NCBI GenBank assembly: GCA_949788275.1
Contig: OX460916.1
Location: 2,480,001-2,544,000, forward strand
Direction: 5' to 3'
Source of the DNA: Weeksellaceae bacterium
Lineage (GTDB): Bacteria; Bacteroidota; Bacteroidia; Flavobacteriales; Weeksellaceae
DNA length: 64,000 nt
The notes below the pieces were generated by a model that was not told where the DNA came from, did not search any database, and saw only the letters and a program-made list of their open reading frames with translations. Shown here in pieces: positions 1 to 64,000 of the stretch; the first letter of the stretch is position 1, and each line of letters starts with the position of its first letter. The position numbers were made by a program, and so were the translations under genes.

Positions 1-1
1 T

Positions 2-100
2 CCAATCGCCTATCTAATGATTTATTCAATGGTAGACGACCTCCTTTTAGATACTAAAACAGAGTTGGATACTATTGGCACAGATGAATTATCATACTAA
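2..100 (+). CDS. C-terminal end of a membrane protein (partial, paralogue of the next gene)
   Basis: Only the last 32 codons are in the window. The reading frame PIAYLMIYSM...DTIGTDEL is clearly homologous to the C-terminus of the protein at 324-1091 (IPFGYLMIYS...AIDGIGTNQEL), so the two genes are a tandem duplicate pair. It ends in TAA and is followed by a strong intrinsic terminator. Function is unknown; the downstream copy suggests a polytopic inner-membrane protein. Confidence 0.75.
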   Translation, partial: PIAYLMIYSMVDDLLLDTKTELDTIGTDELSY

Positions 101-136
101 ATAATACAGATTAATCCTGTTTTTTTAACGGATCGA

Positions 137-167
137 AAGGGAACGCAATGCGTTCCCTTTTTTTATT
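137..167 (+). terminator. Intrinsic terminator after the partial membrane gene
   Basis: Perfect GGGAACGCA/TGCGTTCCC stem with essentially no loop excess, followed by a seven-T run. It ends the transcript of the gene at 2-100. Confidence 0.85.
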
Positions 168-323
168 CAAACACTAAAAAACAACCTTTATTTGTTTTTT
201 AATAACCTCATTATCTGTATATTGCCTTAAAAGCCCTTTCTTATTTTGGAGAAAAACAATCCATCTACATACACTTAAATAAATAATTTACAATGATACA
301 AACTCAATTAAAAACTCAATTTT

Positions 324-1091
324 ATGAAAACTTTAGACTACCAAAAACTGGAACAAGTTTCAGCGCAAAAATTTAAATTTAGGATAGGGGATTATCTTTC
401 AGATGCGTATCAAATATTTACACAACAATGGATGAATTTTGTGTTATACACCTTAGCCTTGGTATTTATCTTAGGCCTATCTTCCATTACACTTATAGGC
501 CCTTATTTATTAACATATCCCCTCATTATGGGCTATTTTGTAGTAGCTGAAAAAATTGAAAACAAAGAAGAAGTTCGTTTCAACGATTTCTTCGGAGGCA
601 TGAAAAACTACGACCAATACTTTATCTTTATGCTCGTCTTGCTCTTGTGTTCGTTCATTTTGTTTATCCCCCTTATTATATGGGCTATAACGGCTGGGTT
701 ATTTACCGAAACCATGAATAACGAGGCGACGGCTGAAGCTCTTTCTACGCTCTTTGCAGGGTCCTTTTTTCTTCTTTTCCCATATCTATTGATCGGTAGT
801 GTTCTTTTACAAGTTCTATTCTTTTTAGTACCTTACCTTATACATTATGGGAATTATAAAGCGATAGAAGCCCTGAAGATTTCCATTAAAGTCGCTAAAA
901 CAAACGTATTGTATTTGGCATTATTTGTCATCATATGCAGTATTATTTCCTCTTTAGGCGCTATTATCTGCTATGTAGGCCTACTTGCAACAATTCCTTT
1001 CGGTTATCTAATGATTTACTCCTTTTTAAAAGATTTTATATTAACCAAGAATTCTGCGATTGATGGCATTGGTACAAACCAAGAATTATAG
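324..1091 (+). CDS. Polytopic membrane protein of unknown function
   Basis: 255 aa. A soluble N-terminus (residues 1-30) precedes about six hydrophobic segments (roughly 35-60, 62-78, 100-125, 145-175, 195-222, 220-238). Such proteins are common in Flavobacteriia as uncharacterised integral membrane proteins; I see no catalytic motif. It has a tandem paralogue upstream (2-100), and a terminator-like hairpin lies 54 nt downstream inside the start of pabB. A start at ATG 324 is natural; there is no alternative ATG before the first membrane segment. Function is not inferable from sequence. Confidence 0.8.
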   Translation: MKTLDYQKLEQVSAQKFKFRIGDYLSDAYQIFTQQWMNFVLYTLALVFILGLSSITLIGPYLLTYPLIMGYFVVAEKIENKEEVRFNDFFGGMKNYDQYFIFMLVLLLCSFILFIPLIIWAITAGLFTETMNNEATAEALSTLFAGSFFLLFPYLLIGSVLLQVLFFLVPYLIHYGNYKAIEALKISIKVAKTNVLYLALFVIICSIISSLGAIICYVGLLATIPFGYLMIYSFLKDFILTKNSAIDGIGTNQEL

Positions 1092-1103
1092 TATTTTTAT
1101 AGC

Positions 1104-2063
1104 ATGTTAACAACACATTCAATTTTTGATAAAATGAATGAATTGGGAGCGTTAAACGTTCCCTTTTTTTTTATGATCGATTTCCTCAAAGAACAAGGCG
1201 AAGTTATTCCGCTTGATGCCTTGGATCCTTCGATTCAATTTTCAATCGATCAACGAGAGGTTATCACTCATCCACCTATATTTCATTGGAAAAAAATGCC
1301 TATTGACCGAGCCACTTATGAACAACAATTCGCTATTGTTCATAAGCATCTACGTTTAGGCAACTCCTACCTCACTAATCTTACATGTAAAACTGCCATT
1401 GACACTAACCTGACATTACACGATATCTATACTTACGCTCAGGCAAAATATAAACTCGTCTACAAAAATGATTTTGTGTGTTTTTCACCGGAACGATTTG
1501 TTAAAATAACCAATGGAATTATTTCAACAAACCCCATGAAAGGAACAATTGATGCGGCGACACCAAATGCTGCGGAAACAATTTTAAACGACGAAAAAGA
1601 AACGGCTGAACACGCTACAATTGTCGATTTACTAAGAAACGACTTAAGTTTAGTGGCCACCCATGTAAAAGTGACCAACTACCGCTATATCGAAGAAGTA
1701 AGAACCAACGACCAAACGTTATTGCAAGTAAGTTCAGAGATACAGGGTTCTTTAAGGCCGCACTACAACCAACAGCTAGGCGATATTTTTAATCAGCTCT
1801 TACCTGCGGGCTCCATCTGTGGTGCACCCAAAAAGAAGACCCTTGAAATTATTCAAGAAGCCGAATCTTACCAACGCAATTTCTATACGGGTGTCTTTGG
1901 GGTATTCGATGGAAAGAATCTTGATTCAGCGGTGATGATTAGATTTATAGAAAATGAAGACCAGCAAATGTACTTCAAAAGCGGTGGTGGTATTACAGCC
2001 AAAAGCCAATGCAACGATGAATACCTTGAAATGATACAAAAAGTCTATGTCCCTATTTATTGA
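1104..2063 (+). CDS. pabB: Aminodeoxychorismate synthase component I (chorismate-binding)
   Basis: 319 aa, chorismate-binding enzyme fold with SPERF (128-132), PMKGT (144-148), DLLRNDL (175-181), PAGSICGAPK (234-243) and YTGVFG (261-266). The lysine in PMKGT is the PabB-type residue; anthranilate synthase has Ala there, as the trpE of this window does (PIAGT). It converts chorismate to 4-amino-4-deoxychorismate for folate synthesis. The N-terminal domain is short, as in many Bacteroidota homologues. It overlaps the pabC-like gene by 17 bp, which indicates co-translation. Codons 14-23 form a terminator-like hairpin (separate entry). The start at 1104 is kept because MNELGxxNVPFFFMIDF is typical of family N-termini. 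Confidence 0.92.
   Translation: MLTTHSIFDKMNELGALNVPFFFMIDFLKEQGEVIPLDALDPSIQFSIDQREVITHPPIFHWKKMPIDRATYEQQFAIVHKHLRLGNSYLTNLTCKTAIDTNLTLHDIYTYAQAKYKLVYKNDFVCFSPERFVKITNGIISTNPMKGTIDAATPNAAETILNDEKETAEHATIVDLLRNDLSLVATHVKVTNYRYIEEVRTNDQTLLQVSSEIQGSLRPHYNQQLGDIFNQLLPAGSICGAPKKKTLEIIQEAESYQRNFYTGVFGVFDGKNLDSAVMIRFIENEDQQMYFKSGGGITAKSQCNDEYLEMIQKVYVPIY
1145..1172 (+). terminator. Terminator-like hairpin inside the 5' coding region of pabB
   Basis: GGGAGCGT / ACGTTCCC (8 bp, one G-U) with a TAA loop is followed directly by nine Ts. It lies 54 nt after the stop of the membrane gene and inside codons 14-23 of pabB. Translation of pabB would mask it; otherwise it could end upstream transcripts. Confidence 0.6.
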
Positions 2064-2640
2064 AAGCATTTGTTGCCTTAATCATTCGCTGAGAAACCTT
2101 TCGTTTCATCAGCAACGGCTAAACGAAACCCACCAACAGTTTTTTCCTGATGCCGAACCCATTTGTTTAGCTACGGCACTCCAAGTTCCCCTATCCGTTA
2201 ACCATGAGAAACACAAAGTAAGGGTCGTTTACGGTGAAAAAATCACAGAAATTATAGTTGAACACTATCAACCAAAACCATTCAATACCTTTGTGTTGGT
2301 CGATATAGACCCTTCTTTTTGTTACGCTCATAAATCAACCGATAGAACCTACTTATCAACACTTGTTAATAAGTATAAAACAGATGATTTAATCTTGGTT
2401 AAAAACGACCACATAACCGACTCAACCATAGCGAACTTGGTGTTTTACGACGGTTTAAACTGGGTTACTCCAACCACTTATTTACTCAAAGGAACCATGC
2501 GCTCTTACCTGTTATCAACAGGGCAAATTATTGAGCGTAAAATTAAAAAAGATGATTTAAAGCACTATACCCATGTTAAACGCATCAATGCCCTGATGAA
2601 CCTTAACGAAACACCTCCCTTATTCCTTCATCACGGATAA
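2047..2640 (+). CDS. pabC: Aminotransferase class IV, 4-amino-4-deoxychorismate lyase-like
   Basis: 197 aa with a class-IV PLP fold: a KSTDR element (K96/R100 in the K-x3-R spacing of PabC) and LVKNDHITDSTIANLVFYDG-type motif at about 117-134. It would cleave aminodeoxychorismate to p-aminobenzoate plus pyruvate. The 17-bp overlap with pabB makes this a two-gene pABA operon, which is the main support for PabC rather than a branched-chain or D-amino-acid aminotransferase. It is shorter than E. coli PabC (about 270 aa), as many flavobacterial homologues are. Confidence 0.82.
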   Translation: MSLFIESICCLNHSLRNLSFHQQRLNETHQQFFPDAEPICLATALQVPLSVNHEKHKVRVVYGEKITEIIVEHYQPKPFNTFVLVDIDPSFCYAHKSTDRTYLSTLVNKYKTDDLILVKNDHITDSTIANLVFYDGLNWVTPTTYLLKGTMRSYLLSTGQIIERKIKKDDLKHYTHVKRINALMNLNETPPLFLHHG

Positions 2641-2662
2641 TAATAGGCATGTAAATTGTTTA

Positions 2663-3106
2663 ATGAACTTTATGAGACTAATCTATCCCTTTTTAATTCT
2701 AGGTTTTTTATGTTATACACATTCTGTTGTTGCGCAAAACACAAAAAGCATAAAAAAACATTACGTGACACTGATCAATGATTCTATTTTGTTAACGGGT
2801 CAAGACCGACTTAACTTAGACACAGACCGTATAAAAACCATTAACGTTCTAAAAAGTGACGCTGCTGAACATTATGGTGAAAACTTAGGTGGCATTGTGA
2901 ATATCACCATTGAAAATTCACCTTCATTTAAATTACTATCAACTAAACAGGTCAATCAACTCATGGGCATTACCAAAGAGCAACCCCTTTATCTAAATGG
3001 AAAAAAGATGACCGACAAGCTTTGGATTACGTATAACCCAAAGACGGTTTTATCGACGATTAAAGTGGGGCAAACCACCTTTGTGAATGTTGAATTAATT
3101 CAATAA
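2663..3106 (+). CDS. Small secreted protein with TonB-plug-like repeat
   Basis: 147 aa. Signal peptide about 1-24 (hydrophobic core LIYPFLILGFLCY, cleavage near VVAQ). The body carries a segment INVLKSDAAEHYGENLGGIVNITI (in two parts, about 59-82) that resembles the plug-domain element IEVLK-x-ASA-YG-x-GANGVILI of TonB receptors, but there is no barrel. It lies 22 nt after the pabC-like gene, and may be co-transcribed by read-through. No known function; related mini-plug proteins exist in Bacteroidota as hypothetical secreted proteins. Confidence 0.7.
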   Translation: MNFMRLIYPFLILGFLCYTHSVVAQNTKSIKKHYVTLINDSILLTGQDRLNLDTDRIKTINVLKSDAAEHYGENLGGIVNITIENSPSFKLLSTKQVNQLMGITKEQPLYLNGKKMTDKLWITYNPKTVLSTIKVGQTTFVNVELIQ

Positions 3107-3142
3107 AAAAAACACCCCTAAGAGAGGTGTTTCTATTTTTTA
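3104..3142. terminator. Bidirectional terminator between convergent genes
   Basis: AAACACC/GGTGTTT stem (3110-3116, 3126-3132) flanked by an A-run on the left and a T-run on the right. It can therefore serve both the plus gene ending at 3106 and the minus gene ending at 3170. Confidence 0.75.
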
Positions 3143-3169
3143 AAAGGGTCTAAATCGACGCTTTATCTG

Positions 3170-5173
3170 TTAATCTTTTAAGCCTTTAAAAATATACTGA
3201 AGAATCGGATTAATCTCTGGATTTTCAGCATGTTTCTTAAAGATTTTGGTATAATACATCGGCGGATTAATCATCTCACGCTCTACCAATTCATCAATAG
3301 TATCAATATAAGCCACAGATGTTTTTCCAATCAATAAATTATCCAAAGACTTGCCTTGATCTAAATAATTTAAAATGGTTTTCAGCCCTTTTAAATACAA
3401 AGCATCTTTGGTAAATCCACCACCACGGTAAACTCTTGTTGTTAAATAAAAAGCATCTTCCGGTAACATTTTATACTGTTCAAGAAGAACCATAAATGTT
3501 TCGTTAAACGTTTTTCCATTGGTCAACATATCAACCGCTAAGACACGTAATCCCAGTTCTCTTAATCGGTTATGATTAATCGAATCGGAATAATACTCAC
3601 TTAAAATAGCCAATCCCTCTTGGGTTAATGTATTCACGGGTAAACCAATACTAAAGATTTTTAAAGGCTGTTCAATGGCATTCATCGTAGTCACCATATG
3701 CACACCGATTTCGTGCTCTAACAAACCATTGGTGAATCGTTTATCAAAACGAACACCTTTTTTAATAACGACTTTCTTTTTACTGTTGATCACCAATGCT
3801 TTTGAAGCGATTTGATCGGATACCTCAATATCAAACTGAAAACCGTAATCATCGGTGGCCTTTCTAAACAATTCCACCACTTCTTCTTCCGAATACTCCC
3901 CTTGTTTTTCCATACGGAATTCAGGGCAATACAGAACAAAGTTTGCATTATCAACATCCTTCTTATTCGGTTCGCCAAAATAGCGCAACGAGTTATACAA
4001 GAATTTATCGGTTCCTAAATTAGCCAGTAGATCCACCTTATCAAAATACGAATTAATGGTATCTACATACATATTCTGAATACTAACATCGGTAATCCGT
4101 TCCACCTTAATATTCGATAGTTTGCGCTTAAACTCAAACGGATCAATATTTAGGGGATTATACTTAAACTGAGGTTCGTAAACATATTTCGAAGCGATAA
4201 ACTTCTTTTTTTCAAGCTCTAAGTTCATGGGATTAATCACGCTCAATAACTCAAAATCCTTTACCAAGTTATACAGCTGCTTATCAATTTTTATCAGATC
4301 CGACTCTAACTCGTTGTGCAATATATTCACTTGCGTAACCACTTGGTAAGTCGTTTCGTTTTTAATAAACTCAAAAGCATGATTAAGAATGGCCGTTTTA
4401 AAACCTTCCTTAATTTGATTTATCACCTCGGGAAACGATTCGCCGGTTAATTCATCACAGAAAATTTTCGATACTTCTGTGGCCAAAACCAAGGTATTTT
4501 TAAACCGATTGGTAATAAACTGCAATAAATAACCCCGTCCAAAAAACACATCGTTTACAGCCGTTAAGTTATGAATATCGCCCAATTCAATTTGCGACAA
4601 CTCATCGCGCCAAGACTCTATATAATCCCCGTATTTATCTTTATCAATGGGTTCTGTCCCAATATTGAATACGGGAACTGGTCTGTCCCAACGTTTCCAG
4701 TTGTAGGAATGAATATCATAAACGATACACGACTTAAACTTCGATTCCAGTTTCGTAATTAAAGCTTCCACCACTTCATAAAACGCTTGATGCTTCGCTA
4801 AACTCTTCTGTTTTTGCGATTCGGTAAGCGGTGTTTTCCAACACTTCTTTCCCCAAGCCTCTTCATAGACAGCGGTTTCAGGGCCTCGGTTTAAATCATA
4901 TTCAAACCTCGAGTCACACCCTTGAATGAGAATCGGAAAAGTACCCACAAATTCTGCTGTATGCGGATCCTCTTCATACCAACGTTCATAATTCGACAAA
5001 AGGCACTTCTCTAAAATGTCATCGCGCATTTGTCCACCATCGTGAATAGCCGCACAGACATACGGAATATATTCGTCAATTTTTATTTGAAAAGATTGGT
5101 CTTCAGAGTATGCTTCAAATACAATTTCGTTTTCAATATTGTCGAGTATTTGTTGGATACTTAATGATTTCAT
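3170..5173 (-). CDS. N-formylglutamate amidohydrolase / QEGLA (DUF1704, MATCAP-like) metallopeptidase fusion
   Basis: 667 aa with two halves. The N-terminal half (about 30-290) is FGase-like: AAIHDGG (41-47), SRFEYDLNR (88-96), DIHSYN (153-158). The C-terminal half (about 310-660) is DUF1704, with a HEIGVH zinc-peptidase motif (487-492) and the signature QEGLA (518-522). The same fold occurs in the eukaryotic tubulin detyrosinase MATCAP. The start ATG overlaps the stop of the upstream ATP-grasp gene by 4 bp (ATGA), so translation is coupled. The substrate is unknown. The inferred theme is a ligase that adds an amino acid to something and hydrolases that remove or trim it. Cytoplasmic, no signal peptide. 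Confidence 0.85.
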   Translation of the reverse strand: MKSLSIQQILDNIENEIVFEAYSEDQSFQIKIDEYIPYVCAAIHDGGQMRDDILEKCLLSNYERWYEEDPHTAEFVGTFPILIQGCDSRFEYDLNRGPETAVYEEAWGKKCWKTPLTESQKQKSLAKHQAFYEVVEALITKLESKFKSCIVYDIHSYNWKRWDRPVPVFNIGTEPIDKDKYGDYIESWRDELSQIELGDIHNLTAVNDVFFGRGYLLQFITNRFKNTLVLATEVSKIFCDELTGESFPEVINQIKEGFKTAILNHAFEFIKNETTYQVVTQVNILHNELESDLIKIDKQLYNLVKDFELLSVINPMNLELEKKKFIASKYVYEPQFKYNPLNIDPFEFKRKLSNIKVERITDVSIQNMYVDTINSYFDKVDLLANLGTDKFLYNSLRYFGEPNKKDVDNANFVLYCPEFRMEKQGEYSEEEVVELFRKATDDYGFQFDIEVSDQIASKALVINSKKKVVIKKGVRFDKRFTNGLLEHEIGVHMVTTMNAIEQPLKIFSIGLPVNTLTQEGLAILSEYYSDSINHNRLRELGLRVLAVDMLTNGKTFNETFMVLLEQYKMLPEDAFYLTTRVYRGGGFTKDALYLKGLKTILNYLDQGKSLDNLLIGKTSVAYIDTIDELVEREMINPPMYYTKIFKKHAENPEINPILQYIFKGLKD

Positions 5174-6150
5174 TTTTTAAATTCTTTATATTTTTCTAGA
5201 AGCATCGAAATAATTTGTTTCTGAATTTCTAGATTGTTGTTTACATTATTATGAGGAACAATTCCCCCTGGGCTAACGATGTTTAATTCCACCATTTTTC
5301 CATTAATTAAATCCACACCACAGAAATAAATCCCATCATCGAGCAATTGTTTGCCCATGCTTCGGCATAATTCAATTTCATGCGGCGTTAAATCATGGCG
5401 AATAGCTGAACCTCCCGCCGAAATATTTGAACGATGATCGCCATCGGCTGGCACGCGCATAATCGCACCAATGGGTTCACCATTAATGACAATGACACGA
5501 ACATCACCTTTTTCAGCACCTTCTATATAGTTCTGACAAATAATAGGCTGGGCTTTCCCGGAATGGTTGATATAAAAATCACAAATAGAAGCCAAGTTCC
5601 CAATGGTATTTTTCTCGAACAACACAACACCTTTACCGCCCATACCATCTAGAGGTTTAACGATAAATTTATCAAAATTATTCTCCTCTACAAACGTGCG
5701 AATCAAATCGATATCACGCGTAATTAAAGTTTGGGGTACAATTGTTTCTAAGCCATCATCAAAAGATGCAGCATATATTTTATTGTTTGCTTTTCTTAAT
5801 CCAGAAATTCGATTGACAAAAAATACTTTATCCTCGATTAATTCTAACATATTCAATAAAAGCGGATCAATCGGCGGATCAGCTCGCATAAAAACCATGT
5901 CAAATTCGGTTATATCTCTTACCGATTGCTCAAACTTCATGGTATGGTAGAATTCTACACAATCATCCGTTTGTGTTGTAATCATCTTTCGACAGTTACC
6001 AACAACCTTTCCTTTACTAATCGAAATATCTTTCGTTGTTAAGTAAGAAACTTCAAAGCCGCGATCAACGCACTCTTTAATAATTCGCATAGTGGTATCT
6101 TTACTTGGTTCAACTTTGTCCCAAGGATACATTACGAAGCATATTTTCAT
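5170..6150 (-). CDS. Glutathione-synthetase-like ATP-grasp ligase
   Basis: 326 aa. Prokaryotic GSH synthetase architecture: N-terminal domain with MRADPP (88-93), ATP-grasp loop KPLDGMGGKG (165-174), EGAEKGDVRV...GEPIGAIMR and the C-terminal metal site ELNIVSPGG. It ends in KKYKEFKK-like basic tail. No gshA is adjacent; instead the next gene is the FGase/QEGLA fusion, overlapping by ATGA. A true glutathione synthetase is possible, but in this context a dedicated peptide ligase acting with the fusion protein is equally likely. The product is cytoplasmic. Confidence 0.85.
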   Translation of the reverse strand: MKICFVMYPWDKVEPSKDTTMRIIKECVDRGFEVSYLTTKDISISKGKVVGNCRKMITTQTDDCVEFYHTMKFEQSVRDITEFDMVFMRADPPIDPLLLNMLELIEDKVFFVNRISGLRKANNKIYAASFDDGLETIVPQTLITRDIDLIRTFVEENNFDKFIVKPLDGMGGKGVVLFEKNTIGNLASICDFYINHSGKAQPIICQNYIEGAEKGDVRVIVINGEPIGAIMRVPADGDHRSNISAGGSAIRHDLTPHEIELCRSMGKQLLDDGIYFCGVDLINGKMVELNIVSPGGIVPHNNVNNNLEIQKQIISMLLEKYKEFKK

Positions 6151-6288
6151 ATATTTTATAAGGGTATTAAAATCTTTGCAATATTAACCAAAAGTTTCAT
6201 ACAAAAAACGTTCTTTGAAAAATTTGAATAATTCTTAACACATTGATTCTTAAAGCCCATATAATTATAAATCCTTTACCTTTATTGA

Positions 6289-6377
6289 TTATTTGTTTTT
6301 CTTTCCATCAAACTCCACCAATCTATTCATAGCATCTAAAGAAATACCATTTCTATAATTGGCTAAAATCGTACCAA
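6289..6377 (-). pseudogene. Decayed 3' end of an unrecognised gene
   Basis: A minus-strand frame reads IGTILANYRNGISLDAMNRL...GKKNK then stop, with a coding-like composition but a stop immediately upstream and no plausible start. It looks like the surviving tail of a lost gene in the 506-bp spacer between the ATP-grasp gene and the thioredoxin gene. I do not recognise the family. Confidence 0.35.
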
Positions 6378-6453
6378 TCCCCCTATTTTAATAATTTAAA
6401 ACAACCTAACAAACAACGATCATCTTTTTTAAACCTTTCGTTAAAGTTCTTTT

Positions 6454-6612
6454 GGGCGCCCCCTACGGGCCAGGCTATACGCTCTATCTCTGCTGCTTGA
6501 AAAATGAACTCCAGATCAACTTTCGGAAAAAGCAGCAGAGGATGCCGCTTCTATCCTTGTCGCAACGCTTCCCCATGAATATGTTCTTTGGCGAACATAT
6601 TCATGGGGAAGC
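6454..6612 (+). repeat. Dispersed structured intergenic repeat, copy R1
   Basis: Order of parts: GGGCG-CC...GGCTATACGC 5' module; an 11-bp inner stem CTCTGCTGCTT (6488-6498) / AAGCAGCAGAG (6530-6540); a GGATGCCGCTTCTATCCTTGTCGC box; then a 20-bp perfect outer stem (6567-6586 / 6593-6612) closing on TGTTC-N6-GAACA. The same order of parts recurs in copies R2-R5, with different stem sequences. Confidence 0.85.
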
Positions 6613-6656
6613 TTATAAGAATTAAAAATAAATACCTACCGATAAAAGAATGAAAC

Positions 6657-7172
6657 CTATTTCTTCATCAAACGGTCAATAGTCGATTGAACAGCTGCAT
6701 CTTCCGTACTCACACTGTAGTAGTTAGCTATATTCCCTACTTGATCAATAATCAAATAACGAGGAATCCAGTTTAATTCAATCATCGTATTAAAATCATT
6801 TTTCCAACCGGTATTAAACCAATAATGATCACCTTTCAACGGGTATTTATCTAAACCTTTCAACCAACTCTCCTTATTTCTATCCAAGGAAAAGAAGAGA
6901 AACTTAACCGTCGGATTTTTTTCTTGCAAGGCGTTTAATGCAGGAAAACCAGTAATACAATCAGGACACCAAGTAGCCCATAAATCCAAGACCACGACAT
7001 TTCCCTTTAAATCGTTTAAAATTTGTTGAATAGGAATTTGTTGCCCTTCTTTATTTTGAATGGTTTGTGCTAAAGCAATTTTGGTAAACTCGGTTTTCAT
7101 TTCCACTGGAATCTTCTGAGCGAATACATTCAACGAAAGAAACATGGTTAGTATAAAGCTGTATATTTTCAT
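6657..7172 (-). CDS. Secreted thioredoxin-like protein (TlpA/ResA family)
   Basis: 171 aa. Signal peptide 1-19 (cleavage near FAQ). Redox motif WCPDC with C69 and C72, and a cis-proline in WIPRY (P137) as expected of a thioredoxin fold. Predicted to reduce or oxidise disulfides of periplasmic proteins or to act in c-type cytochrome maturation. It is monocistronic: a TAACTTTG promoter box lies 27 nt upstream, and the repeat copy R1 follows it. CPDC is a less usual dipeptide than CPPC/CEPC, so redox potential cannot be guessed. Confidence 0.88.
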   Translation of the reverse strand: MKIYSFILTMFLSLNVFAQKIPVEMKTEFTKIALAQTIQNKEGQQIPIQQILNDLKGNVVVLDLWATWCPDCITGFPALNALQEKNPTVKFLFFSLDRNKESWLKGLDKYPLKGDHYWFNTGWKNDFNTMIELNWIPRYLIIDQVGNIANYYSVSTEDAAVQSTIDRLMKK

Positions 7173-7198
7173 TTAAAGTTTATTTTTTTAAAACTCTA

Positions 7199-7206
7199 CA
7201 AAGTTA
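7199..7206 (-). promoter_or_regulatory. -7 box of the thioredoxin gene
   Basis: TAACTTTG on the minus strand matches the Bacteroidota consensus TAnnTTTG; predicted start about 22 nt upstream of ATG 7172. No clear TTTG -33 box. Confidence 0.5.
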
Positions 7207-7348
7207 GTAGATTAATTAATACCATTTAAAAAACCATAAAAAAATGATTGTAAAATCTTCTTTTTCGAGTAATTGAAGGATTCGAAACTTCTCCAAAACA
7301 TACGTTTAAATAGATCAAAAAATAAGACATACCAATAGTTAATCTATT

Positions 7349-7356
7349 TATATTTG
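7349..7356 (+). promoter_or_regulatory. -7 box of the LysE-family gene
   Basis: TATATTTG, a perfect consensus -7 element, 32 nt before ATG 7389. Confidence 0.55.
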
Positions 7357-7388
7357 TCTCGTTTAACTCCAACTAATCTTGCACACTT

Positions 7389-8024
7389 ATGATTCCAATT
7401 AATGATCTATTACTTTTTGCAGCAGCGGCCTTTTTGCTTGTAATTAGTCCTGGTCCCAATATGCTATATGTGATATCAAGAACTCTCTCTCAGGGTAAAA
7501 CGGCAGGCCTAATTTCATTGTCTGGTGTGTTGGTTGGTTTCTTTTTTCATATTCTTTTAGTTTCATTTGGACTTACCGCTTTACTTTTTGCTGTTCCCTT
7601 TGCTTATAGCATTTTAAAAGCCGTTGGAACGATCTACTTGCTCTATTTAGCCTATCAGGCCTTACGTCCAAATGGTAAAAACATCTTTGAGACCGATGCA
7701 AGTCTGCCTTCAGATTCTCCTCGTAAACTCTTTTCAATTGGTTTTTTAACAAATGTATTGAATCCGAAAGTGGCGTTTTTCTTTCTATCATTCTTTCCTC
7801 AATTTATAAAACCCGAATATGGTTCAATTTTTGCGCAAAGTTTAGAACTGGGTGTAATACAAATACTTATTAGTTGTTGTATAAATGGAAGTATTGTTAT
7901 TTCTGCAGCTGTAATTACCGAGTTTTTTCATAAAAATCCGTTTTGGGTTAAAATTCAGAAATGGTTAATGGGAAGCGTCTTGAGCTATTTGGCAGTAAAA
8001 ATGGCTTTAACAGACGTTAAATAG
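7389..8024 (+). CDS. LysE/RhtB-family amino-acid exporter
   Basis: 211 aa, about six membrane segments. Diagnostic N-terminus SPGPNMLYVISRTLSQGKTAGLISLSG (in parts, residues 20-46) with SPGP in the first loop, and the mid-protein FLTNVLNPKVAFFF element (about 119-132). Exports amino acids or related small metabolites across the inner membrane in exchange for protons. Substrate cannot be told from sequence. Monocistronic with its own promoter. Confidence 0.9.
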   Translation: MIPINDLLLFAAAAFLLVISPGPNMLYVISRTLSQGKTAGLISLSGVLVGFFFHILLVSFGLTALLFAVPFAYSILKAVGTIYLLYLAYQALRPNGKNIFETDASLPSDSPRKLFSIGFLTNVLNPKVAFFFLSFFPQFIKPEYGSIFAQSLELGVIQILISCCINGSIVISAAVITEFFHKNPFWVKIQKWLMGSVLSYLAVKMALTDVK

Positions 8025-8115
8025 ATCAAATTAACCTATTCATGCATAGGGCCACATAAAGGCTTTTAAAAAAGAGATTGTCGTCTGATATTTTTCTTAA
8101 AAATATTATTTAACT

Positions 8116-8123
8116 TACCTTTG
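8116..8123 (+). promoter_or_regulatory. -7 box of pth; leaderless start predicted
   Basis: TACCTTTG ends 5 nt before ATG 8128. Placing transcription start about 5 nt after the box puts it on the A of ATG, implying a leaderless mRNA. Confidence 0.6.
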
Positions 8124-8127
8124 TAGC

Positions 8128-8694
8128 ATGCAAAAATACCTGATTATCGGCTTGGGAAATATTGGTTCTCAATACGAAAACACACGACATAACATTGGTT
8201 TTAAAGTAGTGGAGAAAATTGCAGAAAAAGTAAACGCCCAATTTAAGGCGTCTAACTTTGGCGAAGTAGCTCAATTTAAATACAAATCTCGTCCTGTTAC
8301 CTTACTAAAACCAAACACCTATATGAACTTAAGCGGCGACGCAGTTAAGTTCTGGATGAAAAAGGAAAACATTGATATAAACAATATTTTTGTCATTACC
8401 GATGACCTCAACCTTCCTTTTGGCGTTATACGCATTCGGGCCAAAGGAAGCGATGGTGGACATAATGGGTTGAAAGATATACAAGCCAAACTCAATAGCC
8501 AGGCCTACCCTCGTTTGCGCTTTGGTGTTAGTAATGAATTCCTAAAAGGACAACAAATAGATTATGTTTTAGGAAATTGGACTCCTGAAGAGGAAGCTGT
8601 TTTAAAAGATCGACTGAATCATTCGGCAGAAGCCGCTTTATCGTTTATCTTTCAAGGATTAAATAACGCGATGAATCAATACAATGGGAAATAA
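8128..8694 (+). CDS. pth: Peptidyl-tRNA hydrolase
   Basis: 188 aa, normal length. GLGN (8-11), catalytic His21 in TRHNIGF, KPNTYMNLSG (61-70), DDLNLP (92-97) and GSDGGHNGLK are all conserved Pth motifs. It recycles tRNA by cleaving peptidyl-tRNA released from stalled ribosomes. It overlaps the downstream rhodanese lipoprotein gene by 11 bp, so the two are co-transcribed with the DUF3820 gene. Confidence 0.97.
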   Translation: MQKYLIIGLGNIGSQYENTRHNIGFKVVEKIAEKVNAQFKASNFGEVAQFKYKSRPVTLLKPNTYMNLSGDAVKFWMKKENIDINNIFVITDDLNLPFGVIRIRAKGSDGGHNGLKDIQAKLNSQAYPRLRFGVSNEFLKGQQIDYVLGNWTPEEEAVLKDRLNHSAEAALSFIFQGLNNAMNQYNGK

Positions 8695-9088
8695 ACTTTT
8701 TATACTATTAGGGGTTAGTGCTTTACTAACTTTCGGAAGCTGTGCTACAGAAACGCCTATAAAAGCGGTTGAAAAAGCGTCTATATCGAGTAGTCTTAAC
8801 CACGTGCATCAACTGAACTTAAAGAATAAGTCGGTTGTTTTACTGGATGTTCGTACGCCAGAAGAATTCGCTGAAGGCCATATCGATGGAGCCGTTAATA
8901 TCGATGTAAAAGCTGACGATTTTGAATCTAAACTAGAGGCGCTGGATAAGAATAAAACGTATTTTATCTATTGTCGTTCGGGTGTTCGCGCTTTGAATGC
9001 GACTGAAAAAATGCGTTCTGCGGGCTTTAAAGATGCGGTAAACTTTAAAGACGGTATGATGACGTATAAAGGCGAAACAACGAAATAA
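8684..9088 (+). CDS. Rhodanese-domain lipoprotein
   Basis: 134 aa. Lipobox TFGSC with Cys20 as the acylated residue. Rhodanese fold follows: LLDVRTPEEFAEGHIDGAVNID (in parts, 53-74) and active-site loop CRSGVR with Cys97. A single-domain periplasmic or membrane-anchored sulfurtransferase of the PspE type. Overlaps pth by 11 bp and shares one base with the next gene (TAATG). Confidence 0.9.
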   Translation: MGNKLFILLGVSALLTFGSCATETPIKAVEKASISSSLNHVHQLNLKNKSVVLLDVRTPEEFAEGHIDGAVNIDVKADDFESKLEALDKNKTYFIYCRSGVRALNATEKMRSAGFKDAVNFKDGMMTYKGETTK

Positions 9089-9315
9089 TGGACGGATTAA
9101 AACCGGAGATACTCCAAGAAATCGTTACCCAGCGTATGCCTTTTGGTAAATACCAAGGGCAATTGCTATGCGATTTACCAATTTCTTATTTGGAGTGGTT
9201 TATGCGAAAGGATGGCTTTCCCAAAGGGAAATTAGGCGATCAATTGGCGACCGTCTACGAAATAAAAATAAATGGGTTAGAGGATATTATTTACCAATTG
9301 AAATTTAGACGTTAG
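9088..9315 (+). CDS. DUF3820 family protein
   Basis: 75 aa. MPFGKYQGQ...LPISYLEWF...KGKLGDQL is the DUF3820 pattern, a small domain found as a stand-alone protein and at the ends of some nucleases. Role unknown. Start codon overlaps the stop of the rhodanese gene (TAATG), third gene of the pth operon. Its stop codon TAG is the first unit of the tandem repeat that follows. Confidence 0.85.
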   Translation: MDGLKPEILQEIVTQRMPFGKYQGQLLCDLPISYLEWFMRKDGFPKGKLGDQLATVYEIKINGLEDIIYQLKFRR

Positions 9316-9530
9316 ATGTTAGTAGTTAGATTCTAGTAGTTAGATGTTAGTAGTTAGATTCTAGTAGTTAGATGTTAGTAGTTAGATTCTAGTAGTTAGA
9401 TGTTAGTAGTTAGATTTTAGTAGTTAGATACTAAAATATAACGTCTACTATCTCATATCTATTATCCCATATCTAACGTCTCATATCTATTATCTACTAT
9501 CTATTATCTCATATCTATTATGTAATTTCC
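9314..9530. repeat. 28-bp tandem repeat (x4) followed by a complementary low-complexity arm
   Basis: Four head-to-tail units of 28 bp start at 9314, 9342, 9370 and 9398 (one base change in the fourth). They are built from GTTAGAT / TAGTAG words. From 9437 to 9521 the words are the reverse complements (ATCTAAC, CTACTATC, TCATATCTATTATC), so the region can fold into one long imperfect hairpin with GACGTTAGAT (9308-9317) facing ATCTAACGTC (9471-9480). No genes lie inside. Confidence 0.9.
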
Positions 9531-9658
9531 AAGCGAAGCGTTTTGCGGCAGGGATTGAAGCGGAAATCCTTTGCAACACATGCTGAATTTTCATAAAACC
9601 CTTTCGCTGCTTGTTGCAAAGATTGGGAGTGGAAAGCCCGGCGCGTAGCGGCCGCCCA
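9531..9658 (-). repeat. Dispersed structured intergenic repeat, copy R2
   Basis: Read on the minus strand: GGGCGGCCGCTACGCGCCGGGC 5' module (in parts), inner 9-bp stem TTTGCAACA/TGTTGCAAA (plus-strand 9570-9578 and 9612-9620), GGATTTCCGCTTCAATCCCTGCCGC box, then a short AAAACGCTTCGCTT tail instead of the long outer hairpin of R1, R3 and R4. Confidence 0.85.
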
Positions 9659-9686
9659 AATCATAAATAAGCATACAAAACGACAT

Positions 9687-9722
9687 AAAAAAAGGCTGTT
9701 TCCGTATAGAAACAGCCTTTTG
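9687..9722 (-). terminator. Terminator of the DUF3109 / PNP-like / Gfo-Idh operon
   Basis: AAAGGCTGTTTC / GAAACAGCCTTT (12 bp, loop CGTATA); the A-run at 9687-9693 is the U-tract on the minus strand, 18 nt after the stop at 9740. Confidence 0.85.
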
Positions 9723-9739
9723 AGGTATTTTTAACTCGT

Positions 9740-10729
9740 TTATTGGATTTCGATTGCGTTGAGTTCTTTATTGGCCTTTGCCATAGCGTTGGCATCGACG
9801 ATAAATTTAACGAGATTTAGTGCATGGTGTCCATCTAAAACAGAAGGGTTTTTTCTTAACAAGGCGTCTGAAATTTCTTCAATGGCATTGGGATGAAAGT
9901 TTTTTTGTTCTGTTGAGATGTTGTTTGAGCAACATACATTCTTTACGTCGCAGTAAAGCATTTGATTTAAGTACTGATCGCCAATTTTTACGGTTCCTTT
10001 TTCAGCAATCAGTGTTATACTACTCTCGAAATTTTTATTAAAAGTCGAAGTGGTATAAACCATATGACCGACAGCTTCGTTGGCTAAAAAATTAACGATA
10101 CCACTATCATCAAACTCGGTAATATCGTTATGTGTAAAGTTTCGACTATTGGATTCTGTACACTGTACGTCGTTAAACCAAAAGTTTAAGATATCTATAA
10201 AATGGGAGAATTGCGTAAATAATACGCCACCATCCATATCGTCTTTACCATGCCAATCTCTTAATTTGTAATAGTTACGATTGCGGTTCCAATAGCATTG
10301 AATATTGATCATATAGACTTTACCTAGCGAATTATTCTCGAGCAAATTCTTCACATATTGTACAACAGGCGAAAAACGTAGTTGCATAGATGAAAATACG
10401 CGTAAGCCTTTCTGATGGGCTACTGCTAGAATTTCTTTGGCATCTTCAAACGAAAGCGCCAACGGTTTTTCGATCAGTATATTTTTTCCGCCTTTCAGGC
10501 AACGTATAGCGTGCTCTCTATGGAGACCGTTAGGTGTTGCTATAACAACAACATCGGTTTCTTGATCTTCGGTAAGAAAGCTTTCTAGGGTATTATAGGC
10601 TTTAACCGAAATATCTTCTGGCAGATTGTAATCAATCACCGAAATTAGTTGGGCATTGGGTGCATCTAAAATTGCTTGTTGGTGGACTCTTCCGATGTGC
10701 CCCAATCCTAAGATGGAAAAATTTTTCAT
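9740..10729 (-). CDS. Gfo/Idh/MocA-family oxidoreductase
   Basis: 329 aa. N-terminal Rossmann motif GLGHIGRVH (8-16), EKPLA (about 90-94) at the active site, and a C-terminal alpha/beta domain with DWHGKDDMDGG and HFIDIL. The YYKLRDWHG stretch resembles WlbA/WbpB enzymes that oxidise UDP-sugars, so a role in surface-polysaccharide sugar synthesis is possible but not shown. Third gene of a tight operon: only 3 nt after the PNP-like gene. Cytoplasmic, NAD(P)-dependent. Confidence 0.85.
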   Translation of the reverse strand: MKNFSILGLGHIGRVHQQAILDAPNAQLISVIDYNLPEDISVKAYNTLESFLTEDQETDVVVIATPNGLHREHAIRCLKGGKNILIEKPLALSFEDAKEILAVAHQKGLRVFSSMQLRFSPVVQYVKNLLENNSLGKVYMINIQCYWNRNRNYYKLRDWHGKDDMDGGVLFTQFSHFIDILNFWFNDVQCTESNSRNFTHNDITEFDDSGIVNFLANEAVGHMVYTTSTFNKNFESSITLIAEKGTVKIGDQYLNQMLYCDVKNVCCSNNISTEQKNFHPNAIEEISDALLRKNPSVLDGHHALNLVKFIVDANAMAKANKELNAIEIQ

Positions 10730-10732
10730 TGA

Positions 10733-12394
10733 TTATTTAATGATCTTTTCAATAATTTTCTGAGTGATCAGATAAGTTGGTTTTACACCTGTTAACCCTA
10801 AACCACCTGAAGCTAATGTGCTTCCTGTTTCTAAGGGGTTATCTGAGGCGTAATACGCATACATAACCTTAACGTCGTTGTCTATATGGTGTCTAATTTT
10901 AGAGGCTACCTGAATGGCTTTGTGGTAATGCACTCCTTCCATTTCTAAACCAATGGCTTGGAAAGATGAGTTTTTGAAATACTCTAACACATCTTTATTT
11001 TGCAATGAAGTTCCCAAAACAGAAATCATAGGTCCTTCATAAACACCAAGACCTGAGTCTTTAAAGTCTTCGGCCGATAATTCGTTGTGGAAATAATAGT
11101 TATCGGTTGTTCCTTCGAACACGTGAGCAGTTGCGATCATGATATCGCCTTTAACACCTTCTAGGATACCTGCTTTCCCCATAATAGAAACTGATTTTAC
11201 ATTCATTTTGAATGAGTCATCACCTGCTTTGTAGGGTTTAAGTAATTCGTCCATGGCTTCGAAGGCTTGTTCACCAAAAGCATAATCCATCACGATAATC
11301 ACATCGTTTTGTTTGTCTTTGGCGTAGGCAAAGGCCGAGTTTGTAAGATCGGCTTTTCCTAAATCGATTACTTGAACATTGATGTTGGTACCCGATTTAT
11401 CTTTGATATAAACTAACCCATTGGCTTGAGCAAACTCGTGTAATTGCTCGCGCATTACTTTATTGTTGGCTGCACTTAGGTCTTCGTAAATAGCAACGCT
11501 ATCGTCTTTGTATTTTTTCTTTAGAGCGTCATGAGCAAATAACATATTCGACACCGAGTGCATATTAGCACTAATAATGTGAATGTTTTTCTCTTGTAAA
11601 TTATTCTCTGCTAGAACTTCTTTAATGGCATTGGCCCATTTCTCGCCAATCATATGGTGACCTATGGTCTCTCTAAGTGTTGAAGTAAAGGTTATTTCAC
11701 GTTTTTTGGTTCCAATTTTATCTTGTTGGCTGGTATACCCCATCCAATAGATCGTTTTGAAGAATTTATCCTTATCATCGGGCGTACTAAAGTACTCGTG
11801 AAGGGTTTGTGTTTCTTCAAATGTTCGCCCTAAAATAGTCGCCAAGTGCATAATAGCTACTTCACGTTCTTTACGGGTAAGTTCTTTATTGGCTAAAACG
11901 ATCTCTTCTATAACTTCCCAAGTTCTGTTTTTGGTTAGAGTTTGGTTATCGTAGGCACGGTTTCTAATTTTATCGGCTTCGTTGAATAAGAACGTTAAGT
12001 GGGTTAAAATATCATAGATTTCTGAACGACCACGAGAGATTTCAATATTCATTTGATTCTCATCAATCCGGTAACAAAAACGTCGGCGTTTTGAAGGAAT
12101 AATCGGGGTAAAAATAGAGCGATCATAGCCTTCATCTGACGTAAAGCAAATAAAAGGCGTTTCAACGATACCGTCTGGTAAACGATCGAGTACATACATT
12201 AAACCGTTCAGTTCAACTTTGTTGGGATCGGTCATTGAACCGTAAATTTCGGGTTCTAACTCAAACAAAAGATTTCTTAAGATTTTCCCTGGGCTTCCAG
12301 ATGGGCGATAAACGCCTCTATGGAAAAGGTGTCTCATTGAAATATATAGTCTTTCGATTGCGTCAGTTGATCTTCTTGCTCTTGTTATTGACAT
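10733..12394 (-). CDS. Conserved Bacteroidota protein with nucleoside-phosphorylase-like C-terminus
   Basis: 553 aa, no signal or membrane segments. The N-terminal part starts with a basic RRSTDAIERLYISMRHLFHRG and contains a long helical region (about 150-260). The C-terminal part (about 260-553) has alternating strands and GLEMEGVHYHKA (about 492-503), which resembles the EMEG/EMES ribose-binding element of purine nucleoside phosphorylases and AMP nucleosidase. I believe this is the family named DUF6909. Its biochemical role is unknown. It sits 6 nt after DUF3109 and 3 nt before the Gfo/Idh gene. Confidence 0.75.
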   Translation of the reverse strand: MSITRARRSTDAIERLYISMRHLFHRGVYRPSGSPGKILRNLLFELEPEIYGSMTDPNKVELNGLMYVLDRLPDGIVETPFICFTSDEGYDRSIFTPIIPSKRRRFCYRIDENQMNIEISRGRSEIYDILTHLTFLFNEADKIRNRAYDNQTLTKNRTWEVIEEIVLANKELTRKEREVAIMHLATILGRTFEETQTLHEYFSTPDDKDKFFKTIYWMGYTSQQDKIGTKKREITFTSTLRETIGHHMIGEKWANAIKEVLAENNLQEKNIHIISANMHSVSNMLFAHDALKKKYKDDSVAIYEDLSAANNKVMREQLHEFAQANGLVYIKDKSGTNINVQVIDLGKADLTNSAFAYAKDKQNDVIIVMDYAFGEQAFEAMDELLKPYKAGDDSFKMNVKSVSIMGKAGILEGVKGDIMIATAHVFEGTTDNYYFHNELSAEDFKDSGLGVYEGPMISVLGTSLQNKDVLEYFKNSSFQAIGLEMEGVHYHKAIQVASKIRHHIDNDVKVMYAYYASDNPLETGSTLASGGLGLTGVKPTYLITQKIIEKIIK

Positions 12395-12400
12395 AGAGTT

Positions 12401-12979
12401 TTATTTTTTTTCTTGGTTTAACACTTCTTGAATTTCCATCAGTTCATTGTACCATTCTTGACCGAATTTTCTCACCAAGGAATCTTTGGCAAAAGTGGCT
12501 ACATTCACTTTTAATTCTTTTCCTAAGGTACAAGCATCTGAGCAAATATCCCACACATCGTAGTTGACGGCGGTAAAATTTGAATATTCCTTAACACGTA
12601 CAGGGTACAAATGGCAAGAAATAGGTTTTTTATAATCGATGATACCGTCTTCGTGGGCTTTTTCAATGCCACATTTAGAGAAGCCATTTTCTTCGAAGAC
12701 TAAATAAGCACATTCTTGGTTATTGACCAAGGGCGTTACCCATTCACCGTCCGAGTCCATGGTGTATTTACCTTCTTTTTCGATTACAGCGATGCCTTCT
12801 GGTCGTAAGTAAGGTTTTACATCGAGGTAGATATCATCTAAAATAGTGAGTTCGTCATCGTTTAACGGGGCGCCTGAATCACCTTCCACACAACATATAC
12901 CTTTACATTTATTCAGGTTACAAACAAAATCTTGCTGAAGGAGTTCTTCTGATACAAGGGTTTTTCCGATTTGGAACAT
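12401..12979 (-). CDS. DUF3109 cysteine-rich protein
   Basis: 192 aa. Cysteines are arranged CNLNKCKGICC (20-30), ECAY, KCGIE, CHLYPVR and CSDAC, typical of DUF3109, related to Fe/Zn-cluster binding YkgJ-type proteins. Probably binds a metal or iron-sulfur cluster; no reaction is known. First gene of a three-gene minus-strand operon divergent from dxs; a TATCTTTA box lies at 13003-13010. Confidence 0.88.
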   Translation of the reverse strand: MFQIGKTLVSEELLQQDFVCNLNKCKGICCVEGDSGAPLNDDELTILDDIYLDVKPYLRPEGIAVIEKEGKYTMDSDGEWVTPLVNNQECAYLVFEENGFSKCGIEKAHEDGIIDYKKPISCHLYPVRVKEYSNFTAVNYDVWDICSDACTLGKELKVNVATFAKDSLVRKFGQEWYNELMEIQEVLNQEKK

Positions 12980-13002
12980 ATTCTATCTTATTTTGTAACC
13001 GG

Positions 13003-13040
13003 TAAAGATACGGCTTATTCCTTAAAAAAATGTAATTTTG
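13003..13040. promoter_or_regulatory. Divergent promoters between DUF3109 and dxs
   Basis: Minus-strand TATCTTTA (13003-13010) for DUF3109 and plus-strand TAATTTTG (13033-13040) for dxs, whose ATG is at 13051, leaving a leader of only about 6 nt. Confidence 0.5.
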
Positions 13041-13050
13041 TAGAACAATA

Positions 13051-14799
13051 ATGAATGTAATACTGCCTAAAATCAATCACCCTAAGGAACTTAGACGATT
13101 GAGCCGCACAGCCCTTCCTCAGCTGGCATTTGAAATGAGGGAATTTATATTGGATACGCTAAGTGTGAAGCCGGGACACCTGGGCGCAAGCTTGGGCGTA
13201 GTCGAATTAACAATTGCCTTGCATTATTATTTTCAGACCCCTGAGGATCTGTTGATATGGGATGTAGGTCACCAATGTTATCCGCATAAATTATTGACGG
13301 AAAGGGCTGGTGTGTTTCATAGTTTACGCCAATTAAATGGGCTAGCCGGATTTCCCAGTAGAGATGAAAGCGAGTTTGATATTTTTGGTACGGGTCATTC
13401 ATCGACGTCGATATCGGCTATCGTTGGGATGGCTGCAGCGGACCGAATAAAGAAGATTGAAAGAAATCATATCGCTGTTATTGGTGATGCATCGATTGCA
13501 TCGGGCATGAGCTTTGAAGCCTTAAACCATCTGGGGGCAACCGATTTAAATGTATTGGTTATTTTAAATGACAATGCCATAGGCATTGACCCATCGATTG
13601 GAGGTTTAAAGCAGCATTTGAAGACGTTGGACTACCAGGAAGATAATCTATTCACCGATTTAGGTCTGTGTTTTTTAGGGAGTATCGATGGGCATAATTT
13701 CGACGAATTATTTGATGCTTTTGATCGATCAAAGGCCATTGCTGGGCCTAAAATTCTTCGCGTGCGAACCACCAAAGGAAAAGGCTATCAACAAGCGGAA
13801 TTAGATCAAGTAAAATGGCATTCTCCCGGATTATTTAATAAAGAAACCGGAGAAATAAAAGCCTCTACTGCACCTAAAAGTTTTCAAACCGTCTTTAGTG
13901 AAACCATGCTTCAATTGTTGACAGATAATCCGTCAATTGTTGCCCTAACCCCCGCCATGTTAACGGGAAGCAACTTAACGGCTTGTGCACAGCAATTTCC
14001 AGAGCGTGTCTTGGATGTAGGTATTGCGGAACAACATGCGGTTACCTTTTCGGCTGGGTTAGCCACTCAAGGCATTATCCCTTACTGCACTATTTATTCC
14101 ACCTTTCTTCAACGGGCCTATGACCAAGTGATTCACGATGTGGCATTGCAACATTTACCTGTTGTTTTCTGTATTGACAGAGCTGGATTGGTGGGCACCG
14201 ATGGAGCAACCCACCACGGTTATTTTGACTTGGCGTTTCTTCGTCAGATTCCGAATATGGTGGTTAGTTCACCAAGAAATGAAGAAGATTTTAGAAATTT
14301 ACTTTACACCGCTCAATTCACCCAACAACCATTTGCGATTCGTTTTCCGAAAAGCACTGTTGAACCTCGTGTGAATACAAATTTTCAGCAACTACCCATT
14401 GGCAAAGCATACACCAAAAACAGGGGCGGAAAAGTAGCTGTCTTAACCAATGGTGTATTGGGGAATAAGATTCAAACAATTCTGGAACAAGACCCCAATT
14501 TAAGAATTGGCTGGTATGATTTTCCATTTGTTAAACCCTTGGATAAAAATAAAATCAAAGAAATAGCCTTTGGTTATCAACATATTTTCACCTTAGAAGA
14601 TGGAATTGTTCATGGAGGTTTTGGTACAGCGATCCTAGAAGAAATGAACCGGATAAACTATAGCGGAAAAATAGAATGCTTGGGATATCCCGATGCTTTT
14701 ATTCCCCATGGCTCTGTGGATGAATTACACCAATTAATAGGGCTGAGTACAGAAGAGATCAAGAAAAAAATCGACGCGGCCATTGAAAAATCAATTTAG
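13051..14799 (+). CDS. dxs: 1-deoxy-D-xylulose-5-phosphate synthase
   Basis: 582 aa, on the short side for Dxs (about 620), typical of Flavobacteriia. Substrate motif KPGHLGASLGVVEL (40-53, in parts), thiamine-diphosphate motif GDASIASGMSFEALN...LNDN (about 147-175), GHSSTSIS, and catalytic-Glu motif DVGIAEQHAVTFSAGLA. It condenses pyruvate and glyceraldehyde-3-phosphate, the first step of the MEP isoprenoid pathway (also feeds thiamine and pyridoxal). Followed 38 nt later by the first DUF4252 gene. Confidence 0.96.
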   Translation: MNVILPKINHPKELRRLSRTALPQLAFEMREFILDTLSVKPGHLGASLGVVELTIALHYYFQTPEDLLIWDVGHQCYPHKLLTERAGVFHSLRQLNGLAGFPSRDESEFDIFGTGHSSTSISAIVGMAAADRIKKIERNHIAVIGDASIASGMSFEALNHLGATDLNVLVILNDNAIGIDPSIGGLKQHLKTLDYQEDNLFTDLGLCFLGSIDGHNFDELFDAFDRSKAIAGPKILRVRTTKGKGYQQAELDQVKWHSPGLFNKETGEIKASTAPKSFQTVFSETMLQLLTDNPSIVALTPAMLTGSNLTACAQQFPERVLDVGIAEQHAVTFSAGLATQGIIPYCTIYSTFLQRAYDQVIHDVALQHLPVVFCIDRAGLVGTDGATHHGYFDLAFLRQIPNMVVSSPRNEEDFRNLLYTAQFTQQPFAIRFPKSTVEPRVNTNFQQLPIGKAYTKNRGGKVAVLTNGVLGNKIQTILEQDPNLRIGWYDFPFVKPLDKNKIKEIAFGYQHIFTLEDGIVHGGFGTAILEEMNRINYSGKIECLGYPDAFIPHGSVDELHQLIGLSTEEIKKKIDAAIEKSI

Positions 14800-14837
14800 G
14801 AACAACTCTTGTAGTGAGCAATAGCAAACCCCATAAC

Positions 14838-15332
14838 ATGAAAAAAATTATCGCATTAGCTTCTATTGGATTATTAAGTTTCCAATCGTGCGCATCTGTT
14901 AATAGCATGCAAGGCTTTTACAACAAATATGAGGATCAAGCTACCGTTATACCATTGCCAGGATTCGCCCTTAACATGGCGGCCAACAATAGCAATATGG
15001 AATTTCTGAAGTACTTGAAATCAGCCAAAATTTTCATCGTCAACGATGTCAACGAGAACAAACAACAACGCGTTATTAAGGATCTGCAATCATCGATTAA
15101 AGGCGATCGATTTGAAAACTTGGCGAAATTAAAATCGGGCAATAAAAACTTAAATATTTCTATATTAGAAAGTGGTAATCAAGTAAAAAGTATGATTATA
15201 GGGCTTAATGGCTTTCGAAATGTAATGGTTATTGACTCGAAGTTAAACGTATCTAGAACTGATCTGGAGAAAGCCTTAGAAAAGCTATCCGATAATGATA
15301 TCAACCAAATAGGCGAAATTCTCGGTCAATAA
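14838..15332 (+). CDS. DUF4252 lipoprotein (first of three)
   Basis: 164 aa from ATG 14838; the longer frame from GTG 14814 is less likely because ATG 14838 begins a clean lipoprotein signal, MKKIIALASIGLLSFQSC, with Cys18 in the lipobox. The body is DUF4252: F-KYLKSAKIFIVND...F-NL-KL-SGN...VMVIDSKLN-SRTDLEKALEKL. Function unknown; likely lipid-anchored in the envelope. Tandem paralogues follow at 15421 and 15958. Confidence 0.85.
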   Translation: MKKIIALASIGLLSFQSCASVNSMQGFYNKYEDQATVIPLPGFALNMAANNSNMEFLKYLKSAKIFIVNDVNENKQQRVIKDLQSSIKGDRFENLAKLKSGNKNLNISILESGNQVKSMIIGLNGFRNVMVIDSKLNVSRTDLEKALEKLSDNDINQIGEILGQ

Positions 15333-15420
15333 ATAATAACAATCTCTTTCGATATTGTTTTTTTTTGTAACCTTTTCATATAAACTGAATCTTAGAGACA
15401 GAACTATAACAGTATTACAT

Positions 15421-15948
15421 ATGAAAATCGTACAACACTTCTTTTTATTTCTCTTTCTTATACTTAACACAGCGAGTAATGCACAAGAAAAATCGTTAAC
15501 CCATGAACTAATTTCAAACTATGAAGGAAAGAAAGGGTTTACAACCATTACAATTAATCCTTCTTTATTCAAAATGCTTTCTTCAATAAAGACAAGCGAT
15601 CCTGAATACGCCAAGATTAAAAAGTTTGCGGATAAGTTAGTGCGTATTAAAATCATTATTCAAAACGACGAAAAGGATACTTTTTTTGAAAAAGATATTT
15701 CGAATTTCATGAACACTCTTCAACAAAAAGGCTACGATGAACTCATTTCAATGACCGAAGATGGCAATAAAATTTCATTTGTCTCTTTAGAGAAAAAAGA
15801 GAAGACAAAAGAAATTGTTATGAGTATATCAGGACCAGAATCAATGCTCATGGTAATTGATGGTGATTTCACCGTAGATGATATTCTTGAGATTTCGAAA
15901 GATGTAAAAATTGGTGGAATGGATAAACTCAATCAAAAAAAACAGTAA
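15421..15948 (+). CDS. DUF4252 secreted protein (second of three)
   Basis: 175 aa from ATG 15421. The open frame extends upstream to a TTG at 15355, but the ATG starts a proper signal peptide (FFLFLFLILNTASNAQ), and no lipobox Cys is present, so it is secreted rather than lipidated. DUF4252 pattern: FTTITINPSLFKMLSSI...NTLQQKGYDELISM...MVIDGDFTVDDILEI. Lies 88 nt after the first paralogue and 9 nt before the third. Confidence 0.85.
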   Translation: MKIVQHFFLFLFLILNTASNAQEKSLTHELISNYEGKKGFTTITINPSLFKMLSSIKTSDPEYAKIKKFADKLVRIKIIIQNDEKDTFFEKDISNFMNTLQQKGYDELISMTEDGNKISFVSLEKKEKTKEIVMSISGPESMLMVIDGDFTVDDILEISKDVKIGGMDKLNQKKQ

Positions 15949-15957
15949 TTTAGAACG

Positions 15958-16479
15958 ATGAAGACATTACTAATACTCTGCTCCTCGTGCTTCCTCCTTC
16001 TTGGTTGCGCCGTACAAAAACCGATAGGACCTGAAGAATTCTCTGATAAATATAAAAATTTGGGAACTTCCATCAAGCTACCGCTATCACTGATTAAAAT
16101 AGCCAACAAGGACCAAGACCTAAAGCCATTGCTAAAACAAATTCGATCGGTCTCTTTATTTCAATTAAACGACAAGTCGAATCTATTTCAAAAAGCAAAA
16201 TTAGATTTATTCAAAACACTGAATCAATCACCAACCGATAATTTATTATCCATGAATTCTGAAGGGAGTTTAGTGCATTTAACCATGTATGAACAAAAAG
16301 ATAAACGGGCTGCACTACTGATAACAACAGAAGATGAAAGCGATATCATTCTTATTGATATTAAACTAAAAGTGATGAAGGAAGAAGCGGTAGACCTTTT
16401 AGCACCTTTGGTCAGCAGCGAAAAGAATAGGGAAGCGGTGAAACGATTTGCTAAAGAAAAAACCATTAATATCTTATAA
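15958..16479 (+). CDS. DUF4252 lipoprotein (third of three)
   Basis: 173 aa. Lipobox LLLGC with Cys17. DUF4252-like body: IKLPLSLIKIANKDQDLKPLLKQIRSVSLFQLND (in parts) and IILIDIKLKVMKEEAVDLLAPL. Diverged from its two neighbours but same order of elements, which indicates an old tandem triplication. Nine nt after the second copy, so co-transcribed with it. Confidence 0.8.
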   Translation: MKTLLILCSSCFLLLGCAVQKPIGPEEFSDKYKNLGTSIKLPLSLIKIANKDQDLKPLLKQIRSVSLFQLNDKSNLFQKAKLDLFKTLNQSPTDNLLSMNSEGSLVHLTMYEQKDKRAALLITTEDESDIILIDIKLKVMKEEAVDLLAPLVSSEKNREAVKRFAKEKTINIL

Positions 16480-16494
16480 ATTGAAGGTGGAGCA

Positions 16495-16524
16495 TTTTGT
16501 GAGCCATTTACTTTTGTAAATTTG
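16495..16524 (+). promoter_or_regulatory. rsmI promoter with two abutting -7 boxes
   Basis: TTTTG (16495-16499) as -33, then TACTTTTG (16509-16516) directly followed by TAAATTTG (16517-16524). The second box is 17 nt from the -33 element and 5 nt from ATG 16529, predicting a leaderless mRNA. Confidence 0.6.
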
Positions 16525-16528
16525 CAGG

Positions 16529-17245
16529 ATGAGTGGAAAACTATATTTTGTTCCGACCCCCATTGGAAATTTAAAAGACATGACGTTTAGAGCGGTGGAA
16601 GTCTTAAACGAATCGGACGTTATTCTAGCAGAAGATACGCGAAACAGTGGTATTCTTTTGAAACATTACGAGATTCATACCCCGATGCGTAGTTACCATA
16701 TGCACAATGAACACCATGCAACAGAGGACATTATTCGTCAGCTCAAAGAAGGACAAACCATCTCTATCATTACGGATGCGGGAACTCCTGGAATTTCTGA
16801 CCCAGGTTATCTATTAGCCAAATCGTGTGCGGAAAATCAGATTACCATCGAATGCTTACCCGGAGCGACTGCCTTTGTACCCGCGTTGGTTGTTTCGGGG
16901 TTACCCAATAATGAATTTAGTTTTATTGGTTTTTTACCCGTTAAAAAAGGGCGGAAATCAAAGATTGATAGTTTAGTGCATGAGAAGCGCACATTGGTTT
17001 TTTATGAATCTCCCCATAAAATTGGACGAACGTTAGCCGATTTAGCGCAAGCCTTCGGAGCGGAACGAAAAGCGAGTTTATCCCGAGAGATTTCGAAAAA
17101 GTTTGAAGAGACCTTAAGAGGTACATTGCATGAATTAATTCAATTAACAGACACCCGAACATTAAAAGGAGAGATGGTTGTTGTGGTTGAAGGATTCAAC
17201 GAGGACAAAACCATTCAGACAGAAGAAAATTCTTCTATCGATTAA
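16529..17245 (+). CDS. rsmI: 16S rRNA (cytidine1402-2'-O)-methyltransferase
   Basis: 238 aa. VPTPIGNLKDMTFRAVEVL (8-26, in parts), AEDTRNSG, DAGTPGISDPG (about 91-101), CLPGATAFVPALVVSGLP, and YESPHKI are RsmI signatures of the tetrapyrrole-methylase fold. SAM-dependent methylation of C1402 in the ribosomal P site. Convergent with recJ: the stop codons of the two genes overlap, leaving no spacer for a terminator. Confidence 0.96.
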   Translation: MSGKLYFVPTPIGNLKDMTFRAVEVLNESDVILAEDTRNSGILLKHYEIHTPMRSYHMHNEHHATEDIIRQLKEGQTISIITDAGTPGISDPGYLLAKSCAENQITIECLPGATAFVPALVVSGLPNNEFSFIGFLPVKKGRKSKIDSLVHEKRTLVFYESPHKIGRTLADLAQAFGAERKASLSREISKKFEETLRGTLHELIQLTDTRTLKGEMVVVVEGFNEDKTIQTEENSSID

Positions 17246-18942
17246 TCATTAAATCGGATATCTTTTATATTCAGTTGCCACGTCCCTTTTCCTTGCCAAT
17301 AATTCATTCCAATGGTATACACCATATCAAAGGTTTTGCCTTGTTGCAGCTGTTTACCAAACTTTCCTAGTTTAAAACCAATGGCTGCAAAGGTCGAGCG
17401 GGTATCTTTCTGATGCACAAATAACCGAGCATGTTCTTTACCGACCAATCGAAAATCGGTTGCTAATAGATTATGTGACAAAAAAACAGGCATCATATTA
17501 TCGGGTCCAAATGGAGCCATACGCATCACTGTCTCTAAGAATGATTTTGTAATTTCAGTAAAGGAGATTTCCTTATCAATTTCTAAACTTGGTAAAAAGT
17601 GAGCTTGTTGACTTTGCTCTTGAATAGATCGCTCGAAGGCCGCTTTAAATGAATCGAAATTTTCTTCTTTCAAAGCTAGTCCAGCCGCAGCCATGTGCCC
17701 ACCAAATTGAGTGAGTAAATGAGCATTTTCTTCAATTGCTGCATACACATCTAATTCAGGAATTGAACGAGCGGAAGCCACTAAATCACCTTCTGAATTT
17801 TTAGTAAAAACCAAGGCGGGTTTATAATACATATCGACTAGTCGAGAAGCGACAATCCCTATAACGCCCTTATTCCAATCAGGCTGATAAACAATGGTTG
17901 AATAACTAGAAGCATTATTATGTTCAACAACTTGGTCCAAGGCTTGTTGAGTTATAGACACATCGAGTACCTTACGCTCATTGTTTAGACCATTAATTTC
18001 ATTCAGGTATTTTCGACATTCCTCTTCTTCTTTACTCAACATAAATTTAACCGCTTCAGAGCCGTGTTTAATTCGACCTGCCGCATTAATTTTAGGCGCA
18101 ATCGAAAAAACGACGTTGGAAATCGTAACATTGTTTTGAATATTTGTTGGAATCATTAACTGAAATGCCATACGAGGCTGGGTATTAATGCGTGCCAATC
18201 CTGCATAGGCAAGGATTCTGTTTTCTCCCGTAATGGGAACAATATCGGCTGCAATACTTACGGCGACTAAATCTAACAAAGGAATAAGATTCTCCTTCGG
18301 TAAATCAAATTTTTCAGTATAAGCCTGTGCAAATTTAAAACCGACTCCGCAACCACTCAGCTCTTTATAGGGGTAACGACAGCCTTTTCGCTTGGGGTCT
18401 AAAACCGCATAAGCATTTGGAATCGACTTATCAGGCAAATGGTGATCACAAATGATATAATCAATGTGTTTACTGTTGGCTAAATCAATTTGTTCATGTG
18501 CTTTAATTCCACAGTCTAAAGCAATGACAAGGGAAATATTATTTTCTACAGCAAAGTCAATGCTCTGAAGAGAAATCCCATAACCTTCGGTATTTCGATC
18601 GGGGATATAAAAAAAGACTCGCGAGTAGATGGACGTCAAAAACTCATAAAAGAGCGTTACTGCTGACGTTCCATCTACATCGTAGTCTCCAAATATTAAG
18701 ATATTTTCATTGTTTTCAATGGCCCAATGAAGACGAGAAACTGCGACATCCATATCTTTCATCAAGAAAGGGTTGTGCAACTCATCCAACGAAGGATTAA
18801 AATACAACTTAGCTAATTCAAAGGAAGTAATTCCTCTTTGAGCTAAAAGGATAGCGAGAGCTTCAGAGACGTTAATCGACTTCCTGAGCTCATCAACTAC
18901 TTCTGCAGCTGGTTGTTGTTTAATTTGCCATTTCTTTTCCAT
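17242..18942 (-). CDS. recJ: Single-stranded-DNA-specific exonuclease RecJ
   Basis: 566 aa, normal length. FGDYDVDGTSA (about 82-92), ALDCGIKA, CDHHLPD (DHH motif, about 163-169), KINAAGRIKHG and the DHHA1 segment FGGHMAAAGLAL are all present. 5'-3' ssDNA exonuclease in recombination and mismatch repair, Mn/Mg dependent. Followed by rsmI on the opposite strand with overlapping stops; start codon ATG 18942. Confidence 0.96.
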   Translation of the reverse strand: MEKKWQIKQQPAAEVVDELRKSINVSEALAILLAQRGITSFELAKLYFNPSLDELHNPFLMKDMDVAVSRLHWAIENNENILIFGDYDVDGTSAVTLFYEFLTSIYSRVFFYIPDRNTEGYGISLQSIDFAVENNISLVIALDCGIKAHEQIDLANSKHIDYIICDHHLPDKSIPNAYAVLDPKRKGCRYPYKELSGCGVGFKFAQAYTEKFDLPKENLIPLLDLVAVSIAADIVPITGENRILAYAGLARINTQPRMAFQLMIPTNIQNNVTISNVVFSIAPKINAAGRIKHGSEAVKFMLSKEEEECRKYLNEINGLNNERKVLDVSITQQALDQVVEHNNASSYSTIVYQPDWNKGVIGIVASRLVDMYYKPALVFTKNSEGDLVASARSIPELDVYAAIEENAHLLTQFGGHMAAAGLALKEENFDSFKAAFERSIQEQSQQAHFLPSLEIDKEISFTEITKSFLETVMRMAPFGPDNMMPVFLSHNLLATDFRLVGKEHARLFVHQKDTRSTFAAIGFKLGKFGKQLQQGKTFDMVYTIGMNYWQGKGTWQLNIKDIRFND

Positions 18943-18992
18943 CTGATAACACGTTTAGATTCTAGTATAAAAGATAGGATAGCGAGAAAACG

Positions 18993-19748
18993 TTATTTTG
19001 TTTTATTAACTTCTTTAACGTATTTATCGAGTGCCATTGTCATCGAAGGGGTCTTGGGTGTTGGTACCTCGATGTCTACACGTAATCCCATATCTTTTGC
19101 CGTTTGAACGGTTGATTTTCCAAAAACAGCAATACGTGTTTGGTCTTGCACAAATTCAGGGAAATTTTCAAATAACGATTTGATTCCAGAAGGTGTAAAG
19201 AAGACTAGAATGTCGTACTTCACTTCCTGTAAATCGGACAAATCGCTTGAAACAGTTCTAAACAAAGTGGCGAGTTGCCAATCTAAATTTAAACTATTTA
19301 ATAACGTTGGAACATCGGATTTAAGGACATCAGAAGCAGGCAAGAGAAAGCTTTCATCTTTGTGCTTTTTGAATAAAGGTAACATATCCGCAAACATTTT
19401 CTCACCGATATAAATTTTCCTTTTCCTATAAACGATGTACTTCTGTAAATAAAAAGCAATTGCTTCAGATTCGCAAAAATACTTCATTGAATCGGGCACA
19501 GTAAAACGGAGTTCTTCTGCGAGCCTAAAAAAATGATCAATCGCATTACGGCTTGTAAATATAACCGCAGTAGCTTTGGCGAAGTCAATCTTCTGTAGTC
19601 TGACTTCTTTTGCATCCACACCGACCACTTGTATAAACGGTCTAAAATCAATTTTAATCTTATTTCGTTTCTCAATCTCGTAATACGGAGAGTTATCGAC
19701 TTGAGGTTTCGGTTGTGATACTAATATAGATTTAACTTTCATAGTCAT
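18993..19748 (-). CDS. hemD: Uroporphyrinogen-III synthase
   Basis: 251 aa, HemD fold with weak sequence conservation: KSILVSQPKP N-terminus, VIFTSRNAIDHFF (about 62-74), LLPASDVLKSDVP, and FTPSGIKSLFENFPEF...RIAVFGKSTVQTAKDMGL in the C-terminal half. Cyclises hydroxymethylbilane to uroporphyrinogen III for haem and sirohaem. Thirteen nt after the DUF4271 gene, an arrangement conserved in Flavobacteriia. Confidence 0.88.
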   Translation of the reverse strand: MTMKVKSILVSQPKPQVDNSPYYEIEKRNKIKIDFRPFIQVVGVDAKEVRLQKIDFAKATAVIFTSRNAIDHFFRLAEELRFTVPDSMKYFCESEAIAFYLQKYIVYRKRKIYIGEKMFADMLPLFKKHKDESFLLPASDVLKSDVPTLLNSLNLDWQLATLFRTVSSDLSDLQEVKYDILVFFTPSGIKSLFENFPEFVQDQTRIAVFGKSTVQTAKDMGLRVDIEVPTPKTPSMTMALDKYVKEVNKTK

Positions 19749-19761
19749 AAGTATAGATGAT

Positions 19762-20418
19762 TTACCATATCATTAGCAGCTTAGCTAAAACTAAAATAGG
19801 CAAAATTTCTAGTGTGCAAAGGTACAAAATATTGTAATACCAAATTGATTTATTGTTTATATTTTGCATGGTGTATCGAAATACGATTTCCCATATTCTA
19901 TTTATTACCAACAGTATAAACCAAAAAACCATGATGTATTCTTCTTTCAAATCGGTGTAATAAAAAAACAATACACTTAAAAGTAGAATAAGAATATTTC
20001 TTGCATTCACATAACTGGAACTTTTCATAAAATAACTCATGGATCCAGCATTATAAAAAGCTTTATAATACGCCATCTCAATCATTAGTTTAAAAAGCAT
20101 GACCACCGAGATGAGTCCAAAGGTGATACCTACTTTCGCCAAATAGGTTAACTGAAAATCGAAAAAGGTGACATTAAAATAAGATACGAGCATTAAACTT
20201 GCTAAAGCAACCATCATCACATTAATAATAAAACTAAACAAAGTCGTATTATCATCTGTAAAACTAAGGTACTCTGATTTATTCATTAATGTATTTACAT
20301 TTTTGGCGAATAAGTACTTAGAGGCACATAAAATTAACATACATGCGACAACGACATAGAGAACCATATCGTTATGTGGCGATTCACGCCCGATCAAAAT
20401 TAATTGTTCTGCTTTCAT
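19762..20418 (-). CDS. DUF4271 membrane protein
   Basis: 218 aa from ATG 20418 (the frame reaches back to a TTG at 20430, but that lies almost in the predicted -7 box TATTTTTG at 20435-20428). About six membrane segments; the C-terminal NINNKSIWYYNILYLCTLEILPILVLAKLL pattern (in parts) is DUF4271. Function unknown. Co-transcribed with hemD. Confidence 0.85.
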   Translation of the reverse strand: MKAEQLILIGRESPHNDMVLYVVVACMLILCASKYLFAKNVNTLMNKSEYLSFTDDNTTLFSFIINVMMVALASLMLVSYFNVTFFDFQLTYLAKVGITFGLISVVMLFKLMIEMAYYKAFYNAGSMSYFMKSSSYVNARNILILLLSVLFFYYTDLKEEYIMVFWFILLVINRIWEIVFRYTMQNINNKSIWYYNILYLCTLEILPILVLAKLLMIW

Positions 20419-20427
20419 AAACTTTTC

Positions 20428-20435
20428 CAAAAATA
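20428..20435 (-). promoter_or_regulatory. -7 box of the DUF4271-hemD operon
   Basis: TATTTTTG on the minus strand ends 9 nt before ATG 20418; this decides against the longer TTG start. Confidence 0.5.
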
Positions 20436-20485
20436 CAAAACACTATTAATCTTATACCTATATTTATGCCCACAAAATAATATTT

Positions 20486-21208
20486 ATGTCGGACAAATTA
20501 GTCATCATCCCGACTTATAACGAAAAAGAGAATATTCAAGCGATAATTGAAGCTGCAATGCAAGTGGATAGAGCGTTTGATATATTAATCGTCGATGATA
20601 ATTCTCCGGATGGCACCCCAAAGATTGTTCAAGAATTGATCAATACATACCCTAATCGATTACATCTAGAGGTTAGAACAATAAAAGATGGGCTTGGAAG
20701 AGCTTATGTACATGGATTTAAATGGGCATTGAAAAATAACTATCAATACATTTTTGAAATGGATGCCGATTTTTCGCACAACCCGAATGATCTTCCAAGG
20801 CTTTTAGAAGCATTGGAAAAAGGAGCCGACCTTGCGATTGGTTCGCGCTACAGCAATGGAGTGAATGTGGTCAACTGGCCAATGCAACGGGTATTACTTT
20901 CGTATTTCGCCTCTAAATACGTTCGCTTAATAACATCCTTACCCGTTCATGATGCCACGGCAGGATTTATTGGATACCGATCGGAAGTACTAAAAACACT
21001 TGATTTAGAAAAAATACTCTTCAAAGGCTATGGATTCCAAATTGAAATGAAATACAAGAGCTGGGTGAAAAAATTCAAATTACAAGAAGTACCTATTATT
21101 TTCACCGATCGCACAAAAGGAGAATCCAAAATTAATGGAAATATTATTGGAGAGGCCGTCTTTGGTGTCATTGAATTAAGATTACGCAATTTATTTAAAA
21201 AATTATGA
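20486..21208 (+). CDS. Polyprenol monophosphomannose synthase (GT2)
   Basis: 240 aa. Family-2 glycosyltransferase: IPTYNEKENI (8-17), IVDDNSPDGTP (about 35-45), EMDADFSHNP (DxD, about 92-101), GSRYSNG, and QIEMKYKSW near the C-terminus; no membrane segments. Transfers mannose from GDP-mannose to polyprenyl phosphate on the cytoplasmic face of the inner membrane, supplying protein or glycan mannosylation. Its last bases overlap the DUF4296 start by 4 bp. Confidence 0.92.
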   Translation: MSDKLVIIPTYNEKENIQAIIEAAMQVDRAFDILIVDDNSPDGTPKIVQELINTYPNRLHLEVRTIKDGLGRAYVHGFKWALKNNYQYIFEMDADFSHNPNDLPRLLEALEKGADLAIGSRYSNGVNVVNWPMQRVLLSYFASKYVRLITSLPVHDATAGFIGYRSEVLKTLDLEKILFKGYGFQIEMKYKSWVKKFKLQEVPIIFTDRTKGESKINGNIIGEAVFGVIELRLRNLFKKL

Positions 21209-21588
21209 GGTTAGTTATTTTTCTTATCGTATGTTGTTTAAGTTTTACCCATTGTACTTCTTCTGCCTTAGAAAAACCAGATGAATTACTTAGCAAAAAA
21301 GTAATGACAAGTATAATCACAGACCTTTATCTTCAACAGCAAATGGTTAGTCAGTCGATGCTAAACGCCAATAATCAAGAACCTATAGAAACTGTTGCTA
21401 AAAATGCGATAGCAATTTTAGACACACATAAAGTTAGCTACCAGGTCTTTGAGGCAAACTATAAATACTATTCTTCTCAACCTGAAGTTTATAAAAAAAT
21501 ATTAAAAAACGTGAATGATCGGTTGTATGAACAGCTATCAGATACCGAAAAAGAACGAATGGAAAATATTGAAAAAAATAATCCGTAA
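21205..21588 (+). CDS. DUF4296 lipoprotein
   Basis: 127 aa. Signal with lipobox SFTHC (Cys17). KPDELLSKKVMTSIITDLYLQQ and F-ANYKYYSSQPEVYKKIL-NVNDRL are the DUF4296 pattern. Unknown envelope function; in Flavobacteriia it regularly follows the mannosyltransferase gene. ATGA overlap with that gene implies coupled translation. Followed by a strong terminator. Confidence 0.9.
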   Translation: MRLVIFLIVCCLSFTHCTSSALEKPDELLSKKVMTSIITDLYLQQQMVSQSMLNANNQEPIETVAKNAIAILDTHKVSYQVFEANYKYYSSQPEVYKKILKNVNDRLYEQLSDTEKERMENIEKNNP

Positions 21589-21597
21589 CTATAAAAC

Positions 21598-21627
21598 AAC
21601 TCAATCGATCTGGTTGAGTTTTTTTAG
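21598..21627 (+). terminator. Terminator after the mannosyltransferase-DUF4296 operon
   Basis: AACTCAA/TTGAGTT stem (21598-21604, 21614-21620) followed by a T-run. Confidence 0.85.
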
Positions 21628-21644
21628 TCGTTTATTTTTAAGCA

Positions 21645-21680
21645 TAAAAAAACTCTAACTATCAAGGATAATTAGAGTTT
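21645..21680 (-). terminator. Terminator after tRNA-Cys
   Basis: AAACTCTAA/TTAGAGTTT stem (21650-21658, 21672-21680); the A-run at 21646-21652 is the U-tract on the minus strand, directly after the tRNA. Confidence 0.75.
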
Positions 21681-21687
21681 ATAAGTG

Positions 21688-21758
21688 AGGTTCCGAGCAG
21701 ATTCGAACTGCTGTGGACGGTTTTGCAGACCGCTGCCTAGCCACTCGGCCACGGAACC
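21688..21758 (-). tRNA. tRNA-Cys(GCA)
   Basis: 71 nt cloverleaf on the minus strand: acceptor GGTTCCG pairs with CGGAACC, anticodon loop CTGCAAA gives GCA, T-arm with TTCGAAT, and discriminator U as expected for tRNA-Cys. CCA is not encoded. Confidence 0.95.
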
Positions 21759-21809
21759 CTCTTGGCTTATTGGACTGCAAATATAGGACTATTTTTAAAA
21801 AAACAAAGC

Positions 21810-22166
21810 TTAATATGTATTTTCTAAAATAATACTTACTTTTTCAACATGCCCACCAATAGGGGGATTGAGCTTAGATAATTTAATTTTCGCAAAGGTA
21901 ACTGTTGTAATCTCCTGACCTATACGATCTAAGACACGTTGACAAACATGTTCCAGTAATTTTGAACGAATACCTACCTCCTCTTTCACAATTCGATTTA
22001 AGGTTACATAATCTAAGGCATGCATTAAATTATCTGAAACACATGCTTTACTAAAGTCGGCATGCGCCTCTAGATCCACTAAATAATCTGACCCGATTCG
22101 CGCTTCTTCCTCTAAACATCCATGATTTGAATAAATCTTGATATTTTCTAATATGATAACTCCCAT
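21810..22166 (-). CDS. folB: Dihydroneopterin aldolase
   Basis: 118 aa, normal length. IYSNHGCLEEEARIGSDYLVDLEA (11-34, in parts), DYVTLNRIV with the catalytic Tyr, LLEHVCQRVLDRI with the Glu of the active site, and C-terminal IKLSKLNPPIGGHVEKVSI, where the conserved KxxPP lysine is expected. Folate biosynthesis, complementing pabB/pabC at the start of the window. Monocistronic. Confidence 0.93.
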   Translation of the reverse strand: MGVIILENIKIYSNHGCLEEEARIGSDYLVDLEAHADFSKACVSDNLMHALDYVTLNRIVKEEVGIRSKLLEHVCQRVLDRIGQEITTVTFAKIKLSKLNPPIGGHVEKVSIILENTY

Positions 22167-22178
22167 GGGTCAAATATA

Positions 22179-22212
22179 AAAAAAAGACTTACCAAAAGGC
22201 AAGTCTTTTTAA
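22179..22212 (-). terminator. Terminator of sodA
   Basis: AAAAGACTT/AAGTCTTTT stem with flanking A-run on the plus strand (U-tract on minus), 25 nt after the sodA stop. Confidence 0.8.
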
Positions 22213-22234
22213 AATTTTGGTTATTTAAACCCTA

Positions 22235-22837
22235 TTATTTTGCTGCAGCGTAAAGAGCGGCTACTTTTTCCCAATTTACAACGTTAAAAAAAGCGTTGAT
22301 ATAGTCTGGACGACGGTTTTGGTAATTTAAGTAATAGGCGTGTTCCCATACGTCTAATCCTAGAATTGGTTGACCTTCACATCCAACACCTGGCATTAAC
22401 GGATTATCTTGATTAGCGGTTGAACAGATCGATAACTGACCTCCTTGAACACATAACCAAGCCCAACCTGAACCAAAGCGTGTAGCAGCTGCTTTAGAAA
22501 ACTCATCTTTAAAAGCTTCAAAAGACCCAAAAGTAGAATCAATTGCAGCAGCTAAGTCTCCCGATGGAGCACCACCAGCGTTTGGCGCCATGATTTGCCA
22601 GAATAAATTATGATTGTAAAAACCTCCTCCATTGTTTCTTACTGCTGGTTTATCGATTCCTTTCACTAAAATATCTTCAATAGATAAACCTTCTAAATCA
22701 GTTCCCTCAATTGCAGCATTTAAGTTGGTTGTATAAGCAGCATGATGCTTATCGTGATGGATTTCCATCGTTTTTGCATCAATGTTTGGTTCCAATGCAT
22801 CAAATGCATACGGTAAATTTGGTAATTCAAAAGCCAT
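22235..22837 (-). CDS. sodA: Superoxide dismutase (Mn/Fe)
   Basis: 200 aa. [14 protein letters not shown]-terminus, metal ligands His27 (HHDKHHAAY), His in NHNLFW (about 76), [18 protein letters not shown] with Asp and His ligands. Gly/Gln and aromatic residues do not let me separate Mn from Fe use safely; the Bacteroidota enzymes are often cambialistic. No signal peptide, so cytoplasmic. Own promoter at 22896-22889. Confidence 0.95.
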
Positions 22838-22888
22838 AATATTATATTTTTTAGATTTATTGTCGTATAAACTTACGATTTTTCAGTA

Positions 22889-22896
22889 CAAATATA
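22889..22896 (-). promoter_or_regulatory. -7 box of sodA
   Basis: TATATTTG on the minus strand, about 47 nt before ATG 22837. Confidence 0.55.
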
Positions 22897-22969
22897 AGGC
22901 CTGAGCCCTGATTATTTAACATTATTTAATAGAAATGCTTATTTTAGAGCTCAATCTAAAGATCCTTCT

Positions 22970-24175
22970 ATGAAACTACTTTGGAAAATAGCGAAAGCGC
23001 TCCTAGTTATCGCTTGTTTAATTGTTTTAGCGCTCTATTTTACGGGAAATGACTATGTTTTCCGTGGATTTCAATTGACCTATTTAAAAGGTCAAAAAAC
23101 CGCCAACATTGATGATTATCCCGATTTTGATAACAACATTATCATGGCGGCTGCCCCACGCGTTTGGCAAGAACATCCTCAATACAATCAGATTCCCCTA
23201 ACGGACACCTTACAAAAGGAATTAGACAACTTCCAGACTGCGGCTTTTATCGTTATTAAAAATAACCAGCTATTATCTGAAAATTATTACAATGGTTATG
23301 CACAGAATAGTTTAACCAATTCGTTTTCGATGGCGAAATCCATTACGACGATGTTACTTGGAAAAGCCATTGAACAAGGTTACATCAAAGGTTTAGATCA
23401 GAAAATAACCGATTTCTTACCGGAATACAAAAACGATCCTTATGGAAAACGATGCACAATTGGCGACTTATCGGCCATGACTTCTGGTTACGACTGGGAT
23501 GAAGATTATTATTTTCCAATCAACCCAACGGCCAAAGCCTATTATGGCACCGAAATAGAACAACAAATGCTGAGCAGAAAATTTGTTCGTCGCCCTGGAG
23601 GAGCCTTTACGTATCAATCAGGGGATACGCAATTACTTGGTATTATTTTAAAAAGAGCCTTAAATGGAAAATCACTTTCGACCTATATGCAAGAAGAATT
23701 CTGGCAACCCATGGGTATGGAACTCGACGCACAATGGTCGAAAGACCAGGCCGATGGAATGGAAAAAACTTATTGTTGTTTTAATTCCAATGCCCGCGAT
23801 TTTGCTAAATTGGGGCAATTACTTTTAAACAAAGGCGCATGGTATGGTAAACAAATTTTATCACCCGAATTTGTAGAGACCATGATAACCCCTAATGCAA
23901 AAGCTTTTCCAAATAGTAAGGACCACGTCTATGGCTATTCAATATGGACCGATAACCAACACACAACGCCTTTCTATGCCATGTTAGGACATTTGGGTCA
24001 ACGCATCATCGTTGTGCCATCAGAAGACCTTGTCATCGTTCGTTTAGGTTCTTTAAAAGATGAACGTCAGCCTTACAGAGGAATATTAAAAAACAATGAT
24101 ATCTACTACTTTGTAGATGAAGTACTAAAAATGACCAAAAATATTGAATATGATGTTGAAAACAATCCCTTATAA
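22970..24175 (+). CDS. Serine hydrolase, class C beta-lactamase family
   Basis: 401 aa. An N-terminal membrane anchor or signal (about 5-25) is followed by the beta-lactamase/penicillin-binding fold: SMAKS (SxxK, about 121-125), YQSGD in the place of the YxN motif, and HLGQ near the C-terminus in place of KTG. The family includes esterases and peptidases, so resistance is not implied. Its 3' end overlaps the exonuclease gene by about 26 bp. Confidence 0.88.
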   Translation: MKLLWKIAKALLVIACLIVLALYFTGNDYVFRGFQLTYLKGQKTANIDDYPDFDNNIIMAAAPRVWQEHPQYNQIPLTDTLQKELDNFQTAAFIVIKNNQLLSENYYNGYAQNSLTNSFSMAKSITTMLLGKAIEQGYIKGLDQKITDFLPEYKNDPYGKRCTIGDLSAMTSGYDWDEDYYFPINPTAKAYYGTEIEQQMLSRKFVRRPGGAFTYQSGDTQLLGIILKRALNGKSLSTYMQEEFWQPMGMELDAQWSKDQADGMEKTYCCFNSNARDFAKLGQLLLNKGAWYGKQILSPEFVETMITPNAKAFPNSKDHVYGYSIWTDNQHTTPFYAMLGHLGQRIIVVPSEDLVIVRLGSLKDERQPYRGILKNNDIYYFVDEVLKMTKNIEYDVENNPL

Positions 24176-24863
24176 AAAAATACTCTTCTTAGATATTGAA
24201 ACGGTACCCCAAACAGATAATTGGGATAATCTCTCGGAGAGAACCCAACAATTATGGGAAAAGAAAACCCATTTCCAACGCGTAAGCAATGAAATATCAG
24301 CGGAAGAATTCTACCATGAACGAGCTGGAATTATGGCCGAATTCGGAAAAATTGTTTGCATATCCTGTGGTATTGTGGTGAATGATAGTTATATCCATAT
24401 AAAAAGTTTCTACGGTCACGACGAACAAAAAATTCTGAATGATTTTAATGGAATGTTGATTGAAAATTTTTTCAAACCAGACCATATTCTATGCGCCCAT
24501 AATGGAAAAGAATTCGATTTTCCCTATATCGCCCGACGGATGTTGATCAATCAGATTGAAATACCCCGAATTCTCGATTTATTTGGGAAGAAGCCTTGGG
24601 AAGTACAGCATCTTGACACCATGGAATTATGGAAATTTGGTGATTACAAGAATTTTACTTCATTGGATTTGTTGGCCGATTTATTTGAAATACCAACCCC
24701 TAAAGATGATATTGATGGCTCACAAGTGGCCGGAGTATACTATAAAGAAAACGATGTAGAGCGCATAAAGAATTACTGTGAAAAGGATGTTATGACATTA
24801 ATTAATGTCTTTCGAAAATTCAGGTATGAATCGCCTTTACCCTTAAAAGAAGATGCTTATTAA
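24150..24863 (+). CDS. Predicted 3'-5' exonuclease of the PolB type
   Basis: 237 aa from ATG 24150 (a TTG at 24144 is also in frame). Ribonuclease-H-like DEDDy fold: FLDIETVP (DxE, ExoI), HNGKEFDFPYIARRM (ExoII), and YCEKDVMTLINVF (ExoIII). The intervening LFGKKPWEVQHLDTMELWKFGDYKNFTSLDLLA element is typical of the predicted 3'-5' exonuclease related to the exonuclease domain of family-B polymerases. Overlaps the upstream hydrolase gene. Confidence 0.88.
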   Translation: MMLKTIPYKKILFLDIETVPQTDNWDNLSERTQQLWEKKTHFQRVSNEISAEEFYHERAGIMAEFGKIVCISCGIVVNDSYIHIKSFYGHDEQKILNDFNGMLIENFFKPDHILCAHNGKEFDFPYIARRMLINQIEIPRILDLFGKKPWEVQHLDTMELWKFGDYKNFTSLDLLADLFEIPTPKDDIDGSQVAGVYYKENDVERIKNYCEKDVMTLINVFRKFRYESPLPLKEDAY

Positions 24864-24892
24864 AAAAAAAGCGGAAGATTAATCTTCCGCTT
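24862..24892 (-). terminator. Terminator of the CNNM/CorC gene, overlapping its 3' end
   Basis: Perfect 24-bp palindrome AAGCGGAAGATT/AATCTTCCGCTT (24869-24892) with a nine-A run on its left, the U-tract for minus-strand transcripts. The hairpin includes the last codons of the gene. Confidence 0.8.
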
Positions 24893-26288
24893 GTTCTGGT
24901 TCATCATCGATGAAGTCGATATCGTCATGAATCGTTAGTAAAACGGTTTCCACCGAATTACGGTACATTTTCTTGACCACACCGGTATATTCATTTAACT
25001 CGATTACATCGCCTTCCTGAAGTTCTTTATCGTAATACATCTCTCCAATTAATCCAGCTAAAGTATCGTAGTGTTCACTTTGTTCAAATTTATAAGGCAA
25101 CGATCGATTAATGTCCGAAATGGTATCGTGTGCATTAACTAAATACACCCCATGCTCGATACGTTCTACCGTTGGGTCTTCATTATCATACTCATCTTGG
25201 ATTTCTCCAACCAGTTCTTCTAAAATATCCTCCATGGTTACAATACCAGATAACTCTCCCACTTCATTGGTTACAACAGCCAATTGAACGTGTTTTTTCT
25301 GAAATTGCTTCAATACATGTTTAATCATGGCACTTTCCGAAATAAAGATGGGTTCTCTTAATAGTCCCTTAATCTCTGTTTGGTTTGGATTGGCAATCAT
25401 CTGTTTCATTAAATCTTTGGTATAGAGTATACCAATAATATTATCCAATGAATCTTCATAGACAGGATAGCGTGAATAGCCTTCTTTAATAGCAAAATCA
25501 ATTGCATCTTTCACAGTTGTTGTACTATCGACAGCAGAAACATTTTTCCGTAAGGTTTGAATATTGGTCACCCGGCGATCATCAAACTCAAAGACATTTT
25601 GAATAAGGTCACGTTCTGTTTCTTCAATAGCACCTCCATCGGAACTCTCTGAAATAATCATTTTCAACTCTTCCTCACTGTGAATATCCCCCCCATGAAT
25701 TGGACGAATCCCAAAGATTCTTAAAATAAAGTTCGCTAATCCATTCATCAACCAAATCACGGGTCTAAAAACGAAATAGAAAATTCTTAAGGGCCAAGCA
25801 ACCGTAAATGTTGTCTTAGCGGGAAATTGAATCGCCAAAGATTTCGGAGCTAACTCACCAAATACAATATGCATAATGGTAATAATCGTAAAGGCAATTA
25901 CAAAAGAAAAACTTTGTGCAAAAGTGGCCCATTCAGGGCTATTCAATCCAAAAACATCGAATAGACGAAGGATTACAGGCGTTAAAGAGCTTTCACCTAC
26001 CCATCCTAAACCTAACGAAGCTAGCGTAATCCCTAGCTGAGTTGCCGCAAGATAAGAATCGAGGTTATTGACAATAAGTTTTGCGACTTTTGAAACGCCG
26101 ACATTGATGTCTTGGTTGACTTCAATCTGCGAAGAACGCACTTTAACAATAGCAAATTCGGCTGCTACAAAAAAGCCATTTAGAAAAACAAGAAAAAGGG
26201 TTAGCATTAATTTTGCTAAAGAAATTTCATCGTGGACATTGCTATTAGTAACTAAAAACAATGTCGAAATCTGGGAGTATGTATCCAT
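24879..26288 (-). CDS. CNNM/CorC-type membrane protein (DUF21-CBS-CorC_HlyC)
   Basis: 469 aa. DUF21 transmembrane domain (about 25-215) with FVAAEFAIVKVRSSQIE and GELAPKSLAIQFP; two CBS domains (about 235-365) including GYSRYPVYED and VVTNEVGELSGIVTMEDILEELVGEI; C-terminal CorC_HlyC transporter-associated domain (about 385-460). Members are linked to Mg/Co efflux; older annotation calls them hemolysins without evidence. Inner membrane. Confidence 0.92.
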   Translation of the reverse strand: MDTYSQISTLFLVTNSNVHDEISLAKLMLTLFLVFLNGFFVAAEFAIVKVRSSQIEVNQDINVGVSKVAKLIVNNLDSYLAATQLGITLASLGLGWVGESSLTPVILRLFDVFGLNSPEWATFAQSFSFVIAFTIITIMHIVFGELAPKSLAIQFPAKTTFTVAWPLRIFYFVFRPVIWLMNGLANFILRIFGIRPIHGGDIHSEEELKMIISESSDGGAIEETERDLIQNVFEFDDRRVTNIQTLRKNVSAVDSTTTVKDAIDFAIKEGYSRYPVYEDSLDNIIGILYTKDLMKQMIANPNQTEIKGLLREPIFISESAMIKHVLKQFQKKHVQLAVVTNEVGELSGIVTMEDILEELVGEIQDEYDNEDPTVERIEHGVYLVNAHDTISDINRSLPYKFEQSEHYDTLAGLIGEMYYDKELQEGDVIELNEYTGVVKKMYRNSVETVLLTIHDDIDFIDDEPEQAED

Positions 26289-26499
26289 TTTTTGAAATTA
26301 AGAACCAACTCAGTTTAAGTTTTTTAGAGCTGGTAAATCACTTCTACTAAAATAATCATTTTTTTATTTTTTAGCGATTTGATTCTCAACAAAATTATAA
26401 AAATTTTGACATTAAATCTAAAATATAATGCCTCTTAACTAAAATAGCATTTTATCGCTCGAAAAATTATGATTAAATTTCGCTTATTAAACTAGCTAC

Positions 26500-28215
26500 A
26501 TGGACAATTCCACGCCTTTACAGGTTAATAAAATAATTCTTGAAGTCATTGACTTATCGATCTCTTTTGGTGAAAAAAAAGTATTAGATCAGGTTAATTT
26601 CCATGTCAAAAAAGGAGAAACGCTAGGAATTGTAGGCGAATCCGGTTCTGGAAAGTCACTTACGTCATTAGCCATTATGGGGTTATTACCTCCTTTAGCA
26701 CGTATTGATCCCGCTAGTCAAATAATTTTTCATGGACCAGATGGTTCAATTGATTTGCTTAAACTACCGGTTAAAGAACTTCGTTTATTTCGAGGAAATC
26801 AATTAGGAATGATCTTTCAAGAACCCATGACATCGCTTAATCCAAGTATCCGATGTGGAGAGCAAGTGGAAGAAAGTATCCGGCTACATCAAAAAATAGC
26901 GCATAAAGCCGCCAAGGCCAAAGTGATTGAGTTATTTGAACAGGTGAAACTTCCTGACCCTGAACGCATGTATAAAGCGTATCCACATGAGTTATCGGGC
27001 GGACAAAAACAACGGGTAATGATTGCCATGGCTATCTCATGCTCCCCTTTGCTTTTAATTGCCGATGAACCCACCACGGCCTTGGATGTAACGGTTCAAC
27101 AAGCTACGTTAGAGTTATTAAAAGAACTACAACAAGGATATGGAATGAGTATGATCTTTATATCACACGATTTAGGAGTTATTGCGAATGTGAGTGAAGA
27201 GGTACTGGTTATGTTAAAAGGGAAAGTGGTTGAACAAGGAAACGTTCAAGGTATATTTGAAGCGCCAAAGGAAAATTATACCCGAGGTTTAATTGCCTGT
27301 CGACCTCGCTTAGAAGAGCGATTTAAAAGGCTTCCTACCGTCGATGATTTCCTTGCAGACCCTGAATACAAATCGGATATCTACTCGGCAAAAGAGCGAG
27401 AAACATTTCATCAAACGCTGTATAATCAACCGCCTTTGTTAGAAGTGAAACATTTAAAAAAATATTTTTTCAACGCTGAATTATTTAAAACTGCTACGAC
27501 ACCAAGTGTAAAAGCCGTTGATGATATTAGCTTTAGCGTATATCCTGGAGAAACTCTAGGCCTTGTGGGCGAATCTGGATCAGGAAAAACAACCTTAAGC
27601 CGAAGTATTCTCTTATTAGAACAGCCTACATCGGGCGAAATATTCTTTCGAGGTAAGGATATTACCCTCCTGAAGAAAAAAGAAATTAGAGCGCTTCGCC
27701 AAAAAATTCAGATTATTTTTCAAGATCCCTATTCCAGTTTAAACCCTCGCCATACGATTGCACAAATTATTTGTGAACCCATGGAAGTGCATAAAATAAT
27801 GGATAATAAAACGGATCGATTCAATGAAGCGAAGCGAATTTTAGAAAAAGTAGGTTTAAATGCGTCCGATTTTAAAAAATACCCCCACGAATTTTCAGGA
27901 GGTCAACGACAGCGCATAGGTATAGCGAGAGCACTAGCATTGAAACCAGAATTTATTATTTGTGATGAAAGTGTTTCGGCTTTGGATGTATCTGTACAAG
28001 CACAAGTGCTGAATCTACTCAATGATTTAAAAACCGAGTTTAATTTCACTTACATTTTTATTTCGCATGATTTAGCCGTTGTAAAATACATGAGTGATCA
28101 ATTACTGGTTATGCAGCACGGGGAAATGAAAGAACTAGCAGATGCCGATGAGGTGTATAGCCATCCGAAAACGAACTATACCAAAGAATTAATTGCAGCG
28201 ATACCGAAGTTATAA
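26500..28215 (+). CDS. Fused oligopeptide ABC-transporter ATPase (DppD-DppF type)
   Basis: 571 aa carrying two complete ABC domains: first Walker A GESGSGKS (about 45-52), signature LSGGQKQR (about 165-172); second Walker A GESGSGKT (about 355-362), signature FSGGQRQR (about 465-472). Each is followed by the oligopeptide/dipeptide extension (RPRLEERFKRLP between the halves). It energises uptake of peptides or a related solute. No permease or binding protein lies next to it, so its membrane partners are elsewhere. Confidence 0.92.
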   Translation: MDNSTPLQVNKIILEVIDLSISFGEKKVLDQVNFHVKKGETLGIVGESGSGKSLTSLAIMGLLPPLARIDPASQIIFHGPDGSIDLLKLPVKELRLFRGNQLGMIFQEPMTSLNPSIRCGEQVEESIRLHQKIAHKAAKAKVIELFEQVKLPDPERMYKAYPHELSGGQKQRVMIAMAISCSPLLLIADEPTTALDVTVQQATLELLKELQQGYGMSMIFISHDLGVIANVSEEVLVMLKGKVVEQGNVQGIFEAPKENYTRGLIACRPRLEERFKRLPTVDDFLADPEYKSDIYSAKERETFHQTLYNQPPLLEVKHLKKYFFNAELFKTATTPSVKAVDDISFSVYPGETLGLVGESGSGKTTLSRSILLLEQPTSGEIFFRGKDITLLKKKEIRALRQKIQIIFQDPYSSLNPRHTIAQIICEPMEVHKIMDNKTDRFNEAKRILEKVGLNASDFKKYPHEFSGGQRQRIGIARALALKPEFIICDESVSALDVSVQAQVLNLLNDLKTEFNFTYIFISHDLAVVKYMSDQLLVMQHGEMKELADADEVYSHPKTNYTKELIAAIPKL

Positions 28216-28216
28216 T

Positions 28217-28245
28217 AAAAAAAGCACCGAATAATCGGTGCTTTA
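28217..28245 (-). terminator. Terminator of Lrp-deoC operon
   Basis: AAAGCACCGA/TCGGTGCTTT (10 bp, ATAA loop, 28221-28244); the A-run to its left gives a U-tract on the minus strand. It may also stop the convergent ABC gene, although the plus-strand T-run is short. Confidence 0.8.
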
Positions 28246-28266
28246 AAAATAGTATATCGATTAATT

Positions 28267-29010
28267 TTAATAATCTCCAAGAGAGGTCTTCCCGTTGACA
28301 ATAGCCAAAGCAGAAGAAGTACCAATTCTTTTTACACCAAGCTCTACCATGTGCAAAGCTTCTTCCGTAGAGCGCACTCCACCAGATGCTTTAACCGGTA
28401 GTGGCCCTGCATTTTCAATCATAATTTTAATTACATGTTCGTTTGCACCATTGGGCACACCTTCTTCTGTTGGATAAAAACCAGTTGATGATTTCACAAA
28501 AACACGAGGAGCATATTCTACCCCAATTTTTTCAACAACAATCGTTTGAATTAACTGCGTTATAGCTGCAATTTCCGCATCGGTTAATGCCGCTGTTTCA
28601 ATAATCCATTTGACAACTTTCCCTTCTCTCAAAGCGACGGTTGTACAACTTTCAATTTCTTCTGCAACTTTTTCTACATTTCCCTTCTTGAACGCTTCAA
28701 AGTTAACAACAAAGTCCAATTCATCTGCCCCATCCGCAATTGCTTTCTGAGCTTCTCTCATTTTTTCGCTTAAATCGTATACGCCTTCAGGAAAACCAAT
28801 AACAGTTCCTAAAACCACATCCGATTTGTGTTCATTTAACATTTCACGAATTGAACGCACATAATCTGGACGAATCATAACCGCATAAATGCCATTTTTC
28901 ATTGCTTCTAGGGTTAAATTCCTAACCACTTCCAAGGTTTCAGAATTTGAAATTCCGGCTTGTTCTGGGGTTTTTAGGTACGTCGAGTCTAAATAGCTTT
29001 TAATACTCAT
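28267..29010 (-). CDS. deoC: Deoxyribose-phosphate aldolase
   Basis: 247 aa. Catalytic residues are readable: Asp in DELDFVVNF (about 98), Schiff-base Lys in FVKSSTGF (about 172), and Lys in VKASGGVRS (about 202). Cleaves 2-deoxyribose-5-phosphate to glyceraldehyde-3-phosphate and acetaldehyde in deoxynucleoside catabolism. Nine nt after an Lrp regulator, with which it forms an operon. Confidence 0.95.
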   Translation of the reverse strand: MSIKSYLDSTYLKTPEQAGISNSETLEVVRNLTLEAMKNGIYAVMIRPDYVRSIREMLNEHKSDVVLGTVIGFPEGVYDLSEKMREAQKAIADGADELDFVVNFEAFKKGNVEKVAEEIESCTTVALREGKVVKWIIETAALTDAEIAAITQLIQTIVVEKIGVEYAPRVFVKSSTGFYPTEEGVPNGANEHVIKIMIENAGPLPVKASGGVRSTEEALHMVELGVKRIGTSSALAIVNGKTSLGDY

Positions 29011-29019
29011 TTTTTTTCG

Positions 29020-29493
29020 TTAAAGTTTGATTTGTCTATTAATAGTTTGTTCTAAGGCAATCATAGTTTCGGTTCTGGTTACACCATCAATTTGTTGAAT
29101 TTTTTTATTCAGGACTTCCATTAAATGCGAATTATCTCGGCATAAAATTTTTAAAAAAATCCCGTAATTTCCCGTTGTAAAATGCGCTTCCACCACTTCG
29201 GGTATCTGCTTTAAAGCTTTAACAACTAAATCATAAGAAGAAGATTTATCCATAAAAACACCGACAAAAGATAAGGTAGAATATCCTAGCACTGTTGGGT
29301 CAATCACAACCTTAGTCGCCTGTATTAATCCCGAGGACTCTAGTTTTTTAATGCGTTGATGAACAGCCGTATTCGATATTCCCAACATTTTTGCTAACTG
29401 TGAAATTGGTAAATTGGCGTTACTCATTAATTCATTCAGAATAATCTTATCAATTCCATCCAATTCCACTTGTCCGTTTTCATGAAGTCTCAC
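29020..29493 (-). CDS. Lrp/AsnC-family transcriptional regulator
   Basis: 157 aa with GTG start at 29493 preceded by GAGAGG. N-terminal winged HTH (about 14-60: LDGIDKIILNELMSNANLPISQLAKMLGISNTAVHQRIKKLE, in parts), C-terminal RAM ligand domain (about 75-150) with VEAHFTTGNYGIFLKILC. Feast/famine type DNA-binding protein that binds amino acids. Likely regulator of its own operon with deoC, though target sites are not visible. Confidence 0.92.
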   Translation of the reverse strand: MRLHENGQVELDGIDKIILNELMSNANLPISQLAKMLGISNTAVHQRIKKLESSGLIQATKVVIDPTVLGYSTLSFVGVFMDKSSSYDLVVKALKQIPEVVEAHFTTGNYGIFLKILCRDNSHLMEVLNKKIQQIDGVTRTETMIALEQTINRQIKL

Positions 29494-29516
29494 CTCTCAA
29501 CAAAATTTTGGTTGTG

Positions 29517-29524
29517 CAAATTTA
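29517..29524 (-). promoter_or_regulatory. -7 box of the Lrp-deoC operon
   Basis: TAAATTTG on the minus strand, about 23 nt before GTG 29493, overlapping the stop codon of the upstream nuclease gene. Confidence 0.5.
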
Positions 29525-30472
29525 ATATTTTATTATTGTATAAATAGGAAAATGATCACTATATCCTCCTAAATATTTTGAACCGACAAAAGTCCTATAG
29601 GGCGCACCGCCCATTTTCACTGCATTATTCTTCAAAAAAGATGGCATATATATGTTTGTTGTAAAATGTGATAAAGGGCTGTTTTCTTCCAATAAACCTT
29701 TCGAAAATAGCATTTGGTCAAACAACATCCATTGCTTTTTGTGCACTAATGTTCCATAACTGTAGCTCATCATCTTCACCATCGGATTAAAAAATGACTG
29801 TTGTTCTGTTTCGTTTTTATTTGCGCGTGTGTCCATCGTCACTCTCAAAATTTCATTGGTCGGTGTATCATTAAAATCACCCATAATCAAAATCTTCGCC
29901 AAAGGGTCTTCCGTAAGTAATTTAGAACATTGTTTTCGGATGTTTTCTAATATTAAACGCCGTTTATGTTGGTTAATTTCCCCATCTAATTTAGAAGGTA
30001 GATGCACGATGAATAAGTGAATCTGCTGAGCAACTAATTTTCCTTTTACATAAAGAACATCGCGGGTATACGATTTTTCTCCATGGCTATTTTTAAATAC
30101 AATTCGCAAAGGTTTGCTTTCTTCTATTTCGAATAGCGCAGGCTGGTATAATAAGGCAACATTACTATTTCGTTCGTCTAGAGAAGGAAAAATAATTGAA
30201 TCGTACATTCCTTCTACTAGGGACTCATCGGCCCTTAAATCCTCCAATACCTTTTTATTTTCAATTTCAGAAAGTCCTACAATTGCGGGTAGGAGTTTTG
30301 TTTCTAAATGCCCTATTTTACTGATAGCATAGGCTATATGTTTCACTTTTTGAGCGTAGCGATCATCTTGCCATTTTTTAAAATTACTGGGTAAATAGTG
30401 TACATCACTCGTTATATCCGAATAGAAATTTTCGGTATTATAAAAAGCAACCGTCAAGAATTGATTATTCAC
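29522..30472 (-). CDS. Endonuclease/exonuclease/phosphatase-family protein
   Basis: 316 aa. VAFYNTENF (8-16), GLSEIENK (catalytic Glu, about 66-73), LFIVHLPSK, MGDFNDTP (about 197-204) and GGYSDHFPIY (His, about 306-313) define the EEP fold. No signal peptide. Bacteroidota homologues are poorly characterised phosphodiesterases. The GTG start at 30472 coincides with the last base of a TAAATTTG box, so the real start may lie a few codons downstream, or this box may not be the promoter. Confidence 0.85.
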   Translation of the reverse strand: MNNQFLTVAFYNTENFYSDITSDVHYLPSNFKKWQDDRYAQKVKHIAYAISKIGHLETKLLPAIVGLSEIENKKVLEDLRADESLVEGMYDSIIFPSLDERNSNVALLYQPALFEIEESKPLRIVFKNSHGEKSYTRDVLYVKGKLVAQQIHLFIVHLPSKLDGEINQHKRRLILENIRKQCSKLLTEDPLAKILIMGDFNDTPTNEILRVTMDTRANKNETEQQSFFNPMVKMMSYSYGTLVHKKQWMLFDQMLFSKGLLEENSPLSHFTTNIYMPSFLKNNAVKMGGAPYRTFVGSKYLGGYSDHFPIYTIIKY

Positions 30473-33035
<2,563 letters not shown>

Positions 33036-33054
33036 TCTCTATTTTATAGCCACA

Positions 33055-33084
33055 AAAAGCCGCTCCATGGAGCGGCTTTTTTTA
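33055..33084 (+). terminator. Terminator of icd
   Basis: AAAAAGCCGCTC / GAGCGGCTTTTT stem (12 bp, CATG loop) followed by Ts; A-run on the left may let it work for the convergent gene too. Confidence 0.9.
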
Positions 33085-33122
33085 TATATAGCCCTTTCTA
33101 TTTCCTTTTAAAAAACAGACCG

Positions 33123-36100
33123 TTAGAACCTCGCCTGAAGCTGAACACTCCCCGTATGAATCGCTTTATTATCTTCGGTCTTGCGCCCATCGTAAGAAAT
33201 ACTCAAATTCAGAAAAGAACTAATCTGACGTTGCAATTGCAATTGCCACACCATATTGTTTCCTGCTCTCAATCCTTCCATCATTTGATTGCCAACAACC
33301 GATTCTTGGTTACCTTCAAACTTATTTTTCACATAATTAAAACTCCCCAACAAATTCATTTTTGCAGAATCGTTCCACTGAATTTCAGTCCCTAAATTCA
33401 TCTGAGTCAACTCTTCAATACCCACCACATTCTCTTTATGCTGGTGGATATAGACCAAAGAAATCAACGTTTTATCAGACTGGTAACTCACCTTTGGCGA
33501 TAATTTGTAATTATTTAACTCATACCGACGACTAGCAAACATAGCAGACCCACTAATAATGGTTACATATTCCCCTTCCATATGCGCCAAAAAGTCATTC
33601 GTAATCCTGTACCTCACCTGCAATAGATGACTTTTAGAATCCCGTGATTCTGTCCCGGTATACACATAACTTTGGGTCTCTTGCTCATTGTAGATATAAT
33701 TGGAAGACCATTTATATTTTCCGCCCTGATTAAAGAAGATGCTTGTGCGTATATTTCGGGTTTTCCCTAAAGCATTCTCGCTTTTCACAAAGGGATTCCA
33801 TTCTAAGGCTTGCCCATCTTTTCGCAACGAATTTGTTGCGGCAACAGATTGCGAAAATGTCCATCGTTCAATAAAGGGTTTCGATGTTTTAAAGAACTGC
33901 TTCGGTTGAATACGCACCGAAAAATTAACCGCATTTTTATTGGTCTTCATATAGGTTACCGTATTGGTATAAACCCGTATATAATTCGCTTGATCGATAA
34001 ATTCAGCCTGCTCAAATTCATCCAATTGTTCAATTCCATCGCCATTGTAATCGGTCCATTTATAGATCCCCATACCATCGGCCACTTTCACATACTGAAA
34101 CTCTCGTTGGGGCTCTACTCCACTCCCTATTTCATAGGTTGCATTTAGCTGTACACCTTGATTAAACAAAGCCTTGTACCAACGAATAGACCCCGTTAAA
34201 AAATCTTCCTTCGGGGCATCTAAATAGGTATAATCCACTTTTCGGTAATGAAAGTTAACACCCAATTGATGGTTCGTTTTTTTAATCAGATCACTGTTTA
34301 AAATTAGTCCTTGGCTTTGCTGCATATGCTCCCAATTCCCTAGCCTTATCGAGTCATCTTTGCGGGTATAAAGCGTTACGTCCATTTTAATCCCTAAAGA
34401 ATCCGTGAATCCAGCCTTCAGTTGCGCTTCACTCCATTTAAAACTAATCGGCGAACGCAACTTGGTCTCTTGCTCCATAACGTCGTTATTTTCACCCCAG
34501 AAACGAGCACCCACCCATATTTTTTTCGATAAATTTCGTTTAGCATCTGCAAAATAGCGGGTAAAGGTACTTTTCGAATATTTGCCATCGGTCGACAATG
34601 TATTCACCTTTGCTTCAACTATTTCTTTATCCGTTTTCCAAACCGTCCCAATCTCGTGTTTCAATCCTTTGTAAAACGCTTTATTTTCTAGGTAAGTCGC
34701 CCCGTAATTCGTTGACAATTTTTCATTCCACACCGCCTCAAAACCAGCCATAATCAAAGTCTGGTCGGCTGGTTCAAGCGTTTGTTCCAGATTAAAATCA
34801 CGGGCAAACTCTACATCGCGTATACGCTGAGGGGCTTTAAAATTCCGTTGAATAAAATCCACTTCAAACGTTGGTTTTATCAGCCATTTTCTCCAATTAA
34901 ACGTTTGATTTCCATAAACACGCGCAGCTAAGCCTGTATTTTCGTCATTATCAATCGACGAAAACGTATTTTTATCGTACTGGCTCAAGGCCATATCAAA
35001 AGCCACCACACCATCCTTGGGTAGTCGATATTTTCCAGCTAGCGAATAAATTTGTAGTTTTTCAGGCGCAATCAATTGCTTTATGGGCTCATAATCCCCT
35101 TGTAGACCATCCCCAATTGGAGGAACAAATTCAAATATCTTACCATTTTCATTGGTATTCACCTGACGGTAATTACCTTGACCTGCCCCTACATAGGTAA
35201 AACCAACTTGATACAAAACCTCATCGGAGTCTGTAGAATACCCAAAATACGTTAAACCCGCATCCGTTATTTTCTTATACAGAATCTTATTCGCATCATA
35301 ATCGGTTTCTTTAGCCGAAACCGTATACATCTTCGAACGATCATTCCCAGCAAGTGCTAAGATTTGTTTCTCTTCATCGGTAAGCTCATCACCCAATGCA
35401 TTGTTTTTAGCATCCGATTGCGAATAAAAACTCCCATTCAACGACCATTTTTCGCGTTCATAGTTTACCCCCCCAAACAAAAATAGTTGCGAATAATTGC
35501 GCGAATTATACAAATACTCCACATAAATCCGCGTATTCGAGGTGATTAAACGCTTGGTTGTAAAGGTAATTTCACCTGTATTGTAGTTAATCACATAATC
35601 ATTGGTTTCTCCACGTTCCAATAAGATACCGTCTATAAACACCCGTTCACTGCCCGACAGAACAATAATATACATCTCTTGGTGTTTACCTGTTAAACGA
35701 TATGGGCCCTGATTCCCATCTTGCCCAAGCAATTCAGAACTCGCAAACTCACCACGGGTTACACTACCGGTGGCAAAAATATCCAGGGAAGAATCTTCGT
35801 TTTCAATGCGTGTTGCCACCTGTAGCCCTGTCACTTTCTGATCAAATTGGGTAAAGAAATTCGTCTTATTCGACAAATCAATGTGCCCTGCTCTAATCTT
35901 CGAATTCTTATTGGCCAACTCAATGTAAACCTTATCAAACTCCTGCAATTTTTGCGTAAAACCATCGGTCTCTATAGGTACATTGTTGTCTGAGATAGCG
36001 GCTGTAATAGAAATATCGTCCGATAATTTCCCAGACAGTTCTAAATTCAAGGACGATTGCACACTAGCGCTTTGGTTATTTCCAAAACGAATCCCTCTCA

Positions 36101-36533
36101 CCATGGACCCTTGGCTGTTTAAGCCTTCAAACAATTCGGTTTTCTTCTTTCGCGTTAGGGGATCAATCTGGTGAAAAATATCCACCTCGTCGGGGTTTGA
36201 AACAATCAACGCACTATCTTTCTGCGCATAGACAGAGCGAACGAGTAGCGGATTAGTGTAATAGGTTAATGTCAGCGACTGCCCCCGGAGTGAAGGGTCA
36301 AAAATAAGTTCATTCCGTAAAAAATCAATGGTATAAAGCGATGCCGGAATCACATTGAAAAAAGCATCTTTCACCACAAACTTATCGGGCAAAACAGCTT
36401 GTAAATTGACGTTAACCGTATCTCTTACCTGAATTTCTTGCTGATGGTAGTTCGCATTTTTCCACAACAAATCTTGCCCATACATCCATGTAGAAGCACA
36501 CAAGAAAAAAACATATAGCAACAGCTTTGGCAA
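33123..36533 (-). CDS. Large outer-membrane beta-barrel protein, unknown function
   Basis: 1136 aa. Signal peptide 1-19 (cleavage near MYGQ). The N-terminal region (20-190) has beta-sandwich character and SMVRGIRFGNNQSASVQSSLNLELSG; the rest is long amphipathic beta-strands with aromatic ends and a final ...SVQLQARF, the C-terminal phenylalanine expected of a barrel inserted by BAM. A calcium-loop-like DYNGDGIEQLDEFE element lies around residues 838-851. The family is conserved in Bacteroidota; I know no function. Promoter TAATTTTG at 36576-36569. Confidence 0.8.
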   Translation of the reverse strand: MPKLLLYVFFLCASTWMYGQDLLWKNANYHQQEIQVRDTVNVNLQAVLPDKFVVKDAFFNVIPASLYTIDFLRNELIFDPSLRGQSLTLTYYTNPLLVRSVYAQKDSALIVSNPDEVDIFHQIDPLTRKKKTELFEGLNSQGSMVRGIRFGNNQSASVQSSLNLELSGKLSDDISITAAISDNNVPIETDGFTQKLQEFDKVYIELANKNSKIRAGHIDLSNKTNFFTQFDQKVTGLQVATRIENEDSSLDIFATGSVTRGEFASSELLGQDGNQGPYRLTGKHQEMYIIVLSGSERVFIDGILLERGETNDYVINYNTGEITFTTKRLITSNTRIYVEYLYNSRNYSQLFLFGGVNYEREKWSLNGSFYSQSDAKNNALGDELTDEEKQILALAGNDRSKMYTVSAKETDYDANKILYKKITDAGLTYFGYSTDSDEVLYQVGFTYVGAGQGNYRQVNTNENGKIFEFVPPIGDGLQGDYEPIKQLIAPEKLQIYSLAGKYRLPKDGVVAFDMALSQYDKNTFSSIDNDENTGLAARVYGNQTFNWRKWLIKPTFEVDFIQRNFKAPQRIRDVEFARDFNLEQTLEPADQTLIMAGFEAVWNEKLSTNYGATYLENKAFYKGLKHEIGTVWKTDKEIVEAKVNTLSTDGKYSKSTFTRYFADAKRNLSKKIWVGARFWGENNDVMEQETKLRSPISFKWSEAQLKAGFTDSLGIKMDVTLYTRKDDSIRLGNWEHMQQSQGLILNSDLIKKTNHQLGVNFHYRKVDYTYLDAPKEDFLTGSIRWYKALFNQGVQLNATYEIGSGVEPQREFQYVKVADGMGIYKWTDYNGDGIEQLDEFEQAEFIDQANYIRVYTNTVTYMKTNKNAVNFSVRIQPKQFFKTSKPFIERWTFSQSVAATNSLRKDGQALEWNPFVKSENALGKTRNIRTSIFFNQGGKYKWSSNYIYNEQETQSYVYTGTESRDSKSHLLQVRYRITNDFLAHMEGEYVTIISGSAMFASRRYELNNYKLSPKVSYQSDKTLISLVYIHQHKENVVGIEELTQMNLGTEIQWNDSAKMNLLGSFNYVKNKFEGNQESVVGNQMMEGLRAGNNMVWQLQLQRQISSFLNLSISYDGRKTEDNKAIHTGSVQLQARF

Positions 36534-36568
36534 GAAAATTTTTATTTGATATAACGTAAATTGCGTAG

Positions 36569-36576
36569 CAAAATTA
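36569..36576 (-). promoter_or_regulatory. -7 box of the large outer-membrane protein gene
   Basis: TAATTTTG on the minus strand, 35 nt before ATG 36533. Confidence 0.5.
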
Positions 36577-36651
36577 CTTTTTATTTCCCATCATATTCCA
36601 TTCGGTTGACAAGAAGCCTCGTTTAACGACGATTCAACGCGTGTATATTTT

Positions 36652-36807
36652 GGGCGGCCGCTTCGCGCCGGGCTATTCGCTCTATCTTTGCACAGGAAGA
36701 GGAGGGCACCTAAGAAAAAACAAAAATGTGCAAAGGATGCCGCTGCTATCCCTGCCGCAGAGCCAAAGCGCCTTGATGTTCTCGCGAGAACATCAAGGCG
36801 CTTTGGC
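36652..36807 (+). repeat. Dispersed structured intergenic repeat, copy R3
   Basis: GGGCGGCCGCTTCGCGCCGGGC 5' module (in parts); 9-bp inner stem CTTTGCACA (36686-36694) / TGTGCAAAG (36727-36735); GGATGCCGCTGCTATCCCTGCCGC box; then a perfect 46-bp palindrome (36762-36807) whose tip is TGTTC-TCGCGA-GAACA. The apparent open frame over this repeat is not a gene. Confidence 0.88.
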
Positions 36808-36847
36808 GTTTAAAGTTTTCCTTGTGCAAACAGTTATCTCGTTATCT

Positions 36848-36886
36848 CAAAAAAATGGTGTTCCTTTTTTAGAAACACCATTTTAA
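36848..36886 (-). terminator. Terminator of the SDR gene
   Basis: 11-bp stem AAAATGGTGTT (36852-36862) / AACACCATTTT (36874-36884), U-tract on the minus strand. Confidence 0.8.
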
Positions 36887-36942
36887 ATCGCCTACCCCTT
36901 TTTGGGGTAAAATTACCATTGCTAATGCCTATAGACTATGCA

Positions 36943-37650
36943 CTAATTAGTAGTCTTGGTAGGACGAACTTCAACCTTACTCGGTAAAACATTGGGATTC
37001 ATTTTTAATAAATCGACGATTAATTGGCCTAAATCTTCAGGTTGAATTTTCCAGCCATCCGCATCGTTCGGTTGATGATCATTAAAATGAGAGGTTACTG
37101 AACCCGGTAGAATGGTGGTGCATTTAATATCATAATTTCTTAAATCGAGCATCGCTGCTTGGGTAAACCCAACCACGCCAAATTTTGACGCATTGTATCC
37201 AGACCCATTGGCAAAGAAATTAATCCCCGCTAAACTAGCGATTGAGATATAATACCCTTTCGATTCTTTTAAAGCAGCGACACTGGCTTTCATGGTATGA
37301 AAAACACCGGTTAAATTGGTGTCAATCATCGCTTGCCAATCGTCTAAACTCAATTCGTCCACGGGAGCAAACTTTCCTAAACCCGCATTGGCAATCACCA
37401 CATCCAACTGACCAAATTCTTGTATAATTTTGGCCACGGCCTGCTCTTCATCCGCAAAATTCCGAACGTCCGATTGCAAGGCTAAAACCCCTTGATTCCC
37501 CAATGCCTGTTTGGCTTGTTCCACATCTTCCAGCTTTCTTCCCGAGATAGCGACTTTCATGCCCGATTCCAGTAATGCTTTTGCAATTCCAAAACCGATT
37601 CCTTTTGTTGCCCCTGTGATATAGGCCACTTGATTCTTTCGTGTATTCAT
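36943..37650 (-). CDS. Short-chain dehydrogenase/reductase
   Basis: 235 aa. Classical SDR: TGATKGIG cofactor loop (about 13-20), NAG (about 90-92), catalytic Ser in SIASLAG and Tyr-Lys in YNASK (about 150-154). Substrate unknown. A decayed fragment of a second SDR gene lies at 38530-38645 on the same strand, beyond higBA. Followed by its own terminator. Confidence 0.9.
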   Translation of the reverse strand: MNTRKNQVAYITGATKGIGFGIAKALLESGMKVAISGRKLEDVEQAKQALGNQGVLALQSDVRNFADEEQAVAKIIQEFGQLDVVIANAGLGKFAPVDELSLDDWQAMIDTNLTGVFHTMKASVAALKESKGYYISIASLAGINFFANGSGYNASKFGVVGFTQAAMLDLRNYDIKCTTILPGSVTSHFNDHQPNDADGWKIQPEDLGQLIVDLLKMNPNVLPSKVEVRPTKTTN

Positions 37651-37860
37651 TATTTTTATTTTTTAATTGGCGTCAATAATTATTCCTTTTATACCCAAAA
37701 TTCAAATCGTCGAAAAATAAAAATAAATTATCGAAACAAACTGATCTATTTAATCGTTGCTAGACTTATTATCTAATTCTCTATTGTTAAATAAAGAATT
37801 TAGCGACTTCCCCAACAAAAAAAATAAACACATAATTCACTCATTAATAGAATTATATGC

Positions 37861-37868
37861 TATATTTA
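37861..37868 (+). promoter_or_regulatory. Probable -7 box of higBA
   Basis: TATATTTA, one mismatch to TAnnTTTG, 28 nt before ATG 37897. Confidence 0.4.
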
Positions 37869-37896
37869 TAGACTATTTCACTGCAAAAAAAATTTA

Positions 37897-38217
37897 ATGA
37901 AAATTGAGTTTTTGGAAATCCATCTAGAAGAATTGTATGTAGATGGGAAAGCAAAAAGCAAGAAATATCGATATCAGCCTCAAGTTGTCAGAAAATACAT
38001 TCAAAAGATTAATATTTTAAAGACTGTGAGCAAAATAGAGCATCTTTTCGTGATACATAGTTTAAATTATAAAGTTTTGACAAACACAAGGGGAAGACAT
38101 TCGATAAGAGTTGATGATCGATATAGAATAGAATTCTATACGAAAGAAGAGGGCGAAGAACCAAATACGATCATTATTTGTTCTATAGCCGACTTAAGTA
38201 ATCACTATAAGGAATAA
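37897..38217 (+). CDS. higB: HigB/RelE-type toxin
   Basis: 106 aa. RelE-superfamily mRNA interferase of the HigB type: a helical VVRKYIQKINILKTV segment, then beta-strands LNYKVLTNTRGRHSIRVDDRYRIEFYTKEE with the basic Arg/Lys residues expected at the active site, and IADLSNHYKE at the end. Toxin precedes antitoxin, the higBA order. Predicted to cut ribosome-bound mRNA when free of HigA. Confidence 0.88.
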   Translation: MKIEFLEIHLEELYVDGKAKSKKYRYQPQVVRKYIQKINILKTVSKIEHLFVIHSLNYKVLTNTRGRHSIRVDDRYRIEFYTKEEGEEPNTIIICSIADLSNHYKE

Positions 38218-38233
38218 AAATAACGTAACCGCA

Positions 38234-38560
38234 ATGAGTACTCGACAAACAGCAAATGAATTAATTCCTCATTCTGCAACACATCCAGGTGTTTTAATTG
38301 CTAATGAATTAGAAGTTCGAGATGATATTAATCAAAAAGAATTAGCCGATTTACTTGGTGTTAAAACATCATTTCTTAATGAAATAATGAAAGGAAAAAG
38401 ACCAATTACAGCTGATATCGCTTTGTTATTGGAAAAGGCTTTGGAAATTCCAGCTAATTTTTGGTTGAACTTTCAAGCCCAATACGATTTAGATGTAGCG
38501 AGAATAATAGAAAATAATCGTAGGAAACCTTTTAACACATCGACCATTAATTGCCCTTGA
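38234..38560 (+). CDS. higA: HigA-type antitoxin (XRE HTH)
   Basis: 108 aa. HPGVLIANELEVRDDINQKELADLLGVKTSFLNEIMKGKRPITADIALLLEKALEIPANFWLNFQ (in parts, residues 17-78) is the HigA family, VapI-like helix-turn-helix. It would bind HigB and its own promoter. The last ten or so codons (from about 38530) read through antisense sequence of an old SDR gene fragment, so the C-terminus is chimeric. Sixteen nt after higB. Confidence 0.9.
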   Translation: MSTRQTANELIPHSATHPGVLIANELEVRDDINQKELADLLGVKTSFLNEIMKGKRPITADIALLLEKALEIPANFWLNFQAQYDLDVARIIENNRRKPFNTSTINCP

Positions 38561-38645
38561 TCTTGGATTGACTTTTCCACCCATCGGCATCGTTTGACTG
38601 AGAATCATTCAGCTAAGAGGTAAGAAACACGTAGAATGATGGTAG
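38530..38645 (-). pseudogene. Decayed fragment of an SDR gene
   Basis: The minus strand reads L-T-S-stop-LNDSQSNDADGWKSQS, aligned to VTSHFNDHQPNDADGWKIQP of the SDR at 36943-37650; further upstream, STIILR aligns with TTILPG in another frame. In-frame stops and frameshifts show it is dead. It overlaps the 3' end of higA and points to a second SDR copy lost here. Confidence 0.75.
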
Positions 38646-38705
38646 ACTTTCTACCTGAAATGGCTGCTTTTATGCTCAACACGCGAAAAACTTTCACATT
38701 CCCCA

Positions 38706-38847
38706 AACCATTTTCTTAACGTGTTCGATCAAGAACACGTTAAGAAAATGGTTCTGCGGCAGGGATAGAAGCAATTGTTTGAGCTTTTTGTGGAGTGGAA
38801 CGGAACGAAAAGCGAGTGCGGATAGCCCGGCGCGTAGCGGCCGCCCA
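38706..38847 (-). repeat. Dispersed structured intergenic repeat, copy R4 (contains an intact IS110 target site)
   Basis: Begins on the plus strand with a 21-bp perfect hairpin (38706-38726 / 38733-38753, loop GATCAA, tip GTGTTC/GAACAC), then GCGGCAGGGATAGAAGC (38756-38772), then a segment shared with R5, and ends with GCCCGGCGCGTAGCGGCCGCCC (in parts). The target core AT is at 38765-38766. Confidence 0.88.
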
Positions 38848-38849
38848 AC

Positions 38850-38901
38850 AAAAAAAAATCGATTCGTTCTCCCAATAAATTATTCCGGAGAGCGAATCGA
38901 T
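38850..38901 (-). terminator. Terminator of the enoyl-CoA hydratase gene
   Basis: 15-bp stem ATCGATTCG(T)TCTCC (38858-38872) / GGAGAGCGAATCGAT (38887-38901), one G-U pair; the nine-A run on its left is the U-tract on the minus strand. Confidence 0.85.
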
Positions 38902-38945
38902 GAATGATCTTAAGCCGTTTTTAAAGCGCTTGCAATCGGGATCTA

Positions 38946-39716
38946 TTATTTAAAATTTGGTTTTCTTTTTTCGATGAAAGCCGTTGTTCCTTCCATAAAA
39001 TCGTCTTGATCGAAAAGATGACCAAAGCTGGCAATTTCGACTTGGAAACCATTTTCTTTATCGGAAGCGTTAATGGCTTCAATGGCTTTAGCAATGGCTA
39101 CAGAAGAATTACGCGCAATTTTTGCAGCGATTTCTTGGGCGCGATTAATTAGTTCTTCTTGTTGAACGACTTCATTGACTAAACCAATTTCCATGGCTTT
39201 TTCGGCCGTAAACATATCGGCTGTGAAAATGGCTTGCATGGCGCGTCCTTTCCCAATTAATTTAGGCAAACGTTGCGTTCCGCCATAACCAGGGATTAAT
39301 CCTAAAGTAACTTCGGGTAGGCCCAATTTGGCATTGGTTGAGGCTATTCGCATATGGGAAGCCATGGCTAGTTCTAAACCGCCACCCAAAGCAAAACCGT
39401 TGATTGCTGCAATGACTGGTTTTGGGAAATTCTCTATTTTATCGAAAACAGAGGCTTGGCCTTGAGCAGCTAATTCTTGTCCTCGAGAGGCATCGAAATC
39501 GCTAAATTCCTTGATATCTGCCCCCGCAACAAATGATTTATCGCCGCTTCCGGTTAAAATAACAACCCGAATCTGTGAATCCTCTTTTGCCGCATCGAAA
39601 AAGTGGCTTAAGTCGCTTAGTAAGTCTTTGTTTAAGGCGTTTAAAGCGTGTGGACGGTTCAGGGTAACTAAGGCTACTTTATGGGTTATTTCGATGATTA
39701 AATTTGTGTATTCCAT
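38946..39716 (-). CDS. Enoyl-CoA hydratase/isomerase
   Basis: 256 aa crotonase fold. SFVAGADIKEF (about 61-71) forms the oxyanion hole; Glu in GGGLELAMASHMRIAS (about 107-122) and Glu in LPEVTLGLIPGYGGTQRL (about 129-146) are the two catalytic glutamates of true hydratases. Acts in fatty-acid or amino-acid beta-oxidation. Monocistronic, transcribed away from trp. Confidence 0.93.
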   Translation of the reverse strand: MEYTNLIIEITHKVALVTLNRPHALNALNKDLLSDLSHFFDAAKEDSQIRVVILTGSGDKSFVAGADIKEFSDFDASRGQELAAQGQASVFDKIENFPKPVIAAINGFALGGGLELAMASHMRIASTNAKLGLPEVTLGLIPGYGGTQRLPKLIGKGRAMQAIFTADMFTAEKAMEIGLVNEVVQQEELINRAQEIAAKIARNSSVAIAKAIEAINASDKENGFQVEIASFGHLFDQDDFMEGTTAFIEKRKPNFK

Positions 39717-39827
39717 GGTATTTTGTTTAGACTATTTGTATTGATTGATCTATCAAAAATAAGGGATTAAAATTGCTTTGCCTAAAATTTATTTTTCAAA
39801 ATGGGTTGGTTTTTCAAAAAACCTTTT

Positions 39828-39835
39828 TACATTTG
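39828..39835 (+). promoter_or_regulatory. -7 box of the trp operon
   Basis: TACATTTG; predicted transcription start falls at about 39840, on or next to the ATG of the leader peptide at 39841. Confidence 0.65.
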
Positions 39836-39840
39836 TCCCA

Positions 39841-39903
39841 ATGAATTTATTTAGCACAAATAACTGGTGGTGGAATATCGAACAACAAAACGTTGGTTCG
39901 TAA
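39841..39903 (+). CDS. trpL: trp operon leader peptide
   Basis: 20 codons, MNLFSTNNWWWNIEQQNVGS, with three consecutive Trp codons at 39865-39873. It lies directly after a consensus -7 box and 25 nt before a perfect intrinsic terminator. Its composition can only be explained as a ribosome sensor of charged tRNA-Trp. Too short for standard gene finding. Confidence 0.88.
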   Translation: MNLFSTNNWWWNIEQQNVGS

Positions 39904-39927
39904 AAGCGCTATGTAGTTATATGTAGA

Positions 39928-39959
39928 AAGGCTTGTCGGAATCGACAAGCCTTTTTTTA
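39928..39959 (+). terminator. trp attenuator
   Basis: 11-bp perfect stem AAGGCTTGTCG (39928-39938) / CGACAAGCCTT (39943-39953), GAAT loop, T-run to 39958; 24 nt before trpE. A 1:2-type hairpin GAACAAC/GTTGGTTC spans the leader stop codon (about 39880-39900). I could not identify a clear antiterminator pairing. Confidence 0.88.
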
Positions 39960-39982
39960 TGCCCTAATTTTAAATTTTACCC

Positions 39983-41377
39983 ATGAATTTGCATTTTACA
40001 CCTTACCAAGAAACTATTTTAGGCGACCTTACAACGCCTGTTCAACAGTATTTAAAACTGAGAGACTTGTTTCCAAATGCTTTGTTATTAGAGAGTTCCG
40101 ACTATCATGCTAAGAGTGATGCACATTCTTTTATTTGCTTAAATCCTATTGCCAGCATAGAGGTAAACGATGGGATAGTCACCGAGCGTTACCCGAATGG
40201 GGCGGTGAAAGAAAGTGCGGTTTGTAACCAAAACTTGGCTGAAATCTATCAAAATTTTGCTGCTCAATTTACCTTTAAAGAATCGGAACATCTTCCTGTA
40301 CAAGGCCTTTTTGGTTATATTGGTTGGGATGCTATACCCCATTTTGAAACGGTTGAATTTACAACCAAAGGCAATAAGGCGACACTACCTGAAATGCATT
40401 TTTCATTTTACCAGAACGTCATTGCTTTTGATCATTTTCACAATGAAATTACGTTTATTGAATTTAGAAATGCCGATACGGTTTCTAATTTTAAAGCGAT
40501 AAAAGATGTTACCTACAACAAAACCTTTGTGGAGTATCCTTTTTTGAAAGATGGAGAAATTACATCGAATTTAACCGATGGTGAATTTATAGATATGGTG
40601 AAGAAATGCAAGGAAGCTTGTTTTAGAGGCGATGTCTTTCAGATTGTTCCTTCTCGCCAATTTCAGCAAAAATTTGCTGGAGACGAATTCAATGTCTACC
40701 GCATTCTACGTTCTATAAATCCTTCGCCTTACCTGTTTTACTTCGACTATGGGAATCATAAGATATTTGGTTCATCGCCCGAAGCACAGGTTATTATAAA
40801 AGGCCAACACGCCGAAATTCATCCCATTGCAGGAACGGTTCGTAGAACGGGAAACCCCACCTTGGATAACGAATTAACGGAGCAATTGATGGCCGATCCG
40901 AAGGAAAACGAAGAACACGTGATGTTGGTTGATCTAGCCCGGAATGATTTAAGCAGAAATTCGACCAAGGTCAAGGTGGCCACATATAAAGAAATTCAGT
41001 TGTTTTCCCATGTTATCCATATGGTATCGAAAGTAACAGCTGAATTGGATGCCGATTGCAATTCGATGAAGGTTTTCGCGGATTCTTTTCCGGCGGGTAC
41101 CTTATCGGGTGCACCTAAATTTAAGGCGATGCAATTGTTAAACGAACACGAAAATCAGAACCGTGGAATATACGGCGGTGCGATTGGGTACGTTGGGTTT
41201 AATGGTGATATCAATATGGCGATTGCGATTAGGACGTTTGTAAGTAAAGAAGATACACTTTTCTTTCAGGCAGGTGCCGGCGTCGTTTCAAAATCAAATG
41301 AAGAATTAGAACTTGAAGAAGTTAATCATAAACTGGGCGCTTTACGAAAAGCCATCGATTTAGCCCAAAACATATAA
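39983..41377 (+). CDS. trpE: Anthranilate synthase component I
   Basis: 464 aa. Chorismate-binding motifs: FQIVPSRQF, SPEAQV, HPIAGTVRRTGNP with Ala at the PabB-Lys position, DLARNDLSR, FPAGTLSGAPKFKAMQL and RGIYGGAIGYVGF. An N-terminal Trp-feedback domain is present (LLLESSDYHAKSDAHSFICLNP, about 35-56). Makes anthranilate with TrpG. First structural gene after the attenuator. Confidence 0.96.
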   Translation: MNLHFTPYQETILGDLTTPVQQYLKLRDLFPNALLLESSDYHAKSDAHSFICLNPIASIEVNDGIVTERYPNGAVKESAVCNQNLAEIYQNFAAQFTFKESEHLPVQGLFGYIGWDAIPHFETVEFTTKGNKATLPEMHFSFYQNVIAFDHFHNEITFIEFRNADTVSNFKAIKDVTYNKTFVEYPFLKDGEITSNLTDGEFIDMVKKCKEACFRGDVFQIVPSRQFQQKFAGDEFNVYRILRSINPSPYLFYFDYGNHKIFGSSPEAQVIIKGQHAEIHPIAGTVRRTGNPTLDNELTEQLMADPKENEEHVMLVDLARNDLSRNSTKVKVATYKEIQLFSHVIHMVSKVTAELDADCNSMKVFADSFPAGTLSGAPKFKAMQLLNEHENQNRGIYGGAIGYVGFNGDINMAIAIRTFVSKEDTLFFQAGAGVVSKSNEELELEEVNHKLGALRKAIDLAQNI

Positions 41378-41381
41378 CCGT

Positions 41382-41945
41382 ATGAAACTATTTGTATTAG
41401 ATAATTACGATTCATTTACCTATAATTTGGTGCATGCACTGCGTCAATTTACAGATGATGTGACTGTAAAACGCAACGATGAGCTCACCCTGGATGAAGT
41501 AGATGCCTACGATAAAATAGTCCTTTCACCAGGTCCTGGTATTCCCGATGAAGCCAATTTACTAAAGCCGATTATTCAGCGGTATGCGGCAACTAAAAGT
41601 ATTTTTGGGGTATGTCTTGGTCAACAAGCCATAGGCGAAGTGTTTGGAGCAACATTAATCAATACCCAAGAAGTTTTTCACGGAGTACAATCGACCATTG
41701 ACATTATAAAAGAGGATGTTTTGTTTCAGGATTTACCGAAGCAGTTGAATGTTGGGCGTTATCACTCGTGGGTTTTAACAGAAGATAATTTCCCGGAAGA
41801 ATTGGAAATTACGGCCCGTGGACCGAAAGGTGAAATTATGGCCCTGCGTCACAAAACCTATGATGTTAGAGGGGTACAATTTCATCCCGAATCGATTCTA
41901 ACGCCTGAAGGAGAACAAATGATTAAAAACTGGGTAGAGGCTTAA
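41382..41945 (+). CDS. trpG: Anthranilate synthase component II (glutamine amidotransferase)
   Basis: 187 aa, class I amidotransferase: LDNYDSFTYNL (6-16), SPGPGIPDE, nucleophile Cys in GVCLGQQAIGE (about 77), His-Glu in FHPESIL (about 168). Supplies ammonia to TrpE. In many Bacteroidota it also serves PabB; no second copy is in this window, so pabB at 1104 may share it. Four nt after trpE. Confidence 0.95.
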   Translation: MKLFVLDNYDSFTYNLVHALRQFTDDVTVKRNDELTLDEVDAYDKIVLSPGPGIPDEANLLKPIIQRYAATKSIFGVCLGQQAIGEVFGATLINTQEVFHGVQSTIDIIKEDVLFQDLPKQLNVGRYHSWVLTEDNFPEELEITARGPKGEIMALRHKTYDVRGVQFHPESILTPEGEQMIKNWVEA

Positions 41946-41948
41946 GCG

Positions 41949-42935
41949 ATGAAAAAGTTATTAACACAATTGTTTGAGAATTATACCTTAAACGAACAAG
42001 AGGCCTATCAGATTATGTTGGCCATATCGGAGTCGAAATATTCGGAAGTTGAATTAGCTTCTTTTTTGACTGTTTTTAATATGCGAAACATCACCTTGGA
42101 GGAGTTAACGGGTTACCGAAAAGCGCTCTTGGATTTAAGCTTACCCATTGATTTACCCAAAGAAGCATTGGATATTGTAGGAACGGGTGGCGATGGAAAG
42201 AATACGTTTAATATTTCAACCCTGAGTGCTTTTGTCATTGCCGGAGCAGGTGAAAAAGTAATTAAACAGGGCAATTATGGTGCTTCTTCTGTGAGTGGTT
42301 CATCGAATATGTTGGAACAATTTGGGTATCAATTTTCAACGGATAAGGGGAAGTTACAACGCGAATACGATGAGATTGGTTTAACATTTATTCATGCGCC
42401 TCTGTTTCATCCAGCGTTAAAGAAAGTCGCTAATTTACGCAAGCACTTGGGGGTAAAAACCTTTTTTAACTTAATTGGTCCTTTGGTGAATCCGGTACAG
42501 CCGAATTACCAAAACTTAGGAACATTTGATCTAAAAACGGCGCGTTTATACCATTATATTATGCAACAAACCAACGTGAAATATTCGATTTCTACCGCCT
42601 TAGCGGGCTACGATGAAATATCGTTAACATCGCCCACAAAAGTGTATACCGACCATGGGGAGTATTTACTCAACAGCCAGGATTTCGGATTAGCCACTTA
42701 TTCGCCTTTGCAAATTGCGGGTGGAGATAGCGTAGAAGACAATGCTCGCATTTTCTTGAATGTGTTAAATGACGAGGCTACACAAGCGCAAAAAGAAGTG
42801 GTTTTAGCGAATTCGGCGTTGGGATTGAAAACGATTCATCCACAACACGACTTAAAAGCCTGTGTTGCTATAGCCAAAGAAAGCTTGGAAAGTAAAAACG
42901 CATTGAAGCAATTTAAAAAATTAATGGCCATATGA
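41949..42935 (+). CDS. trpD: Anthranilate phosphoribosyltransferase
   Basis: 328 aa. GTGGDGKNTFNISTLSA (about 78-94) binds PRPP; KQGNYGASSVSGSSNMLEQFG (in parts, about 107-127) and FFNLIGPLVNP follow. Adds phosphoribose to anthranilate. Three nt after trpG; ATGA overlap with trpC. Confidence 0.95.
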   Translation: MKKLLTQLFENYTLNEQEAYQIMLAISESKYSEVELASFLTVFNMRNITLEELTGYRKALLDLSLPIDLPKEALDIVGTGGDGKNTFNISTLSAFVIAGAGEKVIKQGNYGASSVSGSSNMLEQFGYQFSTDKGKLQREYDEIGLTFIHAPLFHPALKKVANLRKHLGVKTFFNLIGPLVNPVQPNYQNLGTFDLKTARLYHYIMQQTNVKYSISTALAGYDEISLTSPTKVYTDHGEYLLNSQDFGLATYSPLQIAGGDSVEDNARIFLNVLNDEATQAQKEVVLANSALGLKTIHPQHDLKACVAIAKESLESKNALKQFKKLMAI

Positions 42936-43720
42936 GTACAATTCTAGATCAAATCGTCGCAAAAAAACACCAGGAAGTCAAAGTCCGTCAGGCTTATGCT
43001 TCAATCGATGTGTTACAACAATCGCCTTGTTTCTTAACCAAAGTTCGCTCAGCCAAGGCCGCTGTAATCGCGCGTGATAAAACAGGGATTATTGCGGAGT
43101 TTAAACGCCGCTCGCCTTCCAAAGGTTTTATTAATGAAACAGCCGATATACAAAAGGTGGTTAAAGCCTATGAAGCGCATGGTGCTTCGGTGGTATCGGT
43201 CTTAACCGATGAAGATTTCTTTGCAGGCAGTAGCGAATTATTTGCCCAAGCAAAAGAAGTGTTAACCATTCCTCTTTTACGAAAAGATTTCATTGTCGAT
43301 CCCTATCAAGTTTATGAAACCAAAGCGATGGGGGCTGATTTAATGCTCTTAATCGCCGAATGCTTAACCCGAGATGAGGTGTATGCATTAGCACAATTAG
43401 CTCACGCCCTTGGTTTAGAAGTTTTATTGGAATTGCACTCGGAAGATCAATTGGAAAAAGTAAATGAATACATCGATTTAGTAGGAATTAATAATCGCGA
43501 CTTGAAAACCTTTGCCGTTGATTTAGAGAAATCGAAACAGATTTTAAGTCAATTACCTACAGACTTGGTCAAGGTGGCGGAAAGCGGAATATCGAATCCA
43601 GCTGTTGTTGATGAATTACGGGAAGCCGGTTTTCAAGGATTTTTAATCGGTGAAGAATTTATGAAACATGAAAATCCTGGCGATGCTTTTGCGGCCTTTG
43701 TAAAAAAACTAACGGTATGA
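42932..43720 (+). CDS. trpC: Indole-3-glycerol-phosphate synthase
   Basis: 262 aa TIM barrel. IIAEFKRRSPSKGFI (about 51-65) with substrate Lys, VLTDEDFFAGS, LLRKDFIVDPYQV (about 112-124), LELHSE, GINNRDLKTF and VAESGIS are all conserved. Not fused to TrpF here, unlike in E. coli. Overlaps both trpD and trpF by 4 bp. Confidence 0.95.
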   Translation: MSTILDQIVAKKHQEVKVRQAYASIDVLQQSPCFLTKVRSAKAAVIARDKTGIIAEFKRRSPSKGFINETADIQKVVKAYEAHGASVVSVLTDEDFFAGSSELFAQAKEVLTIPLLRKDFIVDPYQVYETKAMGADLMLLIAECLTRDEVYALAQLAHALGLEVLLELHSEDQLEKVNEYIDLVGINNRDLKTFAVDLEKSKQILSQLPTDLVKVAESGISNPAVVDELREAGFQGFLIGEEFMKHENPGDAFAAFVKKLTV

Positions 43721-44349
43721 AACGGTATCAAGTAAAAGTATGCGGGAATAAGTACGTCAACAATTTTCTGAAAGTAGCCGATTTAGGAGTGGATTATGTA
43801 GGCTTTATCTTCTATGAAAAATCACCACGTTATGTGGAAAACGAACTCATTTTTTCCGTTTTTCCGAACGCTTTTAAAGTCGGTGTATTTGTAAACGCAT
43901 CCCTAGACACCATTCTGGAAAAAGTAAACACCTATGGGCTGGATGTTGTTCAACTTCACGGAGACGAATCGGTAGCCTTTTGTCAACAACTGAGGGCTGC
44001 AGAAAGTGAAAAAACATTTGAGATATGGAAAGCGTTCGGTATTGATGCAGCGTTTGACTTTCGATTATTAACAACTTATCAACACATTGTTGATAGCTTT
44101 ATATTCGACACCAAAACAAGTGATTACGGTGGCTCAGGCAAGCGTTTCGATTGGACGTTGTTAACAAACTATTCGTTATCAACACCCTTCTTTTTAAGTG
44201 GAGGTATTCGTTTAGCAGATGCAGCGACTTTAAAAAACAGCCCACATCCTCGCTGTTTAGGATTTGATATTAACAGCGGATTTGAATTGGAACCAGGCAT
44301 TAAAAATACAACCGAAATTAAAGCATTTATCGCAGGGATTCATGCGTAA
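43717..44349 (+). CDS. trpF: Phosphoribosylanthranilate isomerase
   Basis: 210 aa TIM barrel. VKVCGNKYVNNF with active-site Cys (position 9), DYVGFIFYEKSPRYV, VVQLHGDE (about 72-79), FDTKTSDYGGSGKRFDW with the catalytic Asp and phosphate loop, and FLSGGI/GFDINSGFE. Amadori rearrangement step of Trp synthesis. Confidence 0.95.
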   Translation: MKRYQVKVCGNKYVNNFLKVADLGVDYVGFIFYEKSPRYVENELIFSVFPNAFKVGVFVNASLDTILEKVNTYGLDVVQLHGDESVAFCQQLRAAESEKTFEIWKAFGIDAAFDFRLLTTYQHIVDSFIFDTKTSDYGGSGKRFDWTLLTNYSLSTPFFLSGGIRLADAATLKNSPHPRCLGFDINSGFELEPGIKNTTEIKAFIAGIHA

Positions 44350-44390
44350 CAAAACAACAATAATTATTCATACAATAAACAATATATAAA

Positions 44391-45575
44391 ATGAACTATC
44401 AAGTAGATGAAAATGGATTTTACGGTGAATTTGGCGGTGCATTTATCCCCGAATTATTGCATCACAATTGTGAAGAACTAAGCGCAGCATTTGCTCAGTA
44501 TTACGATACGGAAGAATTTCAAGCCGAATTTCAAAGCTTACTACGCGATTATGTTGGTCGCCCTAGTCCGTTGTACTATGCCCCAAAGCTTTCGAAAAAA
44601 TACAATACAACTATATTACTTAAACGCGAAGACCTTAATCATACAGGTGCACACAAAGTAAACAATACCATTGGGCAGGCACTATTGGCTAAGCGAATGG
44701 GAAAAACCAAGATTTTAGCGGAAACAGGTGCCGGACAGCATGGTGTGGCAACAGCCACCATTTGTGCCTTACTCGGTTTAGAATGTGTGGTGTTTATGGG
44801 GGAAATAGATATTGCCCGTCAGGCCCCGAATGTTGAACGAATGAAAATGCTTGGTGCAACCGTCGTTGCCGCGACATCGGGAAGTAAAACCTTGAAAGAT
44901 GCCACCAATGAAGCGATCCGCTATTGGATAAATCACCCCGACACCTATTATTTAATCGGTTCTGTTGTAGGGCCTCATCCCTACCCTGCTTTGGTCGCCA
45001 AATTTCAATCGGTTATTTCCGAAGAAGTTAAAAAGCAATTGATGGAGAAATATGGAAAGGAAAATCCGGATTATGTTATTGCCTGTGTAGGTGGTGGAAG
45101 TAATGCGGCTGGTGCTTTTTATCATTTCTTAGACGATGAAGACGTTCAATTAATTGCCGTAGAAGCAGCTGGATTAGGGGTTGATAGTGGTGAAACAGCA
45201 GCAACTATGCAAAAAGGTTCGGAAGGAATTATTCATGGAAGTCGTACGATGCTGATGCAAGACGACGATGGACAAATTGTAGAACCTTATTCGATCTCGG
45301 CAGGATTAGATTATCCGGGTGTTGGGCCTTTACATGCCCATTTATTTAAGACAGGGCGAGGAACTTTCTTAAATGCGACCGACGAAGAGGCCTTAAAAGC
45401 AGCTTTTATGTTGACCAAAGAGGAAGGAATTATTCCTGCATTGGAATCGGCTCATGCCATTGCGGCCCTAGAAAAGATCAATTTTAAACCGCAAGACATT
45501 GTGGTTCTGAATGTTTCGGGAAGAGGCGACAAGGACATGGAAACCTATATGAAATTTTCTGAAAAATTTTCATAA
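44391..45575 (+). CDS. trpB: Tryptophan synthase beta chain (TrpB1 type)
   Basis: 394 aa. [11 protein letters not shown]-terminus, PLP lysine in [14 protein letters not shown] (about 83-96), [20 protein letters not shown] phosphate-binding loop (about 226-235) and [11 protein letters not shown]. Condenses indole and serine. Expected to be followed by trpA, but no trpA is present; the next features are the tRNA-Pro promoter and gene. Confidence 0.96.
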
Positions 45576-45580
45576 TTATA

Positions 45581-45613
45581 TTTGGTTATCTGGTGCGAAT
45601 AACCTTATATTTG
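45581..45613 (+). promoter_or_regulatory. tRNA-Pro promoter
   Basis: TTTG (45581-45584) and TATATTTG (45606-45613) with 21 nt between them: a full -33/-7 pair. Confidence 0.7.
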
Positions 45614-45634
45614 CACCCACGATAACCGAATAAT

Positions 45635-45709
45635 CGGGGTGTAGCGTAGCCCGGTCATCGCGCCTGCTTTGGGAGCAGGAGGTCGCAGGTTCGAATCCTG
45701 CCACCCCGA
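45635..45709 (+). tRNA. tRNA-Pro(UGG)
   Basis: 75-nt cloverleaf: acceptor CGGGGTG pairs with CACCCCG, anticodon loop TTTGGGA gives TGG, T-arm GTTCGAATC, discriminator A. CCA is not encoded. It lies at the boundary between the core trp region and an accessory block. Confidence 0.95.
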
Positions 45710-45720
45710 CTAAAAAGATA

Positions 45721-45752
45721 AAAGTTCTAACGAAAGTTAGAACTTTTTTTTG
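45721..45752 (+). terminator. Terminator after tRNA-Pro
   Basis: AAAGTTCTAAC/GTTAGAACTTT (GAAA loop) followed by eight Ts. Confidence 0.88.
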
Positions 45753-46294
45753 CTTTATATCCTATCAAGAAACCCTAATTTATATTTCAATCTAAATATG
45801 AGTTATTTTACTGACTCAGTAGCTCACAAATAACTGTAAAACATCTATTTTAATGCCATTTATGACTATTTGACTTTTTTAATGCACTCAATAAATGGTA
45901 AGAATAAGAGAACTTCACCACATAGTAAGAGTTAAAATAAATTACTCAATAATTCCCCACCAGTATGCAGGGGGTCTTCAGCGCAAGCACAACATAAAAT
46001 AGGTTTAATAGCTTTTGAAAGTAATGAATTACTATTTGTTACCTATGAAGGAAAAAATTGATTGGTCCAATTATAAAATAACAAGACTTTCCGCTTTTAA
46101 GAAAACTTTTCAGGTCTTGAAATTAACAAACCGTTGAGCCTCCTAGAATATTTATCCCAAGCTTGTGGAAACACAAAAAAACTTATAGTGTGGAAAGGAT
46201 GCAATTTAGTTAGCTTGGTCCTCGTTTATGAGGGATACAAATAAGTTACGATGAATGCAACTATAACGAATTGTATGACAAAAATGAAAAACGA
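45753..46294. other. Gene-poor spacer at the start of the accessory block
   Basis: No gene recognised. Two short open stretches, HKIGLIAFESNELLFVTYEG (about 45991-46061) and MKEKIDWSNYKITRLSAFKK (from about 46045), look like gene remnants, but I cannot assign them. A GTGGAAACAC...GTGTGGAAAGGATGC stretch near 46160-46205 weakly resembles the inner part of the dispersed repeat. Confidence 0.4.
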
Positions 46295-47053
46295 ATGGAC
46301 GAACAACATATCATTGAAAAATTCATAGCACTTTCAGCAGGAAAATTATCAGCTCAAGAATGGAAAGTTTGGTTTTCTGAAAACGCAACACATGTGGAAA
46401 CCATTTGTGGAAGAACAAATTTTTTTAAAATTAAACTAAAAGAAAACAATACGGACATTCAAAATGTGTATTACGGACAAACAGCAGTTTGTAATTGGTT
46501 AATAACAAAAAATATGGCAGTGGATGTTTCCGACATCTACAAAAAAAACTATGAAGCAGAATTTGCAGCTTCTTGTAAAGCTCATGACGAAAAACGGAAA
46601 CAATTAAAAAAGTCCGTTGAGCTTAAGTATAGTCGTTTAAAAGAAACATACCCCAAATTATTAAAACAATTAACCAAATCTTACGACGAATACACTACAA
46701 TAGGTGCTGGAAAAAGCATTGCTGAAATTGAAATTAAGGAAAATGAATTAGCCCTTAAGTTTTCGGATGAACTTAGCACCTTCTTTAAGCATATAGCTGT
46801 CTTTGAATTTGAAGGCGTAGAAATCAATTTCAACTATTTGGATAAACAAGTATTTGATGAAAAAGAGTTTTTGATTCTAGGCGAATTTTGGCAATATGGA
46901 GACGGAGATAAATTGTTATACGACATTGACAAGCAACGCATTGTTGTTTTTGCCCATGAATACGAGCAGCCAAAAATCATTCAGCAAGCACAAACAATGA
47001 CAGAATTTGTGGAAAAGATACTTGTTCGCCATCTAAAAGAATATGAGCATTAA
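46295..47053 (+). CDS. SUKH (SMI1/KNR4)-like protein, possible immunity protein
   Basis: 252 aa from ATG 46295 (frame extends to TTG 46271). The N-terminal 115 residues are unrecognised; a Lys-rich helical stretch (about 95-140) precedes a C-terminal part with KSIAEIEIKENEL, FWQYGDGDKLLYDID and IVVFAHEYEQPKIIQQAQTMTEFVEKIL, the strand-helix order of SUKH/SMI1 proteins. SUKH proteins often neutralise polymorphic toxins, but none is encoded here. Single-gene unit. Confidence 0.6.
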   Translation: MDEQHIIEKFIALSAGKLSAQEWKVWFSENATHVETICGRTNFFKIKLKENNTDIQNVYYGQTAVCNWLITKNMAVDVSDIYKKNYEAEFAASCKAHDEKRKQLKKSVELKYSRLKETYPKLLKQLTKSYDEYTTIGAGKSIAEIEIKENELALKFSDELSTFFKHIAVFEFEGVEINFNYLDKQVFDEKEFLILGEFWQYGDGDKLLYDIDKQRIVVFAHEYEQPKIIQQAQTMTEFVEKILVRHLKEYEH

Positions 47054-47244
47054 AAGTACTACTGTAATTACGGGGGGTAATAATGAAGGCGCAAGGCAAA
47101 TTCCAACGTTAATGTTTCCTTGCAATAGCTTCAACCTTGAAGTTTAATATAGCACTGCTGTCCAATAGCAAAGCCTAAAAAAACCTAGCCCTATGTTTAC
47201 AGTGCCCTATACAGAAAAACCAATTTTTTATAAATCAAGTTAGC

Positions 47245-47826
47245 ATGAAATTTACCAACGCCCATAAAATAGCTTTCAATCATTGCAAAACACAGGCAGC
47301 GTTTAAACTTTTTTTAGATGATTTTGAAATAAATTCCATCGATGAAAGTTCTAAAAACATATTGCATTATTACCTCGGTAGCTTAATTTATGATAGCAAT
47401 TTGGAGGAATTTGCACTAAATCGCCCATACCTGTTAGACCCTATTCCAATCATTAATGAGTTGCTAAAAAGAGGTATTAATATTAATGCACAACCACAAC
47501 GAGGTCCTAGAATGTATACCGCCTTATGTCTTAGTGTTGGTTTTACTTACAAATCAAAAGAAATATTTGATCACCTTATTAAAAATGGAGCCGATGTAAA
47601 TATTCGCATCGGACATGGAGGTACTGTCTTGACAAAAGCCATGTCGAGTAACGGAGTTAAAGCAAATGACGATTTATACTTTGTAGAAAAACTCTTAGAG
47701 CATGGAGCCGATATTTATGCAGAAAACAATTTCGGTATATCGGCATTTAGCTTAGTTCAAGGATTTGCGGATGATGCCTTAAGGCTTAAAAACTTGATCC
47801 TGAAATATCATCATCAGGATCAATAA
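47245..47826 (+). CDS. Ankyrin-repeat protein
   Basis: 193 aa. At least three ankyrin repeats: PIINELLKRGININAQPQRG (about 72-91), YTALCLSVGF...IFDHLIKNGADVNIRIG (about 92-126) and LYFVEKLLEHGADIYAENNFGISAF (about 143-167). No signal peptide. Probable protein-protein interaction role; in such accessory blocks ankyrin proteins occur among immunity genes. Single-gene unit with long spacers on both sides. Confidence 0.8.
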   Translation: MKFTNAHKIAFNHCKTQAAFKLFLDDFEINSIDESSKNILHYYLGSLIYDSNLEEFALNRPYLLDPIPIINELLKRGININAQPQRGPRMYTALCLSVGFTYKSKEIFDHLIKNGADVNIRIGHGGTVLTKAMSSNGVKANDDLYFVEKLLEHGADIYAENNFGISAFSLVQGFADDALRLKNLILKYHHQDQ

Positions 47827-48000
47827 TTTGTTGCTACCTTAGATTTTAGAAGTACAATTAAAACGGTATAGTACGACCGCAAGTAGCTAATATTTGCACC
47901 TTTTTTTGACAGAAAGTAAAACAAACCAAATAGTGTAGCAGAACCGAATGGTTACTTTATTGTTGCCGTTCGAACGGTAGCTAGCAAATAAAACAGACGA

Positions 48001-48828
48001 ATGACAACAACAAACTTTGAAAATTGGGGTATAGAACTTGAAAAAGTTTGGGATTTAAAAACAGCGGAAGACTGTGTGAAATTTAGTGAATTAATGTATT
48101 CATTAAATGGCGACGAAGACAGTAATTACCTACATAAACTCATCGACGCGATAAGACTAAAAGACGACTCTGGTGTTTATGAAAGTTTGTATAATGCAAT
48201 TTGGGTATTCCCTCCAAAGTTGGTCGGCGGGATTCTTGCCCAGAGACTATCCGAGCTTCAGAAAAGAATGGGGAAGTTTGACCAAGTTTTTCGGTTTTAT
48301 ATTCCCCTTCCAACTGCTGAAGTCGCCTTGCATACCTTTCTTGAAGCAGCGAAGCAATGGACAATAGCCGAAAGAAGAACTGCTATGGCTGCACTAAAAA
48401 AATGGTTTATAGCCGACGAAGCGTGGGGAAGCGTTTTGGAAAAATTAGGTAAACCCATCGCAAGAACGAAAGAAAGTGCTATTCCTGAATATTGGGACGA
48501 AAATTGGAGAAAAAGATTTGTAGAAGGACGGGAAAAAGGTGGAGAGTTCTCGGTAAGTGGGATATTTTGGAAAAAAGCAAAAAAAGTATGGCTTGAAGAT
48601 TTAGATTTTCTAATCGAAGTTTTAGCCTTAAACCTCGGTAAAGATTGGCGACAAATTGATACGATGACAAACCCTTTTTGGTTCTATGCTAATAAGACCG
48701 TTTATCCAACATTTATTGAAAAATTAAAAGAACTACCCCGTGAAAAACAAACGGAAATTCTGGACAATATAAAACGAGTTAATAAGAACAAATTCAAACA
48801 ACTTAACACAGAAATAAACGGCAACTAA
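48001..48828 (+). CDS. Unrecognised cytoplasmic protein in the accessory block
   Basis: 275 aa, rich in Trp (14 or so) and charged residues, no signal or membrane segment. Contains FENWGIELEKVWDLKTAEDCVKF near the N-terminus and predicted helices throughout (HTFLEAAKQWTIAERRTAMAALKKWF; WKKAKKVWLEDLDFLIEVLAL). I do not recognise the family. Its placement between ankyrin and WG-repeat genes suggests an accessory or immunity-type role, without direct support. Confidence 0.65.
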   Translation: MTTTNFENWGIELEKVWDLKTAEDCVKFSELMYSLNGDEDSNYLHKLIDAIRLKDDSGVYESLYNAIWVFPPKLVGGILAQRLSELQKRMGKFDQVFRFYIPLPTAEVALHTFLEAAKQWTIAERRTAMAALKKWFIADEAWGSVLEKLGKPIARTKESAIPEYWDENWRKRFVEGREKGGEFSVSGIFWKKAKKVWLEDLDFLIEVLALNLGKDWRQIDTMTNPFWFYANKTVYPTFIEKLKELPREKQTEILDNIKRVNKNKFKQLNTEINGN

Positions 48829-48954
48829 AAATTGGTTAGGGACAGTTGGGGGCAACGGTAATTTCTACCGTAGTTCATCCATTCCCTGTTTGTACTTAGA
48901 TTGGCGGCAATCATTACACAACACCGAGACCTTAGCAGAAACTTATTGAACGAT

Positions 48955-49917
48955 ATGGCAGAGAAATTTTATCCGGTTAAAAAAAATGGGAAATATGCTT
49001 TTATAGACAAGCAGGGGAACCTGATTACAAAGTTCGACTTTGACTTCGCCAATATGTTTGGAGGCATAAAAGTTAATGAAGAGTTTGGATATATGGACGG
49101 TAAAGGTACTATCCATATAGGCCGTAACTATAGATACGAATATGGCTTTGGAGGTTTTTATGATGGATTAGCAATTGTGGAAGTTGATGGGAAATTTGGA
49201 TTTATCAATAGCGAAAATGATATAGTCATTGAACCTAAATACTACCGCGTAAATGAATTCCATAACGGAATAGCATTAGTACAAGACACTATGTTAACAT
49301 CCGCTTATTTCATAAATACAAGTGGCAAAACAATACTGAATAATCGGGAATTTGGCGTATCGGAATATAATGAAGGTTTGGTTAATTGTAAATCTTTAAT
49401 AGAGAAAAAATGGGGCTTTGTCGATATGGATAACAATTTCATTATACCGCCCATGTATGATTATACCAGCTCATTTCATGAAGGGATGGCTGCAGTAATC
49501 CCAACGCTTATTGGTAAAAAAGTTAATAAAAAACAATTATTTGGCTTTGTAAATAGAAACAATGAAATTTTAATTCCGCCTGATTTTAATATAGCTAATG
49601 GACATTTTTCAGAAGGACTATGCTGTATATGGGATAATGGCAATGGGTACATAAATACGAAGGGAGAAGTTGTTATCCCTTGTGAGTACTTAGTGGGCGA
49701 AAATTTCTCAGATGGTTTGGCAAGTGTTCAGTTGAAAAAGAATAACAAACATGGATTTATAAACCGCGATGGAAACATGGTTATTAAACCAAAATTTGAA
49801 CATGTGGAACGTTTTGAAAATGGGATAGCAAAAGTTATCATTGGAAAAGACCATTCTGTTTATAAAGAGGGGTACATCAATAAAGAGGGGGATTACATTT
49901 GGAAACCGACACGGTAA
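48955..49917 (+). CDS. WG-repeat protein
   Basis: 320 aa from ATG 48955 (the frame opens at TTG 48901). About nine WG-type repeats of the form G-x-GFI-N/D-x-x-G-x-x-x-I-x-P-x-Y, for example GKYAFIDKQGNLI, GKFGFINSENDIVIEPKY, KWGFVDMDNNFIIPPMY, KHGFINRDGNMVIKPKF. The repeats likely fold as a beta-propeller or solenoid for protein binding. No signal peptide, which favours an intracellular role. Confidence 0.85.
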   Translation: MAEKFYPVKKNGKYAFIDKQGNLITKFDFDFANMFGGIKVNEEFGYMDGKGTIHIGRNYRYEYGFGGFYDGLAIVEVDGKFGFINSENDIVIEPKYYRVNEFHNGIALVQDTMLTSAYFINTSGKTILNNREFGVSEYNEGLVNCKSLIEKKWGFVDMDNNFIIPPMYDYTSSFHEGMAAVIPTLIGKKVNKKQLFGFVNRNNEILIPPDFNIANGHFSEGLCCIWDNGNGYINTKGEVVIPCEYLVGENFSDGLASVQLKKNNKHGFINRDGNMVIKPKFEHVERFENGIAKVIIGKDHSVYKEGYINKEGDYIWKPTR

Positions 49918-50140
49918 AATTTTTGTTAGTAACTACGTTTTAGTTTCATCCGTAAGACCCTAAATAAAAGCCTATTGACCGGTTTATTTAGTAAAATTTA
50001 TCAGCCTGAAAACAATTCCAAACCCACCTATATTTTTCTAGTCTTATTTTTACATAAATTTTAATAGGAATACCCAAGTTAGTACCCTCTAGCTTCGGTT
50101 TTACCAACCTATTGTTGATAGGCGTTTTTAAAACTTGCGG

Positions 50141-50464
50141 CTACCATTCTCGCCAATTATCAACATATTCTAATGTTTCATCAAGGCCTACGATCGTTCC
50201 CATTTTATATAAAGCGTCACATAATCCTTCTCTTTCTTCTGTGTCGATGGTACTTTCAATATGATCATTGTCTTCGATTTGGTTTAAAAACAACACACAG
50301 TTTTCAAACAAATGAAGTATTTCGCTACTTTCAGTATTTTCAGGAAGTGCAATTAGTTTGTCGCGAAGTGCATTGAGCTCCGCCATTAGAATGGATTCTA
50401 AATCTTCATAAACAACTGGTAGCGATTGTTTAAAATCAATCTCTTGTAAAGCTAACTTTTTCAT
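50141..50464 (-). CDS. Small acidic protein, unrecognised
   Basis: 107 aa, mostly helical and acidic (LPVVYEDLESILMAELNALRDKLIALPENTESSEILHLFENCVLFLNQIED). Its ATG overlaps the stop of the upstream gene by 4 bp, so the two form a translation-coupled pair. Function unknown; the pairing and acidity would suit a partner or immunity protein. Confidence 0.7.
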   Translation of the reverse strand: MKKLALQEIDFKQSLPVVYEDLESILMAELNALRDKLIALPENTESSEILHLFENCVLFLNQIEDNDHIESTIDTEEREGLCDALYKMGTIVGLDETLEYVDNWREW

Positions 50465-51009
50465 AATTCAAAATTATCTACTTTTTTGTGAGAAAACTTC
50501 AGCGTATAATTTAATTCGCCTACTTTTTTTGTGGCAATTCTGGCCTGGTTAAGGTCAAGTCGATATTCTTTTAAACAAGTTTTGATACTGCTAACCGCTT
50601 TTTCACTATCTACAACCTTACAAAAAATATTTAATTTCTTTTGCCCCATATCAAAACCATCAACATCGCCTACCCCATTCCAACCTAGATGGTCTTTTAG
50701 ATATTCTTGTACCTTGTCTTTAAGCCATAAATCTCTTTTATTTCCTAATTCGCTCTTTAAAGGAAACTGAACAACAACCCAATGATGATTGTCTTCATCG
50801 ATTTGATAATAGCCCTGACTCTCACAGTCTTTACAGAAATTATGTGCAAAATCGTCATTGGCGGTTTTCGTTTCAATCGGAATCTCTTCTACTTTTCCTT
50901 TATAACCCACTTTTCCATAGTGAACAACGACTACTTTTCTCTTTTCGTCAAACCACGTTTCTTTGTAAAGTAGTTGTTCTTTGTCGTCAGCTTTATAATA
51001 TTTTATCAT
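50461..51009 (-). CDS. Unrecognised two-domain protein with WGR-like N-terminus
   Basis: 182 aa. The N-terminal 60 residues (LLYKETWFDEKRKVVVVHYGKVGYKGKVEEIPIET, in parts) resemble the strand pattern of WGR domains; the C-terminal half (GYYQIDEDNHHWVVVQFPLKSELG...FCKVVDSEKAVSSIKTCLKEYRLD) looks like a separate alpha/beta domain with a self-contained strand-helix-strand unit. Coupled by ATGA to the acidic protein at 50141. I cannot name the family. Confidence 0.7.
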   Translation of the reverse strand: MIKYYKADDKEQLLYKETWFDEKRKVVVVHYGKVGYKGKVEEIPIETKTANDDFAHNFCKDCESQGYYQIDEDNHHWVVVQFPLKSELGNKRDLWLKDKVQEYLKDHLGWNGVGDVDGFDMGQKKLNIFCKVVDSEKAVSSIKTCLKEYRLDLNQARIATKKVGELNYTLKFSHKKVDNFEL

Positions 51010-51590
51010 GGTAAGTTCCTTTTGTTTATTCTATTAACGGTGTCGCGGTATAATGGTAGTTACCGTTTTCGTGATTTTGATTCAAGATGAAAAGTTTACC
51101 AATTAGCGAGACTCAAATGTATGATATTTAGTTCAACACTAGCTACATATCACGGTTCAGCCTTGTGTTTTTTCTTTAGGTATTAATTTGTTTCTTGTAT
51201 GAAATTTAATTCATTATAGCTCATACACGATAGGAATGAATGATATATCATACAAAATAAACGTTTTATACGCATCCATTTTAAGTCCCAAAAAAGCTTA
51301 AATTTTCTTTGGACGTCCTCTAAAATTGTAAGATTAGGAGTCATAGTTCGTAGATGTATGCCATTGTTCTACCTGAATAGAGCGCTAAAGGCATTATTCC
51401 AATCTTGGTATAAATAAAATGTTATAAAGAAGAGGATAGAAGGCACATCAATGATTGATAGACGTATAACTTTATTGCTAAAGGTTTGTACAACTCATTG
51501 GGTTTATCTGAAAATACACAGAAGCGTATCGGTTGAATTTCAATCCTCCAATGGACTGAATTGGAGGACTAAAAATGCTAGGTAAAAAGT
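51010..51590. other. Gene-poor spacer in the accessory block
   Basis: No complete gene seen. A minus-strand open stretch near 51187-51343 (MTPNLTILEDVQRKFKLFWD...) is too short to call. The start holds TAACGGTG...GTTACCGTT (about 51036-51076), one of several ACGGTA-type inverted repeats in this block. Confidence 0.4.
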
Positions 51591-52001
51591 TTATAATTTT
51601 ATAATTCCTTTGTCAATCATCTCCAACAATACAGGAGAAGCATGTTTAAAAGTAGGTGCTTGTTCAATAAGGCTTCCAGTATTTTTCTTATTCACTTTAA
51701 AGGTTAAATCCTTTTCGGTTGTGAATAGTAAAGCCGTTGTAAATGGGTTTTGAATATATGAACGCAAGACCATCAAGGTCTCGTCGACCGTATGAAAAGT
51801 TTCCAATTCTTCTGTTTTGTATCGCGATGTTAAAGCAAAGTTATAGCCACCCGTTTCCAAAATATGAAGGCGGACATAAATATTTTTGAGTTCGGTATCG
51901 CCTATGGTTTTTGCCAATGTAAGCTTGGCGAAAGTTCCATCGTTGATACTTGATTTGACTTGGTCATAAAATTGATTAAAAATAGTGTTGTATAACATCA
52001 T
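51591..52001 (-). CDS. Stand-alone copy of a methyltransferase-associated N-terminal domain
   Basis: 136 aa. The order TFAKLTLAKTIGDTELKNIYVRLHILE...FALTSRYKTEE...TTALLFTTEKDLTFKVNKK...APTFKHASP matches, from memory, the N-terminal domain of larger Bacteroidota SAM-dependent methyltransferases, but the catalytic domain is absent and the gene ends cleanly. Either a truncated gene or a natural single-domain version. No SAM-binding motif is visible. Confidence 0.55.
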   Translation of the reverse strand: MMLYNTIFNQFYDQVKSSINDGTFAKLTLAKTIGDTELKNIYVRLHILETGGYNFALTSRYKTEELETFHTVDETLMVLRSYIQNPFTTALLFTTEKDLTFKVNKKNTGSLIEQAPTFKHASPVLLEMIDKGIIKL

Positions 52002-52225
52002 GAGATCATTTGAACTGCAAAATTACATTAAGTGGCGAAGAAGTACCTTCTTTTCATGTTTTTTTTACACAAAAGCATTTTATACCTGCGGCTATCTCAA
52101 AAATAAAAAAATTTGACCAGTCGTTTTAACTTCTAAATAATTTGTCTAATTGTTATAAAATCGGTAATTTAATGCGTAAAGCGAAGATCAATGAGGGGTA
52201 TTCAAAATGATTAATAATTTAGGGT

Positions 52226-52690
52226 ATGGAAATAACTCATGTAGCGACTTCCAGATTCAAAAAAATCGTAATAGAATTAGTAGAAGAAATAGACTACCAA
52301 TTTATTACAAAGAAGGCCTACCATTTTGATTGGACATTAGAAAAAAAGAACAATGTATACAAATTGAAATTCCCTCATGATGACGAAATTTTAGGATTGA
52401 TGTCAATAAAAGTTATTTTTAAAGAAAAGAAAATTGAGATTGTATTATTAGCAGCATCTGTTAAGAATACTGGTAGTACCAAAGAACATGATGGAATAGA
52501 CGATAATTTTATTGCGTATGCATGTCGAGAGTCCATAAAGTTATTTGGAGAAGACGCATGTGTTTCGTTGCATCCAAAAACAAATTTGAAAAATTATTAC
52601 ATCGAAAAATATGGCTTTGAAAAGGCAGGTCGGCAACTATTTCTTGAAGGTAATACATTATTTAATCTACTCCATAAATACAACGTATGA
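52226..52690 (+). CDS. GNAT-like acetyltransferase, possible toxin of a two-gene module
   Basis: 154 aa with a GNAT-like strand-helix plan: LMSIKVIFKEKKIEIVLLAAS, a helix DDNFIAYACRESIKLFGEDACVSLHPKTNLKNYYIEKYGFEKAGRQLFLEG, where the YYIEKYGFEKAGRQ part is the usual GNAT C-terminus. The Q/RxxGxG/A loop is not clear. ATGA overlap with the next gene. AGGG lies just upstream of the ATG. Confidence 0.7.
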   Translation: MEITHVATSRFKKIVIELVEEIDYQFITKKAYHFDWTLEKKNNVYKLKFPHDDEILGLMSIKVIFKEKKIEIVLLAASVKNTGSTKEHDGIDDNFIAYACRESIKLFGEDACVSLHPKTNLKNYYIEKYGFEKAGRQLFLEGNTLFNLLHKYNV

Positions 52691-53217
52691 AAAATAAAGA
52701 AAATAGGGAGAAATATAGTCCTGAAGAACTCGTTGATGCTGTTGTTTTTAAAAACCCTATTCTTGAAAAAGAACGATTAAAAGCGACAGAGGAACTCACG
52801 AAAGCGAGGTTAAAAAATAGAAAGAATCAAGGTGAAAGCCATCGGCTTTATTCCAAAATTCTTCAATTACGGTTTTTAATGGAGGATTATGTGGCGTCTA
52901 ATATATATGATGAAAACCAAACATTTGCATCATTCCTTAAAAAATATATTAAGCTCCTTTATAAATCGAATAAAGCTTTTGCCGAGGACATTGATTTAAA
53001 ACAAACGGAATTGAGTTTGGTACTCAACGAGCATCGTTTACCTTCAGCTAAAATGTTTATCCGTTTAGAAATACATTCAAATAACGCTATACCTGCATTA
53101 AGCTGGTATAAAGTCGTTGAAAAGCAGCGAGCTTATATACTCGAAAATGATAAAGAATTTAAGCAAGAACAAAAAAAATTTGTGAAAAACTGTCTTGAAT
53201 TTGAAAACGAACTTTAA
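52687..53217 (+). CDS. HTH-like partner of the GNAT gene
   Basis: 176 aa, highly charged. The C-terminal half FASFLKKYIKLLYKSNKAFAEDIDLKQTELSLVLNEHRLPSAKMFIRLEIHSNNAIPALSWYKVVEKQ (in parts, about 79-145) resembles an XRE-type HTH with the IxLxQxELSxxL helix pair. N-terminal part is helical. Translation is coupled to the GNAT gene. A regulator/antitoxin role is inferred from arrangement only. Confidence 0.6.
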   Translation: MKNKENREKYSPEELVDAVVFKNPILEKERLKATEELTKARLKNRKNQGESHRLYSKILQLRFLMEDYVASNIYDENQTFASFLKKYIKLLYKSNKAFAEDIDLKQTELSLVLNEHRLPSAKMFIRLEIHSNNAIPALSWYKVVEKQRAYILENDKEFKQEQKKFVKNCLEFENEL

Positions 53218-53273
53218 TTCATTGAAAATCCCAATTACCTCTACTAAACGAACTATTGGATTTATAGGGAGGT

Positions 53274-54107
53274 TTAGCTTTGAGACTTGGTTCGAAAGGC
53301 TTTCAGGCTAATTCCGCGATGACGCTTGAAAAACTTATTGATATGACTTTCATCGGCAAAACCAAATTCATCGGCAATTTCATGAATACGCTTGTCACTA
53401 AACAGCAATCGATGTTCTATTAACCGCATTCGAAAAGCAGAAATATACGCTTGCAAGGATTCATTGCATTGCTTTCGAAAATAACTTCCTAAATAAGTTG
53501 GTGACAATCCGAATTGATTAGCAATTTTAACCACTTTTAACCTATCAGGTTCACGGATATGTTGCTGAATATAATTTAAGATCTGTACAAGCCGATTATC
53601 CGCATGAGGGATTATATTCTTTGGCTTTATCACGGCAATATTTTTGGAAGCGATCACGATAAGTGCATTCACAAGATGCCGCATTAGGTCTTCACTATAA
53701 ATCGACTGTTGGTCATTCGCTTGTCTTAGATTTTGAATAAGCAAACTCACCATCTGTTTATCTTCTTTATTAACAAGCACCGATCCCGATAAATGCGACG
53801 CATAATACAACAGACATTCCATATGGTCTACATTTTTCCATTGGTGTTCTTTCATATAACTTTCATCGAAACGAATAACCATAAATTCCGATGTCGTATG
53901 CAAGTTAAATTCATGGCGGTCATTGGGTGTAATTAAGAATAAATCTTCTGAACTATAATGAATGGTATTTCCATTAACGACATGATTTCCGCTACCTGAA
54001 ATAACATAAACCATTTCAAAAAAATTGAATTGCCGATCGCGCAATGGGCATATGTCTACTTTTTCATAAAAAACCTGCAACGATTGATAAATATTTTCCT
54101 TTGCCAT
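53274..54107 (-). CDS. AraC-family transcriptional regulator
   Basis: 277 aa. N-terminal cupin-like domain (about 20-110; GSGNHVVNGNTIHYSSEDLFLITPNDRHEFNL, in parts) and C-terminal double HTH (about 175-272; VVKIANQFGLSPTYLGSYFRKQCNESLQAYISAFRM, IHEIADEFGFADESHINKFFKRHRGISLKAFR). Divergent from the oxidoreductase pair at 54196, which it probably controls. Its -7 box (54119-54112) abuts the ATG, implying a leaderless transcript. Confidence 0.92.
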   Translation of the reverse strand: MAKENIYQSLQVFYEKVDICPLRDRQFNFFEMVYVISGSGNHVVNGNTIHYSSEDLFLITPNDRHEFNLHTTSEFMVIRFDESYMKEHQWKNVDHMECLLYYASHLSGSVLVNKEDKQMVSLLIQNLRQANDQQSIYSEDLMRHLVNALIVIASKNIAVIKPKNIIPHADNRLVQILNYIQQHIREPDRLKVVKIANQFGLSPTYLGSYFRKQCNESLQAYISAFRMRLIEHRLLFSDKRIHEIADEFGFADESHINKFFKRHRGISLKAFRTKSQS

Positions 54108-54111
54108 GGCA

Positions 54112-54119
54112 CAAATGTA
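54112..54119 (-). promoter_or_regulatory. -7 box of the AraC gene, leaderless
   Basis: TACATTTG on the minus strand ends 5 nt before ATG 54107. Confidence 0.55.
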
Positions 54120-54165
54120 CCTTAAAAAGCTGTAAATGTACCTGTATTTTACTTATTTGTCGGTC

Positions 54166-54173
54166 TATTTTTG
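54166..54173 (+). promoter_or_regulatory. -7 box of the quinone oxidoreductase pair
   Basis: TATTTTTG, 23 nt before ATG 54196; divergent from the AraC promoter 46 nt away. Confidence 0.5.
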
Positions 54174-54195
54174 CCTTTTAAAATCAATATAGAGG

Positions 54196-55143
54196 ATGAA
54201 AGCGATTGTATTAGAAAAATTTGGTGGGGTTGAAAACCTACGGTATACAACCCTTCGTAAACCGACGATTAAATCAGATGAAGTGCTTGTAGAAGTAAGA
54301 GCGATTAGTATTAACCCGGTCGATATAAAGGTACGTAACCGACAAGCCCCTTTGGCTGAGGAATTAGCTAAAGAACATCCACTCATACTGGGTTGGGATA
54401 TTTCTGGCGAGGTAAAAGCGGTTGGACCAAGCGTAACCCAGTTTAAAATTGGTGATGAAGTTTTTGGGATGGTTAATTTTATTGGGCATGGAAAGGCCTA
54501 CGCCGAATTTGTGAGTGCTCCGGCTGATCATTTAGCCCTAAAACCAAAAAACATTACCCATTCCGAGGCAGCTGCCAGCACTTTAGCGGCGTTAACCGCT
54601 TGGCAAGCTTTTACGTGTTATGGCAAGCTTAGACCAAATGATAAAGTTCTTATTCACGCAGCCTCAGGAGGCGTAGGTCATTTTGCTGTACAACTTGCCA
54701 AGTATTTGGGCGCTTATGTTATCGCAACCTCATCTGCTGCCAATAAAGACTTTCTTATACAACTGGGTGCCGATGAGCATCTCGATTACCAAACCCTTGA
54801 TTTTGAAAAAACGTTGCACGACCTTGATTTTGTATTGGAATCCGTAGGGGGTAGAAATTTCCAAAAATCGGTAGCGGTTTTAAAACCGTTTGGAACAATT
54901 GTCACTTTGCCTTCTGGTTTTACATCAGAAGATGAGAATGCCGCTAAAAGAAAACACTTGCACGCGTGTTATTTTATGGCTGTTTTTTCAAGTGGAACCG
55001 CTATGCAAACTATAGCTTCTTTGCTCGAGAAAAAAATCATAAAACCCCATATATCCCATGTGTTTGAATTTAACGACATAGCCAAAGCTCATTTACAGCT
55101 GGAAACAGGTCGAACCGTTGGAAAAGTGGTTGTTCGCCTTTAA
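54196..55143 (+). CDS. NADP-dependent quinone/alkenal oxidoreductase (MDR family)
   Basis: 315 aa zinc-independent medium-chain reductase. N-terminal GroES-like fold (SINPVDIKVRNRQAPLAEE), GWDISGEVKAVG, then the Rossmann half with ASGGVGHFAVQLAKYLGAYVIATSS (in parts, about 152-175) and a GRTVGKVVVRL C-terminus. No zinc-binding cysteines. Quinone or enone reduction in electrophile stress. First gene of an operon with the flavodoxin-fold reductase. Confidence 0.9.
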   Translation: MKAIVLEKFGGVENLRYTTLRKPTIKSDEVLVEVRAISINPVDIKVRNRQAPLAEELAKEHPLILGWDISGEVKAVGPSVTQFKIGDEVFGMVNFIGHGKAYAEFVSAPADHLALKPKNITHSEAAASTLAALTAWQAFTCYGKLRPNDKVLIHAASGGVGHFAVQLAKYLGAYVIATSSAANKDFLIQLGADEHLDYQTLDFEKTLHDLDFVLESVGGRNFQKSVAVLKPFGTIVTLPSGFTSEDENAAKRKHLHACYFMAVFSSGTAMQTIASLLEKKIIKPHISHVFEFNDIAKAHLQLETGRTVGKVVVRL

Positions 55144-55177
55144 ATAAATAGATAATAACGAATAATAAACAGATACT

Positions 55178-55762
55178 ATGAAAAAAATTGTGGTCATCAA
55201 TGGTCATCCCGATCCGAAAAGTTTTAATAAAGCCCTTGCTGACTCCTATAGGGATGCCGCCTTAGACATGGGGATTGAAGTACGCTCCATTGCCCTTGGT
55301 GAATTGGATTTTAATCCGAATTTAAACGCTGGCTATCGCGAACGAATGGAACTAGAGCCTGATTTAATAAAGGCCTTAGATGATTTGGAATGGAGTGATC
55401 ACCAGGTTTGGATTCACCCCATGTGGTGGCTGGGCATGCCCGCGGTTATGAAAGGATTTTTTGATCGCGCTTTTTTACCTGGAATTGTTTTTAAAACCAA
55501 TGTAGACGGTGTACGGGAAGGATTATTACACGGGAAGAGTGCACGAATTATTACAACGGCTGGGGATGTATCCCATGAGGTTTATGAACAGGTCTATGCA
55601 TCAAGTGGACTAGTTCAATTGCAAAAAGGAATTTTGGAATATTGTGGTATTTCTCCCATTGAGAACACGTTTATTGGACCAATGGAGGGATTGGATGAAA
55701 ATGATCGGAAGAAGTGGTTGGTAAAAATGAAACAATTGGTTGCATTGGATGTGGTGAGTTGA
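55178..55762 (+). CDS. NAD(P)H dehydrogenase (quinone), flavodoxin fold
   Basis: 194 aa. VVINGHPDPKSFNKALADSY (4-23) binds FMN/FAD phosphate, and HPMWWLGMPAVMKGFFDRAFLPG (in parts, about 78-100) is the family signature (MdaB/KefF/NQO type). Two-electron quinone reductase. Thirty-four nt after the MDR gene, so the same transcript. Confidence 0.92.
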   Translation: MKKIVVINGHPDPKSFNKALADSYRDAALDMGIEVRSIALGELDFNPNLNAGYRERMELEPDLIKALDDLEWSDHQVWIHPMWWLGMPAVMKGFFDRAFLPGIVFKTNVDGVREGLLHGKSARIITTAGDVSHEVYEQVYASSGLVQLQKGILEYCGISPIENTFIGPMEGLDENDRKKWLVKMKQLVALDVVS

Positions 55763-55941
55763 TTTTTGAGTTCAAATCTATTTTAGTGCTTAGAACAGCT
55801 ATTTAAAAAAACGCTGATTTTCATCAGCGGGTCTCATGACCTACCCAGAAGCCGATCATAAAACACTTAATCACCTTGTCTATCAACAAAATAAAAAAGA
55901 CCGTATGGTGATAAATCATTCTTTTTATACAATAAAGCTTT

Positions 55942-55949
55942 TACCTTCG
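55942..55949 (+). promoter_or_regulatory. Probable -7 box deciding the MORN-like gene start
   Basis: TACCTTCG (one mismatch to TAnnTTTG) lies 18 nt before ATG 55968, supporting that ATG over the in-frame ATG at 55836. Confidence 0.4.
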
Positions 55950-55967
55950 GTAGATAAAACCTATCCG

Positions 55968-57113
55968 ATGAAATTACGTGTTGATTTTTTAAAACCTATG
56001 CTGCTTTTGGGTTTTACTTTTTTCTCTCTCTCTTTATGGGCAAAACAGGATACGATTGTTGTTAATACTTATAACTATACGCTTTATGACCATTGGGATA
56101 AGCCCAAATCATTGCATAAAAAAGATCGACCAAATGAGGTCCTCAATGGACAGTTTAAGGTATTAAAAACGAATAGTTGGCATGAAGATCTTTTTATCAA
56201 AGATAATTTGGTGGAAGGCAAGAATTACATATACTACATCAATCGGTGTATAGAAGAGCGCAATTATGCGAAGGGGGAATTGGATGGAAAACAATTTACG
56301 TATTATGATCGCAGCAAACAACCTTATAAAGTAGCGACCTATAAAAATGGTTATTTAGTCAACGCTTCTTTTTCCTATTATGAAGATGGAAGTGTTTGGT
56401 CTATGACGCCTTATAAAGACGGAAAAAAGGATGGGGTGTATTATTCGTATTACCACAACAGACAAATAGAACGATCGGGGGCTTATAAAGAGGATAAGAA
56501 AGTGGGGAAATGGGTTGAATATTATAAAAATAAACATTTAAAAAGCGTCGAGCGATACACCCAAACAGGATCATTCATTTTTGAACAAACGTATTATCCT
56601 TCTGGTAGAAAGAACCTAACAAAACATTTAGATAACCGCATTTATGTGGGAACCTATGAACGATTTTATGATGATGGTCAATTGGTCTTTTCCTTCCATT
56701 ATAAGGATGGATTCAAACGCGGAAAACAACTCGAGATAGGGCGCTATAATTCAAGTGATCAAAACAATATCGATCAATACCAAATCAACAACCGGGGGCA
56801 ACTGCATGGTGTTTATCTAAAACGCATTCAGCTAAACAAGGTTATTTTGGTGAAAGGTCACTTTAAAAATGGATTGAGAACGGGAAAATGGATGCATTAT
56901 ACACCAGATGGAAAAGTTTTTCGAAAGGAAGTGTATAAAAATGGAAAACGATTGTTCCTAACCGATACCCCCATAGAACATACTGACGTACAAGATCCAC
57001 CTCAGCATATCGCTTATGATGAGAATTTCCACTATACTATTCCAAATGAAAATCCTCATCCAAACGAAAAGCAACTTGTAGAGGAAATGCCTTTTTTCCT
57101 GTTTGGGGAATAA
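55968..57113 (+). CDS. Secreted MORN-like repeat protein
   Basis: 381 aa from ATG 55968, which starts a signal peptide (MLLLGFTFFSLSLWAK); the frame opens at 55836, but the upstream 44 codons have no function visible. About nine MORN-type repeats follow (GELDGKQFTYYDRS, KDGKKDGVYYSYYHNRQ, EDKKVGKWVEYYKNK, KNGLRTGKWMHYTPDGK). Bacteroidota annotate such proteins as YwqK-family antitoxins, which the signal peptide argues against here. Envelope or surface protein of unknown role. Confidence 0.8.
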   Translation: MKLRVDFLKPMLLLGFTFFSLSLWAKQDTIVVNTYNYTLYDHWDKPKSLHKKDRPNEVLNGQFKVLKTNSWHEDLFIKDNLVEGKNYIYYINRCIEERNYAKGELDGKQFTYYDRSKQPYKVATYKNGYLVNASFSYYEDGSVWSMTPYKDGKKDGVYYSYYHNRQIERSGAYKEDKKVGKWVEYYKNKHLKSVERYTQTGSFIFEQTYYPSGRKNLTKHLDNRIYVGTYERFYDDGQLVFSFHYKDGFKRGKQLEIGRYNSSDQNNIDQYQINNRGQLHGVYLKRIQLNKVILVKGHFKNGLRTGKWMHYTPDGKVFRKEVYKNGKRLFLTDTPIEHTDVQDPPQHIAYDENFHYTIPNENPHPNEKQLVEEMPFFLFGE

Positions 57114-57389
57114 CAACATTGCTATTGGTTGGGTAGAGGTACTGAGATTTTGACGTTAGACTTCAGTTAAAATTAGGGGGCTTAAAAGTAATTCGTCATT
57201 CGCTATAACCACAGCGATGTCCGATCTTACATAATTGAGCCTTATATTTATTCAAATGGCTATTTTTCAGTAAAAGACCTAATCCTGCTTGTTTTTTCGA
57301 CCATTTTTTAAATTTCCACAAACCGAAATGGAATTAAAACAGGATGACCATTATCGGTCATCTATTCTCTAATTCGCTATTTTTAAATT
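57114..57389. other. Spacer before the interrupted repeat
   Basis: No gene. One hairpin GATGACC/GGTCATC (about 57344-57363) without a T-run; probably a weak terminator for the MORN-like gene. Confidence 0.4.
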
Positions 57390-57414
57390 AAGCGAAGCGT
57401 TTTGCGGCAGGGAT
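57390..57414 (-). repeat. Dispersed structured repeat, copy R5, left part (cut by the IS110 element)
   Basis: AAGCGAAGCGTTTTGCGGCA followed by GGGAT is identical to the start of copy R2 (9531-9555) and is broken off at the AT core (57413-57414). Confidence 0.88.
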
Positions 57415-57485
57415 TTCTATGGTTTCACCAAATTAAAAATGTTTTTTTTTTACGTTTAATGCTAGTTTGATCTTTTTCTCTTTTA

Positions 57486-58529
57486 TTAACAATGAATAGC
57501 CATTTCATTTTGCATTAATTTCGTGCTATATTTATAATCTTTGTCATAAAACCGATTATCTCTAATACATGCAAATACTCTCAATATTAACTTGTTACGA
57601 ATAGCATTAATGACCGACATTTTATTTTTTCCTTCTTCCGTTTTTCGTAAATAATATTCACGTAAATTCCCTTCACTCCGTATACAAGACATGGCTGCCA
57701 TATGCAAAAGTGTTTTCATCTGGTGGTTAGCCATTTTAGAAACTTTTGCCTTACTACTTACACTGCTCCCTGACGTATAGCTAAAAGGAACTACTCCTGC
57801 GTAACATGCAAATTTTTTAGCTTCCAAAAAAGCTGAAAACTCGTTCGTCATCATAATCATATTAGCTGCAGTTACGGGTCCCATTCCGACAACAGAGTTA
57901 ATAATTTTATATTGATTGAACATTTTTTCGTCCGACTTTATCAATCGGTCTATTTCCCGCTCAATACGTTTCAGATCAGTCTCCAGTCCATTCAATGTGT
58001 TTTCACACAGTGATTTAAGTAGAGCAAGATCTTCCTCGTTTTTATATTCTTTTTCACCTAAAGCTCCTGATAATTGTTTCTTTAAACTAACCAATTGCTT
58101 ACGTCTATTAATCAGTTCCTTTAACGTCTTAACTAGTGCTCGTGGTTCTTGATAAGCTTTATAATCATCCTTATTTTTATAGGCAAATTGAGCTATTCGT
58201 TGAGCATCTACTTTATCGTTTTTACCCCGTTTTAAACCTTGTGATTTTTTGATATGGTTTCCGTTTTCAAGCCATAAATTAAGGTTCAATAACTGAGCAC
58301 TATTGATTAAAAATTGAGTATAAACTCCTGTAAATTCAGCACAGACAATGCTCTGACTTAAATCTACACCTCTCTTATTTAGGGACTTAAAAAAGGTCTT
58401 AAGACTGGTCGGAGTATTATTGATTTGCTCATGAAATAAAAACGAATTCTGTTTATAAATAGCAATATCTAACGTTTTTTTAGAGATATCAATACCAATG
58501 TAATGCGTTACTTTTTCTATATTTGTCAT
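57486..58529 (-). CDS. IS110-family transposase/recombinase
   Basis: 347 aa. RuvC-like DEDD catalytic domain: D14 in IGIDISKK, E65 in CAEFTGVY, D105/D108 in KNDKVDA; coiled-coil linker (about 130-205, NRRKQLVSLKKQL...LKRIEREIDRLI); C-terminal Tnp domain with VVGMGPVTAA (213-222) and the serine-rich stretch YTSGSSVSSKAKVSK (251-265) where the recombination serine is expected. Full length with no frame breaks. It joins donor and target DNA under guidance of a bridge RNA. Confidence 0.95.
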   Translation of the reverse strand: MTNIEKVTHYIGIDISKKTLDIAIYKQNSFLFHEQINNTPTSLKTFFKSLNKRGVDLSQSIVCAEFTGVYTQFLINSAQLLNLNLWLENGNHIKKSQGLKRGKNDKVDAQRIAQFAYKNKDDYKAYQEPRALVKTLKELINRRKQLVSLKKQLSGALGEKEYKNEEDLALLKSLCENTLNGLETDLKRIEREIDRLIKSDEKMFNQYKIINSVVGMGPVTAANMIMMTNEFSAFLEAKKFACYAGVVPFSYTSGSSVSSKAKVSKMANHQMKTLLHMAAMSCIRSEGNLREYYLRKTEEGKNKMSVINAIRNKLILRVFACIRDNRFYDKDYKYSTKLMQNEMAIHC

Positions 58530-58559
58530 ATCTTTTATGATTAAGATTACATTTTAAAC

Positions 58560-58724
58560 ACTTTCAATTCTCTGATAATAGGTCTTTCCTAAATTTCTAT
58601 TTGAAGCTTGTTTAAAAAACTAGTAAAGGATTAAATCCCTGCATAAGTCTTAAAACTTGGATAGAAGCTAAAAGCGCCTTTACTAGTTGTAATCTTGATT
58701 AAACAATACTCTAATTTATTAATC
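58560..58724 (-). ncRNA. IS110 bridge RNA (target-binding and donor-binding loops)
   Basis: Read on the minus strand: a 5' stem GATTAA/TTAATC; then an 11-bp stem ACTAGTAAAGG/CCTTTACTAGT (plus-strand 58619-58629 and 58677-58687) enclosing GCTTCTATCC (58668-58659) and GCAGGGAT (58642-58635), separated by an AAGT/ACTT mini-hairpin. These are the two halves of the occupied target GCTTCT-AT-CCCTGC. A second loop holds ATAGAAAT (58600-58593), matching the IS end CCATAGAA-AT, around a TAGG/CCTA hairpin. Target loop before donor loop is the known IS110 order. The right donor guide is not clearly resolved. Confidence 0.82.
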
Positions 58725-58749
58725 TTTTTTATTTATACAAACCTAAGAG

Positions 58750-58832
58750 ATAGAAGCAATTGTTTGAGCTTTTTGGTGGAGTGAAACGGAACGAAAAGCG
58801 AGTGCGGATAGCCCGGCGCGCAGCGGCCGCCC
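58750..58832 (-). repeat. Dispersed structured repeat, copy R5, right part
   Basis: Continues copy R5 after the IS: AT-AGAAGCAATTGTTTGAGC, then a segment near-identical to R4 (38765-38847), ending in GCCCGGCGCGCAGCGGCCGCCC (in parts). Confidence 0.88.
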
Positions 58833-58924
58833 AACGAAGATTATTTATCATAGGATAAATCGTTTGTTGTTTGTTCTTGATAATTTTGTGGTGTTTATTT
58901 TTCTATTTAAAACAAGGCTAAATT

Positions 58925-60112
58925 ATGTCAATTCAAACAGCGGGTCACCCTACTTTAGGTAAAATAATTCCTTTAAAAACGCGTATTCGATTAATAACGA
59001 TATGGGCCATTGTGGCTATTTTCTATGGTTTTGGCGATTCATTTTTAGGAGATTCCATGACTTCTGGAATAGCGATTATGGTATTTATCGCTTTATTAGC
59101 CACTATTGTTGGCGCTGCTTTTGGCGTAGTTGAAGAGGCCGATGAATTAGCGCATAAATTAGGGGAACCTTATGGGACGTTAATTTTAACCTTATCGATT
59201 GTTTCCATTGAGGTAATTTTAATTTCGGCTGTGATGTTAGGTCCTGGGGAGTTTCCGACGATTGGGAAAGATTCGATTTTTTCCGTGATGATGATTATAA
59301 TGAACCTGGTTATTGGTTTATGTATTTTGTTAGGTGGTTTAAAATATGGTGAACAGGAATATAATGCGCAAGGCACCATGTCGTATTTGGGTATGATTAT
59401 TATGTTGGGCGGCCTTTCGATGTTACTGCCTAATTTCATTGAAGGTAGTGGTGGTGGAATGTTCACAACCGTACAGGCCATTACGCTTTCTGGATTTATT
59501 CTGATTTTATATGGTTTGTTTTTGAGTTTTCAAATGACAACTTATCGCCATTTATACATACAGCCCAAGCAGGGATTTATGGAAATTCCGTTTCTGGAGA
59601 GGTATGGAATAGCTGAGCCTGAAGATGAACCTGGAAACGATCAATCTGGGAATGGTCGATTTGAAATGATTACGCGTTCTGTTGTATTAATTGCGACTAT
59701 TCTACCCATTGTGCTTCTTTCCCATCACATGGCCACCGTGGTTGATTATGGCATTAAGGCCGCTGATTTACCGCCTTTATTGGGTGGAGTTTTGATTGCG
59801 ACAATCGTCTTTACACCCGAATCGATGACGGCTGTAAAAGCGGCTTTGAATAACGAATTTCAAAGGGCGATTAATCTTTGTCACGGCGCCTTTGTGTCGA
59901 CAGTTGGTTTAACGGTTCCAGCCGTATTGATTATTGGTTTAATTTCTGGAAAGGAGGTCTTATTTGGATTAACTTCTACCGAAACGATTTTATTTGTGAT
60001 TACCCTATTACTAAGTTTAATGACTTTCCTTGGAAAGCGAACAACTCCTTTTATAGGCATTATGCATTTCGTTTTATTTGCTGTTTTTATTATGCTGATA
60101 TTTAATCCTTAA
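58925..60112 (+). CDS. chaA: Calcium/proton antiporter (ChaA type)
   Basis: 395 aa, about 11 membrane segments. CaCA-family alpha repeats: GVVEEADELAHKLGEPYGTLILTLSIVSIEV (in parts, about 67-97) with acidic residues in the membrane, and VFTPESMTAVKAALNNEFQRAINLCHGAFVSTVGLTVPAVLIIGL (in parts, about 297-340). Exports Ca2+ (or Na+/K+) across the inner membrane using the proton gradient. Monocistronic. Confidence 0.9.
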   Translation: MSIQTAGHPTLGKIIPLKTRIRLITIWAIVAIFYGFGDSFLGDSMTSGIAIMVFIALLATIVGAAFGVVEEADELAHKLGEPYGTLILTLSIVSIEVILISAVMLGPGEFPTIGKDSIFSVMMIIMNLVIGLCILLGGLKYGEQEYNAQGTMSYLGMIIMLGGLSMLLPNFIEGSGGGMFTTVQAITLSGFILILYGLFLSFQMTTYRHLYIQPKQGFMEIPFLERYGIAEPEDEPGNDQSGNGRFEMITRSVVLIATILPIVLLSHHMATVVDYGIKAADLPPLLGGVLIATIVFTPESMTAVKAALNNEFQRAINLCHGAFVSTVGLTVPAVLIIGLISGKEVLFGLTSTETILFVITLLLSLMTFLGKRTTPFIGIMHFVLFAVFIMLIFNP

Positions 60113-60293
60113 TTTCTTTTAGCCATAACTCGCTTGTTATAGACATTCTAAACTGGAATATTTTTTAATAAACAATCGAGTTGAAAAGGGATCGCTAAAA
60201 ACCAAATTGTGTAATAGGATGGCGTTTTTTAAATTTACTAACGATGTTCCATCATTTTTTGTATATATTTAACACCATCTAAAACACTATTTC

Positions 60294-61718
60294 GTGCAAA
60301 ACAACCAAGAAGATAATAACTCTACACAGCTTCAACGCGGATTAAGCAATCGCCATATACAATTAATTGCCTTAGGCGGTTCCATTGGAACAGGTTTATT
60401 TCTAGGTATCGGCTCGGCGGCTGTATTGGCAGGTCCATCTGTCATTTTAGGCTATGCCATTGCTGGAATAATCGCTTTTTTTATTATGCGTCAGTTGGGT
60501 GAAATGGTGGTTGAAGAACCTGTATCGGGTAGTTTTAGTCATTTCGCTTATAAATATTGGGGTCCATTTGCGGGATTTGCTTCGGGTTGGAACTACTGGA
60601 TTTTATATATTCTGGTGAGTATGGCTGAGCTAACAGCAATTGGTGTATATGTTCAGTTTTGGTGGGAGGATATCCCTTTATGGGTATCGAGTTTATTCTT
60701 TTTTATTGTGATTAATATTTTAAATTTTGCTTCGGTAAAAGTATATGGTGAAGCAGAGTTTTGGTTTTCAATTATCAAAGTGGCTGCGATTGTTGCTATG
60801 ATTTTGTTTGGAAGCTATTTATTATTCAGTGGAACAGGTGGTGAACAAGCCAGTATACATAACTTATACAACGATGGCGGATTTTTTCCGAAAGGTTTTT
60901 TTAGCAAAGGAGCTGATGGAAATTTTCAAGGATTACTCGCCGCCATGGCACTTATTATGTTCTCTTTTGGGGGACTGGAATTAATTGGTATAACGGCCGC
61001 TGAAGCTGAAAATCCAGAAAAAAATATACCAAAAGCCACGAATCAAGTCATCTACCGAATTTTAATTTTTTACGTAGGTGCATTGGTTATTCTTTTTGCT
61101 TTATCACCTTGGCAACAGATTACGACGGATAGCAGTCCGTTTGTAATGGTTTTTCAGAATTTAGAAGGTATGGAGTTTGAGCTGTTTGGGAATAAAGTGT
61201 ATTTCACTAGCCTGATTGCGAACGCCCTAAATTTAATTGTATTAACTGCTGCTTTATCGGTTTACAACAGTAGTGTGTACAGTAATTCGCGCATGTTATA
61301 CGGTTTAGCAAAACAAGGCAATGCCCCGAAGTTTTTAAATAAATTAAATAAACAGGCAGTCCCTGTGAATGCTATTTTAATTTCTTCTTGTTTTGCCGCG
61401 ATCTGTATCTTAATTAATAAAATTATTCCTGAGGATGCGTTTAAAGTTTTACTTTCCTTGGTTGTATCGACCTTAATTATTAACTGGGTGATGATTTCGT
61501 ATACCCATTTAAAATTTAGACAAGCGAAGGATCAAGAGGCAACAAAGACCAAGTTTCCTTCATTGCTCTATCCGATTAGTAACTACATCTGTTTGGTGTT
61601 TTTATTGGCCATTTTAGTGATTATGTGGATTACCAATATGAAATTATCTGTGGAGTTAATACCAATTTGGTTAGGGATTCTCTTTATAGGTTATAAAGTT
61701 TTTAAAACAAAAAAATAA
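60294..61718 (+). CDS. Amino-acid permease (APC superfamily, AAT family)
   Basis: 474 aa from GTG 60294; no ATG occurs before the conserved region, so GTG is taken as start. About 12 membrane segments. RGLSNRHIQLIALGGSIGTGLFLGIGSAAVLAGPSVILGYAIAG (in parts, 15-58) is the AAT-family N-terminus, with EMVVEEPVSGSFSHFA and FSFGGLELIGITAAEAENPEKNIPKA following. Proton-coupled uptake of an amino acid; which one cannot be told. Confidence 0.92.
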   Translation: MQNNQEDNNSTQLQRGLSNRHIQLIALGGSIGTGLFLGIGSAAVLAGPSVILGYAIAGIIAFFIMRQLGEMVVEEPVSGSFSHFAYKYWGPFAGFASGWNYWILYILVSMAELTAIGVYVQFWWEDIPLWVSSLFFFIVINILNFASVKVYGEAEFWFSIIKVAAIVAMILFGSYLLFSGTGGEQASIHNLYNDGGFFPKGFFSKGADGNFQGLLAAMALIMFSFGGLELIGITAAEAENPEKNIPKATNQVIYRILIFYVGALVILFALSPWQQITTDSSPFVMVFQNLEGMEFELFGNKVYFTSLIANALNLIVLTAALSVYNSSVYSNSRMLYGLAKQGNAPKFLNKLNKQAVPVNAILISSCFAAICILINKIIPEDAFKVLLSLVVSTLIINWVMISYTHLKFRQAKDQEATKTKFPSLLYPISNYICLVFLLAILVIMWITNMKLSVELIPIWLGILFIGYKVFKTKK

Positions 61719-61723
61719 ATATA

Positions 61724-61747
61724 AAGTGCTCACTAGAGCACTTTTTT
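61724..61747 (+). terminator. Terminator of the permease gene
   Basis: AAGTGCTC/GAGCACTT (8 bp, ACTA loop) followed by six Ts. Confidence 0.85.
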
Positions 61748-61759
61748 CATTTGGTATTT

Positions 61760-61767
61760 TACCTTTG
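61760..61767 (+). promoter_or_regulatory. -7 box of the TonB receptor gene
   Basis: TACCTTTG, 23 nt before ATG 61791. The spacer from the terminator to the ATG is only 43 nt. Confidence 0.55.
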
Positions 61768-61790
61768 CCTTTTATTGGGTTATTAATGGT

Positions 61791-63587
61791 ATGAAAAACT
61801 ACGGGTTTTTATTTTTAGTATTAGGCATTTACCTCTCTGCACAAGACACGATTCCTTTGGGCCAAGTTGTTGTTGGCGATACGTATTTGCACAAACACAA
61901 CGCATCCCAGTCGAAGTTGGTTATTAGCGATACCACATTGATTCGTTATCCGACGACTTTAACGACTTTATTAGCCTTTGAATCGCCTATTTATTTTAAA
62001 GAGAATGGTCGTGGTATGGTTTCTTCACCTTCATTTAGAGGAACTACGGCATCGCAAACGGCTGTGATTTGGAATGGAATTAACATCAATTCGAATATCA
62101 ATGGGCAGGTAGATTTTAATACGCTATTGGCATCCGCACAAGATCGGGTGACTATTCGCCCAGGAGGTGGAAGCATAGGCTATGGGACTGGAGCCATTGG
62201 TGGAAGTATTCACTTGGAAAACACATTGAATTATAAGCCCGTAACAGCCCATGAAGTAAACCTAGGTTATGGTAGTTTCGATACGTGGCGAACGGGCTAT
62301 CAGTATCGATTTGGAAATGGGAAATGGGCCTCGAATGTATCCTTTGAACGAAATCAATCGGCCAATGATTATGCGATTAATAAACACATTCAGAAAAATA
62401 AAAATGGAAAATATTATTTGAATGCTGCGAATGCAAATGCGGGGTATAAATTAAGTCCTTACCATGAAATTCGTTTGTATTCTGCCTTTAATTGGGGAAG
62501 TCGAGAGCTTAGCCTAATTGGGGAATATGAAACGCCCACCAAGTACGATCAACAAGATCTTAAGGTAATGACGGAGTGGATTTATCAGAAGAAGGGTTGG
62601 CAATCTGAATTGAAATTGGCTTATCTCGAAGAGGAAACGAAGTATTTCTCGATGATTTACAATAGCAACTACGACCTACTGAATGTAAAAAATCTTATTG
62701 CCAATTACTATTTGCGTAAGAAAATAAGCCCAAATCTTGAACTATCTGCTTTGGCTGAATTTATTCGAAATGAAGGCCGTGGAACCAATCTGGAGCAAAG
62801 CGACCGACAATCGACTAATTTTGCCTTCATTGCTCAACACCAATTAAGCGATTATCTTAAATATGAAGCCAGTGTTCGACAAAACTTTTCGACTATTTAT
62901 AACCAGCCCTTGGTCTATTCGCTGGGTATTAATTACCAACCCACGCCATGGTATCAGTTAAGGGCATCCCATTCTAAAAATTACCGAATACCGACCTTTA
63001 ATGATCTCTATTGGCAAACGGTAGGCAATAAAGACCTTAAGCCCGAATTGGCTTACCAATTTGAAGTTGGAAATGATATTATCTTTAAAGACTTTAGGGC
63101 ACAGACAAATGTATTCTACAACGCTATTAACGATATGATTATTTGGTCGCCAACCGAAGGAAGTTTTTGGAAACCGACGAATGAAGCGAAGGTTAAAACC
63201 TACGGCTTTGAATTAATGATGGACTATAGTTGGCGAAATTTTCAATTAAAAGGTCATTATTCTTATACCGAAGCAAAAAATAAAGCCACGAACGATTATT
63301 TAATTTATACCCCAAAACACAGGGCAACTTTTGGCTTAAATTATGCCTACAACCAATGGAATATTTGGTTACAGAACCAATGGAATGGTCGTGTATACAC
63401 CCAAAGCTCTAACCAGAAAAGCTTAAAAGGCTATAGTGTTAGTAACTTAGGTGTAAGTTATCAGCCCACTAAAATAATTTTAATGAGCGGCCAGGTAAAT
63501 AACCTTTTTAATCAGGTATACGAAAGCGTTGAAGATCGCTGGCAACCACGCTTACATTATATGTTAAACCTCAATATCAAATTATAA
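61791..63587 (+). CDS. TonB-dependent outer-membrane receptor, BtuB-like
   Basis: 598 aa, short like BtuB (about 600). Signal peptide 1-17. Plug domain (about 30-145) with SPSFRGTTASQTAVIWNGININSNINGQVDFNTL and VTIRPGGGSIGYGTGAIGGSIHLEN (in parts), then a barrel with NYRIPTFNDLYWQTVGNKDLKPELAYQFEVG (in parts) and a C-terminal LNLNIKL strand. A YncE-like lipoprotein follows 3 nt later, as in Bacteroidota cobalamin (BtuB-BtuG) loci; a haem or siderophore substrate cannot be excluded. Confidence 0.88.
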   Translation: MKNYGFLFLVLGIYLSAQDTIPLGQVVVGDTYLHKHNASQSKLVISDTTLIRYPTTLTTLLAFESPIYFKENGRGMVSSPSFRGTTASQTAVIWNGININSNINGQVDFNTLLASAQDRVTIRPGGGSIGYGTGAIGGSIHLENTLNYKPVTAHEVNLGYGSFDTWRTGYQYRFGNGKWASNVSFERNQSANDYAINKHIQKNKNGKYYLNAANANAGYKLSPYHEIRLYSAFNWGSRELSLIGEYETPTKYDQQDLKVMTEWIYQKKGWQSELKLAYLEEETKYFSMIYNSNYDLLNVKNLIANYYLRKKISPNLELSALAEFIRNEGRGTNLEQSDRQSTNFAFIAQHQLSDYLKYEASVRQNFSTIYNQPLVYSLGINYQPTPWYQLRASHSKNYRIPTFNDLYWQTVGNKDLKPELAYQFEVGNDIIFKDFRAQTNVFYNAINDMIIWSPTEGSFWKPTNEAKVKTYGFELMMDYSWRNFQLKGHYSYTEAKNKATNDYLIYTPKHRATFGLNYAYNQWNIWLQNQWNGRVYTQSSNQKSLKGYSVSNLGVSYQPTKIILMSGQVNNLFNQVYESVEDRWQPRLHYMLNLNIKL

Positions 63588-63590
63588 TTC

Positions 63591-64000
63591 ATGAAAAAAT
63601 TAATTCAATATGGTCTGTATGCATTAATTGCTGGACTGACCTTACAATCGTGTAATAGTGATGACGATTCATCTGAAATAACCCCTCCTGGAGAAGCTTC
63701 GAAAAGTGTTTTAATCTTAAACGAAGGCGATTTTTCGAAGAATGAAGGTGAAATTACATTTATTACGGATACCGAAATAAAACAAAACTTTTTCCGAACG
63801 GTTAATCCCGGTAAAGTCTTAGGAAAAGTAGCTCAAAGTATGTTTATTTCAGATAAAATGAAACAAATTTATATTGTTGTAAACGGGTCAAACACCATAG
63901 AAATCGTTGATCAAAGTACCTTTAAATCGAAAGCAACCATATCGACTCAACTGCATAACCCTCGATTTGCTGCGGCCGATGAAACCTATCTGTACGTGAC
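63591..64000 (+). CDS. Surface lipoprotein, YncE/DUF5074-like beta-propeller (BtuG-like; partial)
   Basis: First 136 codons; the gene runs past the window end. Lipobox LTLQSC with the Cys followed by NSDDDS, an acidic run like the export signals of surface lipoproteins in Bacteroidota. The rest, VLILNEGDFSKNEGEITFI...IYIVVNGSNTIEIVDQSTFKSKATISTQLHNPRFAAADETYLYV (in parts), has propeller-blade repeats. BtuG, a cobalamin-binding YncE-like lipoprotein, partners BtuB in Bacteroides; the same role is likely here. Confidence 0.75.
   Translation, partial: MKKLIQYGLYALIAGLTLQSCNSDDDSSEITPPGEASKSVLILNEGDFSKNEGEITFITDTEIKQNFFRTVNPGKVLGKVAQSMFISDKMKQIYIVVNGSNTIEIVDQSTFKSKATISTQLHNPRFAAADETYLYV

Follow-up and report, generated by a model that had tools for sequence, protein, structure and literature searches.

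Bridge RNAs of the IS621 type, the insertion of IS110 elements in dispersed repeats and a sigma-70-like promoter that forms across the IS621 junction have been described (Durrant et al., 2024; PMC11208160). ISEc21 and IS1111 elements are guided by a seekRNA (Siddiquee et al., 2024; PMC11187229), and ISPa11 and ISPpu9/10 land in REP (Tobes and Pareja, 2006; PMC1525189). Flavo-1 (RF01705) is among the candidate structured RNAs of Weinberg et al. (2010; PMC2864571); a further report finds its matches in sense and antisense and offers, where it deals with them, no real clue to function (PMC9723704). A limited literature search brought up no study of bridge RNAs of IS110 elements in Bacteroidota, and we found no literature pairing Flavo-1 with IS110.

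The window analysed here, a 64,000-nucleotide stretch of the genome of a Weeksellaceae bacterium (3.34 Mb, one contig), carries on its minus strand an IS110 element of 1,335 bp between cores (Table 1). As in IS621, a predicted non-coding RNA lies in the long left end, with a target loop followed by a donor loop; the left guide would pair with the bottom strand and the right guide with the top, a short core lies within the pairings, a promoter is predicted across the circle junction, and dispersed repeats serve as sites (PMC11208160). In contrast to IS621, the target is Flavo-1 or a variant rather than REP, and the joined ends have the form TTG-N20-TAnnTTTG rather than that of a sigma-70-like promoter (PMC11208160). 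RNA-guided target choice and natural reprogramming among relatives are features shared with the seekRNA systems, the targets of which differ; the main text of that paper does not contain the string 'Bacteroid' (PMC11187229). The use of intergenic high-copy repeats as landing sites recalls ISPa11 and ISPpu9/10, although the hosts and the repeat family named for these belong to other groups (PMC1525189). An earlier sequence-only reading of the locus had implied novelty for RNA-guided repeat targeting by IS110, which was already in print (PMC11208160, PMC11187229, PMC1525189). The mechanism is known; the guide address, the Flavo-1 target and the circle-only promoter look new for this bacterial group. 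We conclude that the element very probably moves by RNA-guided site-specific recombination, with a bridge RNA aimed at a block of Flavo-1 and its variant.

Table 1. Features of the window element, its target repeat and the second IS110. Positions are those of the window unless marked as genome positions.
Feature	Position	Strand	Basis
IS110 element interior, core excluded	57414..58748	-	eight genome copies with identical interiors
IS110 recombinase, 347 aa	57486..58529	-	PF01548 E 3.3e-18, PF02371 E 3.6e-21
Putative core TC, left junction (GA on +)	58749..58750	-	placed by comparison with relatives; ATC ambiguous here
Putative core TC, right junction	57412..57413	-	junction sequences
Predicted left target guide GCTTCTATC	58660..58668	-	9/9 match to left target
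Predicted right target guide GCAGGGA	58636..58642	-	7-nt complement of TCCCTGC
Predicted left donor guide ATAGAAAT	58593..58600	-	8/8 match to right end of element; next base, second of core, mismatched
Predicted right donor guide AGAGA	58569..58573	-	complement of TCTCT at left end
Target-loop stem, 5' arm	58677..58688	-	12-bp complement; helix covaries in relatives
Target-loop stem, 3' arm	58618..58629	-	12-bp complement; helix covaries in relatives
Putative -7 promoter half TAGGTTTG, first bases of left end	58738..58745	-	sequence pattern
Putative -33 promoter half TTTG, right end	57429..57432	-	20 nt from -7 half once ends are joined
Interrupted repeat, left part (Flavo-1-like variant)	58749..58832	-	no Rfam match at E 1
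Interrupted repeat, right part GCGGCAGGGA	57404..57413	+	junction sequence
Empty target site, other copy of variant repeat	38756..38772	+	GCGGCAGGGATAGAAGC; no Flavo-1 match at E 10
Flavo-1 (RF01705) copy, one-mismatch target site	36662..36760	-	Rfam match and site scan
Flavo-1 copy, one-mismatch target site	9543..9647	+	Rfam match and site scan
Flavo-1 copy, two-mismatch (of 17) target site	6464..6565	-	Rfam match and site scan
Second IS110, copies L209-L213	genome 598046, 1301812, 1394342, 2556904, 3074488		

Junction sequences, genome copies and the uninterrupted site, which is present where the earlier reading had placed it, confirmed its proposal of an IS110 insertion into a dispersed repeat; the span that it gave to the element, 57390..58832, took in flanking repeat beyond the interior and the core. 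Eight copies of the element were found in the genome, all with the same interior over 1,335 bp and all at the same single point of the repeat in the same orientation. Because the interiors are identical, the element has probably been active recently. Insertion was scarless at a short core, with no longer target duplication, in all eight copies (overlap ATC). Spread of the copies through homologous recombination or gene conversion among repeats, rather than by transposition, is extremely unlikely; the identity of the copies over 1,335 bp and the presence of repeats on their flanks would suit such a process, but L001-L004 and L005-L008 are flanked by repeat forms that clearly differ, and all eight copies have exact ends. 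When the eight insertion sites were joined, none was crossed by an ATG-started ORF of more than 84 aa.

The recombinase that would carry out RNA-guided transposition exceeds the Pfam cut-off in both domains, and its DEDD residues (D14, E65, D105 and D108) are invariant in an alignment of 10 proteins. The non-coding left end of the element, at 219 nt, is longer than the right end (72 nt). Relatives were found by an alignment-based scan; a protein-only scan of genome contigs gave none. Outside this genome, the closest recombinase was 45% identical among 320 family genomes and 48% identical in the best 80 loci from named genomes, a set that may omit the window's own species. No plasmid relative exceeded 41% identity among the 15 matches listed. 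The right-end junction had eight exact matches in the 320 family genomes, all of them in this genome, and a single one-mismatch match in each of nine others.

Guides in the predicted bridge RNA follow the order LTG-RTG-LDG-RDG. Within the element, GCTTCTATC, GCAGGGAT and ATAGAAAT are single-copy words confined to the 5' non-coding end; when this end was base-shuffled 200,000 times, GCTTCTAT arose 451 times, GCAGGGAT 99 times and both together never. The earlier reading had described 8-nt target guides that include an AT core. Both halves do match, with lengths of 9 nt on the left and 7 nt on the right once the core is taken as TC, and the T that follows the right guide belongs to a 'GATT' run found in many relatives. 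A donor loop matching the element's own end had also been noted, and it holds for 8/8 positions of the right end. Relatives that end in TCCTT have AAGGA at the position of the right donor guide.

Guide-target covariation was assessed among relatives. The ends of 46 element copies from this and 16 other genomes were defined, and 17 representative types were used; near-duplicates, L057 and L070 (similar to L066) were dropped, and L087 and L088 are absent from the parsed 46 copies. The left flank of L057 lies within the bridge-RNA region of its own other copy, in a tandem or nested arrangement. Best site-loop matches summed to 238 for true pairs, as compared with a maximum of 217 in 200,000 permutations. 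The right guide matched a mean of 6.71 of 8 positions (5.09 off-diagonal) and the left guide 7.29 of 9 (5.74 off-diagonal). Left guides were weak (5-6 of 9) in six of the 17 types (L051, L063, L064, L067, L069 and L083); L065 alone had a weak right guide (5 of 8). Guide placement in the loop was near-constant (27-32 and 51-54) in 10 types; in the others one or both guides were shifted or had their best match elsewhere, the latter being the case for the left guide of L063 and L064 and the right guide of L065. L058 and L059, which are 98.4% identical, differ in both left guide and left site and have right guide ATTCTGA and site TCAGAAT; in L060, which shares 89% identity with L058, the right guide is AAGCTGA and the site TCAGCTT. 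Donor guides likewise followed the ends of their own elements, with AGAGA/TCTCT here and AAGGA/TCCTT, AAAGGC/GCCTTT and AAAGAT/ATCTTT in relatives. Right-donor pairing reached just 4 of 6 in 5/17 types (L062-L066), and the left donor guide mismatched the second core base in 17/17.

A wider test used loci from other named genomes, all Bacteroidota by record titles; the guides were sought within fixed intervals, 28 nt for one and 24 nt for the other, positioned relative to the donor word. Of 80 loci, 38 were usable; 20 had no recognised left end and 22 no donor word. For the 35 distinct loops the observed sum was 471, whereas 100,000 permutations averaged 357.8 and reached 399 at most, and either side alone lay above all 20,000 permutations. 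The loops represent fewer than 35 independent events, since they have 27 distinct sites and since L161 and L064 of the 17-type set are one locus; at least three whose left end looks misplaced (L136, L180 and L187) were retained. The covariation in 17 types and 35 loops supports the earlier proposal that this RNA programs insertion into the repeat family: relatives keep the stem while guide and target change together, which is not the pattern of a conserved stem and a lost match that would have refuted it. Were the recombinase protein to recognise the repeat sequence or a DNA hairpin, the RNA matches would be by-products of past recombination. All eight sites do lie within structured repeats, and the best relative among the best 80 loci is only 48% identical, so that the protein may have a specificity of its own. 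Recognition by protein is nevertheless very unlikely, as guides vary with targets on a conserved scaffold in 17 + 35 element types, and the two repeat forms differ in the middle while the guide-matched block is common to both.

Within the bridge-RNA mechanism, the position of the core was examined. On the minus strand GCTTCTATC abuts TCTTAGG at the left junction and CCATAGAAATC abuts CCTGCCGC at the right. Since ATC is common to both junctions, the window element alone does not distinguish AT from TC. Two multi-copy relatives (L051-L056 and L071-L075) have an overlap of TC and no more, and the genomes that carry them also contain their uninterrupted sites; this points to a TC core. Right guides of TC types terminate in GA, and in two outlying kinds the core position is GC or AT, with corresponding guides. 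Left and right junction dinucleotides are equal in 12/17 types and in just 4/35 loops of the wider set, where the left junction mostly has GC and the right TC, so that in that set the two junctions do not fully share a core dinucleotide. The second base of the core position is common to both junctions in 16/17 types and 33/35 loops. The earlier reading had an AT core, which the ATC overlap allows and with which the right guide could pair one more base (GCAGGGAT). The bridge-RNA mechanism with such a core is unlikely, however, because the relatives L051-L056 and L071-L075 overlap exactly in TC and a core one base upstream is unable to explain the sharing of the second base. From these comparisons the core of the window element is likely to be TC, C being the constant part. 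A TC core would differ from that of IS621, which is CT.

The stem reported around the guides was present, at 12 bp instead of the 11 bp first given. In an alignment of 13 left ends, 17/19 predicted pairs retained pairing despite changes on both sides, and the covariation score was 0.707 as compared with 0.262 for shuffled and at most 0.225 for slid versions, a slide control that favours the structure because it was derived from the same 13-end alignment. Among the five covariation measures, that for further pair types did no better than shuffles (28 versus 27.9; 298 of 500). The target-loop stem covaries; support for the donor loop amounts to three pairs. The single-sequence fold of the left end was unremarkable (z -0.81), as was that of the second IS110 described below (z -0.90). 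Single-sequence folding being unconvincing, the structure rests on covariation. An Rfam search of the window gave no match to a bridge-RNA family.

The predicted target for recombination is GCTTCTATCCCTGC. Left flanks of the eight copies read GCTTCTATC in four, GCTTCAATC in two, and GCTCCTATC and GCTGCTATC in one each, and the opposite flank is TCCCTGCCGC in every copy. Over the 14 nt compared with the guides, four occupied sites were perfect and four had one mismatch; none of the eight copies was in an unmatched site. A scan of the genome for the 17-mer with up to three mismatches gave 212 empty sites and, for the reversed control, four, bearing out the suggestion that many sites may exist; the 14-mer occurs in 15 perfect and 73 one-mismatch copies. 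Occupied sites match the guides better than empty ones do. In Fisher tests, which combine the site lists from the 14-mer and 17-mer scans, the 14-mer was perfect in 4/8 occupied versus 15/212 empty sites (p=0.0023) and had at most one mismatch in 8/8 versus 88/212 (p=0.0011); among sites with at most one mismatch, it was perfect in 4/8 versus 15/88 (p=0.047).

The target repeat is Flavo-1 or a variant or relative of it, an identity that the earlier reading had missed, although the dispersed repeat that it took as the target is real. Three Flavo-1 copies in the window exceed the Rfam cut-off and contain the target site with one or two mismatches. Genome-wide there were at least 150 Flavo-1 matches, and of the 150 scored 141 were over the cut-off. 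The family of Weinberg et al. (2010; PMC2864571) was matched at four of the eight sites of the element, three of them above the cut-off: sites L006-L008 score over it although interrupted, and L005 gave a match below it (36.7 bits). Sites L001-L004, the window's copy included, belong to a repeat variant with no Rfam match at E up to 1, which has both end blocks in common with Flavo-1 and a different middle. Thirteen congeners have 4-22 Flavo-1 matches each, as compared with at least 150 here, and 0-6 copies of the 14-mer with at most one mismatch, as compared with 88 here. These counts indicate that the target has been amplified in this genome.

By the proposed mechanism, excision would yield a circle in which the right end, the TC core and the left end abut. 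The joined ends would form a promoter, TTTG-N20-TAGGTTTG, driving the non-coding 5' end and the recombinase gene. A bridge RNA with GCTTCTATC and GCAGGGA in its target loop and ATAGAAAT and AGAGA in its donor loop would then act with the recombinase to join the circle to GCTTCTA-TC-CCTGC, the conserved block of Flavo-1 and its variant that is abundant in the genome. Ends, copies, sites, guide-target covariation, stem covariation and promoter geometry were read from the sequence; RNA expression, circle formation and catalysis we infer.

The joined ends of the window element show the Bacteroidota-type pattern. TTTG at -33 is a promoter element of Bacteroides. In a flavobacterium, sigma A has TAnnTTTG as its -7 box (PMC9723704). 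Among distinct joined junctions, 15/19 had TTG and TAn(n)TTTG at 18-23 nt, as compared with 51/9,500 shuffles, 21/7,735 internal windows and 0/45 integrated left ends; the pattern was framed after this first junction set had been seen. The strict form, TTTG/TAnnTTTG, was present in just 5/19 junctions, including that of the window element. In all 38 further junctions (35 distinct), TTG preceded the -7 TA by 19-22 nt, nearly always by 20, and in integrated ends it did so in 0/38; only the TTG half is independent in this set, since the -7 half had been used in choosing the loci. TAnnTTTG itself occurred in 26/35 distinct further junctions. The circle junction would reconstitute a Bacteroidota-type promoter, and a limited literature search found no description of this form of circle-junction promoter.

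A second IS110, with a protein of 362 aa that is 25% identical to the window recombinase over 284 residues, has five copies in the genome. All five lie in the other conserved block of Flavo-1, GGG-CT-AT(A/T)CGCT, and their sites all match Flavo-1 below the cut-off. Its left end contains AACCGGGCT, which matches two sites at 7 of 9 positions and three at 6 of 9, and ATATGAG, which matches its own end at 7 of 7; in the right target guide just 5 of 8 positions matched, and a left donor guide could not be clearly discerned in this left end. All 13 IS110 copies found in the genome are in the Flavo-1 family or the variant. A broader reading, for which we consider the case evenly balanced, is that Flavo-1 is an amplified DNA landing pad and not only an RNA gene, that the guides of Bacteroidota IS110 elements track the amplified repeat of their genome, that two unrelated IS110s converged on two Flavo-1 blocks, and that the activity of relatives is gated by a circle-only promoter of Bacteroidota type. 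The idea of abundance has an exception: the site used by the G148, G049 and G026 elements is common in G157 (27) and G212 (51), the sampled elements of which carry other guides.

Probably active, the window element offers a bridge-RNA system whose guide code can be read, a set of natural reprogrammings and a predicted promoter of the host's type. Since its targets are numerous and the eight occupied ones lie outside long ORFs, it is a possible starting point for genome engineering in Bacteroidota, and it offers a handle on Flavo-1.

A perfect hairpin with arms of 12-24 bp was present at most 70 bp from one repeat end in 11 of the 27 copies that could be located among 42 loci tried (L009, L011, L012, L015, L016, L018, L097, L099, L108, L115 and L116). 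The arm sequences are mostly unrelated, and controls gave 0/27 at 500 bp away and 0/540 in shuffles; these hairpins may be terminators or something else. In a related IS110 group (L083-L086, L089 and L090) the right flanks read ATGTTAG and adjoin paired-arm repeats that by eye resemble attC. The window also contains a Bacteroid-trp leader (RF01692) at 39821-39937, which scores over the cut-off.
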